From assembly GCF_000768315.1 (NCBI RefSeq), contig NZ_AQQX01000001.1, positions 124,001-188,000 on the forward strand: a DNA stretch of 64,000 nucleotides, in the 5' to 3' direction. The DNA is from Pseudooceanicola atlanticus (GTDB lineage Bacteria > Pseudomonadota > Alphaproteobacteria > Rhodobacterales > Rhodobacteraceae). Positions 1-64,000 of the stretch are shown here, one piece after another. The position numbers and the translations under genes are program-made. The first letter of the stretch is position 1. Every line of letters starts with the position of its first letter. The notes under the pieces are model-generated. The model saw only the letters and a list, made by a program, of their open reading frames with translations. It was not told the origin of the DNA and made no database searches.

Positions 1-47
1 CGGAACTGCGCCGCATCTATTCCGCCCTGCGCGAGGGGGGCGCATGA
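1..47 (+). CDS. petP: C-terminal end of MarR-family regulator (PetP-like), partial
   Basis: Only the last 14 codons are in the window, read from position 3 to a TGA at 45-47 and ending LRRIYSALREGGA. The stop overlaps the ATG of the next gene (ATGA). This tail is too short to identify alone. The name rests on the established petP-petR arrangement of Rhodobacter relatives, where a MarR-type protein precedes the response regulator PetR. Confidence 0.5.
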   Translation, partial: ELRRIYSALREGGA

Positions 48-754
48 TCGACCCGATGCCGCATCTGCTGATCGTGGATGACGATGAGCGCATCCGGGAT
101 CTTCTGGCGCGATACCTCAAGCGCAACGGGTTCCTCGTGTCCTCTGCCCGCGATGCGGCCCATGCGCGACGTCTGCTGGAGGGGCTGGAATTCGACCTGA
201 TCGTGCTGGACGTGATGATGCCGGGCGAAGACGGTGTCGCCCTGACCCGCGCCCTGCGGGAACGTATGGCCACCCCGATCTTGCTGCTGACCGCGCGGGA
301 CGAAACCAAGGACCGGATCGCTGGGCTGGAAGCCGGGGCCGATGACTACCTGGCCAAGCCGTTTGAACCGAAAGAGCTTCTGCTGCGGATCAACGCCATC
401 CTGCGCCGCATGCCCGAACCGGTCGAGGCCAAGGTCGCGCCCCGTGTCCTGACGATGGGGGATGTGCGCTATGACATCGACAAGGGTGAGATGTGGCAGG
501 GCGAGGCACCCGTCCGCCTAACCGGGAACGAGGTGCAATTGATGCGCATCTTCTCGGCCCATGCGAACGAACCCCTCAGCCGTACGCGACTGGTCGAGGA
601 ACTGGGACGTGGTGCGGGCAAGGATGGTCAGGCGCAGGAACGCGCGGTGGACGTACAGATCACCCGTCTGCGCCGCAAGATCGAGGCCAATCCCAAGCAG
701 CCCCGCTACCTTCAGACGGTGCGCGGCGAGGGCTACATGCTGGTGCATGACTGA
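44..754 (+). CDS. petR: OmpR-family response regulator PetR
   Basis: 236-residue DNA-binding response regulator. The receiver domain (about 6-125) has the acidic pair near residues 12-14, the phospho-acceptor Asp at about 56 (LIVLDVMMP) and the conserved Lys at about 105 (YLAKPFEP). The C-terminal winged helix (about 140-234) ends in the typical RGEGYMLV. It overlaps the upstream gene by 4 bases, so the two are probably co-translated. No histidine kinase lies beside it, as in known petP-petR loci, where PetR is required for cytochrome bc1 expression in Rhodobacter capsulatus. That role is inferred here from similarity and gene order. Confidence 0.85.
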   Translation: MIDPMPHLLIVDDDERIRDLLARYLKRNGFLVSSARDAAHARRLLEGLEFDLIVLDVMMPGEDGVALTRALRERMATPILLLTARDETKDRIAGLEAGADDYLAKPFEPKELLLRINAILRRMPEPVEAKVAPRVLTMGDVRYDIDKGEMWQGEAPVRLTGNEVQLMRIFSAHANEPLSRTRLVEELGRGAGKDGQAQERAVDVQITRLRRKIEANPKQPRYLQTVRGEGYMLVHD

Positions 755-803
755 CGCGCGATGGCGCTTGCCGGGCCGCGCCCGCCGCGTCTAGGGTATC
801 GCC

Positions 804-1733
804 ATGACCACAGCCTTACTCACCCACCCCGACTGCATCGACCACGTCAATCCCGATGGCCATCCCGAACAGGTGGCGCGCCTGCACTACGTGCTCAAGG
901 CGCTGGAGGGAAAGGACCTTTTGCGCCTCGATGCCCCGATGGGAGAGGACGCGCATATCCTGATGACCCATCCGCAGGATTACCTGGACCGGATCAAGTC
1001 CTCGGGGCCGGAGGATGGTTTCGTGCAGATGGATGCCGACACATTCATGTCGCCGGGATCGCTGACTGCCGCCTACCGGGCCGTCGGCGGCGCGGTCAAG
1101 GCGGTCGACATGGTGCTGGGCGGTGAGGTGGAGAATGCCTTCGTCGCCACGCGTCCGCCGGGGCACCACGCGGAAACCGCCTCGCCCATGGGGTTCTGCC
1201 TGTTCGGCAACGTGGCCATCGCGGCCAAGCGGGCGCTGGACCACCACGGCCTGTCCCGCGTCGCGATCGTCGATTTCGACGTGCATCACGGCAATGGGAC
1301 CGAAGATCTGGTGAAGAACGATCCGCGAATCCGCTTCGTTTCGACCCACCAGATGCCGCTTTATCCCGGCACCGGCGCGCCGCAGGAAACCGGGCCGCAT
1401 GGCACGATCACCAATATCGCGCTGTCGACCGGCACCGATGGCGACCTGTATCGCAAGATCCTGGCGAACCGGATCATCCCGATCCTGCGCGATTTCCAGC
1501 CCGAACTCCTGATCCTGTCCGCCGGGTTCGACGCCCATGTCGAGGACCCTCTGGCGGGGATCGAATTGTCGACCGAGGATTTCGGCTGGATCACCGCGCA
1601 GCTGGCCCAAGCCGCGGCAGACCTGTGTGGTGGCAAGATCGTGTCCTGCCTCGAAGGGGGCTACAACCTGGACGCGCTGGCCGCGTCGGCGGCCCTGCAC
1701 GTGGACGAGTTGATTGCCGCCGGGGCGGGTTGA
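804..1733 (+). CDS. Histone deacetylase family protein (class II HDAC fold)
   Basis: 309-residue zinc-dependent deacetylase of the arginase/HDAC fold. Visible signatures are RPPGHHAE (His pair at about 121-122), the DFDVHHGNGT block, whose Asp159 and His161 are expected zinc ligands, and SAGFDAH with Asp243 as the third ligand. All catalytic residues look intact. Bacterial members act on acetylated polyamines, acetoin-related substrates or small amides, and the substrate cannot be told from sequence. It sits between petR and xseB. The start is the first ATG after the petR stop. Confidence 0.85.
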   Translation: MTTALLTHPDCIDHVNPDGHPEQVARLHYVLKALEGKDLLRLDAPMGEDAHILMTHPQDYLDRIKSSGPEDGFVQMDADTFMSPGSLTAAYRAVGGAVKAVDMVLGGEVENAFVATRPPGHHAETASPMGFCLFGNVAIAAKRALDHHGLSRVAIVDFDVHHGNGTEDLVKNDPRIRFVSTHQMPLYPGTGAPQETGPHGTITNIALSTGTDGDLYRKILANRIIPILRDFQPELLILSAGFDAHVEDPLAGIELSTEDFGWITAQLAQAAADLCGGKIVSCLEGGYNLDALAASAALHVDELIAAGAG

Positions 1734-1799
1734 TCGCGAATTGAACCCCCGCGCCGCAGCCCCTATGGTGCCGCCGGACACAGCCAGAGGAGCCGCGCC

Positions 1800-2045
1800 A
1801 TGAGCGATGCAAAACCGGTCGAGGAAATGACCTTCGAAGAGGCGATGCGCGAACTTGAACAGGTCGTCGGCCAGCTGGAACGCGGCGACGTCCCGCTCGA
1901 GGATTCGATCAAGCTCTACGAACGTGGTGCGGCCCTGAAGAAGCGCTGCGAAGACCGCCTGAAGGCCGCCGAGGAAAAGGTCGAGGCGATCACCGCCGAT
2001 GCCGACGGAAACGCCACGGGGACCAAGCCAGCCGACGGGCTCTGA
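1800..2045 (+). CDS. xseB: Exodeoxyribonuclease VII small subunit
   Basis: 81-residue protein, the usual size for XseB. It contains the family core PVEEMTFEEAMRELEQVV followed by QLERGDVPLEDSIKLYERG, a helical hairpin that binds the large subunit XseA. The complex degrades single-stranded DNA to oligonucleotides. A GAGGAG ribosome site lies just before the ATG. ispA begins 1 base after the stop, the common xseB-ispA-dxs order. Confidence 0.95.
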   Translation: MSDAKPVEEMTFEEAMRELEQVVGQLERGDVPLEDSIKLYERGAALKKRCEDRLKAAEEKVEAITADADGNATGTKPADGL

Positions 2046-2046
2046 C

Positions 2047-2907
2047 ATGTTCGAAACGCGGATTGCCGATGTTGCAACCGCCGTCTCTGCACGGCTGGAT
2101 GCGGCGCTGGAACCCATGGCCGGACAGATCGGCGCGGCCATGCGACACGCCACCGATGGGGGCAAGCGGTTGCGTGCTTTCCTCGTGGTCGAGGGCGCGG
2201 GCCTGCACGGGGTCGATCCGGCGCCTGCGCTGGATGCCGCCGCCGCGATCGAGGCGATGCATGCCTATTCGCTTGTCCACGACGACCTGCCCTGCATGGA
2301 CGATGACGACCTGCGCCGCGGCCAGCCCACCGTCCACGTGAAATGGGACGAGGCGACCGCTGTCCTGGTCGGGGATGCGCTGCAAACCCTCGCCTTCGAT
2401 CTGCTGGCCCATGCCAATCTGCCCGCCGACCGGGTCGTGACCCTGACCGCGTCGATGGCGCGGGCCGCGGGCGGGCTGGGTATGGTGCAGGGGCAGGCGA
2501 TGGATATCGCCGCCGAAACCGCGGAAACCCCGCTGACCCTGCTTCAGATCACCGAGCTTCAGGCCAAGAAGACCGGCGCGCTGATCGAATGGTCCGCCCA
2601 GTCCGGGCCGATCATGGCCGGCGCCGATCCCGCCGCCATGGGACATTATGCACGCGCGCTTGGCCTTGCCTTTCAGATCGCCGACGACATCTTGGACATA
2701 GAGGGCGATGAGGCCCGCACCGGCAAACGCCTGCGCAAGGATGACGAGGCGGGCAAGGCCACCTTCGTCTCGCTGCTCGGTCTCGATGGCGCCAAGGCAG
2801 AGGCCAAACGCCTCGTGACCGAGGCCTGCGATGCGCTCGCGCCCTATGGTGACGCCGCCGAAAGCTTGCGGGATGCAGCCCGCTTCGTTATTGCGCGGCA
2901 AAGCTAG
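2047..2907 (+). CDS. ispA: Polyprenyl (farnesyl/geranyl) diphosphate synthase
   Basis: 286-residue class I trans-prenyltransferase that condenses IPP with allylic diphosphates. The first Asp-rich motif is VHDDLPCMDDDD (about residues 78-89) and the second is IADDILDIEGD (about 212-222). The GGKRLRAFLV block near the N-terminus binds IPP. The frame is open upstream, but the ATG at 2047, just after the xseB stop, gives the normal N-terminus MFETRI. It is followed by dxs, so this operon supplies isoprenoids for quinones, carotenoids or undecaprenyl phosphate. Confidence 0.92.
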   Translation: MFETRIADVATAVSARLDAALEPMAGQIGAAMRHATDGGKRLRAFLVVEGAGLHGVDPAPALDAAAAIEAMHAYSLVHDDLPCMDDDDLRRGQPTVHVKWDEATAVLVGDALQTLAFDLLAHANLPADRVVTLTASMARAAGGLGMVQGQAMDIAAETAETPLTLLQITELQAKKTGALIEWSAQSGPIMAGADPAAMGHYARALGLAFQIADDILDIEGDEARTGKRLRKDDEAGKATFVSLLGLDGAKAEAKRLVTEACDALAPYGDAAESLRDAARFVIARQS

Positions 2908-2928
2908 GATCTGCCCCGGGAGGGCATC

Positions 2929-4857
2929 ATGAGCGAACGACCCAACACCCCGCTGCTGGACCAGGTCCGGGACCCGAGCGATCTGAAACGCCTGACCGAT
3001 GCGCAATTGCGCCAGGTGGCCGATGAATTGCGGGCCGAGACGATCTCGGCCGTGTCGGAAACCGGCGGCCATCTCGGGGCTGGCCTGGGCGTTGTGGAAC
3101 TTACCGTCGCGCTGCATGCCCTTTGGAATGCGCCGCGCGATCGCATCATCTGGGACGTGTCGCACCAGACCTACCCGCACAAGATCCTGACCGGCCGCCG
3201 CGACCGTATCCGTACGATCCGCCAGAAGGACGGGCTGTCCGGCTTCACCAAGCGCGCCGAAAGCCCCTTTGACGCCTTCGGCGCGGCGCATAGCTCCACC
3301 TCGATTTCCGCGGCTCTCGGCTTTGCCGTGGCGCGGGATCTGGGCGGCGCACCGGAACACGGTATCGGCGACGCCATCGCGGTGATCGGTGACGGCGCGA
3401 TGAGCGCGGGCATGGCCTTCGAGGCGATGAACAATGCCGGCTCGCTCGGCAAGCGCATGATCGTGATCCTGAACGACAACGAGATGTCCATCGCGCCGCC
3501 GGTTGGGGCGCTGTCCAATTACCTCTCGCGGCTCTATGCGGGCGATCCGTTCCAGGAATTCAAGGCCGCTGCCAAGGGGGCGGTGTCGCTTCTGCCGCCG
3601 CCCTTCCAGCAAGGCGCCAAGCGGGCCAAGGAAATGCTGAAGGGCATGACCGTCGGCGGCACCCTGTTCGAAGAGCTGGGCTTTTCCTACGTGGGCCCCA
3701 TTGATGGTCACGATTTCAACCAGCTTCTGCCGGTCCTGCGGACGGTCAAGGCACGCGCCACCGGGCCGGTGCTGATCCATATCGTCACCAAGAAGGGCAA
3801 GGGCTACGCGCCCGCCGAAAAGGCCCGCGATGGTGGGCATGCCACGGCCAAGTTCGACGTCGTCAGCGGAGAGCAGAAAAAGGCGCCCTCCAACGCGCCC
3901 TCCTACACCTCGGTCTTCGGCAAGGAACTGGTACGTCTCGCCGCAGAAGATCCGCGCATCTGTGCGGTGACCGCCGCGATGCCGGATGGCACCGGTCTGA
4001 ACCTGATGGTCGAACGCTACCCGTCGCGCACCTTCGATGTCGGCATCGCCGAACAGCATGGCGTGACCTTTTCGGCCGGTCTGGCCGCCGGTGGCCTGAA
4101 ACCGTTCTGCGCGATGTATTCGACCTTCCTTCAGCGCGGCTATGACCAGGTCGTGCATGACGTCGCGATCCAGCGGCTTCCGGTGCGTTTCGCCATCGAC
4201 CGCGCCGGTCTGGTGGGCGCAGATGGGGCCACCCATGCCGGCAGCTTCGACACGGCCTACCTGTCCAACCTGCCCGGTTTTGTTGTCATGGCCGCCGCGG
4301 ACGAGGCAGAGCTGATGCACATGGTCGCCACCGCCGCGGCCCATGACGACGGACCGATCGCCTTCCGCTATCCGCGCGGCGAGGGCTCGGGCGTCGAGAT
4401 GCCGGAAAAGGGTGAGGTTCTGGAAATCGGCAAGGGCCGGATGATCCAGCAGGGCGCCCGCGTCGCGATCCTGTCCTTCGGCACCCGCCTGAGCGAGGTC
4501 ATGACCGCGTCAGAATCGCTGCGCGCCCGCGGCATCACGCCGACCGTCGCCGATGTGCGTTTTGCCAAGCCGCTGGATCGCGCCCTGATCCTGCAACTGG
4601 CCGCCGATCACGAGGCGCTCATCACGATCGAGGAAGGCGCCGTCGGCGGCTTTGGCTCGCACGTTGCGCAGCTTCTGTCGGATGAGGGCGTCTTTGACGA
4701 CGGGCTCAAGTTCCGGTCTATGGTTCTGCCCGATACGTTCATCGACCAGGCCAGCCCCGCGGACATGTACGCCACCGCCAAGCTGAACGCCCCGGATATC
4801 GAGGCCAAGGTGCTTGAGGTGCTGGGGGTCGCGCAGGTGTCGCAGAAGAAGGCCTGA
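2929..4857 (+). CDS. dxs: 1-deoxy-D-xylulose-5-phosphate synthase
   Basis: 642-residue thiamine-diphosphate enzyme catalysing the first step of the MEP pathway (pyruvate plus glyceraldehyde-3-phosphate). The thiamine-binding block [18 protein letters not shown] lies near residues 150-170. The transketolase-like central domain includes [15 protein letters not shown] (catalytic Glu), followed by the C-terminal transketolase domain. A strong GGGAGGG site precedes the ATG. Length and motifs are normal. The MEP-pathway gene ispH lies at 35.8-36.8 kb in this window. Confidence 0.96.
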
Positions 4858-4871
4858 GGCGCTACGGGGCC

Positions 4872-5501
4872 TCAGGAAATCAGCCAGAGCACGGCGGCAG
4901 CGCTCAGCCCGACCTGGATATAGCCCAGAAGAGTGAACAGCCCGTCCCGCGCCAGTAGCCCAACCGCGAAGAGCGAGATCGCGACGGCAAAGATCGACGT
5001 GACCATCGGCAGCACCTCGAGGAAGGGGATGATGATCGTGATCGCGATGATCGTCAGCAATGTGACGATGTTCGCGGGTCGCGACACCAGCGCCGTCAAC
5101 CGTTTGTGTGTGCGGTTATCGATCCAGGCGCAGGGTTTGCGCAGCCATTCGATGGCCTTGTCCAACCGCTTGGTCGGTATCTCGCGCTTCTTTAGGAATT
5201 CCGGCATCCAGACATGGGACCGTCCCGCCAGTTTCTGAACGGTGATCAGGAAGATGAAGATCGCCCCAAGCGTGGGCAGGCCGAAAATCCCCGATAGCGG
5301 CGACACCAGGATCAGCGCAGGGACCAGGATCACCGGGGCAAAACTGCGCACCCCGATCTCCTCCAGGATCGAGCGGACAGAGATTTTCTCGTCCCGCTCG
5401 GCGTTCTGCAACGCGTCCAGGATGTCGGTGAGGCTGCGCAGGTTCGCACCTGGGCTGGGCTGCGGTGCGGTCGCTGTATCGGTCATGGATGCCATCGTCA
5501 T
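4872..5501 (-). CDS. ExoD-family membrane protein
   Basis: About 209 residues, converging on dxs. The first half has an ExoD-type amphipathic region (SLTDILDALQNAERDEKISV) and a hydrophobic stretch (FAPVILVPALILVSPLSG), followed by further membrane segments (IVTLLTIIAITIIIPFLEVLP and the C-terminus). ExoD was found in Rhizobium mutants defective in exopolysaccharide and alkali tolerance, and its biochemical role is unknown. The start is uncertain: ATG 5501, ATG 5486 and a GTG at 5516 are all possible, and none has a strong ribosome site. Confidence 0.75.
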   Translation of the reverse strand: MTMASMTDTATAPQPSPGANLRSLTDILDALQNAERDEKISVRSILEEIGVRSFAPVILVPALILVSPLSGIFGLPTLGAIFIFLITVQKLAGRSHVWMPEFLKKREIPTKRLDKAIEWLRKPCAWIDNRTHKRLTALVSRPANIVTLLTIIAITIIIPFLEVLPMVTSIFAVAISLFAVGLLARDGLFTLLGYIQVGLSAAAVLWLIS

Positions 5502-5532
5502 GAGAGGGCAACGCACGGAAAGCCCCGCCGGT

Positions 5533-6396
5533 TCAACCCTGTTGCGCTTTTTCCAGGTCCAGCAACGCTGCCAGCCCCTCTCGGTATGTGGGGTAGATCA
5601 GTCGGACGCCAAGGTCTGTCTTGATCTTGTCATTTTTGACCCGCTTGCTTTCGGCATAAAAGCTCCGGGCCATGGGCGTCATTTCGGCGGTCTCAAAATC
5701 TTCCTCGGGCGGGAGTGGCTGCCCCAGAAGCTCTGCGGCGTGGGCGATCACGTCCTGCGGCGGGGCCGGGTCGTCGTCGCACATGTTGTAGATCGCCCCG
5801 GGATCGGGCTGGGCGATCGAAGCGGCCAGGACTTGCGCGATGTCCTCGACATGGATGCGGGAAAAAACCTGACCAGGCTTGATGATCCGCCGTGCCGTGC
5901 CGTTGCGCACCTTGGAAAACGGCCCACGGCCGGGGCCGTAAATACCCGCCAACCGGAAGATATGTAGCGGTAGATCGGGGATCGCCTGCCATTCCGCCTC
6001 TGCTGCGACGCGCCACTTGCCACGCCTTGTGGACGGGGTCAGCGGCGTATCCTCGTCGACCCATCCACCATCGTGGTTGCCGTAGACACCCGTCGTCGAC
6101 AGGTAGCCGGCCCATTCCAGCCGGGGCGCGATCCGGGTGATGTCATCCTTCAGATGCCGCAGCATCGGGTCGCCCTCCGCATCCGGCCCGGCCGAGATCA
6201 GCAGATGCGTCGCCTCTTCCAACGGGCCGCTCAGATTGCCGGGGAAAACATGGGGGACGATGCCCTCCTGCTTCAGCGCCTCTGCCTTGTCGGCGCTGCG
6301 GGTGGTGCCGTGGATGACCCAGCCCTGCGGCAGCAGCAACTCGGAAAGGGCGCGGGCGGAAAAGCCGTGGCCAAGGGAAAGAAGCGTCTTTGTCAT
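5533..6396 (-). CDS. NAD(P)-dependent epimerase/reductase-like protein (atypical SDR)
   Basis: 287-residue Rossmann-fold protein. The N-terminal glycine motif is LSLGHGFSARALSELL, and STTGVYGNHDGGWVDE followed by RLAGIYGPGRGP resembles the extended-SDR active-site region. The canonical YxxxK is not obvious, as in the YeeZ-like atypical group. The substrate is unknown. It lies upstream of lpxK on the other side of a 31-base gap in the same direction of transcription. Confidence 0.75.
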   Translation of the reverse strand: MTKTLLSLGHGFSARALSELLLPQGWVIHGTTRSADKAEALKQEGIVPHVFPGNLSGPLEEATHLLISAGPDAEGDPMLRHLKDDITRIAPRLEWAGYLSTTGVYGNHDGGWVDEDTPLTPSTRRGKWRVAAEAEWQAIPDLPLHIFRLAGIYGPGRGPFSKVRNGTARRIIKPGQVFSRIHVEDIAQVLAASIAQPDPGAIYNMCDDDPAPPQDVIAHAAELLGQPLPPEEDFETAEMTPMARSFYAESKRVKNDKIKTDLGVRLIYPTYREGLAALLDLEKAQQG

Positions 6397-6427
6397 GTCC
6401 CTGATCTGGGCCAGTGGCGCCGAAGCG

Positions 6428-7420
6428 TCAAGCCGGGAAGAGCGCGCGCAACGCGTCGCGCATCGGGTCCGGGTTTTCTATACGTAGGCGTACGGGAAGG
6501 GTCAGGACCTTTGGCCGGAACTCTTTTGGCAGTCGGACTGCGTCTTTTTCCGTGGTCACCAGCTGGGCCCGATGGCGGATCGCGTCGCGTTCCAACCGGG
6601 CCAGAAGGGCAGGGGTGAAGGGTTGATGGTCGCTCAGACCTTCGGCATGGATCAGCTGCGCACCGAGCCCTCGCAGGGTGGCGAAGAACTTTTCCGGATG
6701 CCCGATCCCCGCGAAGGCGAGGAAAGGTGTCGCCGTCCAGTCCATCCCGGTCTGAAGCGGGTCGAGCTGCCCCGTGACATGAGGAATGTTCAACGGGGGA
6801 AGGGTCGCGGCCAGTTTGGCCTGCGCGGCCTCGTCCCCGATGGACAGCAACAGATCGGCCCTCGCCAGCCCCGTTTCGACCGGCTCCCGCAGCGGTCCGG
6901 CAGGCAGGCAAAGCCCGTTGCCGAACCCCCGCCGCGCATCCACCACGACGATGGACAGGTCCTTGGCCAGGCCGGGATTCTGAAACCCGTCATCCAGCAG
7001 GATCGCCTGCGCGCCATCCTGCACTGCCGCCCGCGCCCCCGCCACACGGTCCCTGGCGACCCAGGCCGGACCGAAGGCGGAAAGCAGCAAGGGCTCATCG
7101 CCAACATCCGCTGCCGTATGTTCGCGCTCTGACACCCGCACGGGTCCTTCCAGCCGCCCGCCATGGCCGCGCGATACGACATGGGCGGCGATGCCCAGAT
7201 CGGCCAGCATCTGCATCAGGGCGATGGTCGTCGGTGTCTTTCCGGTCCCGCCGGCATTGATATTGCCGATGCAGATCACCGGTACCCCGACCATTTCAGG
7301 TGTGCCGCCAGCCAGACGTCGCGCCGTCGCCGCCGCGTAAAGACGCCCGAGCGGAGACAGCACACGCGCGCGCAGGCCGGGCCGTTCGGGCGGATTGTAC
7401 CAGAAGTCAGGCGCCTGCAT
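6428..7420 (-). CDS. lpxK: Tetraacyldisaccharide 4'-kinase
   Basis: 330-residue kinase that phosphorylates the lipid A precursor at the 4' position on the inner membrane. The P-loop is visible as [17 protein letters not shown] (about residues 50-66), and DDGFQNPGL is the family's signature with the Asp pair. Its frame stays open far upstream, but the ATG at 7420 gives the typical [16 protein letters not shown]-terminus. It overlaps the waaA-like gene by 14 bases, making an LPS-core operon. Confidence 0.93.
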
Positions 7421-8615
7421 TGGACAGCGACCTCCGGTCCAGGATCTCCTCGATCTTCTCAAGCACCTTGTCGGTGACCTCCGCGCCCTCGGTCGCGACA
7501 TCCCAGGCCGCCTGTGCCATGGCGGCGGCCTGATCCGGTGCGTTGAGACGCAAGATGGCCGCGGCGAGCGACGGTGCATCCCGTACCAGCCGCGCAGCGC
7601 CCGCTCGGGCAAAGCGCGAATAGCTGGACAGGTGGCGCGAGACATTGGGGCCATAGACGATGGCAGAGCCAAGCGCGGCCGGTTCGTAAGGATCACGGCC
7701 GCCGTGACCCGTCGTCAGCGAGGACGCCATCAGCGTCACCGGCGCCAGCCGGTACCACAGCCCCATCTCGCCGTAGGTGTCGGCCAGCAGCACCTGGGTG
7801 GTTTCTTCCGGGTAGCCGCCCGCGGACCAGCGGACATAGCGCAGGCCCTGGGCCTCGAGTTCCGCCACCATGGCAGAGGTGCTGTCGATATCCTGAGGCA
7901 CCAGGATCAGCATCAGCCGGTGGGCCGACCGGATGGCACGGCGATGCGCCTCGATCACCATGTTCAGCTCGTCCGCCTGCACCATCGCGGCCAGCCAGAT
8001 CGGCCGGGTCGCCAGGCTTTCCGCCAGTTCGGTGCGTTCCGCCTCGTTGCAGGGGATTGCGGCGGCGCCTTCCTGCAGCGGGCCGGTCACGTCGATCTTT
8101 TCCGGGTTCGCCCCCAGCCGGGTGAGGCGCTTCGCGGCATTGGCTGAACGGGCAAAGATCGCCTCGAACCCGGTGATGACATTGCGTTCGCCGCGCCGGC
8201 TCCACCGCAGGCGCTGTTCGGGAAACCCGTCTTCGGTCGCGTCGATCAGCAGGGTGGGTACGCCCTTCTGCAGGGTCTGGTTCAAAAGGGTGGGACGCAG
8301 GTGCCCGGTATGCCAGATGCAAATGTCGGGCTGCCAATGGGCCAGGAATTTCCGGCTGGGCGCGGTGTTGTCGTCGGGCAATTGCTGCGGGATCACGTGG
8401 CGGGGCAGCTTGGCCTGGATCGGCTGATCGTGGCACTGGGTCATCACCATCGTGATATCCGGCCATTGCCCGGCTGCGCGCACGGCAAGCTGGGCCAGCG
8501 CCGGGGCCCTGTCAGGGTCGGCGGCATGGGCCCAGATCAACGGCCCCTCGGGACGCGGAGGCAGGTCTTCGCCGGACCCGATCGCGCCCGGGGCGCGGCG
8601 CGAGGCCGACGGCAA
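7407..8615 (-). CDS. waaA: 3-deoxy-D-manno-octulosonic acid transferase-like glycosyltransferase (divergent)
   Basis: 402-residue GT30-type protein by context and fold. The N-terminal block [19 protein letters not shown] aligns with the Kdo-transferase start, and the C-terminal nucleotide-sugar half contains [22 protein letters not shown]. It appears to lack the conserved SxGE catalytic Glu (here DPDR) and the N-terminal membrane anchor. The likely start is a TTG at 8615, 3 bases from the end of the DUF4170 gene, with no better upstream choice. Pairing with lpxK supports a role in lipid A/Kdo assembly. Whether it is active on Kdo is inference. Confidence 0.75.
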
Positions 8616-8618
8616 CCC

Positions 8619-8864
8619 TTACGATCCCAGTTCTTCGGTCGAGGACGCCGCCGCCTCTTCGTCGCGCAGGCGGTGGATATGCGCGATGTAGAACCGCATA
8701 TGGGCGTTATCGACCGTGCGCTGTGCCTCTGCCTTCCAGGCATCGTAGGCCGAGGCATAATCGGGGAACATGCCGACGATCTGGATATCCTCGACATTCT
8801 TGAACACGTTCTTGGTCGGATCGACCAGCTCTCCGCCAAAGACGAGGTGCAGGCGTTGCGTCAT
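8619..8864 (-). CDS. DUF4170 domain protein
   Basis: 81-residue small protein beginning MTQRLHLVFGGELVDP and containing IVGMFPDYASAYDAWKAEAQ and RFYIAHIHRLRD. This matches the DUF4170 family of alphaproteobacteria, commonly found next to waaA/lpxK. No catalytic motif is evident and the function is unknown. Its stop is 3 bases before the proposed waaA-like start, so the two are probably translated from one mRNA. Confidence 0.85.
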   Translation of the reverse strand: MTQRLHLVFGGELVDPTKNVFKNVEDIQIVGMFPDYASAYDAWKAEAQRTVDNAHMRFYIAHIHRLRDEEAAASSTEELGS

Positions 8865-8997
8865 GGGTCAGCCTCCTTGGGTTCGGGCCGGGTCACCGGC
8901 GCCCTGGATCATCGCGAACCTGCGGGCTTTGCCGTGGCAGGTCAAGCGTTTGGCCCCGTTGCGGGGGCCGGAATGGGGCCCTGATAGCAAGGGGTGC

Positions 8998-9795
8998 TTA
9001 ACTCGCGGTATAACCCAGGGCGCTGAGGATTTCACCATGCAGATCGGGCCCCGCCGCGACGACACCGTCAACTTGCGGGTGGGCATTGTTGAACCGCAGT
9101 GGCGCGCCCCTGCGGTCGGTGGTGACCGCCCCGGCCTCGCGCAGGATCAGATCGCCGGCGGCGATGTCCCATTCCCAGCTGTCGCGCAGGGTCAGCATCG
9201 CGTCATAGCGCCCCTCTGCCACCAGCGACAGGCGATATGCCAGCGAAGGGCGGTAATGGCGCGACACGTCGGGCACGCCGCCGGGCCAGTGGCGGCTGTC
9301 GTAATTGGGTTTGGCGGCCAGCAACCGTGCCCCGTGCAGCTGATCGCGCGGAGAGGCCCGCAAGGGCCGGTCGTTCAGATACGCCCCCCGGCCTTGGGCT
9401 GCGGCATAAAGCTTGCCCTTCACCGGAAGGTAGACGGCGGCGGCGATCACCTCGCCGTCTTCGGCGATGGCCAGCGAATGCGCCCAAGCGGGAGAGCCGT
9501 CGATGAAACTGCGGGTGCCGTCGATCGGGTCGATGATGAAGACGCGGGATTGCGACAGGCGGGCATCGCCGTCTTCGCTTTCCTCGCTCAGCCAGCCGTA
9601 ATCGGGCCGGGCGCTGCGGAGCTTGTCTTCCAGCAGACGGTTCACGGCCAGGTCGGCCTCGGTCACGGGGCCAAGGTCGTCGGGCTTTTCCCACTTGCGG
9701 TTGCGCCCGGTGGTGAATTGCAAGGCGGTCAGGCCCGCCGCCCGTGCCGCCTCTGTCAGCAGCGCAAGGTCCTGGGCGGGATCACTGACCGGCAA
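8998..9795 (-). CDS. Inositol monophosphatase family phosphatase (CysQ/SuhB-like)
   Basis: 265-residue metal-dependent phosphatase. The lithium-sensitive phosphatase motifs are intact: GWLSEES (metal Glu), DPIDGTRSF (Asp-Pro-Ile-Asp) and WEWDIAAGDLILREAGA near the C-terminus. The substrate could be inositol phosphate, 3'-phosphoadenosine 5'-phosphate or a histidinol-phosphate-type compound, and the motifs do not discriminate. The start overlaps the end of the pmbA-like gene by 14 bases (9782-9795), so it is translated downstream of it in one operon. Confidence 0.85.
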   Translation of the reverse strand: MPVSDPAQDLALLTEAARAAGLTALQFTTGRNRKWEKPDDLGPVTEADLAVNRLLEDKLRSARPDYGWLSEESEDGDARLSQSRVFIIDPIDGTRSFIDGSPAWAHSLAIAEDGEVIAAAVYLPVKGKLYAAAQGRGAYLNDRPLRASPRDQLHGARLLAAKPNYDSRHWPGGVPDVSRHYRPSLAYRLSLVAEGRYDAMLTLRDSWEWDIAAGDLILREAGAVTTDRRGAPLRFNNAHPQVDGVVAAGPDLHGEILSALGYTAS

Positions 9796-11128
9796 TCGAC
9801 ATGTCCTCGATCAGGATCGACGGGACGACGTGGCTCAGATGCGTCCGCGCGTCGTTGGCAGGGATGATCCGGGCCAGCATCTCGATCAGGTTACCGGCAA
9901 TCGTGCCTTCGCTGACAGTGTGCGAGATCTTCCCGTTCTCGACCCAGAACCCCGCCGCACCGCGCGAATAATCGCCCGTGTTGGGGTTGATCGTCGACCC
10001 GATCAGCGAGGTCACGAGGAACCCGGTGCCCATCTGCGCGATAAGGTCCTCGCGGGTCGCCTCGCCCTGGGTCAGCGCGATGTTCCAGTTGCTGGGCGAG
10101 GGCGGAGAGGACAGGCCCCGCGCCGCGTTCCCGGTCGAGCTCATGCCCAGCTTGCGCGCGGTGGCGAGGTCCAGCGTCCAGCCCGTCAGCATGCCATTTT
10201 CCACGATGGCCCGCTTGCGCGTCGCCAGACCCTCGGAATCGAAGGGGCGGGATCCGGGGATGCGCGCGCGATGCGGATCCTCGATCACCGACAGTGCCTC
10301 CGGCAGGACCTGTTTGCCCAGGTGGTCGCGCAGGAAGGATGCACCCCGGGCGATGGCCGCGCCGTTCACCGCGCCCAGCAGGTGGCCGATCAGGCTGCCG
10401 CTGATGCGTTCGTCGAACAGAACGGGATAGCGCCCGGTCTTGGGTTGTACCGGGTTCAGGCGGGCCACGGCGCGTTCGCCGGCCTTCTGTCCGATCTCCT
10501 GCGGGCTTCGCAGGTCGGATTGGTGCAGGCGCATGTCGCCGTCGCTGTCCCGCTCCATCCCGGTGCCGGTCCCTGCAATGGCCGTGCAGTAGGTCTGGCG
10601 ATGCGTCCGCTTGTAGCCTCCGCCGAAGCCGTTGGTCGCTGCCAGGTAGACGCGGCTGAACCCGTAGGAACTGCCCGCGGATTGCACCTGCGTGACACCG
10701 TCAACGGCCAGGGCGGCCTCTTCGGCGGCCAGAGCGTCCTGCAACATGTCCTGCGGCGAGGGTTCGGCGCTGTCATCCCAGAGGTCCAGCGCGTCGACAC
10801 TTGCCGGATCGCCCAGCTGATCGGCCCCGGCCAGGCCGACATAGGGGTCCTCGGGGGCTTCGCGGGCCATGGCGACGGCGCGTTCCGCCATCTCGGTCAT
10901 CGCGTCATCGCGCAGGTCCGAGGACGACACGCAGGCCTGCCGCTGCCCCACCAGCACGCGCAATCCGATCTCGACGCCTTCGGACCGCTCCGCCTCTTCC
11001 AGCTTGCCCGCGCGCACCCCGATCGAGGTGGCAGAGCCATCCCGCGCCAGCGCATCGGCCTGGTCGGCCCCGGCGCGCCGTGCGGCATCCAGCATTCGGG
11101 TTGTCAGATCGGTGAGGTCCAGTGTCAT
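9782..11128 (-). CDS. pmbA: TldD/PmbA family protein (PmbA/TldE subunit)
   Basis: 448 residues, full length for PmbA/TldE. It has the N-terminal helical region with ADQADALARDG, the central RTHRQTYCTAIAGTGTGMERD block, and the C-terminal SPSNWNIALTQGEATREDLIAQMGTGFLVTSLIGS. PmbA forms a heterodimer with TldD that degrades unfolded peptides and processes microcins and CcdA. The metal-binding HExxxH belongs to TldD, so its absence here fits the E subunit. Transcription runs into the phosphatase gene. Confidence 0.9.
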   Translation of the reverse strand: MTLDLTDLTTRMLDAARRAGADQADALARDGSATSIGVRAGKLEEAERSEGVEIGLRVLVGQRQACVSSSDLRDDAMTEMAERAVAMAREAPEDPYVGLAGADQLGDPASVDALDLWDDSAEPSPQDMLQDALAAEEAALAVDGVTQVQSAGSSYGFSRVYLAATNGFGGGYKRTHRQTYCTAIAGTGTGMERDSDGDMRLHQSDLRSPQEIGQKAGERAVARLNPVQPKTGRYPVLFDERISGSLIGHLLGAVNGAAIARGASFLRDHLGKQVLPEALSVIEDPHRARIPGSRPFDSEGLATRKRAIVENGMLTGWTLDLATARKLGMSSTGNAARGLSSPPSPSNWNIALTQGEATREDLIAQMGTGFLVTSLIGSTINPNTGDYSRGAAGFWVENGKISHTVSEGTIAGNLIEMLARIIPANDARTHLSHVVPSILIEDMSIAGQ

Positions 11129-11245
11129 TTCGCATCCTTTTGCAGCCCTACCGAGGTAGCGGTGAACCGCGCGGGAAACAAGGCTGCGGACGACAAAGCC
11201 CTGCGCCGAAAGGGTCCGGCGCGGGGCGTATCAGGGGTTTGGCTG

Positions 11246-12799
11246 TTATTGCAGCGGGATCGGATTGCCGTTGACGGTCAGCGACCCTTCCTTGGTCAGA
11301 ACGACATCCGCCGACAGGTCATCCGGGCCGGTTTCGACCTTTCCCAGCTGCTTGGCCATGCCGGAAGCCATCATCGCCGGACCCGGCGGGATCAGGCCCA
11401 TCTGGGACAGTTTGTCGATCAGGCCGGTCACCCCGGTCAGCCGCAGGTTGGCGGTGCCGCCAAACGCGGGCATGTCGGAGTCGAAGATGCTTTGCGCGGA
11501 ATTGTCGACGTCCAGGTCGGCATCGGCGGCGATGGTTGCGCCGGCCGCGCTGATCAGCAGCTTTTCGATGACCAGTTTCGACACTTCGCCGGGCACGCCG
11601 CCGGTCATGCCGAGCGTGCTCATCTCTTCCTCGTCCATCAGGTCGACGAAAAGCTTGCCGACACCCGACACGTCCAGTTCGGCGGTGACGGGATCATGCG
11701 GCAGGGCATTGCCCGGATCGGCCATCATCCAGACCTCGGGGGGCAGCTCCACCTCGGTCAGGGTCAGGCTCGCGCCGAAGGTCTGATCGGTGTCCGATGC
11801 CATCAGCGGCACCGAGATACCCAGCCCGAAGGCGGCCATGCCCGACCGGATCGGGAAAGGGATGTCCGACCCTTCGGCGGTGAAGTTCAGCTGGTTGACC
11901 AGGAAATCATAGGTCATCCCGGCTGCCGACATGGCGATGTCGAACGTGCCGCCCTCGGAAATCGTGGACAGCTTGAACGAGGTCTCGTCGTCCGAGAAAT
12001 CCATCACCGAGTTGCCGCCGGTATAGGTCATCTGACCGTCCACCGCGTAGCCGGCCTCGATCGCGGCGACCATGTCGGTCATGTCCATGTCCGGCGGGAA
12101 GGTCCCGCTGGCCGTCGAGGTGATGCCACGGCTTTCACCGATCCACTTGAAGAAGCCCGGCTCATCCGGTTTCGGGCTGGTCACGTCGATGTTGTAAGCC
12201 ACTTTGACGATTGAGAAATCCTGCATCGCCTGGATCAACCCGGCCGAGGTCACGCGGCTTTGGCCCTCCATGCCTTCGAGGATCACCGACATCTCGCCCG
12301 GGGTCGGGAAGGTGCCGTTCTTGCCGTCGAATTCGTCCAGGCTGATGCCGATGCGGACGGAATCGAAATCGTAGGTGATGTCGTCCGGCGTGCCGGAGGC
12401 GACCATATCATAACCCTCGGCGGTCAGCGTCGCGGTGAGGGTGAAATCCTCTCCGTTGAAGCCGTCGCCGACCACGGTCATGGTCGAGCTTTCAGGCACC
12501 TCGATGGCGACGGTTCCATCGCCGCGTTCGGTCATGGCGACGTTTTCCATCGTCAGGGTCAGGATGCCGCCGGTCATGTCGGCATCGGGATCGGCGGGAA
12601 TCTCCATGGACATGGAGAACTCGGGCCAGAACAGGTTGTCGCCCTGCATCTCGGGCTCCGAAAGGGACTGGTAGCCGAAGGCATCGGCGTATTGCGTCCA
12701 TTGTGCGAACACGTCGGACGGGGTGACATCGGCCAGGGCCGGACCCGACATCGCGGCGATTATTGCCCCGGTCGCAAGGGGTTGAAACAATTTCGACAT
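11246..12799 (-). CDS. DUF2125 domain exported protein
   Basis: 517 residues with a Sec signal peptide (MSKLFQPLATGAIIAAMSG, predicted cleavage after PALA). The body is beta-rich with many repeats of the type FTLTATLTAEGY and NLRLTGVTGLIDKLSQMGLIPPGP. It matches the DUF2125 family of Rhodobacterales, predicted periplasmic or outer-membrane-associated, possibly AsmA-like. The function is unknown. Its promoter region is shared with the divergent SDR gene (about 137 bases). Confidence 0.8.
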   Translation of the reverse strand: MSKLFQPLATGAIIAAMSGPALADVTPSDVFAQWTQYADAFGYQSLSEPEMQGDNLFWPEFSMSMEIPADPDADMTGGILTLTMENVAMTERGDGTVAIEVPESSTMTVVGDGFNGEDFTLTATLTAEGYDMVASGTPDDITYDFDSVRIGISLDEFDGKNGTFPTPGEMSVILEGMEGQSRVTSAGLIQAMQDFSIVKVAYNIDVTSPKPDEPGFFKWIGESRGITSTASGTFPPDMDMTDMVAAIEAGYAVDGQMTYTGGNSVMDFSDDETSFKLSTISEGGTFDIAMSAAGMTYDFLVNQLNFTAEGSDIPFPIRSGMAAFGLGISVPLMASDTDQTFGASLTLTEVELPPEVWMMADPGNALPHDPVTAELDVSGVGKLFVDLMDEEEMSTLGMTGGVPGEVSKLVIEKLLISAAGATIAADADLDVDNSAQSIFDSDMPAFGGTANLRLTGVTGLIDKLSQMGLIPPGPAMMASGMAKQLGKVETGPDDLSADVVLTKEGSLTVNGNPIPLQ

Positions 12800-12935
12800 C
12801 TACAATGATCCTCATGAGTCAAGTATTGCGCACAGGATCCGGGGTAGAGTTCCGCCCGTCAAGTCATGGGAAGCTTTACCTTGACATCGGCGAAGGATTA
12901 CCAACGGCACAACCATCGAACCGAAAGGACAGGCG

Positions 12936-13691
12936 ATGACGGATTTGACCGGAAAAGTGGCCATGATTACTGGCGCGAGCCGCGGCATCGGTGCCGCTGC
13001 GGCCCATGTCTTTGCCGAAGCGGGGGCCAAGGTCGTCCTGCTGGCCCGAAACGGCGAAGCGATTGCCGAACTGGCCGGAGAGATCGGCGAGAACGCGGTG
13101 GCCGTGCCCTGCGACATCTCCCGCTACTGGGAGGTCCAGGCTGCCGTGAATGCCGCTCTGGAGGCCTTCGGACAGCTGGACATCCTGATCGGGAATGCCG
13201 GGATCCTGCAGCCGATCACCCATCTCGTGGATGCCGATCCGGATGAGTGGGGTCAGGTAATCGACGTCAATATCAAGGGCGTTTTCAATGGCTTCCGTGC
13301 TGCGATGCCGGTGATGATGGCCGGGGGCGGCGGCACGATCATCACCGTTTCCTCAGGCGCCGCGCATAGCCCGCTGGAAGGCTGGAGCGCCTATTGCACC
13401 TCCAAGGCCGGGGCGGCGATGCTGACCCGCGCCGCGCACCTGGAAGCCGCCGACAAGGGCATGCGGATCATGGGCCTGTCGCCGGGCACCGTGGCCACCC
13501 AGATGCAGCGCGACATCAAGGCCAGCGGCGTCAACCCGGTGAGCGAGCTGAACTGGGAAGACCACATTCCCCCCGAATGGCCCGCCCGCGCCCTGCTGTG
13601 GATGTGTGGACCCGAGGCGGATGGCCACCTGGGCGAAGAGATCTCGCTGCGTGACGAAGGGGTGCGCCGCCGGATCGGGGTCATCAAATGA
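12936..13691 (+). CDS. SDR family oxidoreductase
   Basis: 251-residue classical short-chain dehydrogenase. It has the Rossmann motif TGASRGIGAA (about 11-20), NAG (about 87-89), the catalytic Ser in VSSGAAHS, and YCTSK as the Tyr-Lys pair. Its stop overlaps the ATG of the following crotonase-like gene (ATGA at 13688-13691), so the two are translationally coupled. The substrate is not predictable; a hydroxyacyl or keto-acyl substrate would fit the partner. Confidence 0.88.
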   Translation: MTDLTGKVAMITGASRGIGAAAAHVFAEAGAKVVLLARNGEAIAELAGEIGENAVAVPCDISRYWEVQAAVNAALEAFGQLDILIGNAGILQPITHLVDADPDEWGQVIDVNIKGVFNGFRAAMPVMMAGGGGTIITVSSGAAHSPLEGWSAYCTSKAGAAMLTRAAHLEAADKGMRIMGLSPGTVATQMQRDIKASGVNPVSELNWEDHIPPEWPARALLWMCGPEADGHLGEEISLRDEGVRRRIGVIK

Positions 13692-14299
13692 TCGAGATCG
13701 CGCGCGAGGACGCGCTGACGATCATCACCATCGACCGCCAGGACAAGGCCAATTCCCTGACCGGAGAGATGCTGTCGGACCTGGCCGAAGCCTTTGAAAA
13801 CGCGAAAGACTCTCGCGCGATCATCCTGACGGGACGGGGCAAGGTGTTCTCTGCCGGAGCCGATCTGGAGGAAGCGCGGGCGGGGCTTGCGACCTCTCCG
13901 CTCTGGGAACGGTTGTCGGGGGCGGTGGCCGCCGCGCCGGGTCTGACCATCGCCGCGCTGAACGGCACGCTGGCCGGGGGCGCCATGGGCATGGCGCTGG
14001 CCTGCGACATCCGCCTGGCCGTGCCGGGGGCGAAATTCTTCTACCCCGTGATGAAGCTGGGCTATCTGCCGCAACCCTCCGATCCGGGGCGGATGGCGGC
14101 GTTGATCGGGCCGGCGCGGACCAAGATGATCCTGATGGGCGGCCAGAAGATCCCCGCCGAAGAGGCGCTGACCTACGGGCTCGTCGACCGCATCGTCGAC
14201 CCGGCGGATCTGCTGGAAACGGCGCGCGGGATCTGCGCCGACACGCTGGCCGCCAAGCCCGAGATCGCCGCCGGAATCAAGGCCATGTGCCAAGGTTGA
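13688..14299 (+). CDS. Short enoyl-CoA hydratase/isomerase-family protein
   Basis: 203 residues, about 50 shorter than a normal crotonase. It keeps the oxyanion-hole block GRGKVFSAGADLEEA and NGTLAGGAMGMALACDIRLA. The usual first catalytic Glu position (xPExxLG) reads YPVMKLG, and the loop after it (PQPSDPGRMAALIG) lacks the second Glu. It may therefore not be a hydratase; it could be an isomerase, a thioesterase or a non-catalytic partner. It overlaps the SDR gene by 4 bases. Confidence 0.8.
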   Translation: MIEIAREDALTIITIDRQDKANSLTGEMLSDLAEAFENAKDSRAIILTGRGKVFSAGADLEEARAGLATSPLWERLSGAVAAAPGLTIAALNGTLAGGAMGMALACDIRLAVPGAKFFYPVMKLGYLPQPSDPGRMAALIGPARTKMILMGGQKIPAEEALTYGLVDRIVDPADLLETARGICADTLAAKPEIAAGIKAMCQG

Positions 14300-14330
14300 A
14301 ACGGGCCTGAAATTAGGGCCGAAACGGGCA

Positions 14331-14385
14331 TCGGTATCACGTCGGTATGACGTCGGTATTGCGTCGGTGCGATATCGGTTCGCGC
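14331..14385. repeat. 11-bp tandem repeat, five units
   Basis: Five consecutive 11-base units start with TCGGT: TCGGTATCACG, TCGGTATGACG, TCGGTATTGCG, TCGGTGCGATA and TCGGTTCGCGC. The first three are near-identical and the last two decayed. The period is close to one DNA helical turn. It lies in the short gap between the convergent crotonase-like and HNH genes. Confidence 0.85.
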
Positions 14386-14395
14386 CGCCCCGCCC

Positions 14396-14695
14396 CTAGC
14401 GCCGCTTGCGCCGCCCGCCCGGTGTCTTGGAATGGAACCCGGGCGGGCGCTTTGCCACCCAGGCAAAGAATTTCGCCAGCCGCGGATGCGCCCTCAGCTT
14501 CTCGGGCGTGTCGTAATCGCGGGCCAGCTCGGCCTCGGTCAGGGTGGCGTGGATCTCGTTGTGACAGATCTGGTGCACCCGGATGACCGGCCCGCCCTTG
14601 CCACCCTTCAGCTTGGGAACGAGGTGATGCAACGAGGATTTCGCCGTCTCGGGGATCGGGCGCAGGCAGAGGGGGCAGATCGGGTCGTCGCTCAT
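14396..14695 (-). CDS. Small HNH endonuclease-fold protein
   Basis: 99 residues from ATG 14695. It contains a zinc knuckle CPLCLRPI near the N-terminus, the His pair in SSLHHLVPKLKGGKGG and the later HQICHNEIHATLTEAEL, the arrangement of small HNH proteins (ICPLCxR...HHxxPxxxGG...CxxCHxxIHA). The C-terminus is basic (GGRRKRR). An in-frame upstream extension is possible but lacks HNH character. Such stand-alone proteins are common in Rhodobacterales, and a nuclease role is inferred only from the fold. Confidence 0.85.
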   Translation of the reverse strand: MSDDPICPLCLRPIPETAKSSLHHLVPKLKGGKGGPVIRVHQICHNEIHATLTEAELARDYDTPEKLRAHPRLAKFFAWVAKRPPGFHSKTPGGRRKRR

Positions 14696-14793
14696 CGTTT
14701 GGGCCTTGGCTGGATCGACAGGGTGGCAGAGCGGATCGCCCTTGTCATTCCCCCCGCCGCATCGCAGGTAGAGCGAAACGGGAAGGCGACGAC

Positions 14794-15978
14794 GTGGCAA
14801 CAGGATTGGTGATCGGGGGCGGACCGGCAGGTCTGATGGCGGCAGAGGCCATGGCCCGCGCCGGCCTGTCCGTCACCGTGGCCGAAGCCCGTCCCAGCCT
14901 GGCGCGCAAGTTCCTGATGGCGGGCAAGTCGGGGCTAAACCTCACCAAGGACGAAGAGCTCCAACCTTTCCTGGCTGCCTACGAAGACGCCGCCCTCGCC
15001 CTGCGCCCGATGCTTGAGGCGTTCGGCCCGGCGCAGGTCCGCGCCTGGGCCGAGGAGCTGGGACAGCCGCTTTTCACCGGGACCACCGGTCGGGTCTTTC
15101 CGCAGGCGATGAAAGCCTCGCCCCTGTTGCGCGCCTGGCTGCGGCGGCTGGGGGACATGGGCGTTGAAACCCGGACCCGCTGGCGCTGGACCGGATGGGA
15201 CGGGGCGGATGCCATGTTTGACACGGCCGATGGTCCGCAGCGCGTCGCGGCGGATGTCACCGTGATGGCCATGGGCGGGGCCAGCTGGGCGCGTCTGGGG
15301 TCTGACGGGGTATGGGCCCGGCAATTCGGGGACCGGGTCGCGCCGTTCCGGCCCGCCAATGTCGGCCTGTCGGTTCATTGGTCGGAGAAGATGGAGCCGC
15401 AATTCGGCGCGCCGCTGAAGGCCATTGCGCTTACCGCGGGCGACCTGCAGAGCCGGGGCGAATGCGTCATCACCGGCAAGGGGCTGGAAGGGGCGGGCAT
15501 TTATGCGCTGTCCCGTGCCCTGCGCGATGGCGCGCCGCTGGTCATGGACCTGGCCCCGGACATCCCGCTGGACCGGCTGCGCGCAAAGCTGTCGCGGCGG
15601 CGGCGCGGCGACAGCCTGGCCTCGCACCTGCGGCGCAACCTGCGGCTGGACCCGGCGAAACGGTCACTGTTGATGGAATTCGGCCGGCCCTTGCCCGATG
15701 ACCTGGCCCCGCTGCTCAAGGCGCTGCCGATCCGGCACCAGGGGGTGCTGCCGATGGACCAGGCGATTTCCACCGCCGGTGGGCTGCGCTTCGACGCGGT
15801 TGAGCCGTCGCTGATGCTGCGCGATCGCCCCGGCACCTTTGCGGTCGGAGAGATGCTGGACTGGGAGGCGCCGACGGGCGGCTACCTTCTGACAGCCTGC
15901 CTGGCGACCGGCCTGTGGGCCGGCCGCGCGGCTGCCGATTACGCGGCTTCCTTTTCCGACGCGACAGCGCGCGAATAG
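14794..15978 (+). CDS. TIGR03862/HI0933-family flavoprotein (NAD(P)/FAD-dependent)
   Basis: 394 residues, with a proposed GTG start at 14794 preceded by a GGAAGG site. The N-terminal dinucleotide motif is VIGGGPAGLMAAEAMA (about residues 6-21), followed by KFLMAGKSGLNLTKDE, the second signature of the HI0933/YhiN family. The FAD-closing motif near the C-terminus is TFAVGEMLDWEAPTGGYLL. The family's physiological reaction is mostly unknown. The 3' end overlaps the end of the convergent GST gene (15939-15978). Confidence 0.87.
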   Translation: MATGLVIGGGPAGLMAAEAMARAGLSVTVAEARPSLARKFLMAGKSGLNLTKDEELQPFLAAYEDAALALRPMLEAFGPAQVRAWAEELGQPLFTGTTGRVFPQAMKASPLLRAWLRRLGDMGVETRTRWRWTGWDGADAMFDTADGPQRVAADVTVMAMGGASWARLGSDGVWARQFGDRVAPFRPANVGLSVHWSEKMEPQFGAPLKAIALTAGDLQSRGECVITGKGLEGAGIYALSRALRDGAPLVMDLAPDIPLDRLRAKLSRRRRGDSLASHLRRNLRLDPAKRSLLMEFGRPLPDDLAPLLKALPIRHQGVLPMDQAISTAGGLRFDAVEPSLMLRDRPGTFAVGEMLDWEAPTGGYLLTACLATGLWAGRAAADYAASFSDATARE

Positions 15979-16535
15979 GCGTCGCGGGCGCCCATCCGCT
16001 TCATGTAATCAACCATCGCATCGCTGACAGGGAATTTCGCGCCGCGGCCCCAGCCCAGAGTATGGGTCAGCAGGATATCGGTGATCGTCATCTCGTCGCC
16101 CATGACGAAGGGGCCCTGGAACCGGGCTTCGATCCCTTTCAGGTTCCGCTCCCATTCCCATTTGGCGGTGTCCTTGACGCCCGCGACGCGGCGCTCTTCG
16201 GGCAGAATGAAGCCGTGGCGGGTGGCGGACCAGATGATCGATTCGAGGTCATCGAGAACCTGGAAGGTCACGGCATCCTGCTTGGCCCGCGCGATGGTGC
16301 CGGCGGGCGCGGTCAGCTTGCCGTGCTTGTCGGCGAGGTAGGTCAGGATCGCGGCGCTGTCGGAAATCGCTTCGCCATCCTCCACCAGCACCGGCATCTT
16401 GCCGATCGGGGTGTATTTCAGGATTTCCGGCGTGTGCTGCTTGGCCCGGATGCGGTCATAGGCCTCTCCGATCTCCTCCAGCATCCAGATGACGCGGAAC
16501 GTGCGATTCTGCGCGGCGCCGATGACGGTGTACAT
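15939..16535 (-). CDS. Glutathione S-transferase family protein
   Basis: 198 residues. The N-terminal thioredoxin-like domain runs MYTVIGAAQNRTFRVIWMLEE with the cis-Pro block KMPVLVEDGEAISDSAAILTYLA (glutathione-binding Glu-Ser replaced by Asp-Ser). The C-terminal helical domain contains FVMGDEMTITDILLTHTL, the GST N-capping motif. The start at 16535 is chosen because a GGGAGG site lies 7 bases before it; the frame stays open further upstream. The substrate is unknown. Confidence 0.88.
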   Translation of the reverse strand: MYTVIGAAQNRTFRVIWMLEEIGEAYDRIRAKQHTPEILKYTPIGKMPVLVEDGEAISDSAAILTYLADKHGKLTAPAGTIARAKQDAVTFQVLDDLESIIWSATRHGFILPEERRVAGVKDTAKWEWERNLKGIEARFQGPFVMGDEMTITDILLTHTLGWGRGAKFPVSDAMVDYMKRMGARDAYSRAVASEKEAA

Positions 16536-16633
16536 GATGTGTCCTCCCTTTTTCTGGACGGAGCAGACAGGATGAGAGGGGAAAAATCCACGTGGTTTTT
16601 CCTGACCCTGCGTCACGAGGGCTGAGGGGCCGC

Positions 16634-16752
16634 GCCGCCTCCGGCGGGAGTATTTTGGCAAGGTGAAGCTGGGGGTTGGCGCGCCATCCCAGGGGGCGCG
16701 CGCGGTGGAGAGGGGCGCGATCCCCTGCTTCATCTTGCCATAAATACTCAAA
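16634..16752. repeat. Dispersed intergenic repeat, facing pair (copies A and A')
   Basis: Copy A (16634-16675, forward) contains GCCTCCGGCGGGAGTATTTT followed by GGCAAGGTGAAGC. Copy A' (16721-16752) is the same unit reversed (CCCTGCTTCATCTTGCC then ATAAATACTCA). Together they could fold into a long imperfect hairpin. They fill the gap between the GST gene and holA. Further copies lie at 24876, 28755 and 34203. Confidence 0.8.
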
Positions 16753-16774
16753 ATGCCGACGGGCGCGGCCTGGA

Positions 16775-17800
16775 TCAGCGGCGGGCCATCATGGCGAGCC
16801 GGATCAGCGTGCGTTCCACCAGGGCCATCTGCGGCGCGGTCTGGGCGGCGGAGCGCAGGGCGAGGTCGGTTTCGGTGATCGCGGTCAGCGCGTCCTGAAG
16901 TTTCGGCGCGCCCCAGTTCTGGGCCTGGCGCAGCACCAGGTCGCGGCGCGGTCCGAAGATCGGGGGGCGGACGCGGCCGATGCCTTCGGCCGGGCCGCCG
17001 GGTGCTGCGGCGACGGCGTAGAGGGTGCGGAAGTGGCGCATCATCCCGATGCAGAGCGAGACCGGCTGCACCCCCTGGGCGCGCAGGCGCTGCATTAGGG
17101 GGCCGATTTCGCCGGTCTTGGCCTCGGCCACGATATCGAGCATCTCGTCGATCTCGGCCTCGGTCGTGGCGGGGGCGACGGCGGCGATGTCCTCGGGGAT
17201 GACCGGCGATTCGTCGCCATGCTTGTAGAGGACCAGCTTTTCCAGCGTCTGGCGGAAATCGCCGGGATCGAGCGCCATGGCCAGCGTCGACAGATCGCGC
17301 AGTGACTCTTGCGGCAGATTGCGCAGGCCAGCGCGGGACAGTTCGGCCTCGATCTCGGCCCGGGTGGGCGGGTTGTCGTAGATCGCGGCCGCATAGGCGT
17401 TCTTGTGACCTTCGAAGAACTTGCGCAGTTTCGAGGTCGGTTTCAGCTGGCCGGCGGTGATGACCACCTGCGCGTCACCCGGCTGCCAGTCTTCCAGCGC
17501 GGGCAGGATGGCGGGGGCCTGCGCTTCGGTTGCGTCCTCGACAAAGACGACGCGGGGGCCGGGGAAGAAGCCCACGGCCTTGATCGCGTCGGACAGCATG
17601 GCGGGGTCGCGGCGGATTTCGGCGGCGGGCATGCGGGACAGGCGCATTTCCTCTTCGCCCTTGGGACCGACAAGCGCGGCGATGACCTCCTGCCGTTTCA
17701 GGGCGATGCGCATCCCGTCGGCGCCGTAGATCAGCAGGCCGGTCTTGTCCGGGTCGGGTCGGGCGAAATAGCCGGAAGCGTCGCGGGCGTTGAGTTTCAT
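16775..17800 (-). CDS. holA: DNA polymerase III subunit delta
   Basis: 341 residues, normal for HolA. It is the clamp-loader subunit that opens the beta clamp. Seen here: the N-terminal YGADGMRIALKRQEVIAAL region, VVFVEDATEAQAPAILPALEDW, VITAGQLKPTSKLRKFFEGHKN and the C-terminal LRAQGVQPVSLCIGMMRHFRTLY helical domain. It is the third gene of a leuS-lptE-holA operon, an order conserved across Proteobacteria, and starts 11 bases after the lptE stop. Confidence 0.93.
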   Translation of the reverse strand: MKLNARDASGYFARPDPDKTGLLIYGADGMRIALKRQEVIAALVGPKGEEEMRLSRMPAAEIRRDPAMLSDAIKAVGFFPGPRVVFVEDATEAQAPAILPALEDWQPGDAQVVITAGQLKPTSKLRKFFEGHKNAYAAAIYDNPPTRAEIEAELSRAGLRNLPQESLRDLSTLAMALDPGDFRQTLEKLVLYKHGDESPVIPEDIAAVAPATTEAEIDEMLDIVAEAKTGEIGPLMQRLRAQGVQPVSLCIGMMRHFRTLYAVAAAPGGPAEGIGRVRPPIFGPRRDLVLRQAQNWGAPKLQDALTAITETDLALRSAAQTAPQMALVERTLIRLAMMARR

Positions 17801-17811
17801 CCCCGCGCCCC

Positions 17812-18309
17812 TCAGGCCGAGGGCGCGGCGGCGATCAGGCGGGTGACGATGTCATCGGCCAGGATCGTGGTCAGCCGTTCCTGCGCGGTGCGCCGGGCGG
17901 CCCGCGTCGCCACGGTGGAGCCGGTGGCAGAATAGCCCGCGAAGTTTTCCACCGACCCTTCGGTGATCACCCGGCCGTCCAGCGTTTCCAGCTTGTAGGT
18001 GGCGGTGCCGACCAGGTTGAACCGGCGGGTGATGTTGTTGGCGGTGATCGCGATCCGTTCCTCGGAAAGCGCCAGGTCGTAGGAGAGCCGGTAATCGGGC
18101 GTGTCCGTCCGGCCCAGGCGATCCTCCAGGTGGCGGGTCATGAGGTAGGTTTCGGTGGTCGAGGGTTCCGAGACCTCGACCCGGTCGGTCAGGCGCGACG
18201 CGCCGCCCGCCGGCCCGTAGGCCGGGGTGAAGCCGCAGGCCGACAGGGCGACCGCGACCGGGGTCGCGGCCAGCCAGGCCAGGGCTTTGCGTCGGTTACA
18301 TGACGACAT
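17812..18309 (-). CDS. lptE: LPS assembly lipoprotein LptE
   Basis: 165-residue lipoprotein. The signal peptide ends in the lipobox LSAC with the lipidated Cys at about residue 25, then GFTPAYGP, the hallmark start of alphaproteobacterial LptE. It plugs and assembles the outer-membrane LPS translocon LptD. It overlaps the end of leuS by 14 bases and precedes holA. Two Arg before the hydrophobic core ([10 protein letters not shown]) look twin-arginine-like, but a Sec lipoprotein path is the usual one. Confidence 0.92.
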
Positions 18310-20881
18310 TCACGATCCGTCCGGGGACAACGATGACCTTCTTGGGCTGGGCCCCGTCCAGCGTCCTTTGCACAGCATCGTTGGCCAGGGCGAGTTTTTC
18401 AACCTCGGCCTTGTCCATGTCCTTGGGCACCTCGATTTCGCCGCGGCGCTTGCCGTTGATCTGGATCGGCATGGTGACCGTATCCTCGACCAGCATCGCC
18501 TCGTCCGCGACGGGCCAGGGGGCCTGCGCGATGAGGCCTTCGCCGCCGAGCGTCTGCCAGATCTCTTCGGCGAGGTGCGGGGTCATGGGCGACATCAGCT
18601 GCGCCAGCGTCTTCAGCGCCTCGCGCTTGGCCTCTGCCCCCGCCCTGGATTTGGCGATGGTGTTGGTGAAGCCGTAGAGCTTGGCGATGGAGGCGTTGAA
18701 CCCGAAGCTTTCGACGCCGCCGGTCACGTCATGGATGGCCTTGTGCATCTCGCGCAGGAGCTGCTGGTCGGCCTCTGCATTCGCGGGGGCGTCGTCCAGT
18801 TCGGCGGCGAGGCGATAGACCCGGGCCAGGTGTTTCGAGGCGGCCTCGGCCCCGGCGGCGGTCCATTCCACGTCACGCTCCGGCGGGCTGTCGGACAGGA
18901 CGAACCAGCGGGCGGTATCGGCGCCGTATTGCTGGATGATCTGGACCGGGTCGACCACGTTGTTCTTGGATTTCGACATCTTGGCGGAGGGGATGATCTC
19001 GACCTCGGTGCCGTCCTTGAGGAAGCCCTTGCCGTCGCGCAGCTCCACGTCCTCGGGGTAATGGTAGACGGGGCGGCCATTGCCGTCTTTGGTCTGGAAG
19101 ATCGCGTGGGTCACCATGCCCTGGGTGAAGAGCGCGTCGAAGGGTTCCTTCGCGGTTTCGGGCAGGTGGCCGCAGATGTTCATCGCACGGGCAAAGAAGC
19201 GGGCATAGAGCAGGTGCAGGATCGCGTGTTCGATGCCGCCGATATATTGGTCCACGTTCATCCAGTATTCCGCGTCGGCCATGTTGGTCGGCGTGTCGGC
19301 GCGGGGGGCGGTGAAGCGGGCGAAATACCACGACGAATCGACGAAGGTATCCATCGTGTCGGTTTCGCGTTTCGCGGGCGCGCCGCAGGACGGGCAGTCG
19401 CAGTCGCGCCAGGTCGGGTGACGGTCCAGCGGGTTGCCGGGGATGGAGAAGTCGATCGGCTTGTCGCCCTCGTCATAGGGCAGCTGGATCGGCAGGTTTT
19501 CCTTCTTCTCGGGGACCACGCCGCAGGTTTCGCAATGCACGACGGGAATCGGGCAGCCCCAGTAGCGCTGACGCGAGAGGCCCCAGTCGCGCAGGCGGAA
19601 CTTGGTCACGCCCTGGCCGACGCCGTTCTGTTCGCAGAAGTCCACGGCGGCATCCACGGCCTCGTTGCCGGTCTGGATTTCCTCGCCGGCGAAGCTCTTG
19701 ATGTAGCGGACCTTCTCGGTCTTGGCAGGGACGAAGGCGCCATCGGGATATTCCCCTTCGACGGGTTCGAAGGTGGGGATGATGTCCAGCCCGTACTTGG
19801 TCGCGAATTCATGGTCGCGCTCGTCATGGGCGGGGCAGCCGAAGATCGCGCCGGTGCCGTAATCCATCAGGATGAAATTGGCGATGTAGACGGGCAGTTC
19901 CCAGGCCGTGTCGAAGGGGTGACGGACCTTGAGGCCGGTGTCGAAGCCCATCTTCTCGGCTTTTTCGATCGCCTCTTCGGTGGTGCCGCCCTGGCGGGCC
20001 TTTTCGCAGAAGGCGGCGACGTCCGGATTGTCGCGCTCAAGCTCTTTCGCGAGCGGGTGATCGGGGGAGATGCCGACGAAGGAGGCGCCCATCAGCGTGT
20101 CGGGGCGGGTCGTGTAGACCTCGACCCGGTCATGGCCGTGGGGGGCGTCGACGAGCGAGAAGGAGAATTGCAGCCCGCGCGACTTGCCGATCCAGTTGGC
20201 CTGCATGGTCTTCACCTTGGCGGGCCAGTTGTCGAGCGTGTCGAGCGCGGAGAGCAATTCGTCCGAGAAATCGGAGATCTTGAAGAACCACTGGGTCAGT
20301 TCGCGCCGTTCCACCAGCGCGCCGGAACGCCAGCCGCGCCCGTCCTCGACCTGTTCGTTGGCCAGCACGGTCATGTCGACCGGGTCCCAGTTCACGACGG
20401 CGTTCTTGCGGTAGACGAGGCCCTTTTCCAGGAAGTCGAGGAAAAGCGCCTGCTGCTGGCCGTAATATTCCGGGTCGCAGGTGGCGAACATGCGCGACCA
20501 GTCGAGGCCGAAGCCAAGCGGCTTCATCTGTTCGACCATCGTGTCGATGTTGGAATAGGTCCAGTCCTTGGGGTGGCCGCCATTGGCCATCGCGGCGTTT
20601 TCCGCCGGCATCCCGAACGCGTCAAAGCCCATCGGGTGCAGCACGTTATGGCCCGTCGCGATCTTGTAGCGCGCGATCACGTCGCCCATCGTGTAGTTGC
20701 GGACATGGCCGATATGGATGCGTCCCGACGGGTAGGGGAACATCTCGAGCACATAATACTTGGGCTTGTCCTCGGCGCGTTCGGCGCGGAACACCTTGGC
20801 CTCGTCCCAGGCCTTTTGCCATTTCGGTTCGATCTCAGCGGCTTGATAGCGCGACAACGGCCTGTCCTCTTGCTGGGTCAT
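18296..20881 (-). CDS. leuS: Leucyl-tRNA synthetase
   Basis: 861 residues from ATG 20881. The class I signatures are HIGH (residues 56-59 in [13 protein letters not shown]) and KMSKS (near residue 635 in [12 protein letters not shown]). The editing (CP1) domain has [12 protein letters not shown] and the C-terminal anticodon domain includes [15 protein letters not shown] longer frame upstream carries no family sequence. It is the first gene of leuS-lptE-holA. Confidence 0.97.
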
Positions 20882-20999
20882 GCATCCGCAGGGGTGATAT
20901 GCGCGCCGCGCCCGAGGGTCCAGTGCTTTGCGGTAAAGGTGTCCTTTTCGGGACCGGCCTGCCTGTGTAAGGTGCCGAAAATTTCTTAGGGCTGCAGGC

Positions 21000-22244
21000 A
21001 TGAACATTCTATTCATTCATCAGAATTTTCCCGGGCAATTCAAACATCTGGCAGCCGTTCTGGCGGGCCAGGGACACCGGGTCACGGCCCTGACCCTGCG
21101 CGTGAAGGAGCGCGTGAACTGGAAGGGTGTCGACGTGGTCCCCTACGGCATCCTGCGCAAGACGGAACAGAAGATGCATCCCTGGCTGCTGGATCTGGAC
21201 AGCAAGGTGACGCGGGCCGAATCCTGCTATGTCGCGGCGCGCAAGATGCGCGACCAGGGCTACAAGCCCGACCTGATCATCGCCCATCACGGCTGGGGCG
21301 AGGCGATGTTCCTGCGCGATGTCTGGCCCGAGGCGCGGATGGGGCTGTATTGCGAGCTGTATCACCTGAGCGAATACCCGCATCTGACCTTCGACCCTGA
21401 ATTCCCACCGCGTGACGCAGAGATGGACCCGCTGCGCATCCGGTTGAAGAACATCAACAACCATTTGCATTTCGACATCGCCCATGCGGGCCTGAGCCCG
21501 ACGAAATTCCAGGCCGATACCTTTCCGGACGTGTTCCGCGACAAGATCAGCGTGATTCACGATGGAATCGATACCCAGGCGCTGACCAAGAACGAAGGCG
21601 CGACCTACAAACTGGAAGACGGCCGGGTGCTGACCCGCGATGACGAGGTGGTGACGTTCGTGAACCGCAACCTCGAACCCTATCGCGGCTACCACATCTT
21701 CATGCGGGCGCTGCCGCGCCTGTTGCGGGAGCGGCCCAATGCGCAGGTGCTGGTGGTCGGCGGCGACTCGGTCAGCTATGGCGCGCGGCCGCCGCAGGGC
21801 AAGACGTGGAAACAGATCTACATCGACGAGGTGCGCGACCAGATCCCCGACGAGGATTGGGCACGGGTTCATTTCCTCGGGCGGATTCCCTATGACAGCT
21901 TCGTGTCGCTGTTGCAGGTGTCCCGCGTCCACCTCTACCTGACCTACCCCTTCGTGCTGAGCTGGTCGCTGTTCGAGGCGATGTCCTGCGAGGCGGCGAT
22001 CGTGGCCTCCTCGACCCTGCCGGTGCAGGAAGCGCTGGAACATGACCACAATGCCCGGCTGGTCGATTTCTTCGACGGGGACGCGATGGTCGACCAAGCG
22101 ATCGAGCTGCTGGAGGACGAGGCCGCGCGGGCGCGCCTTGGCAAGACCGCACGGGAGCTGATGGTGGAGACCTACGACCTGCGATCGCATTGCCTGCCGA
22201 AGCAGCTGGAATGGATGCAGGCGCTTTCAGAGATGCCCGCCTGA
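21000..22244 (+). CDS. GT4-type glycosyltransferase
   Basis: 414 residues. It starts [23 protein letters not shown], typical of a group of GT-B glycosyltransferases with a dedicated N-terminal domain. The C-terminal GT1 domain contains [21 protein letters not shown] and the donor-site block [25 protein letters not shown] with the E-x7-E Glu pair. It probably acts in exopolysaccharide or LPS glycan synthesis, but donor and acceptor are unknown. It is monocistronic and divergent from leuS (118-base gap). Confidence 0.87.
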
Positions 22245-22301
22245 GGGCATCCCTGACGCGTAGGATTTCACGAAGACCTGTTAAATCAGGGTGTTATCGG
22301 A

Positions 22302-22802
22302 TCAGAAGTTCCGGTCCGCGGAGCGCAGCTGACGCGCGCGGGTCAGGATCGCGTCTTCGACGGCGCGCTGGGTGCCGGCGGCGACGGCGCGGCCACCGCG
22401 GGTCTGCAACGACACGTTCAGTGACCGGGCGTCCAGCGCGGGATCGTTGATCAGCACGGTGGCGCGATAGGCGCGACCGCCGCCCGGGGGCGTGCCGTAG
22501 CCGGTGATGATGACGCCGGTGAAGGGATCGACGGACTGGATCGGCAGGAAGTCGAGCGTCTGCAGCGACGCGTTCCACAGGTAGCGGTTCACGCCGACCT
22601 TGCGGCCATCGTCGCGACGCATCAGGGCTTCCCACAGGGTGGTGCCGGTCCGGCCACGTTCCTCGCGCAGGCGCTTGTCGGTGATTTCGGCAGAGGTGCC
22701 GGGCGCGGTGCCCTGGAAACCGCCGAATCTGCCGCAATCCGCAAGCGCCAGAATCGAGACGAGCAGGAGTGCGATCCGTACAGGGGCCTTGAGAGTCATC
22801 AT
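22302..22802 (-). CDS. DUF3576 lipoprotein
   Basis: 166 residues with a lipoprotein signal: hydrophobic IALLLVSILALADC with Cys at about residue 23. The mature part holds TTLWEALMRRDDGRKVGVNRYLWNASLQTLDFLPI and DPFTGVIITGYGTPPGGGRAYRATV, which match the DUF3576 family of alphaproteobacterial outer-membrane lipoproteins. The function is unknown. Two consecutive ATG codons (22802, 22799) are possible starts. It is divergent from the porin gene. Confidence 0.85.
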   Translation of the reverse strand: MMTLKAPVRIALLLVSILALADCGRFGGFQGTAPGTSAEITDKRLREERGRTGTTLWEALMRRDDGRKVGVNRYLWNASLQTLDFLPIQSVDPFTGVIITGYGTPPGGGRAYRATVLINDPALDARSLNVSLQTRGGRAVAAGTQRAVEDAILTRARQLRSADRNF

Positions 22803-23127
22803 GTCGGTTCCAATTGCGTCGATCTCAGCCGTTCCTAATCAAGCCTTACCCTTTGCACAAGATTTATCGGGGAAAGTCGCGGCCCGGCGGGCTTTTCCGC
22901 TCTGTATTACAGGCGTTGCGCGCTATGGTGAAATTTACGCGAAGCCCGCGGGTGCCGGAGCTGGAAACAGCAAGCTGGCGAAACTGTGGCAAAGCTGCAC
23001 CATTTGTTGGTCGAAACTCGACCGGGGGTCTGCGACCCTTGCAAAGAGACCCCCAAAAGAGCGAAACGACTTTCATACCCAGACGGGCAACCGGGCTGGG
23101 CTGACTTGTGAAATCGAGGGAAAACCT
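22803..23127. other. Intergenic region upstream of porin (long leader)
   Basis: 325 bases between the divergent DUF3576 and porin genes, with no convincing reading frame. It carries the porin promoter and leader. I see one good hairpin (23024-23054) but could not place a sigma-70 promoter with confidence. It is less GC-rich than the surroundings near the porin start codon. Confidence 0.6.
23024..23054 (+). promoter_or_regulatory. Stem-loop in porin leader
   Basis: GGGGGTCT (23024-23031) pairs perfectly with AGACCCCC (23047-23054) across a 15-base loop, followed by AAAAG, about 70 bases before the porin ATG. It may stabilise the mRNA or take part in attenuation, and an early terminator is also possible. 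The role is inferred; only the pairing is seen. Confidence 0.55.
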
Positions 23128-24048
23128 ATGAAAAAGATTCTCTTCGCGACGACGGCACTGGTTGCCACCGCAGGCGTCGCTGCTGCTGACGTGTCCGTTT
23201 CCGGTCGTGCCGGCTTCGGTGTCATCCACACCAAAGCTGGTGCAGCTCCGGCCGTCACCAACCTGATCAACAACTTCGACCTGTACTTCACCGGTTCGAC
23301 CGAAACCGACGGCGGCGTGTCCCTGTCGGCCACCGTCGAAATGGAAGGCATGGGCGGCGCAGTTTCCGCGTTCTCCAGCGGTAACGCCATCCTGGGCAAC
23401 AACAACTACGCCAAATCCGTTGCTGTTGCACCGACCACCGTGTTCGCTGCTTCCGCTGGCGCACTGTCCTTCACCTTCGGCAACACCGATGGCGCGTTTG
23501 ACCGCTCCATGACCGAAGTTCATCGTATCGCCGGCATCGGCTACGAAAACTGGACCATGGACAGCTTCATCGACAACAACGATGGCGGCAACATCGCTCG
23601 CTTCGAGTACGCTGCTGGCGGCGTCACCGCATCGCTGTCCTACGCTGGCCTCGACCAGTCCACCGGCATCGGCGTCAAGTACACCGGCGACCTGGGCGCA
23701 GCTAACGTCACCGTTGGTGCAGCTTACGAAAACCAGGCAGGCCCGAACAACGAGTACTGGGGTATCTCCGGTCGCGCAGCATTTGGCGCATTCTCGGTTG
23801 GCGCAGGCTACGCAGACGGCACCACCGGTGCTCCGTTCAACGACACCTGGAACATCTCCGCTGGCTACTCCGCCAACGGCGTGATGATCGCAGCCATGTA
23901 CGGCGACTCCGGCGTTGCAAACACCGAGATGTGGAACCTGATGGGTACCTACGATCTGGGCGGCGGCGCATCGGTTTTCGCTCAGTACGGCGAGCGCCAG
24001 TCCGGCACCAACAAAATCGCCTCCATGGGCGTCGCATTCTCCTTCTAA
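23128..24048 (+). CDS. Major outer-membrane porin (Rhodobacter type)
   Basis: 306 residues. The signal peptide MKKILFATTALVATAGVAAA is followed by a mature start DVSVSGRAGFG, typical of Rhodobacter porins. The body is a run of short amphipathic strands ending in a C-terminal aromatic (ASMGVAFSF), as needed for BAM insertion. Codon use differs from neighbours (many GCA, GGT and AAC codons), which fits a very highly expressed gene. The ATG at 23128 is preceded by GAGGG. A strong terminator follows 25 bases after the stop. Confidence 0.93.
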   Translation: MKKILFATTALVATAGVAAADVSVSGRAGFGVIHTKAGAAPAVTNLINNFDLYFTGSTETDGGVSLSATVEMEGMGGAVSAFSSGNAILGNNNYAKSVAVAPTTVFAASAGALSFTFGNTDGAFDRSMTEVHRIAGIGYENWTMDSFIDNNDGGNIARFEYAAGGVTASLSYAGLDQSTGIGVKYTGDLGAANVTVGAAYENQAGPNNEYWGISGRAAFGAFSVGAGYADGTTGAPFNDTWNISAGYSANGVMIAAMYGDSGVANTEMWNLMGTYDLGGGASVFAQYGERQSGTNKIASMGVAFSF

Positions 24049-24073
24049 GTTCTACACTTAGATCGGATTGTGG

Positions 24074-24102
24074 ATGGGCAGGTCTTCGGACCTGCCCATT
24101 TC
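24074..24102 (+). terminator. Rho-independent terminator of porin gene
   Basis: Perfect 11-bp stem ATGGGCAGGTC / GACCTGCCCAT closed by a TTCG loop, the very stable cUUCGg tetraloop, followed by a short T run. Confidence 0.9.
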
Positions 24103-24179
24103 CGTTTCGGGGCCCTCATTTCTTGCGGGGCCCCATTTCGATTCTGGATCTCCGCCGCGGAACGTGGAAATGAAGGGAC

Positions 24180-24827
24180 ATGTCCCTGCATGAGATCACC
24201 ACCCGTATCACCAAGGCCGCGGAAGAGGCGGGGCGCGACCCGTCCGACGTGACGCTGATCGCCGTGTCCAAGATGCAGCCCGACGACCGCGTGCGCGCTG
24301 TCCTGGAAGAGGGGCACCGCGTGTTCGGCGAGAACCGGGTACAGGAGGCCGCCGGCAAATGGCCCGGCTTCCGCGAAGAGTTCGACGGCATCGACCTGCA
24401 CATCATCGGACCGCTGCAAAGCAACAAGGTGCGCCAGGCGATGGAACTGGCCGATGCGATCCATTCCGTGGACCGGCCCAAGATCGCCACCACCATCGCC
24501 CGGATCGCCGACGAGATCGGGTCCTGCCCCGACCTGTTCATCCAGGTGAATACCGGGGAAGAGCCGCAGAAGGCCGGGATCCTGCCCGGCGACGCGGATG
24601 CCTTTGTCGCGCAGGTGCGCGAGCTGGGCCTGCCGCTGAAGGGGCTGATGTGCATTCCCCCGGTCGAGGAGACCCCGTCGTTGCATTTCGCCCTGCTGGC
24701 CAAGATCGCCGAGCGCAACGGGCTGGCGGGCCTGTCCATGGGCATGTCGGGCGATTTCGAACAGGCCGTGGCGCTTGGAGCGACTCACGTGCGGGTCGGA
24801 TCGGCCATTTTCGGCGCGCGGGACTGA
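24180..24827 (+). CDS. YggS/PROSC-family PLP-binding protein
   Basis: 215-residue single-domain PLP barrel protein of the YBL036C/YggS family, involved in PLP homeostasis rather than catalysis. The PLP lysine is in LIAVSKMQPDDRV (about residue 36), followed by GENRVQEAAGKWP, HIIGPLQSNKVR and the C-terminal phosphate-binding LSMGMSGDFEQAVALGATHVRVGSAIFG. It has a GAAGGG site before the ATG. It stands alone here. Confidence 0.93.
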   Translation: MSLHEITTRITKAAEEAGRDPSDVTLIAVSKMQPDDRVRAVLEEGHRVFGENRVQEAAGKWPGFREEFDGIDLHIIGPLQSNKVRQAMELADAIHSVDRPKIATTIARIADEIGSCPDLFIQVNTGEEPQKAGILPGDADAFVAQVRELGLPLKGLMCIPPVEETPSLHFALLAKIAERNGLAGLSMGMSGDFEQAVALGATHVRVGSAIFGARD

Positions 24828-24875
24828 CCCGGCCCGCCCTCCGTGCATGGCCCCGGCGGAGCGCTTGAAAGCGTC

Positions 24876-24914
24876 GCCTCCGGCGGGAGTATTTCTGGCA
24901 AGATGAAGCCTGGA
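24876..24914 (+). repeat. Dispersed intergenic repeat, copy B
   Basis: Single forward copy: GCCTCCGGCGGGAGTATTTC followed by TGGCAAGATGAAGCCTGG. It lies in the gap between yggS and ectD. It shares the core with copies at 16634, 28755 and 34203. Confidence 0.8.
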
Positions 24915-25083
24915 TCGGCGCGGGCGGCAATGTCGCGCCGGGCTGTGAACGTGCGATTCGGCGGGGCCTGTTAGCGCTGTCATTGCTGTCTTGGGAACCT
25001 GTCTGCGGGGCCCCGTGTTGTGCGGTCGGCCCATGAGGACGGGTCGAAAAAACTAGTATATTCAAAGACAAGAGGAGGACGTC

Positions 25084-26025
25084 ATGAACGTTCACAGTCC
25101 ACGTATCCCTGTGGCTGACGCTGACCTGTACCCGACGCGACTGCCCGATGGCGAAGCCGTGATCGACCGGCCCGACCCGGTGCTGTGGTCCGATTGGAGC
25201 GAAGACGCGCCGATCAGCCGCGACGATGCCGAGCATTACCGCGACAAGGGCTACCTGGTGCGCCGCGACATCTTTGGTGCGGATGAGATCAGCGCGATGA
25301 TCGAGGCCAGCCAGGACCTGCGCGACCATGGCCAGGCGATCCGGGCCGAAGACCTGGTGACCGAGCCCGAGTCGGATGCGGTGCGCACGATCTTCCGTCT
25401 CGATGAGCATTCGGCGCTTTTCGACCGCGTATCCCGTGACGAGAGGATGGCCGGGGTCGCATCCTTTCTTCTGGGGGATGACGTGTACCTTCACCAGAGC
25501 CGCCTGAATTACAAGCCGGGCTTCACCGGGAAAGAGTTCTACTGGCATTCGGATTTCGAGACCTGGCATGCGGAGGACGGCATGCCGCGGGCGCGGGCCG
25601 TGTCCGCCTCGCTTCTGCTGACCGACAATTCGTCGCTGAACGGGCCGCTGATGCTGATCCCCGGATCGCAGGGCGTGTTCGTCTGCACCGCCGGGGAAAC
25701 CCCCGAGGCGAACCACGAAACCAGCCTGAAGCGGCAGGAGGTCGGCGTGCCGTCTCCGGACATCCTGACGGAACTGGCCGCGAAGGCGGGCGTGGATCAC
25801 GTGGCGGGGCCTGCGGGCACGGTGATCTTCTTCGATTGCAACACGCTGCACGGGTCGAACGGGAACATCACCCCGGATCCGCGGTCGAACGCCTTCTTCG
25901 TCTACAACGCGGTGTCGAACGCGATCCGGTCGCCCTTTGCCGCGCCCAAGGCCCGTCCGGCCTACCTTGCGAATCGAGGGGCGCCGAAGCCGATCCGCCC
26001 GGTTTCGGGTCGCATCGGCGGGTGA
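25084..26025 (+). CDS. ectD: Ectoine hydroxylase
   Basis: 313-residue Fe(II)/2-oxoglutarate dioxygenase that converts ectoine to 5-hydroxyectoine. The EctD signature FYWHSDFETWHAEDGMP is present (residues 152-168), giving iron ligands His155 and Asp157, with His256 in NTLHGSNGN as the third. The 2-oxoglutarate Arg is probably in DPRSNAFFVYN. No ectA, ectB or ectC lies beside it, so this is an orphan ectD; the cell may encode ectABC elsewhere or import ectoine. A GAGGAGG site precedes the ATG, and the upstream 40 bases are unusually AT-rich, suggesting its own promoter. Confidence 0.93.
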   Translation: MNVHSPRIPVADADLYPTRLPDGEAVIDRPDPVLWSDWSEDAPISRDDAEHYRDKGYLVRRDIFGADEISAMIEASQDLRDHGQAIRAEDLVTEPESDAVRTIFRLDEHSALFDRVSRDERMAGVASFLLGDDVYLHQSRLNYKPGFTGKEFYWHSDFETWHAEDGMPRARAVSASLLLTDNSSLNGPLMLIPGSQGVFVCTAGETPEANHETSLKRQEVGVPSPDILTELAAKAGVDHVAGPAGTVIFFDCNTLHGSNGNITPDPRSNAFFVYNAVSNAIRSPFAAPKARPAYLANRGAPKPIRPVSGRIGG

Positions 26026-26063
26026 TGTCGCGGCCCCGTGGCAGGCCGGCTCCCGGATCGGGA

Positions 26064-26543
26064 TCAGATCAGGATCGGCGTGCCCGGGGCGGCGCGTTCC
26101 GCCAGCCAGCGGATATCGGGGCGCGCGAAAGCCAGGCACCCTTCGGTCGGATAGCCGGGGCGGCGCCATTGATGCAGGAAGATCGCGGAGCCCCGCCCGG
26201 TTTCGGCCAGCGGCCAGTTCCAGTCGGTCAGCAACACGATGTCATAGAGCGGATCGGCGCGGCGCAGCACCTCGTGGCTGGGCGCGTAGGGGGCAAGCAC
26301 CATCTGATTGTAACGCGCATCGCCGGACGCATCGGACCACAGCATCCCCGGCAGGATCGGCAGCGCCCAGGGCGCAGGCGCGGAGACGCGGTCGGGCCGG
26401 TAGAGGCAGCCGGTGACGTGGTGCAGCCCGCGCGGCGTGGCGCCGTCGCCCTCGCGCTTGTCCTCGCTCAGCCCGCCGCGGCCGATGGTGCAGGGCAGGC
26501 GGCGGCCAAAGGCCAGCACGCCCTGGCGGGTCCAGCGGATCAC
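26064..26543 (-). CDS. L,D-transpeptidase (YkuD-fold) family protein
   Basis: 159 residues of the catalytic fold without an evident signal peptide. The active-site Cys lies in [18 protein letters not shown], where the usual SHGC reads TEGC, as in the COG3786-type subgroup. It begins [24 protein letters not shown], lacking a clear export signal. It could cross-link peptidoglycan or attach lipoproteins if exported by another route. The start overlaps the ribA stop by 4 bases (ATGA at 26540-26543). Confidence 0.8.
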
Positions 26544-27616
26544 AGCAGGTGCCCCGATTTCGCGGCCTTGGTCGCCAAGTAATGGGCATTATGCGGGTTT
26601 TCCCCGACCTTCAGAGGCACACGTTCGGTCACGGCGATGCCGGCGCGTTCCATCATCGCGATCTTGGCGGGGTTGTTGGTCAGCAGCCGGGCCGAGCTGA
26701 ACCCCATCTTCTGCAACAACGCGGCGCCGAGGCGGAAATCGCGCTCGTCGTCCTCGAAGCCCAGGCGGTGGTTCGCCTCGACCGTGTCGAAGCCCTGATC
26801 CTGGAGGGAATAGGCGCGCATCTTGTTGGCAAGGCCGATGCCGCGCCCCTCCTGGTTGAGGTAGAGCAGCACGCCCGCGCCCTCTGCCCCCATCTGGGCC
26901 AGGGCGCCGCGCAGCTGCGGACCGCAATCGCATTTCAGAGACCCCAGCAGGTCGCCGGTGAAACAGGCCGAATGCAGCCGCGCCAGCACGGGTGCGTCGC
27001 GGGGCGGGCGGCCGATCTCGATCGCGTAATGCTCTTCCCCGCCATCTTCGGGGCGAAAGACATGCAGCCGCGAATTTTCGGCGGCGGCCAGCGGCACCCG
27101 GGCCGAGATTACGGGATGCAGCGGGCTGGAGGTGTCCAGCACATGGCGCGTGGGCTGGGCGTTCAGCACGGTCAGACCCTCGGGCGCGGTGGCAACGGGC
27201 AGGACCAGCGCGGCAGGCAGCAGGCGCGCCGATTTCAGGATGCGAAGGGCCAGGCGATCCAGATCGGCCGGGCCGTCGCGCAGGGCATTGAACGGGCCCT
27301 TCATCGGGGCGCGCAGGTCGTCGGCGGGATCGGCCACGGCGTTGAGCCATGTCAGGTCCGCATCGCGCGGCAGCACGATCCGGGCCAGGTCCCCGTCATA
27401 GGCGCGCGCCTTCAGTGTTTCGGCCCGGCGCGACGTGATGACCAGGTGCGGCGTGCCGCCGAGAACGGCCAGCGCGGCCATCCGCTCGGGCGACAGGGTT
27501 TCCACGGCGAGGCAGAGCAATTGCCGCGCGCCGTCGCGCAGAACCACGGGCAATCCGATACGCAGATCGGCCCGGGCGCGGGCCAGCTGTTCATTGGCGT
27601 CGGGGGTCAGGGACAT
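26540..27616 (-). CDS. ribA: GTP cyclohydrolase II with degenerate RibB-like N-terminal domain
   Basis: 358 residues from ATG 27616. The C-terminal ~200 residues are canonical RibA: the zinc Cys set [21 protein letters not shown], then [18 protein letters not shown] and the [12 protein letters not shown] block. The first ~150 residues resemble a worn DHBP synthase (RibB) domain ([20 protein letters not shown]) but lack its acidic DDEDRENEGD motif, so only the RibA reaction (GTP to the pyrimidine riboflavin precursor) is expected. It is unlinked to other rib genes here. Confidence 0.9.
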
Positions 27617-27788
27617 GGGCTTTCCTTCCAAACGTGGCCCCCTTTTACGTCGGTGAATGCGAAAGTTGAAACAAAACCGGGGGAATGGACACGAGCGCGT
27701 GAAAGAATGGTAGCAATTCTTGTCGGAGGCCAGGGGCGGACGCATCTGTTCCCCAACCGGCGAAATGCCGCAAGAAGGAGGGCCGACG

Positions 27789-28475
27789 ATGCCACAGTTG
27801 AAACGTATCCTGCTGGTCGATGACGATGACGACCTGCGCGAGGCGCTGAGCGAGCAATTGGTGATGACCGAGGATTTCGACGTCTTCGAGGCGGGCAGCG
27901 GCAGCTGCGCAATGCAGAAGACGAAAGAGGGCCTGTTTGACCTGGTGATCCTCGATGTGGGCCTGCCCGACACCGATGGCCGCGAGGTCTGTCGCCTGAT
28001 GCGGAAACAGGGGGTGAAGGCCCCGATCCTGATGCTGACCGGCCATGACAGTGATGCCGACACGATCCTGGGCCTCGATGCGGGCGCCAACGATTACGTG
28101 CCCAAGCCGTTCAAGTTCCCGGTACTGCTGGCCCGTATCCGCGCCCAGCTGCGCCAGCACGAGCAGAGCGAGGACGCGGTGTTCCAGCTGGGACCCTATT
28201 CCTTTCGCCCGAGCATGAAGCTGCTGGTGACCGAGGATGAGAAGAAGATCCGCCTGACGGAGAAGGAAACCAACATCCTGAAATTCCTCTACCGGTCGAC
28301 CGATGGCGTGGTGGCGCGTGACACGTTGCTGCACGAGGTCTGGGGCTACAATGCGGGGGTCACGACCCACACGCTGGAAACCCATATCTATCGCCTGCGC
28401 CAGAAGATCGAACCCGACCCTTCCAACGCCCGCCTGCTGGTGACGGAGAGCGGGGGATATCGCCTGGTGGCATAA
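27789..28475 (+). CDS. OmpR-family response regulator (orphan)
   Basis: 228 residues from ATG 27789, chosen for the AAGGAGGG site 7 bases upstream. The receiver has an acidic cluster VDDDDD (11-15), phospho-acceptor Asp56 (LVILDVGLP) and Lys106 (VPKPFKFP). The C-terminal winged helix includes [15 protein letters not shown] and [16 protein letters not shown]. No kinase gene is adjacent. The regulon is unknown. Confidence 0.88.
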
Positions 28476-28495
28476 TTGCCACAACTTTGAGGAGA

Positions 28496-28524
28496 TTCAA
28501 GGTAAGGAAATCCCGCCTTATTAG
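28496..28524 (+). promoter_or_regulatory. Possible sigma-70 promoter for the downstream small RNA
   Basis: TTCAAG (28496-28501) and TATTAG (28519-28524) are separated by 17 bases. The match to consensus is moderate, but the position, about 7 bases before the first structured segment of the candidate RNA, is right. Confidence 0.35.
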
Positions 28525-28530
28525 AGCAGC

Positions 28531-28647
28531 CTCCTTGTGGTATTATTTGAATACGTTCCAGATGGAACTATCCCGCGCATGTCCGGGTTTGACATGTACC
28601 TCCCTGTTGGACTTGCCCGGGCCTTTGTGCCCGGGTCTCTTTTTTTT
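28531..28647 (+). ncRNA. Candidate structured small RNA (about 117 nt)
   Basis: Between the response regulator and the EamA gene. Three small hairpins follow one another: GTATT/AATAC (28540-28554), GTTCC/GGAAC (28555-28568) and CATGTC/GACATG (28578-28596). A GC-rich terminator ends it at 28647. CCTCCTTG near the 5' end and CCTCCCTG (28600-28606 region) are left unpaired and resemble anti-Shine-Dalgarno segments used by trans-acting RNAs. It could instead be the long 3' UTR of the response regulator. I do not recognise a named family. Confidence 0.5.
28616..28647 (+). terminator. Rho-independent terminator
   Basis: Stem CCCGGGC / GCCCGGG with a 6-base loop (CTTTGT), followed by TCTC and eight T residues. 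This is the best classical terminator in the window, ending either the small RNA or the response-regulator mRNA. Confidence 0.92.
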
Positions 28648-28754
28648 CAGGGTCCGTTTTCCGCCCCGATCTTTCGCCAAAAGGCGCGCCTGCGGCGCAT
28701 TCGATTTGATTTTGCTCGGGCCGCAAGGGCCTCGGAGGGCTCTGCCCTCCAAAC

Positions 28755-28828
28755 CTCCCGGGATACTTGCTGGCCAGATGAATAAAGGCGCTGGTCCCCT
28801 GCTTCATCTTGCCGGAAATACTCCGGGG
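28755..28828. repeat. Dispersed intergenic repeat, facing pair (copies C1 and C2)
   Basis: C1 (28755-28786) is a worn forward copy (CTCCCGGGATACTTGCTGGC then CAGATGAA). C2 (28797-28828) is a well-kept reverse copy (CCCTGCTTCATCTTGCCGGA then AATACTCCGGGG). The pair faces inward like the one at 16634-16752. The rest of 28648-28959 holds no convincing gene. Confidence 0.75.
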
Positions 28829-28959
28829 TAGCGCGCAAAGCGCAGCTTTGGGCGCAAGGGGCAGAGCCCCTGACACGGGCCGGTCCTGGTGCCGCCGTCA
28901 GAATGCAGTGGCGCCCGCGGGTTGCCTCGCTACTGTGCCGGCAGGACGGGAGGCATTCC

Positions 28960-29823
28960 TTGGATTTTTGGCTGTTCGCGATTTCCATGACCTCGGCGGT
29001 GTGTTTCGCCCTGGGCCTGGTTCTGACCACTTTCGGGCTGCGGACCCTTCCGCCGCTGGTCGGGGTCACGTTCAGCGTGCCCTCGGCCTTCCTGCTGTTT
29101 CTCGTGTTGTCGCCCTTCACCGTGGACCCGTCGGGCTTTGACTGGCGCGCGCTGGCAATCTTTGCAGCGGCCGGAGCGGTCTATCCGGCGGTCGTGTCGC
29201 TGTTGAATTTCGTCAGCAACCGGGCGATCGGGCCGAACCTGACCGGGGGACTGGGCAACCTGACCCCGGTCTTTGCCATCGGGCTGGCCGTGGTGATCCT
29301 GGGCGAAGTGCCGAGCGTGCTGCAATGGCTGGGCGTCGCGGCGATCTGTGGCGGGCTGGTGATGCTGGCGCTGGACCGGGCGCGGCGCTTTCCCACCGGG
29401 TCGCTGCTGATCCTGGCGCTGCCTCTGGCGGGCGCGTTCTTTCGCGGGCTGGTGCAGCCGGTGATCAAGATCGGGCTGGGCTTCTGGCCGTCGGCCTTTG
29501 CCGCGGCGCTGGTGGCCTACGGGGTGTCGTCGCTGGTGGTCTGGGCGGTGCGGATCGGGTCGCGCCAGCGCCTGCCCGAGGGGGCGGGCGCGGGGATCGC
29601 CTGGTTCGCGCTCCTGGGCGTGGCCAATGGCATGGCGCTTCTGCTGCTCTACATCGCGCTGGAGCGGGGCGAGGTGGTGGAGGTCGCGCCGCTGGTCGCG
29701 ACCTATCCGCTGATCACCATTGCGCTGAACCGGGTGATCCATGGCGACCGGTCGATGGGGCTGGGCGGGATCGTCGGGTCCGTGCTGTCGGTGGCCGGGG
29801 TCATCGCCGTCCTGCTGGGATGA
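28960..29823 (+). CDS. EamA/DMT-family transporter
   Basis: 287 residues from a TTG start at 28960, chosen because GGGAGG lies 6 bases before it and the preceding in-frame residues are not hydrophobic. About ten transmembrane helices are arranged as two EamA repeats; the first repeat ends AICGGLVMLALDRA and the second begins SLLILALPLAGAFFRGL. EamA proteins export metabolites or amino acids; the substrate is unknown. The gene reads toward the convergent MalY/PatB gene. Confidence 0.85.
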   Translation: MDFWLFAISMTSAVCFALGLVLTTFGLRTLPPLVGVTFSVPSAFLLFLVLSPFTVDPSGFDWRALAIFAAAGAVYPAVVSLLNFVSNRAIGPNLTGGLGNLTPVFAIGLAVVILGEVPSVLQWLGVAAICGGLVMLALDRARRFPTGSLLILALPLAGAFFRGLVQPVIKIGLGFWPSAFAAALVAYGVSSLVVWAVRIGSRQRLPEGAGAGIAWFALLGVANGMALLLLYIALERGEVVEVAPLVATYPLITIALNRVIHGDRSMGLGGIVGSVLSVAGVIAVLLG

Positions 29824-29853
29824 CCCTTGGCCAAGACGTGGTGGGATCCTGAC

Positions 29854-31047
29854 CTATTGCAGGTCGGCGAAGGCCTTCTGCATCCGGTCCACCGCCTCGG
29901 TCACGCGGGAGCGTGGCGTGGCGAGGTTGAAGCGCTGATACGCATCACCGCCCAGTCCGAAGACGGAGCCGTGGTTCACCGCGATCTTGGCATCCTTCAG
30001 GATGCGCCGCTCGACCTCTGTCGCGGCCATGCCGGTATCGGTGAAATCGACCCAGGCCAGGTAGGTGCCTTCGAGCGGCATGGAGGTGACGCCGGGGATC
30101 GCGTTGATGCCTTCGTCGAAGACCCGGCAATTGCCGGCGATGTAGTCCATCAGTGCATCGACCCAGTCGGCACCTTCGGGGGAATAGGCGGCGGGGACCA
30201 TGTGCTTGGCAAAGGCGTTGGGCGAAATGCCGAGCGCGCCCATCCGCGCCTCGAACAGGCGGCGCAGGTCGGGGTCGGAGATGATGACGTTGCCGGTATG
30301 CATGCCCGCCAGGTTGAACGTCTTGGTGGAGGCGGTCATCATCACCAGCCGGTCCGCTGCGCCGTCGATCAGGGCCATGGGGATGTGTTTCTGTCCCGGC
30401 AGGATCAGGTCGTGGTGAATTTCGTCCGAGACGATGATCAGGTCGTGACGCTGGGCGAAGGCCAGCATCTGTTCCAGTTCCGTCCGGGTCCAGACGCGGC
30501 CGCCGGGGTTGTGCGGGGAGCAGAGCAGCAGGATCTTCTCTTTCCCGGTCATCATCCCGTCATAGGCGTCGAAATCGAGCTCGTACCGCGCGCCGTTGCG
30601 GACCATCGGAAGTTCCGTGACCTTGCGGCCGCCGCCGTGGATGACGCGGAAGAAGGCGTGGTAGATCGGCGTGAACATCACCACCGCATCGCCCGGGTCT
30701 GAGAAGGCGTCGATGCAGAGCCCGGCGCCGTTGACCAGCCCGTGGGTGGAGAAGATGTGACCGGGATCGACCTCCCACCCGTGGCGGGTGCGCATCCACC
30801 AGGTGATCGAGTCGAGATAGGCATCATCATCGCCGAAATAACCGAAGACGCCGTGATCGACATAGTCGCGCACGGCCTGGGTCACGGAATGGGGCGGGCG
30901 GAAATCCATGTCGGCCACCCACATGGGCAGGCCGTCATCGGGGGAGACGCCGGAGAACGCCTCCATCTTGTCCCACTTGGCGGAATGGGTGCCGCGGCGT
31001 TCAATGATCTCGTCAAAATCGGGTCGGGTCATGGTCGTCTTCTTCAT
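29854..31047 (-). CDS. MalY/PatB family PLP-dependent C-S lyase (cystathionine beta-lyase-like)
   Basis: 397-residue fold-type I PLP enzyme. It has the MalY/PatB N-terminal block LPMWVADMDFRPP, the NPGGRVWT motif, IIVSDEIHHDLI (PLP Asp) and the PLP Lys in TASTKTFNLAGMHTG (about residue 240). The likely reaction is cleavage of cystathionine or other cysteine conjugates to thiol, pyruvate and ammonia. A relevant roseobacter role could be organosulfur metabolism, but this is inference. It is transcribed alone, divergent from the def cluster. Confidence 0.88.
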   Translation of the reverse strand: MKKTTMTRPDFDEIIERRGTHSAKWDKMEAFSGVSPDDGLPMWVADMDFRPPHSVTQAVRDYVDHGVFGYFGDDDAYLDSITWWMRTRHGWEVDPGHIFSTHGLVNGAGLCIDAFSDPGDAVVMFTPIYHAFFRVIHGGGRKVTELPMVRNGARYELDFDAYDGMMTGKEKILLLCSPHNPGGRVWTRTELEQMLAFAQRHDLIIVSDEIHHDLILPGQKHIPMALIDGAADRLVMMTASTKTFNLAGMHTGNVIISDPDLRRLFEARMGALGISPNAFAKHMVPAAYSPEGADWVDALMDYIAGNCRVFDEGINAIPGVTSMPLEGTYLAWVDFTDTGMAATEVERRILKDAKIAVNHGSVFGLGGDAYQRFNLATPRSRVTEAVDRMQKAFADLQ

Positions 31048-31175
31048 CTGTGCGCCCTTACAGCTAACGCGTCCGGCAGCGGGTGCAAGACACCCCGCCG
31101 CGCAAGCGGGTATGCATTTCGAGAGAGTAAGCGGGGGGAATTGCGCGGCGGCGCGGCATCGCTTACATCAAGCGC

Positions 31176-31694
31176 ATGAAACGCCCCATTCTCATCCACC
31201 CCGATCCGCGCCTGAAGAAGGTGGTCGATCCCGTCGAGGATCTGACCGATGCCCTGCGCCAGACTGCGGATGACATGCTGGAAACCATGTATGACGCCCC
31301 CGGCATCGGCCTGGCCGGGCCGCAGATCGGCCTGATGAACCGGCTGATCGTGCTGGATTGCGTGAAGGAAGAGAATGAAACGCCCCGTCCGCTGATCATG
31401 TTCAATCCCAAGGTAATAGCGGCCTCGGATGAACGCAGCGTATATGAGGAAGGCTGCCTGTCGATCCCCGAGCAATATGCCGAGGTCGAGCGCCCCGCCG
31501 AGGTCACGGTGACCTGGATGGACCGCGACGGGAACCCGAAGGAAGAGACCTTTGACGGGCTGTGGTCGACCTGCGTGCAGCACGAGATCGACCACCTGGA
31601 TGGCAAGCTGTTCATCGACTACCTGAGCCCGATGAAACGCCAGATGATCACCCGCAAGATGCAGAAGCTTAAACGCGAACGGGCGAGGGCCTGA
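31176..31694 (+). CDS. def: Peptide deformylase (canonical copy 1 of 3)
   Basis: 172 residues. All three catalytic motifs are intact: GIGLAGPQIG (Gln50), EEGCLSIPE (metal Cys94) and QHEIDHLDG (His136, Glu137, His140). It removes the N-formyl group from nascent proteins using a divalent metal. It is the first of three consecutive deformylase genes followed by fmt. It is the only copy with a fully standard motif II (EGCLS). Confidence 0.96.
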   Translation: MKRPILIHPDPRLKKVVDPVEDLTDALRQTADDMLETMYDAPGIGLAGPQIGLMNRLIVLDCVKEENETPRPLIMFNPKVIAASDERSVYEEGCLSIPEQYAEVERPAEVTVTWMDRDGNPKEETFDGLWSTCVQHEIDHLDGKLFIDYLSPMKRQMITRKMQKLKRERARA

Positions 31695-31697
31695 GCC

Positions 31698-32195
31698 ATG
31701 GCGGTCCTGCCGATCCTGCAATGGCCCGACCCGCGGCTGACCCGGATTTGTGACCCTGTGCCCGAGGGCCAGGATGTCCGCGCGCTGGTTCAGGACATGT
31801 TCGACACGATGTATGCCGCGCCGGGCCGTGGGCTGGCGGGGCCGCAGGTGGGTATCCTGCAGCGCATCTTCGTGATGGATGTCACCTGGAAGGACGGCCC
31901 GGCCGATCCCGTCGCCTGCATCAATCCCGAGATCCTGTCCTCGTCCGAAAAGCAGGCCACCCATGAGGAGGCCTGCCTGTCCATTCCCGGCGTTGCGGCC
32001 TCGGTCCAGCGGCCGGCGCGGGTGCGGATGCGCTGGTTCGATGCCGACTGGGTCGCGCAGGAGGCCGAGCTGACGGGCTTTGCCGCGGTTTGTGCCCAGC
32101 ACGAATACGACCACCTCGATGGCAAGGTGATCTTCGACCGGGTGCCGATGGCGGCGCGCGGCGCATTGGAAGCCGATTACGAGGCGCTGCGGTGA
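31698..32195 (+). CDS. Peptide deformylase paralogue (copy 2 of 3)
   Basis: 165 residues. Motif I is GRGLAGPQVG, motif II HEEACLSIPG (Cys93 kept, Gly replaced by Ala), and motif III QHEYDHLDG (His135, Glu136, His139). Metal ligands and catalytic Glu remain, so it may be active with altered specificity. It begins 3 bases after the first def stop; its own stop overlaps the third gene's GTG. Confidence 0.9.
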   Translation: MAVLPILQWPDPRLTRICDPVPEGQDVRALVQDMFDTMYAAPGRGLAGPQVGILQRIFVMDVTWKDGPADPVACINPEILSSSEKQATHEEACLSIPGVAASVQRPARVRMRWFDADWVAQEAELTGFAAVCAQHEYDHLDGKVIFDRVPMAARGALEADYEALR

Positions 32196-32686
32196 GCGTC
32201 CGCCCGATCCTGCGCTGGCCCGACAAGCGCCTGAAGACTCCGGCCATCGACGTCGATGTCATAACCGACGATATCCGCGCCATCTGGACCGACATGGTCG
32301 ACACGATGGAGGCGATGCCGGGCGTGGGCCTGGCCGCCGTGCAGATCGGCGTGATGCAGCGACTGGCGGTCGTCGATGCCTCCAACGAGCGGGGCAAGGC
32401 CGTGCTGATGGCCAACCCGGAGGTGCTTCATGCCAGTATCGAACCGCGCGATCACGAGGAGGCCTCGCCCTGCCTGCCCGGTGTCTCGGCCAAGGTTACG
32501 CGGCCCCGCGCGGTGACGGTGCGGTTCCTGAATGCCGAGGGCGAGGTCGAGGAACGGGATTTCGTCGGGTTGTGGGCGACCAGCGTGCAGCACCAGATCG
32601 ACCACCTCGCGGGACGGATGTATTTCGACCGGCTGAGCAAGATGAAGCGCGACATGCTGCTGCGGAAGGCCCGCAAGGCGGTGTGA
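32192..32686 (+). CDS. Peptide deformylase-like protein, probably inactive (copy 3 of 3)
   Basis: 164 residues from GTG 32192 (GTGA overlap with copy 2). Motif I is GVGLAAVQIG. Motif II reads HEEASPCLPG, so the metal-ligand Cys position is Ser92 and a Cys is shifted by two. Motif III is QHQIDHLAG, with the catalytic Glu changed to Gln135. The fold is otherwise conserved. It is likely a non-catalytic paralogue, perhaps binding substrate or partner copies. Confidence 0.88.
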   Translation: MSVRPILRWPDKRLKTPAIDVDVITDDIRAIWTDMVDTMEAMPGVGLAAVQIGVMQRLAVVDASNERGKAVLMANPEVLHASIEPRDHEEASPCLPGVSAKVTRPRAVTVRFLNAEGEVEERDFVGLWATSVQHQIDHLAGRMYFDRLSKMKRDMLLRKARKAV

Positions 32687-32751
32687 GGGGCGCTGTCCCC
32701 CGCGCCGCAATCTGCTAAGGACACGGGCAAAGGCCAAGGCAGGAGATCATC

Positions 32752-33657
32752 ATGCGCGTCGTATTCATGGGAACCCCGGATTTCTCTGTCCCGGTGCTTG
32801 AGGCGCTGGTGGCGGCCGGTCACGAGATCGCCTGCGTCTATTGCCAGCCGCCCCGGCCCGCCGGGCGCGGCAAGAAGGACCGCCCCACCCCGGTCCATGC
32901 CAGGGCCGAGCAACTGGGCCTGGAGGTCCGCCATCCGGTCAGCCTGAAAGGCGAGGCGACGCAGGCGGAATTTGCCGCGCTGAACGCCGAGATCGCGGTG
33001 GTCGTAGCCTATGGGCTGATCCTGCCGCAGGCCGTTCTGGACGCGCCGGAGCGCGGCTGCCTGAACATCCATGCCAGCCTGCTGCCGCGCTGGCGCGGCG
33101 CGGCCCCGATTCATCGCGCCATCATGGCCGGCGATGCGGAAACCGGCATCTGCATCATGCAGATGGAGGCGGGGCTGGATACCGGGCCGGTGCTGCTGCG
33201 CGAGGCCACAGCCATCGGCGCGGAAGAGACCACCGCCCAATTGCATGACCGCCTGTCGCAGATGGGCGCGCGGCTGATCGTCGAGGCGCTGGAGCGGATC
33301 GACAGCCTGACCCCCGAGGTGCAGCCCGAAGAGGGGGTGACCTATGCCTCCAAGATCGACAAGGCGGAGGCGCGGATCGACTGGACCCGCCCGGCCGAAG
33401 AGGTCGACCGCCAGATCCGTGGCCTGTCGCCCTTTCCCGGCGCCTGGTGTGAGATCGACGGCAGCCGGGTCAAGCTGCTGGCCTCGCGCCTGGCCGAGGG
33501 CGCGGGCGCGCCCGGCACGGTTCTGGACGATGCCCTGGGCGTCGCCTGCGGCCAGGGCGCGGTCCGGCTTTTGCGGTTGCAACGCGCGGGCAAGGGGGCG
33601 CAGGATGCCGAGGACTTCCTGCGTGGCAACAAGGTGCCGGCGGGAACCCAGCTGTAA
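32752..33657 (+). CDS. fmt: Methionyl-tRNA formyltransferase
   Basis: 301 residues. It formylates Met-tRNAfMet using 10-formyl-THF. It shows the start [19 protein letters not shown], the catalytic block [21 protein letters not shown] (Asn, His) and GLDTGPVLL. The C-terminal OB domain is present. An AGGAG site precedes the ATG. It lies just after the three deformylases that reverse its effect, a standard pairing. Confidence 0.95.
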
Positions 33658-33666
33658 GGGGCGGAC

Positions 33667-33906
33667 ATGTTTCCACAATTGATCGGCACGGTGGTGATCG
33701 CGGGCATCGTCGGCTATGCGAGCGAGCGGTCTGGCTTTACCCGGAACGGCTACGTGCCCTCGATCATCATCTGCATCGGTGGCGCTTTCCTGTTCTATTT
33801 CGTCCGCATCATGTTCGGGATCCGGTTGTTTTCTCCGGGCATCGACGCAATCCTGTCATCGCTGGGTGCGTTGCTGATCGTGCCGACGCATTACCGCAGG
33901 AAATAG
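33667..33906 (+). CDS. Small membrane protein, unknown
   Basis: 79 residues with two or three hydrophobic segments (LIGTVVIAGIVGYA, VPSIIICIGGAFLFYFV and IDAILSSLGALLIVPTHY). It resembles GlsB/YeaQ-type small membrane proteins in size and topology, without a clear signature. It is 9 bases after fmt and 24 bases before the next small membrane protein. Confidence 0.7.
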   Translation: MFPQLIGTVVIAGIVGYASERSGFTRNGYVPSIIICIGGAFLFYFVRIMFGIRLFSPGIDAILSSLGALLIVPTHYRRK

Positions 33907-33930
33907 AGCTGTTTCACGGAAGGGCTGGCT

Positions 33931-34167
33931 ATGGGTGTGATCTGGTTGCTGATCGTGGGGGCCGCGGCAGGATTCCTGGCGACGCGGATGATGAAGGTCG
34001 AGGCCTCGATCCCCGTGACCATCGCCATCGGCATGGGCGGGGCGCTGATCGGCGGGCTGGTCCTGCGCGCGGCGCTGGCCTTCATGGGGATGCTGGGCGG
34101 CCTGGTGGGCGCGGTGCTTGGGGCCGTACTTCTGATCTGGCTGTGGCAGAAATACGGACAGAAGTGA
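33931..34167 (+). CDS. GlsB/YeaQ/YmgE-family small membrane protein
   Basis: 78 residues with three glycine-rich hydrophobic stretches: VIWLLIVGAAAGFLATRMM, VTIAIGMGGALIGGLVLRAA and LGGLVGAVLGAVLLIWLW. This is the pattern of the transglycosylase-associated GlsB/YeaQ family found under stress control. The function is unknown. It ends the def-fmt strand run. Confidence 0.75.
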   Translation: MGVIWLLIVGAAAGFLATRMMKVEASIPVTIAIGMGGALIGGLVLRAALAFMGMLGGLVGAVLGAVLLIWLWQKYGQK

Positions 34168-34202
34168 CCGCATCGCCTGGAGGCTTGCGCGAGCTGAAAG
34201 CT

Positions 34203-34242
34203 GCGCCTCCGGCGGGAGTATTTCCGGCAAGATGAAGCAGGG
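34203..34242 (+). repeat. Dispersed intergenic repeat, copy D
   Basis: Forward copy GCGCCTCCGGCGGGAGTATT then TCCGGCAAGATGAAGCAGGG. It is very close to copy C2 reversed, between the small membrane protein and the rnhA tail repeat. Confidence 0.8.
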
Positions 34243-34267
34243 GCGCGCGCCCGGCGGATCGGCGTGG

Positions 34268-34351
34268 TTACTTGAAGGGTGCCATGCTGGCGCAGTTATT
34301 TGAATTGTGCCATTCCGGCGCGTTTACTTGAACGGCGCCATGCCGGCGCGG
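34268..34351 (-). repeat. 28-bp tandem triplication of the rnhA 3' end
   Basis: Three exact-length 28-base units (34268-34295, 34296-34323, 34324-34351) each begin TTA(C/T)TTGAA and end CCGGCGC-like. The innermost unit (34324-34351) encodes the last residues and stop codon of rnhA; the two outer, more diverged units lie beyond the stop. Because 28 is not a multiple of 3, a read-through reading would shift frame. Confidence 0.88.
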
Positions 34352-34773
34352 GCCAGTTCGTCGGCGCGCTCGTTTTCCGGGTGGCCCGCATGGCCCTTGA
34401 CCCATTGCCAGGTGACCTGGTGGCGGGCCTGCGCCGCGTCGAGTCGTTGCCACAGATCGGCATTCTTCACCGGCTTCTTAGCCGCGGTTTTCCAGCCATT
34501 GCGTTTCCAGCCGTGGATCCAGCCGGTCACGCCGTTCTTGACGTAGGCGCTGTCGGTGACGACCGTGATCGGGGTCGGGCGGCCGAGGGATTCAAGCGCG
34601 TTGATCGCCGCCAGAAGCTCCATCCGGTTGTTGGTGGTCTCAGCCTCTCCGCCCTTGAGGTCACGTTCCTTGAGCACCGTGTCGCCGTTCTTGGCCTGCA
34701 GCAGGACGCCCCAGCCCCCCGGTCCGGGATTGCCTGAACATGCGCCGTCGGTGAAGGCGAAGTAATCCGTCAC
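34324..34773 (-). CDS. rnhA: Ribonuclease HI
   Basis: 149 residues. It cleaves RNA in RNA-DNA hybrids. The catalytic carboxylates are in place: Asp9 ([16 protein letters not shown]), Glu52 ([10 protein letters not shown]), Asp74 (VVTDSAYV) and Asp138 (NERADELA), with His128 ([10 protein letters not shown]). The C-terminus (GMAPFK) falls inside a triplicated 28-bp unit. The ATG overlaps the methyltransferase stop (ATGA, 34770-34773). Confidence 0.96.
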
Positions 34774-35375
34774 GTGTCGTCCTTTCGTGTCGCGGTCATC
34801 AGCGCCCAGCCGAAGGGGCTGCTGTCGAGCCCCGTGCTTTTGCCGCGCCGGATGTCCTCATCCACGATGAAGCCGGCCTCTGCAAGGGCTGCGTGCATCT
34901 GGTCGACCTCCCACCAGGTGTAGAACCGGTCGAGGCTGTCGCGCCCTTCGCCGCTGCCGACCTTGAAGCCGACATGGATCACGCCGCCGGGCTTGAGCGC
35001 CGCGTGCAGGCGGGAGAGGTGGCCCGGGACGTCGCCACGGGGCGCATGAAGCAGGGTGAAATTGGCCCAGACACCATCATAGAGCGCCTGTCCGGTGATC
35101 TGGTCGAACCGGGCCTGCCGGGCGGGCAGGCCGCGCTGGCGGGCGAGCTCCACCATGCCGTCCGAGGCATCGACCGGATCGACCCGGCGGCCCGAGGCGG
35201 CGATATGCGCGGCGTGGTGGCCGGGCCCGCAGCCCAGGTCGAGCACGTATCCATTGGGCGGCAGCCGGGCGAGGAAGGCATCGAGCGCCTCGACCTCCCA
35301 CCGGGCGGTGCCACGATCCCGGTAGCGTCGGGCGGCCGTGTCATAGACGGCGATGGTGCGGGCGTCGGCATTCAT
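34770..35375 (-). CDS. Class I SAM-dependent methyltransferase
   Basis: 201 residues from ATG 35375. Motif I is [17 protein letters not shown] (about 45-61), followed by [15 protein letters not shown] and [26 protein letters not shown], standard Rossmann methyltransferase blocks. The substrate is unknown. It overlaps DUF3429 upstream (35372-35375) and rnhA downstream by 4 bases each, so it is the middle of an ispH-DUF3429-methyltransferase-rnhA operon. Confidence 0.85.
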
Positions 35376-35851
35376 GCCGCAGTGGCGGCGAATGTCCCGC
35401 AATAGAGACAGATCAGCACCACGATGGTCAGCGTGGCGCGCAGCGGCTGCCACCAATCGGGGGTCAGCCCGGCCTTTATATAGAGCTGTTCGACGAGGGA
35501 CAGCATTAGGAACCCGACCATGAAGCGGAGGAGCTGATCCTGCGGATCGCCGAGGGTGAAGAAGGCCCAGAGCGCGGGCACCACCGAGAGCACGTAGAAG
35601 GCGGGCCGAGTCGAGCGGGTCGCAAAGCCCCAGAGGATGCCGGACATGAAAGACAGGATCACCGTGGCGTAGGCGATCAGCAGCGCCGGTCCTTCGCCGA
35701 GGATCGAGAAAGGGTGCGGCGGTTCGGGAAAGCTCAGCCCGGCGGTCAGGCCCAGGCTGTTGGCCGCGCCCGCAAGGAAAGGCAGAAGGCCGGCCAGCCC
35801 CAGAGCCAGGGGCGCGCGGGGGATGCCGCCGAGACCCATGCCGACACTCAT
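35372..35851 (-). CDS. DUF3429 membrane protein
   Basis: 159 residues with about five transmembrane helices, including [39 protein letters not shown] and [15 protein letters not shown]. The conserved [10 protein letters not shown] is a DUF3429 hallmark. The function is unknown. It overlaps ispH (35848-35851) and the methyltransferase gene by 4 bases each. Confidence 0.82.
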
Positions 35852-36798
35852 GCCGGGACGCGCAGCACGCGGGGCACCTTGAACTCCACGTTTTCCTGCG
35901 CCGTTTCCACGGTTTCCATCGTCACGTCGTAGCGGGCGCGGAGCGCGTCGATCACCTCGTTCACCAGGACCTCGGGGGCGGAGGCGCCGGCGGTGATGCC
36001 GATGGAGCGGATGCCCTCAAGCGCGCGCCAGTCGATATCGGTGGCGCGTTGCACCAGCTGGGCATAGGCGCAGCCATTGTTCGCCGCGACCTCGACCAGC
36101 CGGCGGGAATTGGAGGAATTCGGCGCGCCGACGACGAGCATCGCGTCGATCTTGCCGGCCATCGCCTTGACCGCCGCCTGCCGGTTGGTGGTGGCGTAGC
36201 AGATGTCTTCCTTGTGGGGGCCGATGATGGCGGGGAAGCGGGCCTGAAGCGCGGCGACGATCCCCTTGGTGTCATCGACCGACAGGGTGGTCTGGGTGAC
36301 GAAGGCCAGCGCGTTCGGATCGCGGACATCCAGCGTGGCGACATCGGCTTCGGTTTCCACCAGCAGGACCTCGCCCTCGGGCAACTGGCCCATCGTGCCG
36401 ATGGTTTCGGGGTGGCCGGCATGACCGATCATCACGATCTGGAGGCCGTTTTCGGCGTGGCGTTCGGCCTCGATATGCACCTTGGAGACCAGCGGGCAGG
36501 TGGCATCGACATAGATCATTTCGCGTTTCTCGGCGGCGGCGGGCACGGCCTTGGGCACGCCATGGGCCGAAAAGATCACCGGGCGGTCATCGGGGCATTC
36601 GTCCAGCTCCTCGACAAAGACGGCGCCCTGGTCGCGCAGGCTGTCGACGACGAACTTGTTGTGCACGATTTCATGCCGGACATAGACCGGGGCGCCCCAT
36701 TTCTGCAGCGCCATTTCGACGATCTTGATCGCCCGGTCGACGCCCGCGCAGAAGCCGCGCGGCGCGGCGAGGTAGAGGGTAAGGGGGGGCTGGGTCAT
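35848..36798 (-). CDS. ispH: 4-hydroxy-3-methylbut-2-enyl diphosphate reductase
   Basis: 316 residues from ATG 36798, preferred over an upstream GTG because AAGGAG lies 6 bases before it. It is the last enzyme of the MEP pathway and carries a [4Fe-4S] cluster. The three cluster Cys are in [25 protein letters not shown] and [12 protein letters not shown], with the GHAGHPET substrate-His block. It works with Dxs and IspA from the start of this window. Confidence 0.96.
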
Positions 36799-36877
36799 CC
36801 GGGGCTCCTTTGTCACCGCCTATGTAGCGGTTCCGGCAGGCGGCTTCAAAGGGGTCGAGGGGATTTGATCGCCGCGA

Positions 36878-37477
36878 TCAGGGCTGCGCCGGGTGCAGGC
36901 GGGTCAGGTGATCGAGCGCGCGGGCGGCGCGGTGGTCGATCACGGCGGCGTCGGGCGCGGGCAGGGTGCCGATGACGCGGCGGATCTGGCTGTCGCCGAT
37001 CAGCAGGTCGAAATAGAGCGCGGCCATGGTGGCGGGGTCGCCGGGGCCCAGCTGGCCCTGTGCCATGGCGCGGGTCATCACCGCCTCGATCCAGGGGGCG
37101 ACGGTGCCGCGCCCGGCCTCGGCCAGGGCCTGGCCCAGCTGGCCGGTCGCATCGGCGGCGGCGGCACGGTTCAGGGCGACGGCGCGGTCGCCCAGCAGCA
37201 TGGTCAGCAGGACCGGGCCGACCTGTGCCAGCGTGTCCAGGGGATCAGCGCCCTTGTGCCGGGCCAGCGCCGCGCCGACGGTTTCGGTGTTGCGCAGGAT
37301 CAGCGCCCGGAACAGTCCGATCTTGTCGCCGTACCAGCGGTAGAGCGTTTCGTTCGACGCCTTGGCCGCACGGGCGACGGCCTGCATCGACAGGCCCTCG
37401 TACCCCTTTGCGTCAAGGATCAGGTAGGCGGCCTTTTCGATTTCGGCCGCGCGGGCGGCGCGTTTGTCGTCTTTCAT
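36878..37477 (-). CDS. TetR/AcrR-family regulator
   Basis: 199 residues. The N-terminal helix-turn-helix is ILDAKGYEGLSMQAVARAAKASNETLYRWYGDKIGLF (about 17-53); the C-terminal domain is Ala-rich. A GGAGGA site precedes the ATG. It is divergent from a DUF1772 gene, and a perfect 20-bp palindrome plus a second near-identical site lie in the 84-base gap, so it very probably represses itself and/or that gene. Confidence 0.88.
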   Translation of the reverse strand: MKDDKRAARAAEIEKAAYLILDAKGYEGLSMQAVARAAKASNETLYRWYGDKIGLFRALILRNTETVGAALARHKGADPLDTLAQVGPVLLTMLLGDRAVALNRAAAADATGQLGQALAEAGRGTVAPWIEAVMTRAMAQGQLGPGDPATMAALYFDLLIGDSQIRRVIGTLPAPDAAVIDHRAARALDHLTRLHPAQP

Positions 37478-37496
37478 CGGATCCTCCGGATTGACA

Positions 37497-37516
37497 GTAA
37501 CCGTAATTACGGTTAC
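37497..37516. promoter_or_regulatory. Perfect 20-bp palindromic operator
   Basis: GTAACCGTAATTACGGTTAC equals its own reverse complement. TTGACA (a consensus -35) sits just before it at 37491-37496, so binding would block transcription toward DUF1772. Confidence 0.85.
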
Positions 37517-37530
37517 GGAAATGACAAGGC

Positions 37531-37548
37531 GTAACTTGAATTACGGTT
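37531..37548. promoter_or_regulatory. Second copy of the operator
   Basis: GTAACTTGAATTACGGTT matches 15 of 18 bases of the upstream palindrome and is offset from it by 34 bases, about three helical turns, allowing side-by-side binding on the same face. Confidence 0.7.
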
Positions 37549-37561
37549 TTGGAGAAAAGAC

Positions 37562-38092
37562 ATGTATCACGACCAAGTCATGGTGACGCGGCGCGACGGG
37601 TTGGGGCTGGTCCTGCCGGTCGCGTTTGCAGGGCTCTTGCTGGCAGGGGGGATCTTTGGCTTCTTCTATGCCTGGATCTGTTCGACGATGTGGGGGTTGG
37701 ACGCGGCCGACCCCCGTGTGGCCATCGCCGCGATGCAGGCGATGAACGCCAGTGTGCGCAACGCGGTCTTTGCCCCGGCCTTTTTCGGCACAGGGCCGGT
37801 GCTGCTGCTGGCGGGTGTGCTGGCGGCGCGGGCCGGCGCCGGGCGGGCCGGTTGGGCGATGGGGCTGGGCGGGGTGCTCTACCTGGTGGGCGGCATGGGG
37901 CTGACGATCATGGTCAACGTGCCGATGAACGAGGCGCTGGCGCTGGTCACCGTACCCGAAACGACGGAGGAGGCCGCGCGCATATGGGCCGCGTATTCCC
38001 CGCGTTGGCAGGTCTTCAACACGATCCGGACGATCGTTTCAGGCGTGGTGCTGATGCTGGCGGGATACGGGCTTTATTCCCTGAGGTCATGA
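37562..38092 (+). CDS. DUF1772 membrane protein (anthrone oxygenase-like family)
   Basis: 176 residues with four hydrophobic segments: VLPVAFAGLLLAGGIFGFFYAW, FFGTGPVLLLAGVLAA, WAMGLGGVLYLVGGMGLTIMV and a C-terminal helix. Family residues are visible: MNASVRNAVFAPAFFGTGP, NVPMNEALA and WAAYSPRWQVFNTIRT. Bacterial members are of unknown function. It probably responds to the ligand of the divergent TetR repressor. Confidence 0.83.
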   Translation: MYHDQVMVTRRDGLGLVLPVAFAGLLLAGGIFGFFYAWICSTMWGLDAADPRVAIAAMQAMNASVRNAVFAPAFFGTGPVLLLAGVLAARAGAGRAGWAMGLGGVLYLVGGMGLTIMVNVPMNEALALVTVPETTEEAARIWAAYSPRWQVFNTIRTIVSGVVLMLAGYGLYSLRS

Positions 38093-38143
38093 AGACTGCC
38101 CCGGTGCTGAGGGAGGCATCGGGTGGAAGGGGCCGAAAGGAAG

Positions 38144-38179
38144 AAAGGCGCCGGATCATCCGGCGCCTTTCTGTTTTTT
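38144..38179. terminator. Bidirectional terminator between DUF1772 and NYN genes
   Basis: Perfect 11-bp stem AAAGGCGCCGG / CCGGCGCCTTT around a 5-base loop, followed by a T-rich tract (CTGTTTTTTC) on + and A-rich bases upstream, which gives T on the minus strand. Confidence 0.9.
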
Positions 38180-38182
38180 CGT

Positions 38183-38761
38183 TTAGTCGTCGTTGGCCAT
38201 TGCACGTTGCCGGGGCGTTTCCTCGGCATTGTCGCGCGGCGGTCGTCCGATGACATCGCGCAGGTCTTCCAGTTCGATGAAGTTGTCCGCCTGGCGGCGA
38301 AGCTCATCAGCGATCATGGGAGGCTGGCTGCGGATGGTCGAGACGACAGACACACGGACGCCCTGACGCTGGAGGCTTTCGACCAGGGGCCGGAAGTCGC
38401 CATCGCCGGAGAACAGCACGATATGATCGACGCGGGGCGCGAGTTCCATCGCGTCCACGGTCAGTTCGATATCCATGTTGCCTTTGACTTTCCGACGGCC
38501 TTGGCTGTCGGTGTATTCCTTGGCCGGTTTCGTGACCATCGAGAACCCGTTGTAATGCAACCAGTCCACGAGCGGCCGGATCGGCGAATACTCGTCGTTC
38601 TCCAGCAGAGCAGTGTAGTAAAACGCACGTAACAACTTACCGCGACGCATAAACTCCTGGCGCAACAACTTGTAGTCGATATCGAAGCCCAGTGCCTTTG
38701 CAGCGGCGTAGAGATTCGATCCATCGATGAACAGCGCCAGCCGTTCGTCTTTGTAAAACAT
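38183..38761 (-). CDS. NYN domain protein (LabA/DUF88-like)
   Basis: 192 residues from ATG 38761. The PIN-like NYN nuclease motifs are visible: LALFIDGSNLYAAAK (first Asp/Asn) and VDHIVLFSGDGDFRPLVESLQ (acidic triad), then VRVSVVSTI. The C-terminal tail is polar. Members degrade RNA or act as regulators; the function here is unknown. It is divergent from folK through an AT-rich promoter region (38762-38897). Confidence 0.88.
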   Translation of the reverse strand: MFYKDERLALFIDGSNLYAAAKALGFDIDYKLLRQEFMRRGKLLRAFYYTALLENDEYSPIRPLVDWLHYNGFSMVTKPAKEYTDSQGRRKVKGNMDIELTVDAMELAPRVDHIVLFSGDGDFRPLVESLQRQGVRVSVVSTIRSQPPMIADELRRQADNFIELEDLRDVIGRPPRDNAEETPRQRAMANDD

Positions 38762-38897
38762 AAAGAACCCTTCCGAAGTGATCGCGTCCAATGAGTGAGA
38801 GTGAAATTGGCTTGGACGCAATGGGTACAGAGGATATGCGCAATCTGTGAGTGTATCAAGAATGCGAACCTGTTCTTAAGAATAGTGTGAAGGCTTT

Positions 38898-39476
38898 ATG
38901 ACCCAAAGTTACTTGGTTGCCATAGGTGGAAATCTTCCTACCAGGGGCAAAACCGTCGGCGGAAGTCTGCAATCAGCAGTTGTGGCCATCGCGGCGAAGC
39001 TGGGGCGAATCACCGCGCAATCGCCGCTTTTCCGCAACCCGGCATTTCCGCCGGGATCAGGCCCGGATTTCCTGAACGGCGCGCTGAAGGTCGAAAGCGA
39101 TCTGTCGCCGGAGGAATTTCTGTCGGGATTACATGAAGTTGAGGCATCCCTTGGGCGCGAGCGTCATGAAAGGTGGGCGGCGCGTCCGATCGATCTGGAC
39201 CTGATCGCCGCGGGGGAACTGGTCACGCCGGACACGGCCACCTGGCGGCATTGGTACGAGATGTCGCTGGACGAGCAGCGCGAGGCGGTCCCGGATCGGT
39301 TGATTCTGCCCCATCCAAGGTTGCAAGACCGGGCTTTCGTTCTTGTCCCGTTGATGGAAGTCGATCCTCTTTGGCGTCACCCTGTGCTAAATCGGACAAT
39401 CGCTGAATTCTGCGCCGAATTGTCCGCGGAAGACCGCCAGTCCGTGGTTTTGCAGGAAGATCCGGGTTGTCAATAA
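38898..39476 (+). CDS. folK: 2-amino-4-hydroxy-6-hydroxymethyldihydropteridine pyrophosphokinase
   Basis: 192 residues, folate pathway enzyme that transfers pyrophosphate to 6-hydroxymethyl-dihydropterin. It has the start YLVAIGGNLPT, the catalytic RPIDLDLIAAG and the C-terminal LPHPRLQDRAFVLVPLMEVDP. It is a little longer than E. coli FolK because of an insertion near WRHWYEMSLDEQREAVPD. No folP or folB is adjacent. It stands before rpoZ. Confidence 0.94.
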   Translation: MTQSYLVAIGGNLPTRGKTVGGSLQSAVVAIAAKLGRITAQSPLFRNPAFPPGSGPDFLNGALKVESDLSPEEFLSGLHEVEASLGRERHERWAARPIDLDLIAAGELVTPDTATWRHWYEMSLDEQREAVPDRLILPHPRLQDRAFVLVPLMEVDPLWRHPVLNRTIAEFCAELSAEDRQSVVLQEDPGCQ

Positions 39477-39528
39477 CCTATCAGAGTCGTAAGACACGAC
39501 TTCACCCCCGACCAGACCGGAGTGCTCC

Positions 39529-39888
39529 ATGGCCCGTGTGACCGTTGAAGATTGCGTTGACAAAGTACCGAACCGTTTCGAGCTCGTGATGCTGGCCGCC
39601 CACCGGGCGCGCGAGATCTCGGCTGGCGGTGCGATCACTGTCGACCGCGACAATGACAAGAACCCGGTCGTGTCCCTGCGCGAAATCGCCGAAGAGACTC
39701 AGTCCGCCGACGAGCTGCGCGAACGCCTGATCGAAGCCAACCAGTCCCAGATCGAGGTCGACGAACCCGAAGAGGACAGCATGGCGCTTCTGATGGGTGG
39801 CGGCGAAACCGCCGACAAGCCCGCCGAAGACGACATGAGCGAAGAGAAACTGCTTCGCGCATTGATGGAGGCGCAGGGCCAAGGCTGA
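39529..39888 (+). CDS. rpoZ: RNA polymerase omega subunit
   Basis: 119 residues. The N-terminal core [20 protein letters not shown] plus [14 protein letters not shown] is the universal omega signature; the acidic C-terminal tail ([17 protein letters not shown]) is typical for alphaproteobacteria. It assists folding of beta' and ppGpp sensing by RNA polymerase. It is followed by spoT, which makes that ppGpp. Confidence 0.97.
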
Positions 39889-39913
39889 CCCTGACGGCGG
39901 AAAGGCGTGACAA

Positions 39914-42097
39914 TTGGAGATCAAGCCTGCCGACGATCTTGTCACCCTTGTCCGCGCCTATAACCCAAGGTCGAACGAGGCGCTGATCCGCGACGCCTAT
40001 GCCTTTGGCATGGAGATGCACGAGGGTCAGTTCCGCAAGTCCGGCGAACCCTATTTCACCCATCCGGTCGAGGTCGCCTCGATCCTGGCACAGCAGAACC
40101 TGGACGATGCCACCATCGTCACGGCCCTGCTGCATGACACGATCGAGGACACCAAGGCGTCCTACCAGATCGTGACCGAACGGTTCGGCAGCGAGATCGC
40201 CGAACTGGTCAACGGCGTCACCAAGCTGACCAACCTGCAGCTGTCCTCGACCGAGACCAAGCAGGCCGAGAATTTCCGCAAGCTCTTCATGGCGATGTCC
40301 CGCGACCTGCGGGTGCTGCTGGTGAAGCTCGCCGACCGTTTGCACAACATGCGCACGATCCGGTCGATGCGGCAGGAAAAGCAGGTCCAGAAGGCCCGCG
40401 AGACCATGGACATCTTCGCGCCGCTCGCCGGTCGCATGGGGATGCAGTGGATGCGGGAGGAGCTTGAGGACCTGGCCTTCAAGGTGCTCAACCCCGATGG
40501 GCGGCAGTCGATCATGCGCCGCTACCTGACCCTTCAGGCCGAGGCGGGCGACGTGATCGAGCGGATCACCGGTGACATGCGGCTTGAGCTGAAGAAGGCC
40601 GGGATCGAGGGCGAGGTGCTGGGCCGGGCCAAGCGCCCCTATTCGATCTGGCGCAAGATGCAGGAAAAGGACCAGGGGTTTTCCCGCCTGTCCGACATCT
40701 ACGGTTTCCGCATCATCGTGGGCTCCGAGGACGATTGCTATCGCGTGCTGGGGGCGATCCATCGCCGCTGGCGGTCCGTGCCGGGGCGGTTCAAGGACTA
40801 CATCAGCCAGCCGAAATCCAACGGGTATCGTTCGATCCACACCACCGTGTCGGGTCGTGACGGCAAGCGCGTCGAGGTGCAGATCCGCACCCGCCAGATG
40901 CACGAGGTCGCGGAATCCGGCGTTGCGGCGCACTGGTCCTATCGCGACGGCCAGCCGGCCGAGAACCCCTTTGCCGTCGATCCCGCCCGCTGGATCACCA
41001 CCCTGTCGGAACAGTTCCAGGGCGAGGATGACCACGAGGATTTCCTCGAGGCCGTCAAGCTCGAGATGTATTCGGACAAGGTGTTCTGCTTCACGCCCAA
41101 GGGCGACGTGGTGAAGCTGCCCAAGGGGGCGACGCCGATCGACTTTGCCTATGCGATCCACACCCGGATCGGGTCGGCCTGTGTCGGGGCCAAGATCGAC
41201 GGGATGCGGGTGCCGCTGTGGACGCGGGTGAAGAACGGCCAGTCGGTCGAAATCATCACCGCCGAGGGGCAGGAACCGCAGGCCACCTGGCTGGACATCG
41301 CCACCACCGGCAAGGCCAAGTCCGCCATCCGCCGCGCCCTGCGCGAGGTCGACCGCGAACGCTTTATCCGGCTGGGCCGGGAACTGGCGCGCTCTGCCTT
41401 CGACCATGTCGGCAAGAAGGCGACGGACAAGGCCCTGGACAAGGCCGCCGAGAAGATGCGCCTGGGGCATCGCGACGACCTGCTGGCGCGGCTGGGATCG
41501 GCCGAACTGGGCGCGACCGAGGTCGTGCAGGTCCTCTACCCGAAACTGGTGCCCGATGATGGCGAGGGAATCGGCCGCGACCGCGCCGTGATCGGCCTGC
41601 CACCGGACCAGGACGTGCAGCGCGCGGCCTGTTGTCAGCCGCTGCCGGGCGAACGGATCGTCGGCATCACCTGGCGGGGCCGCGGCGTCGTCGTGCATGC
41701 CATCGACTGTCCCGTTCTGGGCGAATACGAGGACCAGCCACAGCGCTGGCTGGACCTGCACTGGCACGGCGGCAAACATGCGCCTGTGAACACCGTTTCG
41801 CTTGAACTGACCATCGGCAACGATGCAGGGGTGCTGGGGCGAATTTGCACATTGATCGGCGAGCAGAAGGCCAATATCTCCGATCTCAAGTTCATCGATA
41901 AGAAACCTGATTTCTTCAGGATACTTGTCGATCTGGAATTGCGCGACGCGGAGCATCTGCACAACGTCACCTCTGCCCTGGAGGCGGAATCGGACGTGGC
42001 GGCCCTGTCGCGCTATCGCAACCCGTCGGCGGCGCGGTCCCAGGGACCGGCCCCGGCAGAGATGGGAGAGACCGTTGGTCTTCAAACGTCGGGATAG
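39914..42097 (+). CDS. spoT: Bifunctional (p)ppGpp synthetase/hydrolase (Rsh)
   Basis: 727 residues, with an apparent TTG start at 39914. The HD hydrolase domain has FTHPVEVASILA and ALLHDTIEDT; the synthetase domain has RPYSIWRKMQEKDQGF, DIYGFRIIV and KSNGYRSIHTTV. TGS and ACT domains follow (EMYSDKVFCFTPKGDVVKLP; VNTVSLELTIGNDAGVLGRI). Both activities look intact, as expected for a single Rsh in alphaproteobacteria. Its 3' end overlaps the DUF2062 gene. Confidence 0.95.
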   Translation: MEIKPADDLVTLVRAYNPRSNEALIRDAYAFGMEMHEGQFRKSGEPYFTHPVEVASILAQQNLDDATIVTALLHDTIEDTKASYQIVTERFGSEIAELVNGVTKLTNLQLSSTETKQAENFRKLFMAMSRDLRVLLVKLADRLHNMRTIRSMRQEKQVQKARETMDIFAPLAGRMGMQWMREELEDLAFKVLNPDGRQSIMRRYLTLQAEAGDVIERITGDMRLELKKAGIEGEVLGRAKRPYSIWRKMQEKDQGFSRLSDIYGFRIIVGSEDDCYRVLGAIHRRWRSVPGRFKDYISQPKSNGYRSIHTTVSGRDGKRVEVQIRTRQMHEVAESGVAAHWSYRDGQPAENPFAVDPARWITTLSEQFQGEDDHEDFLEAVKLEMYSDKVFCFTPKGDVVKLPKGATPIDFAYAIHTRIGSACVGAKIDGMRVPLWTRVKNGQSVEIITAEGQEPQATWLDIATTGKAKSAIRRALREVDRERFIRLGRELARSAFDHVGKKATDKALDKAAEKMRLGHRDDLLARLGSAELGATEVVQVLYPKLVPDDGEGIGRDRAVIGLPPDQDVQRAACCQPLPGERIVGITWRGRGVVVHAIDCPVLGEYEDQPQRWLDLHWHGGKHAPVNTVSLELTIGNDAGVLGRICTLIGEQKANISDLKFIDKKPDFFRILVDLELRDAEHLHNVTSALEAESDVAALSRYRNPSAARSQGPAPAEMGETVGLQTSG

Positions 42098-42743
42098 ACG
42101 TCCTCTCTGGCAGATGGTTGCCGAATTCTTCTGGCCGCGTGGCGGCTGGACCCGCGCATTCCACTACGTCAAGCACCGGATGCGGCGGTTGCCCGACACG
42201 CCGGAAAAGATCGCCCGGGGCATTTTTGCCGGTGTCTTCGTGGTCTTCACGCCGTTCTACGGGATGCATTTCTTTGCTGCGGTCCTGCTGGCCTTCATCC
42301 TGCGCGGCAATTTCCTGGCCTCCCTGCTGGCCACCTTCGTGGGCAACCCGCTGACCTATGTGCCCATCGGCCTGATCTCGATCCAGACCGGGTATTTCCT
42401 GCTGGACCGGCCACTTGGGCGACACGGGGACGAGGAAAACTTCGCCCGGATCTTCTTTCATGCCGCGCGGGATCTGAAGGACAACGTGATCGCGCTCTTT
42501 ACGGATGTGGATGCGGACTGGTCCGGGCTTGCCATTTTCTACCACGACATCTTTTATCCCTACATGATCGGCGGGATCATTCCCGGCCTCATCTCGGGGC
42601 TGGTGGCGTATTACGTCTCGGTTCCGCTGATCCGGGCCTACCAAGCGCGTCGGCGCGGGGCCCTGAAGAAGAAACTCGCCGCGATCCGGGCCAAGGCCGA
42701 CGCGGCAAAGCGGGCCAAGGCGGAGCGCGGCTCGCAAAGCTGA
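42075..42743 (+). CDS. DUF2062 membrane protein
   Basis: 222 residues. The proposed start is a TTG at 42075 (reading MVFKRRDRRP), with GGGAG upstream; it overlaps spoT by 23 bases. It has ARGIFAGVFVVFTPFYGMHFFAAVLLAFILRGN and NPLTYVPIGLISIQTGYFLL, the DUF2062 core with two to three transmembrane segments, and a basic Lys/Arg-rich tail. The function is unknown. Its place after spoT and before pdxJ is conserved in this group. Confidence 0.85.
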   Translation: MVFKRRDRRPLWQMVAEFFWPRGGWTRAFHYVKHRMRRLPDTPEKIARGIFAGVFVVFTPFYGMHFFAAVLLAFILRGNFLASLLATFVGNPLTYVPIGLISIQTGYFLLDRPLGRHGDEENFARIFFHAARDLKDNVIALFTDVDADWSGLAIFYHDIFYPYMIGGIIPGLISGLVAYYVSVPLIRAYQARRRGALKKKLAAIRAKADAAKRAKAERGSQS

Positions 42744-42754
42744 AAGGTTAGGGG

Positions 42755-43501
42755 ATGAGCGACGGCAAGCTGCGCCTCGGGGTGAATATCGACCATGTGG
42801 CCACGGTGCGGAATGCTCGTGGATCGGCCTATCCGGACCCGCTGCGCGCGGCGCGTATCGCCGAGGCCGCGGGCGCCGACGGCATCACCGCGCATCTGCG
42901 CGAGGATCGCCGCCATATCTCGGACGCGGATATCGAGGGGCTGATGGAGACGCTGACCCTGCCGCTGAACTTCGAAATGGCCGCGACGGATGAAATGCAG
43001 GCGATTGCCCTGCGTCACCGCCCGCATGCCGTCTGCATCGTCCCGGAAAAGCGCGAGGAGCGCACCACCGAGGGCGGGTTGGAAGTCGCCCGGGAAGAGA
43101 ACAAGCTGGCGCATTTCATCGCTCCCCTGCGCGAAGCCGGCTGCCGTGTGTCGATCTTCATCGCCGCCGACCGTCCCCAGATCGAGGCCGCGCATCGCAT
43201 TGGCGCCCAGGTGATCGAACTGCATACCGGCGCCTATTGCGATTTCCACGCCGAGGGCCGCTTCGACGAGCGCGACAAGGAGCTTGAGCGCCTGGGCGAG
43301 ATGGCCGCCTTCGCCCATTCCCTGGGCCTTGAAGTCCATGCCGGTCACGGCCTGACCTACGACACGGTGCAGCCCGTCGCGGCCTTTCCCGAGGTGATGG
43401 AGCTGAATATCGGCCATTTCCTGATCGGCGAGGCGATCTTCCTGGGCCTCGACCCGGCCATCCGCGAGATGCGCCGCCTGATGGACGAGGCGCGGGGCTG
43501 A
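42755..43501 (+). CDS. pdxJ: Pyridoxine 5'-phosphate synthase
   Basis: 248-residue TIM barrel that makes PNP in the DXP-dependent vitamin B6 route. It has [18 protein letters not shown] (catalytic His), [26 protein letters not shown], and [28 protein letters not shown] at the C-terminus. It uses deoxyxylulose phosphate, the product of Dxs encoded at the start of this window. In related genomes acpS often follows; here a gene of unknown type lies between. Confidence 0.96.
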
Positions 43502-43502
43502 C

Positions 43503-44342
43503 ATGCAGCGTGCAGTCCGGATAGTGAAATTCACCCTGGACTGCGCAGTCTTCCCGGCGCGAGCTATCTGGTGGATATGCCGCAGGGCGTTGAAGCTGGT
43601 AATGCTTTTGGTGCTTTGCATCGGGGTGTCTATCGCGACGCTGACGTTCGATGCGGTAACGGATTTCGCGCAATCCGCCACAACAAAGGTCGCCTCGGTT
43701 TTGGCCCCCTCTGCAAGCAAGCCGAGATCGCGCCTGAGCAAAGCGATGTCTGAACGTGATGCCTACAGGCGTGAGGCCTCTGATCTCAAGGTTCGCACCA
43801 GCGCCATGGACGCCGAATTGCGCCAGCTTCGGACGGACAACGCCTCGCTTCGCTCCAGAAACCAATCCCTGACCAAGAGGGCCAGTACCAGCCGCGCCGA
43901 AACCCGAGCCCTGAAAGGAAAGGTTGGCGACCTCAGCCGTCGCATGGCCAGCCGCACGGCCAAGGTTACAGGGGCCAATATCGCATCAATGGGCGCCGAA
44001 AGCCTGCCCTTTATCGGCGTTGCAGTCGTGGTTGCCGCCACAACCTACGAGGTGAAGTCTGCGTGTGACACGATGCACGACCTCAGCGAACTGGAGCTGG
44101 CAGTTGATCCCATGGCCGAAATCGACCCCGACACTGTCTGCGGTATTTCCGTCCCCTCTCGCGATGAAGTGCTTGTCTTGGTCAAATCGTCGCCGGGCAT
44201 GGCCTGGGACAAGGCCAAAGAGGTCTACTCCGGCTTGCCCTCCATGCCCTCCATGCCGTCGATGCCCGATTGGAACATCCGGGAAACCGTCGGGAATGGC
44301 TGGAACAACCTGGGCAAGATGTGGCCTTTCGACGAGGAATAG
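43503..44342 (+). CDS. Unknown membrane-anchored coiled-coil protein
   Basis: 279 residues, one base after the pdxJ stop. The N-terminal part is basic with a hydrophobic helix LKLVMLLVLCIGVSIATL (about 31-48). A long charged coiled coil follows (about 80-155: SERDAYRREASDLKVRTSAM onward), then a second hydrophobic segment SLPFIGVAVVVAATTYEVK (about 167-185), a Cys pair region and a Pro-rich SMPSMPSMPDW. I do not recognise a family. Base composition is lower in GC than the flanking housekeeping genes. Its position splits pdxJ from acpS. Confidence 0.7.
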   Translation: MQRAVRIVKFTLDCAVFPARAIWWICRRALKLVMLLVLCIGVSIATLTFDAVTDFAQSATTKVASVLAPSASKPRSRLSKAMSERDAYRREASDLKVRTSAMDAELRQLRTDNASLRSRNQSLTKRASTSRAETRALKGKVGDLSRRMASRTAKVTGANIASMGAESLPFIGVAVVVAATTYEVKSACDTMHDLSELELAVDPMAEIDPDTVCGISVPSRDEVLVLVKSSPGMAWDKAKEVYSGLPSMPSMPSMPDWNIRETVGNGWNNLGKMWPFDEE

Positions 44343-44433
44343 ACCAATAGTCTGGCACGCTGACACCACCGCGCCTGCTGATGGACCCCTTTGCGCCATC
44401 TGGACAGGTTTCCCGACCCATCAGAGGTGCCCC

Positions 44434-44616
44434 ATGTTCCGACCGCTTACCACCAGCCTATCCGCGCAGACGCCGCTTTCCACCCCGCCCGCCAGCGTCG
44501 GTCGAGGCTGGGAAGTGGGGGCGCAGGACCTTTTGGACTTTGCGGTGGCTGAATGTGGTTCTGAAACAGGCCAAGGCCGCAACCGACAGCCAGTTGCGGC
44601 CGGGGAGTTGACATGA
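44434..44616 (+). CDS. Possible small ORF upstream of acpS (60 aa)
   Basis: ATG 44434 with an AGAGG site upstream, reading [14 protein letters not shown] and ending ELT with a TGA that overlaps the acpS ATG (ATGA at 44613-44616). No family is recognised and no hydrophobic or catalytic feature is seen. The overlap suggests translational coupling, but chance is possible. The rest of 44343-44612 is otherwise empty. Confidence 0.25.
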
Positions 44617-45023
44617 TCCTGGGCATCGGAACGGACCTGGCGAATATCGAACGGCTCCAGGGCACCTTGGACCGGTTTGGCGACCGGTTCCGCAATCGTG
44701 TTTTCACCGATATCGAACAGGCCAAGGCCGAACGCCGCGCCGATACCGCCGGCACCTATGCCAAGCGGTGGGCCGCGAAGGAGGCGTGTTCCAAGGCCCT
44801 TGGCACCGGGCTGCGCATGGGCATCGCCTGGAAGGACATGTCGGTGTCGAACCTGCGCACCGGCCAGCCCGTCATGGCCGTCACCGGCTGGGCTGCCGAA
44901 CGACTGGCCGAGATGACGCCGCCGGGGCACGAGGCGATCATCCACGTCACCCTGACCGACGATCACCCCTGGGCGCAGGCCTTTGTTGTGATCGAGGCGC
45001 GGCCCGTGCGCGGGGACCGCTGA
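44613..45023 (+). CDS. acpS: Holo-[acyl-carrier-protein] synthase
   Basis: 136 residues. It transfers 4'-phosphopantetheine to ACP. The magnesium-binding Asp is in [15 protein letters not shown] (about residue 8), and the second motif [15 protein letters not shown] holds the catalytic Glu and Lys. [18 protein letters not shown] is the C-terminal strand pair. Length and motifs are normal. Confidence 0.95.
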
Positions 45024-45134
45024 GCCGCGCCCTGCGCAACCACGCGCAGCGGGCGGGATGGGGTCACGCAACCTTGACACCTTAGCCGCCGCGCCTCATG
45101 TAGCCTCAGAGCGCAGGCGCAGGGGAACAGGCAA

Positions 45135-45977
45135 ATGTCGGAAGAAAATCAGGGCTTCATGGGCGCTGTGTGGGAAACGATCAAGACGATCTTCTGGGCC
45201 CTCATCATCGCCGGGATATTCCGCACCCTGTTCTTCCAGCCGTTCTGGATCCCCTCATCTTCGATGAAGGACACGCTGCTGGTCGGCGACTTCCTGTTCG
45301 TGAACAAGATGGCCTACGGCTATTCCTACGCCTCCTGTCCGAACATCAAGATCGCCCGCTTCGGCGTGGATATCGACGCCAAGGACATCTGCGGGTTCCT
45401 CGATGGTGACAACAGCCGCGTCTGGGGCGGAGAGCCGGAACGTGGCGATGTCGTCGTCTTCCGCCACCCGGTCACCCACCAGGATTACATCAAGCGCCTG
45501 ATCGGCCTGCCCGGCGACACCGTGCAGGTGACCGGCGGCGTCGTGCAGATCAACGGTGAGGCCGTGACCGTCGAGGATGGCGGCACCTTCGAAGAGATCA
45601 AGGAAGCGCAGGGGCCCGAGGGCCGCTACCCGCGCTGCTACAACGACCCGGTGGGCGAGGGCGGTGTTTGCGTCAAGGAACGCCTGATCGAAACCCTGCC
45701 CAATGGCGTGACCCATTCGACGCTGAACATCGCCGACGGGCAGGACCTGGACGATACCCCGGTCTTCACCGTGCCCGAGGGGCAGTATTTCTTCATGGGT
45801 GACAACCGCGACAATTCCACCGACAGCCGCGTGGCACAGACCTCCTTCGGGGTGGGCATGGTGCCTTACGAAAACCTGATCGGGCGTGCCGACCGGATCA
45901 TGTTCTCGTCTGCCGGGCGGTCGATGCTGTTCTTCTGGACCTGGCGCGGGGATCGGTTCTTCAAGGGTATCGAGTGA
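45135..45977 (+). CDS. lepB: Signal peptidase I
   Basis: 280 residues. An N-terminal membrane segment (IFWALIIAGIFRTLFFQPFW) is followed by the nucleophile Ser43 in IPSSSMKDTLLVGD and the general base Lys120 in DYIKRLIGLPGD. GDNRDNSTDSR is the C-terminal box E. It removes Sec and Tat signal peptides at the periplasmic face. It is followed by a second, unusual lepB-like gene. Confidence 0.95.
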   Translation: MSEENQGFMGAVWETIKTIFWALIIAGIFRTLFFQPFWIPSSSMKDTLLVGDFLFVNKMAYGYSYASCPNIKIARFGVDIDAKDICGFLDGDNSRVWGGEPERGDVVVFRHPVTHQDYIKRLIGLPGDTVQVTGGVVQINGEAVTVEDGGTFEEIKEAQGPEGRYPRCYNDPVGEGGVCVKERLIETLPNGVTHSTLNIADGQDLDDTPVFTVPEGQYFFMGDNRDNSTDSRVAQTSFGVGMVPYENLIGRADRIMFSSAGRSMLFFWTWRGDRFFKGIE

Positions 45978-45980
45978 TCG

Positions 45981-46955
45981 ATGCCGCGCGTCGCGGGGCT
46001 GATCCGAGACGGGCTTGACTGGTCCGGCCTGACGGGGCGCGGGGTCTTTGCCGGGGTTTCGGCTGCCACCTTCGCCGTTTTTCTGGGCGCCGTCGCGCTT
46101 CCCCCCTTCGCGCTGGCCGAAGCGCTGGCCTGGCTGCTGACCGCCCTGCTGACCGTGCCGTGGATGGGCCATGCCCGCCGCCGCTTGCGCGATATGGGCT
46201 GGACCGGCTGGCTGATGCTGTTGCTGATCCTGCCGGTGCTGAACATCGCCCTGCTGGGCGCGTTGTTGCTGATCAAGGGCAAGGCCGGGGCCATGCCGGG
46301 GCAGCCCCGGCGCTTTGGCCTGATCCTCGCATGCCTTGTCGCGTTGGTCCCGGCCTCTCGGATCGTGCTGCATCCGTTCGATATTCCCGCGGGCAGCATG
46401 AAGCCCACGCTGCTGCCCGGTGACTACCTGCTGACCGCAAGGTGGACCGGCGAGGCGGCGCGCGGCGACATAGCCGTCTTCACCCATCTGGTGACCGGAC
46501 AGATCTACATCAAGCGGATCGCGGCCCTGCCCGGCGACAGCGTGCAGATGCGCGAGGGCCGTGTCGTCCTGAACGGGCAGGACGTGGCGCAGCAGGACGA
46601 AGGTAACTGGAGCGAACCGCTTGGCCCGTCGGGGCGCAATGCCAGCCTGCCGCGCTGTGCCAACCGCGACGCCGTGACCACCCGGCGCTGCGACAAGGCG
46701 CTGGCCGGCGAACAATTCCCGGGCGAGGCGCAGCCGCATCGCGTGCTGAACATCATGACCGGCCCGATGGATGACACCCCGGTTCTGGACGTGCCCAAGG
46801 GCCACCTGGTGATGCTGGGGGACAACCGGGATAATTCGCTCGACAGCAGGGTTTCGCCTTCGGCGGGTGGGCTGGGCTTTGTTCCGGTCAACACCCTGTT
46901 GGCACGGCCGATCGTGGTGCTACGTTGGGGCGACGGGATCAGGAGCGTCAGGTGA
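45981..46955 (+). CDS. Signal peptidase I paralogue with N-terminal DUF805-like membrane domain
   Basis: 324 residues. The first ~100 residues hold two to three membrane helices with the DUF805-type block [20 protein letters not shown]; a further helix ([17 protein letters not shown]) precedes the peptidase part. The catalytic Ser139 lies in [15 protein letters not shown] and Lys178 in [22 protein letters not shown] closes the domain. Both catalytic residues are intact. It begins 3 bases after lepB and its stop overlaps the rnc start (GTGA). Confidence 0.88.
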
Positions 46956-47632
46956 AACTTTCGACGGAATTGCAGGCTTTTGAGGACAGGATCGGGCATG
47001 ACTTTGCCCGTCCGGAACTGCTGGTCCGGTCGGTCACACATTCCTCGGTCGCCTCGCCCACGCGGCAGGATAACCAGCGGCTGGAATTCCTGGGCGACCG
47101 CGTGCTGGGCCTGGTCCTGGCCGAGGCACTGCTGGCCCGCGATACCGGCGCCAGCGAAGGCCAGTTGGCCCCGCGGTTCAACGCGCTTGTCCGCAAGGAA
47201 ACCTGCGCCGACGTCGCCCGCGAGATCGAGCTGGGCGAGGTTCTGAAACTGGGCCGTTCCGAACAGCTGTCGGGCGGGCGGCGCAAGCAGGCGCTGCTGG
47301 GCGACGCGATGGAGGCGGTGATCGCCGCCATCTACCTGGATGGGGGCTTCGACGCGGCCAAGCAGGTGATCCTGCGGCTGTGGTCCAAGCGGATCGATTC
47401 GGTCGACACCGATGCCCGCGACGCCAAGACATCGCTTCAGGAATGGGCGCAGGGCCGGGGCCTGGCGCCGCCGGCCTACGTGGAGATCGGGCGCGACGGT
47501 CCCGATCACGCCCCGCAATTCTGCATTGAGGCGCGGCTGGACAACGGTGAAAAGGCCGCGGCCAAGGCCGGGTCCAAGCGTGCCGCGGAACAGGCGGCGG
47601 CCAAGGCCCTGCTGGAACGGCTGGGGGCCTGA
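46952..47632 (+). CDS. rnc: Ribonuclease III
   Basis: 226 residues from GTG 46952 (overlaps the preceding stop; AGGAG upstream). It cleaves double-stranded RNA in rRNA and mRNA maturation. The signature [20 protein letters not shown] carries the catalytic carboxylates and [18 protein letters not shown] the second set. The C-terminal dsRNA-binding domain includes [18 protein letters not shown] and [18 protein letters not shown]. Confidence 0.96.
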
Positions 47633-47636
47633 GACA

Positions 47637-48437
47637 ATGAAAGTGGTAAGCCTGAACGCCTGGGGTGGGCGCCTGCACGAGGACATGATCGCCTGGCTGG
47701 CCGAGACCCGCCCCGACATCCTGTGCCTGCAGGAGGTCGTGCATACCCCCGACGCCCCCGCCGAATGGCTGAAATACCGCGATGACGGCATGGACCTGCT
47801 GCAACGTGCCGATGTGCTGGGCGATGTGAAGCGCGCTCTGCCCGGCCATTTCGCCCATTTCTGCCCCGCTGCGAAGGGCGAGCTGTGGCATGGCGATGTG
47901 CCGGTCCAGACGCTCTGGGGGCTGGCGACCTATATTCGCAAGGACCTGACGGTCGTGTCGCAGGCCCAGGGCTTTGTCCACGGCCAGTTCTCGCCCAACG
48001 GGTTCGGCGATCATCCCCGGTCGCGCACGGCCCACGCGGTGCGGGTCTATGATCCCGATGAAGGCATGCTGAGCGTCGCCCATATGCACGGGCTGCGCGA
48101 CCCGATGGGCAAGATGGACACGCCCATGCGCCGCATCCAGGCGGGCAAGTTCGTGTCGATGATCCAGGGCGTCATCGCGCCGGGCGAAAAGCTGGCGGTG
48201 TGCGGGGATTTCAATATCCTGCCCGGATCCGAAACGCTTCGCCTGCTGGCGCCGGTCGCGCCTTACGAACTGGTCACGACCCGCGGCTTCGACGGCACCC
48301 GCACCTCGCATTACGGCAAGGCAGAGAAATTCGCCGATTACATGGCGGTGAACGGCCCGCTCAAGGATGCGGCCTTCGACGTCATCCGCGACCCGGAAAT
48401 TTCCGACCATTGCCCCCTGGTGCTGGATACGGCATGA
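47637..48437 (+). CDS. Endonuclease/exonuclease/phosphatase family protein
   Basis: 266 residues from ATG 47637. The EEP fold is visible from MKVVSLNAWGGRL (Asn), ILCLQEVVH (metal Glu), AVCGDFNILPGS (Asp-x-Asn) and ISDHCPLVLDT (Asp-His at the end). Substrates in this superfamily range from DNA to phospholipids and sugar phosphates; none can be assigned. It lies between rnc and era. Confidence 0.82.
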   Translation: MKVVSLNAWGGRLHEDMIAWLAETRPDILCLQEVVHTPDAPAEWLKYRDDGMDLLQRADVLGDVKRALPGHFAHFCPAAKGELWHGDVPVQTLWGLATYIRKDLTVVSQAQGFVHGQFSPNGFGDHPRSRTAHAVRVYDPDEGMLSVAHMHGLRDPMGKMDTPMRRIQAGKFVSMIQGVIAPGEKLAVCGDFNILPGSETLRLLAPVAPYELVTTRGFDGTRTSHYGKAEKFADYMAVNGPLKDAAFDVIRDPEISDHCPLVLDTA

Positions 48438-48499
48438 GGCACTGGTCCGCGGCCCCCCTGCCGCGCTAGACTGCGCCCGTTCCAGACAGAAAGCACGCC

Positions 48500-49402
48500 A
48501 TGACCACCCGCGCCGGATTCGTCGCCCTGATCGGAGAGCCCAATGCGGGCAAATCCACCCTCACCAACCGGATGGTGGGGGCCAAGGTGTCCATCGTCAC
48601 CCACAAGGTCCAGACCACCCGCGCCCGAATCCGCGGCGTCGCGCTGGAAGGAGAGGCCCAGATCGTCTTTGTCGACACGCCGGGGCTCTTCACGCCGAAA
48701 CGGCGGCTGGACCGGGCCATGGTCGCGGCGGCCTGGGGCGGGGCGTCGGATGCCGATATCGTCGTCCTGCTGGTCGAGGCGCATCGCGGCATCACCGACG
48801 GGGTGGAGCGTATCCTGGACGGTATTGCCAACATGCCCCATGCCCGCATCGTGCTCGCCATCAACAAGATCGACCGGGTCGAGGCGCCGGTGCTGCTGGC
48901 CCTGACCGAAAAGCTGAACGAACGCCACGCCTTCGAGAAGACCTTCATGATCTCGGCAGAAAAGGGCCACGGCGTGAAGGACCTGAAGGAATGGCTGGCG
49001 GGCGAGATGCCCGAAGGCCCCTGGCTCTACCCCGAGGACCAGATCGCCGACCTGCCCATGCGCATGATCGCGGCCGAGATGACCCGTGAAAAGCTGACCC
49101 TGCGCCTGCACCAGGAACTGCCCTACCAGATGACGGTGGAAACCGAGAACTGGGAAGAGCGCAAGGATGGCTCTGCCCGGATCGACCAGGTGATCTATGT
49201 CGCCCGCGACGGTCATAAGGGCATCGTGCTGGGCAACAAGGGCGAAACCGTCAAGGCGATCGGCAAGGCCGCGCGGGAGGAGCTGGAAGAGTTCCTCGGC
49301 CGGCGCGTCCACCTGTTCCTGCAGGTCAAGGTACGCGAGAACTGGCTGGAAGAGGCCGAGCGCTATTCGGAAATGGGGCTCGACTTCCGGGACGGGAATT
49401 AG
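48500..49402 (+). CDS. era: GTPase Era
   Basis: 300 residues. It binds 16S rRNA during 30S assembly. G motifs: GEPNAGKSTLTN (P-loop), FVDTPGLFTPK, and NKID; a C-terminal KH domain (QVIYVARDGHKGIVLGNKGETVKAIGKAAREELEE). The order rnc-era-recO is conserved. It ends in a 4-base overlap with a convergent small gene. Confidence 0.97.
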   Translation: MTTRAGFVALIGEPNAGKSTLTNRMVGAKVSIVTHKVQTTRARIRGVALEGEAQIVFVDTPGLFTPKRRLDRAMVAAAWGGASDADIVVLLVEAHRGITDGVERILDGIANMPHARIVLAINKIDRVEAPVLLALTEKLNERHAFEKTFMISAEKGHGVKDLKEWLAGEMPEGPWLYPEDQIADLPMRMIAAEMTREKLTLRLHQELPYQMTVETENWEERKDGSARIDQVIYVARDGHKGIVLGNKGETVKAIGKAAREELEEFLGRRVHLFLQVKVRENWLEEAERYSEMGLDFRDGN

Positions 49403-49593
49403 GGTTCCTTACGCAGCTTGCGGTAGGCCAGAATGTACCAGGCCACCCCGGCCAGGCCGAGGATGCCACCCACGGTGGTCTGAAGCGGATCGGGGACAAG
49501 AGCGACGCCGCCGTAGGTTTTCAACGCGATCAGCGCTGCGCCGATAAGGACAAGCAGTCGTGGTGCCATGGTAGCTTTCTGGTATTCGGTCAT
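49399..49593 (-). CDS. Small membrane protein, unknown
   Basis: 64 residues with two hydrophobic segments: LLVLIGAALIALKTYGGVALV and TVGGILGLAGVAWYILAY. GAGGAAGA-like bases precede the ATG (49593), and its stop overlaps the end of era. I do not recognise it. Confidence 0.55.
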   Translation of the reverse strand: MTEYQKATMAPRLLVLIGAALIALKTYGGVALVPDPLQTTVGGILGLAGVAWYILAYRKLRKEP

Positions 49594-49665
49594 GGAAATC
49601 TTCCTCCTTGAAATCGCTTGGAAGGTATCCAGAAACCTCCGAAAGGCAAAAGGAAAAATTCAGTC

Positions 49666-49995
49666 ATGCGCCTGACAGCCCGGATGTGGATCGACGCCTA
49701 CCTGACCCGGCTGCGCCTGTCGGACATCCCGGCCTTTGTCGTGGCCCATGGCGATGACACCGGCGGCGCGGTTCTGGTCAAGCTGTCGACGCTGGACGGA
49801 AAGGCGGTTGCCTTCCAGCGCAGCTTTGACCTGGAAACCGGCGGGCGCAAATGGATGGCCCTGGCCGAAGGGCCCGAGGCTGAGGTCGACACCGCAATCA
49901 CACGCCAGCGCGGCTATGATCCCGATCTGTGGGTGGTCGAGGTCGAGGACCGCGCCGGTCGTCACCTTCTGGATGAACCCGGCCTCGCCGATTAG
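49666..49995 (+). CDS. DUF1491 family protein
   Basis: 109 residues from ATG 49666 (AAAGG-rich leader). The start MRLTARMWIDAYLTRLRL and the core GGAVLVKLSTLDGKAVAFQRSFD match DUF1491, a small alphaproteobacterial family of unknown function. It is convergent with the Pr6Pr gene, overlapping by 4 bases at the stops. Confidence 0.82.
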   Translation: MRLTARMWIDAYLTRLRLSDIPAFVVAHGDDTGGAVLVKLSTLDGKAVAFQRSFDLETGGRKWMALAEGPEAEVDTAITRQRGYDPDLWVVEVEDRAGRHLLDEPGLAD

Positions 49996-50615
49996 CGGTT
50001 GCGCAGCAGCCGGGCCAGCGCGATCTGCAACAGCCCCGCCGCGAAGAACGCCCCGGCCAGGATCAGCGTCCACATCCCCACGCCCTGCCATCCGATCCGC
50101 GTGGGATCGGTGAAGAAATAGGGGTAGGTGCCGTCGATCTGTCCCCGCAGCAGCGCGTAGCAGACATAAAGCAACGGCCAGAGCAGCCAGAGCAGCGCGG
50201 CATTGATTCCCAGCCCCTCGCGCGGTCCGGCGGCCAGCCACCACAGCGCGACCAGCCCGGGCACGACGCTGTGCAGGCCGATATTGGCGTACCAGGACAC
50301 CGCGGTGTCGTGGGTATCCGTCGCCGCCAGCAGCAGGTGATAGACGACCCCCGTAATGACGATCCACAGCGTCACGCCGCCCAGCCAGACAGGCGACCCC
50401 ACCCGCCCGCGCAGGGCAAGCGCGGCATAGGTCCCGGCGACCATCAGGTTGGTCAGGATGGTGAAATAGCGCGCCAGCCGCCAAAGGGTTTCGCCGTGGC
50501 TGTACTCGGGATGATCCAGCCCGACCGCGACGAATTGCGCGGCCAGCGACACGGCCGCGGCAAGGGCGATCAGCGCCGCGACGGCGCGGGCAGGCGGGGA
50601 CAGCATGTCATCCAT
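49992..50615 (-). CDS. Pr6Pr family membrane protein
   Basis: 207 residues from ATG 50615, six transmembrane helices. The family's conserved points are visible: RYFTILTNLMVAGTYAALAL, WIVITGVVYHLLLAATD, HSVVPGLVALWWLAAGP and DGTYPYFFTDPTRIGWQGVGMW. The function is unknown. The much longer open frame upstream belongs to antisense of recO and is not coding. Confidence 0.83.
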   Translation of the reverse strand: MDDMLSPPARAVAALIALAAAVSLAAQFVAVGLDHPEYSHGETLWRLARYFTILTNLMVAGTYAALALRGRVGSPVWLGGVTLWIVITGVVYHLLLAATDTHDTAVSWYANIGLHSVVPGLVALWWLAAGPREGLGINAALLWLLWPLLYVCYALLRGQIDGTYPYFFTDPTRIGWQGVGMWTLILAGAFFAAGLLQIALARLLRNR

Positions 50616-50669
50616 GGCCAAAGCATTGCGCCAACTTGCCGAACCGCGCAAGGGGACCGATAAGAAGGC

Positions 50670-51395
50670 ATGGAATGGCGCGATCAGGGTATCCTGCTGT
50701 CGGTGCGGCGGCATGGCGAAAGCGCGGCGATTGCCGAGGTCTTTACCCCCGGCCATGGCCGCCATGCCGGCGTCGTGCGCGGTGGCACCTCGCGCAAGCT
50801 GGCCCCGGTGCTGCAGCCCGGGGCGCAGCTGGACATCACCTGGAAAGCGCGGCTTCAGGAACATATGGGCGGCTTCGCCGTCGAACCGCTGCGATCCCGC
50901 TCGGCCCAGGTGATGGGCGACCGGATGGCGCTGGCGGGGCTGAACACCGTCACCGCGCTTCTGTGCTTTTCCCTGCCGGAGCGGGAACCGCATCCCGCGC
51001 TCTACCAGAGGACCGAGGCGCTTCTGGATCTTCTGGGGCAGTCGGAGATCTGGCCGCTCGCCTACCTGCATTGGGAGGTCGCGCTGCTGGAGGATCTGGG
51101 CTTCGGGCTCGACCTGACCTCCTGCGCGGTGACCGGCGCGACCGAGGGGCTGGCCTATGTCTCTCCGCGCACGGGGCGGGCGGTGACGCGGGCCGGCGCG
51201 GGGGATTACGCGGACCGGCTGCTGCCCCTGCCGCCCTGCCTGCTGCGCCAGGGCGACGCGCCGGATGCCGAGATCGCGCAGGGGTTCCGACTGACGGGCT
51301 ACTTCCTGTCCGAACATCTGGCGCCCGATCTGGGCCGCAAACCGCTGCCCGAGGCGCGGCAGCGCTTTGTTGATCTGTTCGCGCGGCGGCTTTAG
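50670..51395 (+). CDS. recO: DNA repair protein RecO
   Basis: 241 residues. It loads RecA with RecF and RecR. The OB-fold N-terminus [21 protein letters not shown] plus [20 protein letters not shown] is typical, and the helical domain includes [27 protein letters not shown] and [19 protein letters not shown]. It is followed directly by a convergent TetR gene with a 4-base overlap of the stops. Confidence 0.93.
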
Positions 51396-51919
51396 CGCAG
51401 GGCCAGGACCAGGTCGACAAGCGTGGTCAACGCGTCGTCATCCGCCAGGTCGTCCGAGAGCGACCCCATCCCTACCTTCGCGGCATAGAGTGCCTTTGCG
51501 ATCTGCGGGTTGGTCACGCCCAACTGGCGCAACACCTGCTCGAGGTAGGCGATTCGCGCCGCATCGAGCGCCGCGATCGCCTCGGCCACACCGGGATCCG
51601 TGGTGGACCAGCTGCGCATGGCGGCCTCGGTGGCCGGGTCCCCGCCGAACCCGTCGCGCATCATTTCCTGCAATTGCGACACCGCCACGGATTTCTCGTC
51701 CGGGGCATCGGGCATCGCAGAACTCATGTCGCGCCAGAAATCCAGCAGAGCCTGCCGGTAGCGCGGCACATCGTCGAAATGCCAGTAGAAGGACCCCTTG
51801 GTCGTCTCCAGCGCCCGCGCAAGCGGTTCGGCCTTCAGGGCTTCGGGCCCCGAAGCCGCGAGGGCCTGGAGACCGGCATTCAGCCAGTCATCGGCGGTCA
51901 GGCGTTGTTTACGACTCAT
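51392..51919 (-). CDS. TetR/AcrR-family regulator
   Basis: 175 residues. The N-terminal DNA-binding domain reads [18 protein letters not shown] and [27 protein letters not shown], a TetR helix-turn-helix with YWHF. The ligand-binding part has [25 protein letters not shown]. The target is unknown. It lies near the Slam-like locus but no shared operator was found. Confidence 0.85.
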
Positions 51920-52067
51920 GAACCTACGTTAGCGGTTTTGCACGCCTCGCGGGTGCAGAAATTGCCGCTCACCCCCTGTTGAAACGGGGGGCGCCACAAT
52001 TTGCCGCAGTGCAGCGTAGACTGTTGGCAATCTGCCGGGCCGGAATTGCCGGAACAGAGCGATCAAA

Positions 52068-53465
52068 TCAGAACTGCTTGATCAGGCCGACCCGGGCGGA
52101 CAATTCGTCGAAGCTGTAGACGAAGATGTTCGAATTGCGCCGTGTATGGCTGACCTCAAGCTCGGGTGCGAAGCCGGCAAAATTGATCTGCGAATGGCTC
52201 ATCCGCAGGGTGGCCGACAGCTGTTCGTCGCGGCGGGTGGCACCGAAGACGAAACTCGGGCCGTCGAATTGTGCCTCGCGCCAGGTCACGTCCATGCCGA
52301 TGCGCAGCCCGCCGCGGAACAGGTAGGTCGCGCCCAGCCCGGCATCCCAGGCCGAAAAGGCCGCGCTGGCCTGGGCCGCGTCGTTTCGCTCCAGCCGCAA
52401 CAGGCCTCGGACGCTGAATTGCGGCGACAGCGCATGGGCATAGGACAGGACGCCAAGCGCGCGGGTGCCGTCCAGCCCCGGTGCGCTGTCATGGTCCAGC
52501 TGTTCGGCCACAGCGAAGACCTGCAGACGGTCGCGGTTCGTCGGCATGGTGGTCAGCCCGAAGGTCAGGCCCGGGCCCTTGGAATAGGGCTTGTTGTCGA
52601 TCCAGCGCGCGGAATAGGTCACCCCTGCCTCGACCTGGGTTCGCTGGGACAGGTCATGCACCAGCGCGATTTCGGCCCGCATCCGCAGATCGTCGGGCGC
52701 GTTGCCGTCAAACAGCTCGACGGTGGAGGACAGGCCAAAGCGCAGACGGCTGCGCGGCCCGATGCGCGGCGCGTAGCTGACGCCGCCATCCAGCTGCACG
52801 CCCATGGCGCTGCGCTTGCGGGAATTGGGGTTGATCCGGACCAGGCCGAAGGGTCCGCGGAACGTCGTGGCACTGGTCGCCTGCGCCGCATTGGTCGAAG
52901 GCACGAGGGAAAAGCCGAAATAGCCGCTCAGCGGCCGGTCGGTGCCAAGCGCGCTCAGCCCTTCCTCGGCGCGCAGGCGGTCGGCCTCGGACCGGGCACC
53001 GGCCAACCCTTCCGAGAAATGCAGCCGCGCGCGATCCGTCTGACCGGTCTCGGTCAGCACCTCGCCCAGGGCGATGCGGAACCGAGGGACATCCGGGCGG
53101 CTGGCGACCAGCGCCTCGAGCCGGGGCAGGGCGTCGTCGCGGCGGCCCAGCTGGCGCAGCAGCACCGCCTCGCTCCACAATTTGCGTTCAAGATCGGCGG
53201 GGGTGGTCGGCTGCCAGGCAAGCAGGACAGCAAGCGCGTCCTGCATCCGTCCCTGGCTGACAAGGGCGATGGCATGGTCCGCGGGATTCGCTTGGGACGA
53301 AACGGTTTCAGCCATCGCCCGGGGCTGCGGGGGGCGCAGCGCCGTATCGGACCATACGGGTCCGACAGGGGTCATCAGCCCGAACAGGCCGATGAATAGG
53401 AACAGCCAGCGACCCAAGGATCGCTGGCTGCCGCGGCCCGGAAACTTGTCAAAGGTATTGGTCAT
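52068..53465 (-). CDS. Slam-like outer-membrane protein (DUF560, type XI secretion)
   Basis: 465 residues. The N-terminus (RSLGRWLFLFIGLFGLMTPVGP) is a signal peptide. Residues about 60-170 form TPR-like helices (HAIALVSQGRMQDALAVLLAW, DALPRLEALVASRPDVPRFRIALG). From about 180 a strand-rich barrel begins GYFGFSLVPSTNAAQAT, matching the DUF560 entry (PxxN), and ends with RNSNIFVYSFDELSARVGLIKQF with the terminal Phe needed for outer-membrane insertion. Slam proteins carry lipoproteins to the cell surface. The gene follows a TbpB-like lipoprotein, its likely cargo, on the same strand. Confidence 0.78.
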   Translation of the reverse strand: MTNTFDKFPGRGSQRSLGRWLFLFIGLFGLMTPVGPVWSDTALRPPQPRAMAETVSSQANPADHAIALVSQGRMQDALAVLLAWQPTTPADLERKLWSEAVLLRQLGRRDDALPRLEALVASRPDVPRFRIALGEVLTETGQTDRARLHFSEGLAGARSEADRLRAEEGLSALGTDRPLSGYFGFSLVPSTNAAQATSATTFRGPFGLVRINPNSRKRSAMGVQLDGGVSYAPRIGPRSRLRFGLSSTVELFDGNAPDDLRMRAEIALVHDLSQRTQVEAGVTYSARWIDNKPYSKGPGLTFGLTTMPTNRDRLQVFAVAEQLDHDSAPGLDGTRALGVLSYAHALSPQFSVRGLLRLERNDAAQASAAFSAWDAGLGATYLFRGGLRIGMDVTWREAQFDGPSFVFGATRRDEQLSATLRMSHSQINFAGFAPELEVSHTRRNSNIFVYSFDELSARVGLIKQF

Positions 53466-53479
53466 ATAATGGACCGCTG

Positions 53480-53509
53480 GCGCCCCGGACCTCACTCCGC
53501 CCGGGGCGC
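53480..53509 (-). promoter_or_regulatory. Intra-operon hairpin between lipoprotein and Slam-like gene
   Basis: GCGCCCCGG and CCGGGGCGC pair over 9 bp around a 12-base loop with no T-run after it, in the 52-base gap between the two genes. It may reduce read-through so that more lipoprotein than Slam-like protein is made. Confidence 0.5.
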
Positions 53510-53517
53510 TGACCGGA

Positions 53518-54210
53518 TTACTGGCGGTTGGCGTAGAAGTTGGGATCGGCCGATCCGACTTCGGGTGCGCCGGTCAGCACAGGCTGCACGCTTTGCACCG
53601 AGGTGTCGTAAATCTGGCTGGAGCTGGACCCGACGATCGCGGATTCGTCGTCACCGCGGAACGTGCCGGTCAGCATCATGTTCGCGCGGTAGGTCTTGCC
53701 GCCGGACGTCCCGGTGCCGGTCAGCGCGATATTCGCGATGCCGCTGGTCTGGCCGCCCGGGTTGAACTGGCTGGGCGGGACGACGACACGGGTGATGGAG
53801 CTTTGCGCACTGGTGTCCACGTCCATCTCGTCGATCAGGTCGAAGGGCTGGCCGTTCAGCTCCCCGCGCAGGTTGGTGGCCTTGCCGGACCATACGTTGC
53901 CGCTCTGACCGTCGGTCCAGGTGGCGTTCAGCGTCAGGTCTGCCAGAACGTTGCCGACGGCCTGCGCATTGGTGTCGCTCAGAACCTGGAAGGTTTCGCC
54001 CACATAGGTCGCATTCAGCGAGGTCGGCATCGTGGTGGTCGGCAGCTTCGCATTCGCGGCATCCCGAGACGCCTGGAAGGCGGCCGGTGCCGCGCTCGTA
54101 TTGGATGTGCCGCCGCTGGTCGAGGCGGTGCCGCCACCGGTCGTGTTGCAGGCTGCCAGCGCCAGCACGGACAGGCCGGCGGCAAGCTTGGTCGTCAAAG
54201 AAAATTGCAT
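53518..54210 (-). CDS. TbpB-like beta-barrel surface lipoprotein (probable Slam cargo)
   Basis: 230 residues. It has a lipoprotein signal with lipobox LAAC (Cys21), then a flexible Gly/Ser/Thr linker (NTTGGGTASTSGG). The rest is strand-rich, with ATWTDGQSGNVWSGKATNLRG and YRANMMLTGTFRGDDESAIVGS, resembling the transferrin-binding protein B barrel repeats common in Slam substrates. The ligand is unknown. A GGAGA site precedes the ATG. It is the first gene of the pair with the Slam-like protein, and divergent from a histidine kinase gene. Confidence 0.78.
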   Translation of the reverse strand: MQFSLTTKLAAGLSVLALAACNTTGGGTASTSGGTSNTSAAPAAFQASRDAANAKLPTTTMPTSLNATYVGETFQVLSDTNAQAVGNVLADLTLNATWTDGQSGNVWSGKATNLRGELNGQPFDLIDEMDVDTSAQSSITRVVVPPSQFNPGGQTSGIANIALTGTGTSGGKTYRANMMLTGTFRGDDESAIVGSSSSQIYDTSVQSVQPVLTGAPEVGSADPNFYANRQ

Positions 54211-54280
54211 ATTCGAAAGTCTCCAATTGCGCATGAAATTGCGCTGTGGCGATATCAATACCGATTGGATCGCAACATTC

Positions 54281-54300
54281 CCCCCCCTGTTCAGGGGGGG
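54281..54300. other. C8/G8-type hairpin between divergent lipoprotein and kinase genes
   Basis: CCCCCCCT and AGGGGGGG (54281-54288 and 54293-54300) pair around GTTC. It lies within the 171-base divergent region 54211-54381. A similar weaker element (CCCCCTGTTGAAACGGGGG) lies near 51972. It could be structural or regulatory. Confidence 0.5.
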
Positions 54301-54381
54301 AACAAGCCCTTGATCACAAGATAGTTTAACTTTGGTGACCGGTTTCCATTCGCCAGCGCATTCATAATTGGACCGACCGAC

Positions 54382-56577
54382 TTGAAACGTTCCCTTGCCT
54401 TGCCCTTCTACGTGCTCAGCGCGCTTGCCGTGCTGTCGACCATACTGGTCCTTTACCTCGACCTGTCGCAGCCCTGGATGGGCCTGCGCCTGGCGCCCGC
54501 AGAGTCGGGGCTGCGGGTCACCGGCGTCGCCGAGACAGGGCCCGGGGCGGCGATCGCCCCCGGCACGATCCTCACCGGGATCAGCACAGGCGAGGCACGG
54601 GTGGCCTTGGACGCCATCGACAAGATGGAAGAACCGGACGGCCTGCCCACCGTCACGCGCCTGTACGAGTTCTTCGCCAAGCAGGGGCAGATGCACGACA
54701 TGCTCCGCTCCGGGCAGGTGTTGCTGACCACGGCAGGGGGCGACAGCATCTCTGTCGCGCCGCGCGACACCCGCCCGGTCGCCGACCTGCCTGTCGTCTT
54801 CTGGGTGCAGCTGTTCGTGGGATTCGCTGCGACCCTCCTGGGCGGTTGGGTCCTGTCGATGCGCAGCCGTGAACCGGCAGCAGGCTACCTGGCCCTGTCT
54901 GGGGTCGGCCTGCTGATCTCGTCCCATGCGGCGGCGTTCTATTCGACCCGCGAACTGGCAGTGGCCGAGCAGGTCTTCGCCTGGGCCTCGTCGATCAACA
55001 GCCTGGGCGCGATCACCTTCGGCATCGGCATGATCAGCCTCTTCCTGGTCTATCCCGCGCGCTACCTGCCGAAATGGGCGCCGGGCCTCGTCGTCGCGGT
55101 CTTCGGCACCTGGGGCCTGCTCGCCTACTTCCGTGTGCCCGAGCCCATGGCGTTCAACATCCACCTGCCCGTCCTGATCGAGATGTCCCTGATCGTCGTT
55201 GCCGCGATCGGTCAGGTCTTCGCCACCCGCGGCAAGCCCAGCGAACGCGCTGCCCTGCGCTGGTTCGGTCTGTCGGTGGTGATCGGCGCGGGCGGTTTCG
55301 TCAGCCTGATCGCGCTGCCCCAGGCGCTTGGCCTGCAACCGCAGATCAGCCAGGGATACGCTTTCGCATTGTTCCTGATCGTCTATGTCGGGCTGGGGCT
55401 GGGCGTCGCCCGCTACCGCCTGTTCGACCTCGAGTTCTGGGCCTTCCGGGCGCTCTTCTATGCCGGCGGCGTGGCGCTGTTGCTGCTGCTGGACGCGCTC
55501 CTGATCTTCGCGGTGACGATGGACCGGATCCCGGCCTTCTCCTTCTCGCTGCTTTTCGTGGCTTTGGTCTACCTGCCGGCACGTGACACGATGGCCCGCT
55601 GGCTGAACGGGCGGCAGGTCCTGTCGACGGCCGACTTGTTCGACCTCGTGTCGGGCGTGGCGCTGGCGCCCACGGGACCCGAGCAGCGGCAGAAGATGAT
55701 CGACCTGCTGGCCGAACTGTTCCAGCCCATCCGCATCGAACCGGCCCCCGCGCCCGTCGTCCAGCCCGCCCTGCGGCAGGAGGGCGAGGCGATGGACGTA
55801 CCCGGTATCGACGGGGTCGAGGACCTGCGTATGCACTGGCCGCATCGCGGGCGGCGCCTGTTTTCGGCGCAGGATGCCGCGCGGGTGTCCAACGTGCTGC
55901 AGATGGCGTCGCAATTCGTCGAACGCCGCCGCGCCTACGAGGCTGGGGCCGAACAGGAACGCCAGCGGATCAATCGCGACATGCATGACAATATCGGGGT
56001 GCAATTGCTGGGCGCGCTGCATTCCTCGGATGCCGGGCGCAAGAACGACCTGATCCGCCAGACCCTGACCGACCTGCGCGAAACCGTGTCGAACCCCAGC
56101 GGTGAGCCGACCGAACTGACGGTGCTGCTGGCCGACATGCGGGCCGAGATCGGTGAACACCTGGCCTCGGGCGGGGTGGCGCTGGACTGGCAGGTCGATG
56201 TGCCCGACATCCGCGTCTCGCCCATGGCGGTCAATTCGATCCGGGCGATCCTGCGCGAAGGCGCCAGCAACATCCTGCACCACGCAGCCTGCGACCGGGC
56301 CGAGATCCGGGTCAGCCAGGGCGAGGGGCGCGAGGCCGATCACCTGGTGCTGACGATCTCGGACAATGGCGGCGGGTTCGATCCTGACCGGCTGATGCAG
56401 AAACCCGTGGGCGGACGTGGCAACGGGCTGCGCAACCTGCGCTCGCGGACTGAGGCGCGGGGCGGCAGCTTTGCCATCCGTACGGCGCCGAACGGCACCG
56501 GTACGACCCTGCGGGCGGCGCTGCCGCTGGGCGCGGACCCGGTGCCACTGGTCTACCTGAGGGATGCGGGAGAGTGA
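54382..56577 (+). CDS. Membrane sensor histidine kinase (HisKA_3 type) with PDZ-like domain
   Basis: 731 residues, likely TTG start at 54382. A first membrane helix is followed by a periplasmic PDZ-like segment (GLRVTGVAETGPGAAIAPGTILTGI). Seven more transmembrane helices follow (FWVQLFVGFAATLLGGWVL onward). The dimerization box ERQRINRDMHDNIGVQLLG carries His535, and HATPase motifs are EGASNILHHA (N box), ISDNGGGFD and GRGNGLRNLR. It is followed by a LuxR-type regulator with a 2-base gap (TGA 56575-56577, ATG 56580). Confidence 0.85.
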   Translation: MKRSLALPFYVLSALAVLSTILVLYLDLSQPWMGLRLAPAESGLRVTGVAETGPGAAIAPGTILTGISTGEARVALDAIDKMEEPDGLPTVTRLYEFFAKQGQMHDMLRSGQVLLTTAGGDSISVAPRDTRPVADLPVVFWVQLFVGFAATLLGGWVLSMRSREPAAGYLALSGVGLLISSHAAAFYSTRELAVAEQVFAWASSINSLGAITFGIGMISLFLVYPARYLPKWAPGLVVAVFGTWGLLAYFRVPEPMAFNIHLPVLIEMSLIVVAAIGQVFATRGKPSERAALRWFGLSVVIGAGGFVSLIALPQALGLQPQISQGYAFALFLIVYVGLGLGVARYRLFDLEFWAFRALFYAGGVALLLLLDALLIFAVTMDRIPAFSFSLLFVALVYLPARDTMARWLNGRQVLSTADLFDLVSGVALAPTGPEQRQKMIDLLAELFQPIRIEPAPAPVVQPALRQEGEAMDVPGIDGVEDLRMHWPHRGRRLFSAQDAARVSNVLQMASQFVERRRAYEAGAEQERQRINRDMHDNIGVQLLGALHSSDAGRKNDLIRQTLTDLRETVSNPSGEPTELTVLLADMRAEIGEHLASGGVALDWQVDVPDIRVSPMAVNSIRAILREGASNILHHAACDRAEIRVSQGEGREADHLVLTISDNGGGFDPDRLMQKPVGGRGNGLRNLRSRTEARGGSFAIRTAPNGTGTTLRAALPLGADPVPLVYLRDAGE

Positions 56578-56579
56578 GC

Positions 56580-57242
56580 ATGGGCGACGGCCAGCCGGGC
56601 ACACGGCCCTACCGGGTCCTGATCCTCGAGGATATCGCGGAAACCCGCGACTGGTTGCGCGCCATCCTTCAGGAGGCTTACGGCGAGGTCGATGTCGAAA
56701 CCGCCGCCATGCTGCGCGAGGCGCGAGCGATGGTGGATGACGGCTACGATCTGGCGCTCTTGGACCTCGGCCTGCCGGACGGGTCGGGGCTCGACCTGCT
56801 GCGGATCATGAAAGCACGCCATCCCGGCACGCTCTGCGTCGTGACGACGGTGATGGGCGATGACGCCACGGTGGTGGCGGCCCTGTCGGCCGGGGCGGAT
56901 GGCTACCTGCTCAAGGAAAACCCGGCCAGCGTGCTGATCCGGCAATTGCAGCAGATCCTGGATGGCGTGCCCGCCCTGTCGCCGTCCATCGCGCGCCGCA
57001 TCATGGACCATTTCCGCCTGACCGGCCCCGCCTCCGACGAGGACGTCCGGTTGACGGATCGCGAAACCGAGGTGCTGGGCCTGATCGGGCGCGGGCTGCG
57101 CAATGCCGAGGTCGCGCGGGAGCTTGGCATCGCCGAAAGCACCGTCGCCAGCTATATCAAGGACGTCTACCGCAAGCTCGGCATCTCGTCCCGGGCCGAG
57201 GCCGCGTGGCATGCCAGCCGCCTCGGGCTGGCCCGCCGTTGA
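56580..57242 (+). CDS. LuxR/NarL-family response regulator
   Basis: 220 residues from ATG 56580; GGGAG lies 7 bases before it, and a GTG at 56574 is too close to that site. The receiver has phospho-acceptor Asp62 (LALLDLGLPDGSG) and Lys112 (YLLKENPA). The C-terminal helix-turn-helix is LTDRETEVLGLIGRGLRNAEVARELGIAESTVASYIKDVYRKLG. It pairs with the upstream kinase and probably controls nearby genes, including the divergent lipoprotein/Slam pair. Confidence 0.9.
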   Translation: MGDGQPGTRPYRVLILEDIAETRDWLRAILQEAYGEVDVETAAMLREARAMVDDGYDLALLDLGLPDGSGLDLLRIMKARHPGTLCVVTTVMGDDATVVAALSAGADGYLLKENPASVLIRQLQQILDGVPALSPSIARRIMDHFRLTGPASDEDVRLTDRETEVLGLIGRGLRNAEVARELGIAESTVASYIKDVYRKLGISSRAEAAWHASRLGLARR

Positions 57243-57266
57243 CAGCAGCGCCGCCTTCAGCGCTGT

Positions 57267-57959
57267 TCATTCCGGATCGGTGAGCGTCAGCAGGACCGGG
57301 TCCAGCCCCTCGATCCGCCCTTCCAGGACATCCCCGGCCTGAACGGCCCCGACACCGGCGGGGGTGCCGGTATAGATCAGGTCGCCCGGCGCCAGGTGGT
57401 AATAGCCCGACAGGTGCGCGATCACGGCGGGGATGTCGTGCAGCAGTTGGTCCAGCCGCGCATGCTGGCGCACCTCGCCATTGACGGTCAGCGTGATCTC
57501 CTGCTTGGCTACCTTGCCGAAATCGCCGGCCTTGGTGATCGGACCGATCACCGCCGCGTCCTCGAAATCCTTGCCGAGGTCCCAGGGGCGACGCTTGTCC
57601 TTGCCGTCCTGCTGGCGATCCCGCCGGGTCATGTCCAGCCCCGTCGCATAGCCATAGACCGCCGCCTGCGCGGTATCGCGGTCGCCACGGAAAACCGGCG
57701 CGCCAAGGGCCACGACCAGCTCCATCTCGTGATGGAAATCCTGGGTACCGGGGGCGTAGGGCACGCTGGCGCCCGACAGGCACAGATGCGCGGGCGCCTT
57801 GGTGAAGTAGAACGGCGCCTCCAGGTCGGGCTGATGGCCCATTTCCAGCGCGTGATCGGCATAGTTGCGCCCGACGCAGAAGATACGGCGCACGGCATAA
57901 CCGTCGCTCTCGCCATTGACGGGAATTTCGGGGATCGGGGGGAGGGAGAAGAGGCTCAT
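57267..57959 (-). CDS. Fumarylacetoacetate hydrolase family protein
   Basis: 230 residues from ATG 57959. The FAH fold is visible from [19 protein letters not shown], then [13 protein letters not shown] (metal Glu pair), [13 protein letters not shown] and [21 protein letters not shown]. Members hydrolyse or decarboxylate keto acids or break C-C bonds; the substrate is unknown. It is convergent with the response regulator and divergent from ade. Confidence 0.87.
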
Positions 57960-58142
57960 GAACGGCTCCTTGTGCTTTGCATCCTGTATCGGTCCATTCC
58001 CGGGCGGGGTAAAGGGCGGCAGGGGTACGGGCGGCCCTGCACGGACCGCATGGCACCTGCCCGTAGGGTGCGAAACGGCACCAATGGACTGGACATTCGC
58101 CGCCCCCTGCGCTTGCCTGATCCCAACCAGCAGGAGCCGCCC

Positions 58143-59843
58143 ATGACCCAACCGCTCTCCCGTCTCATTTCACAGGGGCGTGGCGATGCGCCCGCCGATA
58201 TCGTCCTGCGCGGGGGCGAGGTCTGGGACATGGTCACCGGCAGCCGCATTCCGGGCGATGTCGCGATCTGCGGCGATACCATTGTCGGCATCGGTGCCGA
58301 TTACGAGGGCGAGCGGATCATCGACGTGACCGGCCAGACCCTCGTGCCCGGCTTCATCGACACGCATCTGCATATCGAAAGCTCTCTGGTCACCCCGCAT
58401 GAATTCGACCGCTGCGTCGGCCCGCGCGGGGTGACCACCGCGATCTGCGACCCGCACGAGATCGCCAACGTGATCGGCGTGCCCGGGATCGAATATTTCC
58501 TCGCCTCCGCCAGCGAGACGCTGATGGATATCCGCGTCAACCTCAGCTCCTGCGTGCCGTCCTCGCATATGGAAACCGCCGGGGCGCAGATCGAGGCGGA
58601 CGACCTGACGCCGCTGATGGACCATCCCCAGGTGATCGGGCTGGCCGAGTTCATGAACTACCCCGGCGTGATCTTCCAGGATCCCGGCTGCATGGCCAAG
58701 CTCGAGGCGTTTCGCGGGCGTCATATCGACGGCCATTGTCCCCAGCTTCTGGGCCGCGACCTGAACGCCTATGTCGCCGCCGGCATTCGCACCGAACACG
58801 AGGCGACCACCGCCGAAGAGGCGCGCGAGAAGCTGCAGAAGGGGATGCGCGTGCTGATCCGCGAAGGCTCCGTCTCCAAGGACCTTCACGCGCTTCAGCC
58901 GCTTCTGACCGAACTGACCTCGGCCTATATGTGCCTGTGCACCGACGACCGGAACCCGCTGGATATCGGCGAACACGGCCACCTGGATTACATGATCCGC
59001 GAGCTGATCCGCCTGGGCTGCCCGCCCATTGCCGTCTACCGCGCCGCCTCTCTTTCCGCGGCAGAGGCGTTCGGGCTGAAGGATCGCGGCCAGGTCTCTC
59101 CGGGCAAGCGCGCCGATATCGTCGCCATCCCCGATATCGCCGAGTGTCGCGCCAGCATGGTCATGTCCGCCGGCGTGGTGATGGAGGACGCGGCCTTTGC
59201 CGCCCGTCGGATCACCCCGCCCGTCGGCCGGAATTCGGTCAAGGCACCGCACCTGACGCCCGATCATTTCCGCACCGGTGGCAACCGCACCGAAACGGAC
59301 GTGATCGGCATCGTGCCCGGCAAGATCATCACCGAACACTTGAAAGAAGAGATCGCGATCACCGATGGCGACAAGCGCCCGGATCTCGATCGCGACCTCG
59401 TCAAGATCGCCGTGGCCGAACGCCACGGCAAGAACGGCAATGTCGCCACCGGATTCGTGAAGGGCTTTGGCCTGAAACACGGCGCGATTGCCGGGACGGT
59501 CTGCCACGATCACCACAACATTGCCGTCGTCGGGGCCGATTACGACGACATGGCCCTGGCCGCGAACCGCCTGTCAGAGCTTCAGGGCGGTTTCGTCGTG
59601 GTGCGCGACGGCGCGGTGCTGGCCGAACTGGCCCTGCCAGTTGCCGGCCTGATGTCTACCGAGCCGTTCGAGGTCGTGCATGACACCCTCGTCGACCTGC
59701 GCAAGGCCGCGCTCTCGCTGGGCGTCACGCTGGACGAACCCTTCCTGCAACTGGCTTTCCTGGCCCTGCCGGTCATCCCCGCGTTGAAGATCACCGACCG
59801 CGGCATGGTCGACGTGGTCAAGTTCGAGATTATCCCCGGCTGA
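58143..59843 (+). CDS. ade: Adenine deaminase
   Basis: 566 residues from ATG 58143. It hydrolyses adenine to hypoxanthine. Amidohydrolase features: [17 protein letters not shown] (HxH), [25 protein letters not shown] (metal His) and [10 protein letters not shown]. The C-terminal domain contains [28 protein letters not shown]. Length is normal. The frame stays open far upstream, antisense to the FAH gene, but that part is not coding. It stands alone before the beta-oxidation genes. Confidence 0.94.
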
Positions 59844-59935
59844 CCTCGTTTCGCACCGTGGTCTCCGGGCCCGGCGCGGACCTCCGCGACCGTTCTTCCG
59901 GCGACGTCGGAGGATACCGCGCGCGGGTGCTTCAA

Positions 59936-59950
59936 TTCTGCACTGCAAAA
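59936..59950. promoter_or_regulatory. Palindromic motif upstream of the fatty-acid operon
   Basis: TTCTGCACTGCAAAA is a near-perfect inverted repeat (TTYTGCA-C-TGCARAA) 134 bases before the beta-oxidation gene and may be a repressor operator for it. The regulator is not identified in the window. Confidence 0.45.
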
Positions 59951-60083
59951 CTCAGTTCCACTAATTGACGCCCCGCCCCCCGCGCCTTAGGTTGCGCCGC
60001 AAGAGGGAGGGGAACTGACCCGCCGGTCACGTGCTGCGCGGCACCCTCCCATGGACGACAACCCGAAAGGCAAGGGGACAACC

Positions 60084-62183
60084 ATGGCCGAAGCCAATTC
60101 CACCAGCGACGCCGTCAGCTACGGCTACGAGGGCGAGGTCGCCCTGATCTGCATCGACAATCCGCCTGTCAACGCCACCGGCATCGCCGTGCGCGAAGGG
60201 CTGGTCGCCGCGGTCAAGGCGATCAACGAAGAGGCAAAGGCCAAGGCGATCGCCATCTACTGCGCCGGCCGCACCTTCATCGCGGGGGCCGACATCCGCG
60301 AATTCGGCAAGCCGCCCAAGATGCCCTCGTTGACCGAAGTGCTCAACGATCTCGAGGCGAGCGCGATTCCCACCGTTTCGATCATCCACGGCACCGCGCT
60401 GGGCGGCGGCTATGAAACCGCGCTGGCCACCCATGCCCGCGTCGGCATGAAGGGCGCCAAGTTCGGCCTGCCCGAGGTCCTGCTGGGCATCATTCCTGGC
60501 GCCGGCGGCACGCAGCGCCTGCCTCGTGTCTCCTCCGTCGGCTTCGCGCTGGACATCGCCGTGTCCGGTCGCCACGCCCCGGTCGAGGAAGGCTTTGAAA
60601 AGGGCGCCATCGACCGCATCGTCGAACCCGGCGACCCGCGCGAGATCGCCATCGCCATGGGGCAGGAGGTCATCGCCGGCACCCTGCCGACCCGCCGCAC
60701 CGATCAGATCGAGGCCAAGGCCGATCCGGAAGCGATCAGCAACACGCTCGCCATGGTCCAGAAGAAGAACCCGCACCTGATCAACCTGGCCGAATGCGTC
60801 AAGGCAATCGAGGCCGCGACCCTGCCGCTGGCCGAAGGGCTGGCCAAGGAACGTGAGCATTTCATGACCTGCATGAACTCGCCCCAGCGGTCCGGCCTGA
60901 TCCACGCCTTCTTCGGTGAACGCGCCGTGTCGAACATCCCCGAGGCCAAGGGCGACACCCGCCCGCTGGACAAGATCGGCGTGATCGGCGGCGGCACGAT
61001 GGGGTCGGGCATCACCACCTCCTGTCTGCTTGCGGGCATCCCCGTGCGCCTGATCGAAGTGCAGCAGGAAGGCCTGGACCGCGGCGTTGCCACGATCACC
61101 AAGAACCTCGACGGGGCCGTGTCCCGCGGCAAGATGAGCCAGGACAAGCGCGACGCCGCGCTGGCCATGCTGGAACCCTCTCTGGCGATGGAAGACCTGG
61201 CCGATGTTGACCTCGTGATCGAAGCCGTCTTCGAAAAGATGGAGATCAAGAAGGACATCTTCGGCAAGCTCGACACGATCTGCAAACCGGGCGCGATTCT
61301 GGCGTCGAACACCTCGTATCTGGACGTGAACCAGATCGCCGAGATGACGAACCGTCCGCAGGACGTGCTGGGCCTGCACTTCTTCTCGCCGGCCCACGTG
61401 ATGCGCCTGCTGGAAATCGTGCAGGGCGCGAAAACCGCGCCCGACGCGCTGGCCACCGGCTTTGCCCTGGCCAAGAAGCTCAAGAAGGTCGGCGTGCTGG
61501 CGCAGGTCTGCGACGGCTTCATCGGCAACCGGATCCTCGGCCATTACGGCAAGACCAACGCCTATCTCGTGCTCGACGGCGCGTCCCCGCAGCAGGTCGA
61601 CACCGCGCTCGAGGCGTTCGGCTTTGCCATGGGGCCGAACAAGGTCGGTGACCTTGCGGGGCTCGACATCGGTTACATGACTCGGCAGCGCAAGAAGGAA
61701 GAGGGCATGGACCCGAACGAGCGCTATGCCGGCGACGTTGCCGACAAGATCTGCGAAAACGGCTGGTACGGTCGCAAGACCGGCAAAGGCTACTACATGT
61801 ACGAAACCGGTGCTCCGGTGCCGAACCCCGAGGTCGAGAAGATCATCGACGACGTCCGCGCCGAAAAGGGCATCACGCCCAAGGATTTCAGCGACCAGGA
61901 CATCGTCGACCGCTACATGACCGCCATGATCGCCGAGGCCACCCGCGTGGTCGAGGACGGCACGGCGAAACGCCCCGTCGATGTGGATATGGTTTTCCTC
62001 TTCGGCTACGGTTTCCCGCGGTTCCGCGGTGGCCCGCTGCACTACGCCGACACGATAGGCGCGAAAGAGCTGGTCGCCCGTATGGAGGAGTACGCCAAGG
62101 AAGACCCGCATTACTGGCAGGTGCCTGAATTGCTGCGCAAGATGGCGGCGGACGGGACCACCTTTGCCGACATGAATTCGTAA
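60084..62183 (+). CDS. fadJ: Bifunctional enoyl-CoA hydratase / 3-hydroxyacyl-CoA dehydrogenase (FadJ/FadB-like)
   Basis: 699 residues from ATG 60084, fatty-acid beta-oxidation. The N-terminal crotonase half (1-190) has CAGRTFIAGADIREFGKPP, the first Glu in FGLPEVLLGIIPGAGGTQRLPRV and HGTALGGGYETALATHA. The NAD domain starts near residue 297 (IGVIGGGTMGSG) and carries NTSYLDVNQIAEMTNRPQDV and GLHFFSPAHVMRLLEIV. Both catalytic sets look complete. It leads an operon with two acyl-CoA dehydrogenases. Confidence 0.92.
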   Translation: MAEANSTSDAVSYGYEGEVALICIDNPPVNATGIAVREGLVAAVKAINEEAKAKAIAIYCAGRTFIAGADIREFGKPPKMPSLTEVLNDLEASAIPTVSIIHGTALGGGYETALATHARVGMKGAKFGLPEVLLGIIPGAGGTQRLPRVSSVGFALDIAVSGRHAPVEEGFEKGAIDRIVEPGDPREIAIAMGQEVIAGTLPTRRTDQIEAKADPEAISNTLAMVQKKNPHLINLAECVKAIEAATLPLAEGLAKEREHFMTCMNSPQRSGLIHAFFGERAVSNIPEAKGDTRPLDKIGVIGGGTMGSGITTSCLLAGIPVRLIEVQQEGLDRGVATITKNLDGAVSRGKMSQDKRDAALAMLEPSLAMEDLADVDLVIEAVFEKMEIKKDIFGKLDTICKPGAILASNTSYLDVNQIAEMTNRPQDVLGLHFFSPAHVMRLLEIVQGAKTAPDALATGFALAKKLKKVGVLAQVCDGFIGNRILGHYGKTNAYLVLDGASPQQVDTALEAFGFAMGPNKVGDLAGLDIGYMTRQRKKEEGMDPNERYAGDVADKICENGWYGRKTGKGYYMYETGAPVPNPEVEKIIDDVRAEKGITPKDFSDQDIVDRYMTAMIAEATRVVEDGTAKRPVDVDMVFLFGYGFPRFRGGPLHYADTIGAKELVARMEEYAKEDPHYWQVPELLRKMAADGTTFADMNS

Positions 62184-62195
62184 GGAGGAACGAAG

Positions 62196-63383
62196 ATGGA
62201 CCTGAACTTCACCCCCGAAGAAGAGGCCTTCCGTCAGGAGGTTCGCGATTTCTTTGCCGAGAACCTGCCGGATGACATCCGGGACGCGGTCAAGAATGGC
62301 GGCGAGCTGACCAAGGAGATCATGGAACGCTACCACGCGATCCTGAACAAGAAGGGCTGGCTGGCCACCACCTGGCCCAAGGAATTCGGCGGCCCCGGCT
62401 GGGGCCCGGTCGAACGTCACATCTTCGACGAGGAAAGCTGCGCCGCCTATGCCCCGCGCATCGTGCCCTTCGGCCTCGGCATGCTGGGCCCGGTGCTGCA
62501 GAAATTCGGCTCCAAGGAACAGCAGGATTACTACCTGCCGCGTATCCTCAACGGTGATGACTGGTGGTGCCAGGGCTATTCCGAACCGGGCGCCGGGTCG
62601 GACCTCGCCTCGCTCAAGACCCGCGCCGTCAAGGATGGCGACGAATGGGTCATCAACGGCCAGAAGACCTGGACCACGCTGGGCCAGCATGCCGACTGGA
62701 TCTTCTGCCTTGTCCGCACCGACCCGGACGTGAAGCAGCAGGAAGGCATTTCCTTCATCCTCGTGGACATGTCGACGCCCGGCGTCGAAGTGCGCCCGAT
62801 CAAGCTGATCGAGGGCGGCCACGAGGTGAACGAGGTCTTCTTCACCGATGTCCGCGTGCCCCTGAAGAACCTCGTCGGCGAGGAAAACAAGGGCTGGACC
62901 ATCGCCAAGTACCTGCTGACCCATGAACGCACCGGCATCGCCGGCGTCGGGTTCTCCATGCTGGAGCTGGAAGAGGTCAAGGCGCTGTCCAAGAAGATCA
63001 TGCGCAACGGCAAGCCGCTGGCCGAAGACCCGCTCTTCGCCGCCCGCGTCGCCCAGGCCGAGATCGACCTGGAAGCGATGAAGCTGACCAACCTGCGGAT
63101 GCTCTTCACCGCGCAGAAGAACGGCTCCCCCGGTCCGGAAACCTCGATCCTCAAGATCAAGGGCACCGTCATCAACCAGGAGCTCAAGGACCTACGCCGC
63201 CGTGCGCTTGGCCCCAATGCCGCGCCGTTCCCCGGCTCGCTGTCCGGGTCCAACCTCGACGTGGCACCCGAAGGCCATGCCAACAACGCGGCGCGTTACT
63301 TCAACAACCGCAAGACCTCGATTTTCGGTGGCTCGAACGAGATCCAGCGAAACATCCTGACCAAGACCATGCTGGGGCTGTGA
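62196..63383 (+). CDS. Acyl-CoA dehydrogenase
   Basis: 395 residues, 12 bases after the hydratase/dehydrogenase gene, with AAGGAGG before the ATG. It oxidises acyl-CoA to enoyl-CoA using FAD. It has WLATTWPKEFGGPGWGPVE, CQGYSEPGAGSDLASLKTRA (flavin and substrate region) and, at the C-terminus, IFGGSNEIQRNILTKTMLGL, the classic acyl-CoA dehydrogenase ending. Chain-length preference is unknown. Confidence 0.93.
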   Translation: MDLNFTPEEEAFRQEVRDFFAENLPDDIRDAVKNGGELTKEIMERYHAILNKKGWLATTWPKEFGGPGWGPVERHIFDEESCAAYAPRIVPFGLGMLGPVLQKFGSKEQQDYYLPRILNGDDWWCQGYSEPGAGSDLASLKTRAVKDGDEWVINGQKTWTTLGQHADWIFCLVRTDPDVKQQEGISFILVDMSTPGVEVRPIKLIEGGHEVNEVFFTDVRVPLKNLVGEENKGWTIAKYLLTHERTGIAGVGFSMLELEEVKALSKKIMRNGKPLAEDPLFAARVAQAEIDLEAMKLTNLRMLFTAQKNGSPGPETSILKIKGTVINQELKDLRRRALGPNAAPFPGSLSGSNLDVAPEGHANNAARYFNNRKTSIFGGSNEIQRNILTKTMLGL

Positions 63384-63384
63384 G

Positions 63385-64000
63385 ATGAATTTTGACCTGA
63401 CCGAAGACCGCCAGATGCTGCAGGACAGCCTGCGACGCTACCTGGGCGACAAGTACCAGATCGAACATCGCAACAAGGTGGCCTATGCCGAACCCTTCCA
63501 CGATCCCGCCAAGTGGGGCGAGCTGACCGAACTCGGCGCGCTCTTTGCCCTGGCGCCTGAGGATGCGGGCGGCATGGGCGGCGCCGGCTTCGACATCTCC
63601 GTCGTGTTCGAGGAACTGGGCCGCGTGCTCTGCCCCGAACCCGTGCTGGGCGCGCTGATGGCCTCGCGCCTGATGACCGCCGCCGGCGCGGATCAGGAGG
63701 CGCTGCTTTCGGGAGAAACCCGCTACGCGGTCGGCCTTGGCGAACTGGATGCGCCCTATGACCTGTCGGGCCTCTCGACCACCGTGAAGGATGGCAAGGT
63801 CTCGGGCCGCAAATCCGTGGTCTATGGCGGCCAGGCGGCCGACGTGTTCCTGATCGCGGCCAAGGACGGTGACAGCCTGTCCGTCTACGAGGTCCAGGCC
63901 TCCGACGCGTCGGTCACCGGCTATGCCATGATGGACGGCGCCGGCGCGGCCGAGGTCGTGCTCGAGGACGCCCCGGCCAAGCTGCTGCTTGCCGATGCGG
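63385..64000 (+). CDS. Acyl-CoA dehydrogenase, second copy, cut by window end
   Basis: Starts at ATG 63385, one base after the previous stop, and stays open to the right edge (about 205 residues visible): MNFDLTEDRQMLQDSLRRYL, PEDAGGMGGAGFDISVVFEELGRVLCPEPVLG. It matches the N-terminal half of an acyl-CoA dehydrogenase, probably forming a heteromeric pair with the preceding one. The C-terminal catalytic part lies outside the window. Confidence 0.88.
   Translation, partial: MNFDLTEDRQMLQDSLRRYLGDKYQIEHRNKVAYAEPFHDPAKWGELTELGALFALAPEDAGGMGGAGFDISVVFEELGRVLCPEPVLGALMASRLMTAAGADQEALLSGETRYAVGLGELDAPYDLSGLSTTVKDGKVSGRKSVVYGGQAADVFLIAAKDGDSLSVYEVQASDASVTGYAMMDGAGAAEVVLEDAPAKLLLADA

Follow-up and report, generated by a model that had tools for sequence, protein, structure and literature searches.

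A pair of type XI secretion (T11SS) genes in Pseudooceanicola atlanticus lies divergently beside the genes for a sensor histidine kinase and a response regulator. Does this two-component system control the secretion genes, or are the two pairs only neighbors? The question was addressed in a window of 64,000 nucleotides, the whole stretch of DNA that was analysed, and in related loci of other genomes. All four open reading frames are present where a preliminary description had placed them (Table 1). That description read the locus as a Slam-type outer-membrane protein (OMP) with its lipoprotein, possibly controlled by the divergent kinase and regulator.

Table 1. Features of the locus, with positions counted from the first nucleotide of the window
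Feature	Position	Strand	Basis
TetR_N gene	51392-51919	-	Pfam
T11SS OMP (SlipAM/DUF560, Slam-like; TPR + barrel)	52068-53465	-	PF04575 full profile; whole-genome search
Inverted repeat with 9-nt arms in the lipoprotein-OMP spacer	53480-53509	.	sequence
Candidate small surface lipoprotein (lipobox, flexible linker, barrel-only cargo)	53518-54210	-	sequence; AlphaFold2 model; hhalign
Proposed core promoter of lipoprotein and OMP genes: -35-like position abutting the palindrome, weak -10-like TATTGAT (inferred)	54254-54282	-	30-locus alignment
Perfect palindrome CCCCCCCTG-TT-CAGGGGGGG around predicted 7-2-7 operator core (54283-54298)	54281-54300	.	repeat and pattern scans
Sensor histidine kinase resembling ComP: TM1, PDZ-like unit, then nine helices, HisKA_3-like region, HATPase_c	54382-56577	+	Pfam; model
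Putative kinase PDZ domain, residues 35-125, inferred periplasmic	54484-54756	+	model secondary structure; Pfam PDZ in some relatives
NarL/LuxR-type response regulator	56574-57242	+	PF00072 and PF00196 over cut-off
Regulator recognition-helix residues Ser193-Tyr194, covarying with operator outer bases	57150-57155	+	alignment

The secretion gene pair

The OMP belongs to the Slam/T11SS family PF04575. Its 465 residues match the whole SlipAM profile (positions 4-288 of 288) with E 3.1e-21 and 76.6 bits, against a cut-off of 22, and the proposed Slam/DUF560 identity is thereby confirmed. For the TPR repeats that had been claimed the evidence is mixed: the general model TPR_16 scores over its cut-off (34.8 bits, cut-off 32.7) and TPR_Slam below it (22.5 bits, cut-off 35.2). 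The barrel entry motif is found as VPSTN, and the protein ends in -IKQF, with the terminal phenylalanine that had been noted. The hairpin seen between the two genes is also present, with perfect arms at 53480-53488 and 53501-53509.

The partner gene encodes a lipobox protein with a small predicted barrel, as judged from its sequence and an AlphaFold2 model. The protein has 230 residues and carries the lipobox LAAC with Cys21 and the Gly/Ser/Thr linker described before. The model (mean pLDDT 88.5, alignment of 29 sequences) has a short helix followed by strands over mature residues 44-209 and reads as a small barrel, in agreement with the strand-rich protein that had been expected. Relatives in which a lipobox was found have mature lengths of 192-232 residues.

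The further claim that this lipoprotein is TbpB-like survives in a weaker form. Searches of the window protein against Pfam, NCBIfam and PDB sequences gave no convincing match, and neither TbpB_B_D (PF01298, 26 bits) nor slam_lipo (NF041636, 80 bits) was matched. Curated membership in either family is ruled out by these cut-offs. Among its relatives, the best scores seen were 21.4 bits for TbpB_B_D and 27.4 bits for slam_lipo. Slam_lipo was matched at E <=0.05 by 11 of the 29 family members, the window's own member not being one of them. When a profile of 29 relatives was compared by hhalign with 18 TbpB_B_D-type proteins of the same family, the result was 97.2% with E 3.5e-11 over 141 columns, versus 0.1% for an OMP profile used as control. 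A Foldseek search with the model gave generic matches (best E 0.043), with no TbpB or fHbp among the 50 of 435 matches listed. Because of the profile-profile match and the sub-threshold relatives, the analysis supports reading the lipoprotein as a distant, barrel-only relative of TbpB_B_D cargo that falls below every curated cut-off tested.

The pair thus resembles type XI secretion with TbpBBD cargo, in which a PF04575 OMP stands beside a lipobox small-barrel protein. It differs in that the cargo is barrel-only (mature form 210 residues) and in that a two-component system and a putative operator are attached. Cargo proteins of syntenic marine loci have 282-375 residues and further domains, according to the main text of PMC12282271. 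The likely role of the cassette is to display this small barrel at the cell surface.

The two-component system and its linkage

The regulator contains Response_reg (PF00072, 64.7 bits) and GerE (PF00196, 59.5 bits), both over cut-off, as expected of the LuxR regulator that had been named. The kinase matches HATPase_c at 43.9 bits (cut-off 26.4), and HisKA_3 scores 21.0, below its cut-off of 24. Its PDZ domain had also been claimed, and here the evidence is mixed. Pfam PDZ has no match in the window kinase itself, and with single models at E 0.01 at most 5 of 62 family members matched. The structural model nevertheless has PDZ-like strands and a helix at residues 35-125, between TM1 and nine more helices. 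It is confident to about residue 340, and its last helices have pLDDT of about 60-75. The matches listed by Foldseek for this model are nonspecific, nearly all being 7TM receptors, and PDZ is not listed. The model resembles that of Bacillus ComP in PMC9620489. The system as a whole is like ComP-ComA in combining a kinase of apparent TM1-PDZ-multi-TM HisKA_3 layout with a LuxR-type regulator. It is unlike ComP-ComA in that the host is Gram-negative, the PDZ domain would face the periplasm, and the genes are linked to export genes.

A search for related loci with the single OMP as query gave no confirmed locus. Six loci were obtained with a lipoprotein query and eight with an OMP query from the same genus (together L024-L037). 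Kinase and regulator homologues adjoin in all 14, and the OMP is intact in 13. In the fourteenth, L029, the OMP is reduced to a weak fragment and the kinase has an in-frame stop, while the lipoprotein and the palindrome discussed below are kept. This locus and L063, where the kinase is broken, appear as decaying modules. The kinase is absent from five more distant OMP loci, L038-L042. Of 248 genomes of the family, the window's own included, 7 have the lipoprotein, 12 the kinase (E 1e-40) and 86 a PF04575 match; weaker PF04575 matches were left out of the locus comparison.

When 72 OMPs were placed on a tree, the kinase-linked proteins fell together in a single clade (32 of 34 rows, support 100/99), separate from the one containing the DUF1194-linked loci. 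The lone kinase-linked OMP elsewhere, that of L144, sits on a long branch; its TbpB_B_D lipoprotein scored 27.1 bits, over cut-off, in one scan and gave nothing in a direct scan of the frame, so its assignment is unsure. Many kinase-linked rows come from a kinase-led search, and clade members found through OMP searches were therefore counted separately: the kinase is present in 15 of these 17 and missing from L150 and L159.

Flanking genes are less constant. Up to four genes per side outside the module were compared in 26 loci, some of which end early. At OMP identity <45%, 11 of 286 pairs of loci have any flanking homologue in common; among more similar pairs, 6 of 39 do. The comparison of gene neighborhoods across Rhodobacterales, which had been suggested as a check, therefore shows that kinase and regulator stay with the pair while the flanking genes change.

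The locus is of the same family and bacterial group as the marine cluster 3 T11SS loci of Grossman 2025, which have DUF1194, lactoylglutathione lyase and thymidylate synthase neighbors. It differs in its separate OMP clade, and DUF1194 and glyoxalase homologues are absent from the 14 loci L024-L037. Cluster 3 T11SS proteins seldom adjoin recognisable cargo, according to the main text of PMC12282271. The window's own genome has a second T11SS OMP (G000:C12:309567; L002, L042), with a partial PF04575 match of 27.4 bits. It adjoins Pfam-confirmed glyoxalase and DUF1194 genes, which is the known cluster 3 locus type.

The kinase family is wider than its T11SS branch. Its sample consisted of the best 80 of 334 relatives from a kinase-profile scan. 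By the profiles built here, OMP and lipoprotein occur together in 27 of these loci, L063 being counted with an OMP remnant only. Since the other 53 lack the pair, the family is not specific to T11SS, and an exclusive partnership of kinase and T11SS is ruled out. An autotransporter lies within 15 of the 80 loci by the same kind of profile; Pfam PF03797 was found in 4 of 10 kinase neighbors scanned, and two more are similar to those by profile. No autotransporter or T11SS-type partner was recognised in the remaining loci of this sample. Kinase relatives from Aliidiomarina and Verrucomicrobia (L086, L115, L122) lie beside long DUF5122 or Ig-domain proteins.

In a quick kinase tree of 73 rows, T11SS-linked kinases form a main clade, and the Roseinatronobacter group, L052 and L095 lie among kinases that have different partners. 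On this tree 8 changes of the T11SS label are needed, which suggests that the pairing arose repeatedly, or that it is old and has been lost at times.

A palindrome between the divergent genes

The intergenic region of the divergent genes contains a perfect palindrome with arms at 54281-54289 and 54292-54300. Its core has the 7-2-7 form CCCCCTG-TT-CAGGGGG, and this sequence (CCCCCYRWWYRGGGGG) occurs exactly once in the 4.94-Mb genome. At up to 3 mismatches the window has 10 matches where 18 are expected, which leaves the exact site as the only one to stand out. The genome has three sites with 1 mismatch, as many as for a reversed control pattern, and no convincing target was found among the ORFs around them.

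Across related loci, 27 of 31 have the palindrome, with up to 1 mismatch, no more than 380 nt ahead of the lipoprotein start; in 23 it is exact. The best site lies 61-84 nt before the lipoprotein start in 23 of the 31 and 98-101 nt before it in 5 more. Its distance to the called kinase start varies more, from -42 to 194 nt (the broken kinase of L063 and L095 set aside). In a second set of T11SS loci, again allowing 1 mismatch, 14 of the 19 that carry the kinase have it, against 0 of the 40 that do not (Fisher 9e-10); the two sets share some genomes, so their counts are not independent. Twelve of these 14 sites are upstream of the lipoprotein, and those of L144 and L173 are elsewhere in the locus. 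The kinase-free L159 has a look-alike with 2 mismatches, and L035 has all four genes and no palindrome under 3 mismatches. In each of two Maritimibacter loci (L082, L098) the kinase pair is accompanied by two lipoprotein relatives in tandem, with no T11SS OMP found in the locus; the sites of these loci, CCCCCAGAACCGGGGG and CCCCCGGAACCGGGGG, have 2 mismatches.

Among the 248 family genomes, the exact palindrome occurs anywhere in 10 of 12 kinase-bearing and 14 of 236 other genomes (Fisher 6e-10), versus no link to kinase genomes for the reversed control (3 of 12, p 0.42). It is not commoner than that control overall (24 versus 40 genomes), so the signal is where the palindrome lies. In the 80 kinase loci, the exact palindrome is near the kinase start in 20 of 27 with T11SS, 0 of 15 with autotransporters and 10 of the 38 remaining loci. 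As a control, a stretch of 4 kb lying further upstream was scanned, and 1 of 61 loci had a near match there. In Novosphingobium and its relatives the palindrome is found before the autotransporter gene and not before the kinase, ending 83 nt upstream in Novosphingobium.

The bases after the palindrome on the lipoprotein strand are conserved in part. G is found at +3 in 29 of 30 loci and C at +5 in 27 of 30, with an AT-rich stretch of looser conservation around +24 to +30. The window is without the GAC that most relatives have there, and a scan for the sigma-70 consensus gave no promoter at the palindrome or the proposed core promoter. This pattern fits a predicted activator site abutting the -35 region, as in the NarL 7-2-7 layout. 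In E. coli, the NarL 7-2-7 site abuts the -35 at yeaR and ogt (PMC7419079). The predicted site of the window, accompanied by a regulator with Response_reg and GerE, shares the two 7-base arms, the 2-bp spacer and the proposed position abutting the -35; it differs in its C/G-rich arms (CCCCCTG/CAGGGGG).

The regulator and the site also appear to vary together. Regulator residues 193-194 are mostly Gly/Ser-Tyr or Ser/Thr-His across the family, and the palindrome accompanies 45 of 51 Tyr-type regulators but 4 of 25 others (Fisher 8e-10). Variant sites were sought as symmetric 7-2-7 sequences of any kind that keep this core. Their outer bases are CCC in 40 of 43 sites with GY, SY or GH, TCC in 7 of 8 with SH and TCA in 3 of 4 with TH, in a search that left 21 of 76 regulators without a site, included a few sites at odd distances and counted near-copies. 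The three TCA sites of TH regulators face autotransporters. In 352 kb of sequence near kinases there are 56 sites of this kind, versus 24 in the other 1,099 kb of these loci. A tree-corrected test of regulator and site had 7 independent pairs, of which about 4 agree, 0.2 oppose and 2.8 show no difference; the median p is 0.125, with too few pairs for significance. The outer operator bases thus appear to covary with two recognition-helix residues, an association that is not significant after tree correction.

A model for control and its alternatives

Taken with the conserved linkage, the predicted operator and the regulator-operator covariation make it likely that the two-component system is dedicated to this small T11SS and activates it through the palindrome. 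The control that had been raised as a possibility is thereby supported. In this model, the regulator would bind the putative operator next to the -35 region and from there activate the operon of lipoprotein and OMP. The lipoprotein would be lipidated and moved to the cell surface by the OMP, where the barrel itself may be the functional part. The ComP-like kinase would set the phosphorylation of the regulator through its predicted periplasmic PDZ domain. This domain may read a peptide or a free C-terminus, perhaps one related to the state of export; the -IKQF end of the OMP is a guess. The C-terminus of the lipoprotein was set aside as a ligand because its endings are polar, for example -NRQ or -ATQ.

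The gene pairs could instead be neighbors by inheritance or co-transfer, with the regulator controlling its own kinase gene only. Kinase relatives without T11SS do exist, and a palindrome between divergent genes could serve the kinase. This is improbable, however, as the site keeps a tight distance to the lipoprotein and a loose one to the kinase, precedes the autotransporter gene in Novosphingobium, and belongs to a cassette that persists while its flanks shuffle. It is more improbable still that the palindrome acts as an RNA hairpin or terminator. It would form a strong, perfect stem, but the arm sequence itself is conserved around a center of AA, TT or AT, the outer bases follow the recognition helix, and a terminator scan lists none at this position. 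A periplasmic lipoprotein unrelated to T11SS cargo also has only a small chance of being the right reading. The missing database matches, the generic Foldseek result and the Maritimibacter lipoproteins with no OMP nearby would agree with it; the hhalign result and the frequent pairing with the OMP argue against it.

Two other readings concern the signal. The kinase may be a peptide quorum sensor like Bacillus ComP, with the surface lipoprotein as a density-controlled output. Its apparent layout, with TM1, PDZ, multi-TM, HisKA_3 and HATPase, about 10 TM helices and a LuxR-type regulator, is that of ComP (PMC9620489), and this reading has a modest probability. Against it, the partners are often outer-membrane or exported proteins, and this hints at an envelope signal. 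The kinase family might serve a general surveillance of proteins crossing or entering the outer membrane, its PDZ domain reading barrel C-termini or stalled cargo. The partner slot would be swapped among T11SS, autotransporters and other surface proteins, and the regulator would adjust expression of just this export gene by way of a 7-2-7 operator matched to it. Such a system would amount to DegS-like logic built into a two-component system, and we consider it rather unlikely.

If dedicated control is correct, one marine T11SS clade gains a cargo family along with its own regulator and DNA switch, and the inducing signal can therefore be searched for with a reporter. Control of the cassette by its own sensor-regulator pair becomes a testable proposition instead of a guess, and a kinase family with a predicted PDZ sensor is tied to surface-protein export in many loci. 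A literature search, with most subscription papers outside its scope, found no paper on T11SS with a two-component system or histidine kinase, and none on the palindrome sequence. Titles and abstract openings found for DUF560/Slam with response regulators, or for PDZ, autotransporter or LuxR kinases, describe no such cassette. The words kinase, PDZ, LuxR and regulator do not occur in the main texts of PMC12282271 and PMC8406197.

Some further sites were seen. An imperfect C-rich palindrome, CCCCCTGTTGAAACGGGGGG, lies at 51972-51991, between the end of the OMP gene and the TetR_N gene. Pseudooceanicola pacificus (L045) has the kinase and the palindrome with no T11SS pair within 10 kb upstream. 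Several palindrome copies are found near the kinase in L068 (658, 6809, 8803, 9849) and L078 (2207, 4639); some precede small exported-looking proteins, and larger regulons are possible there.
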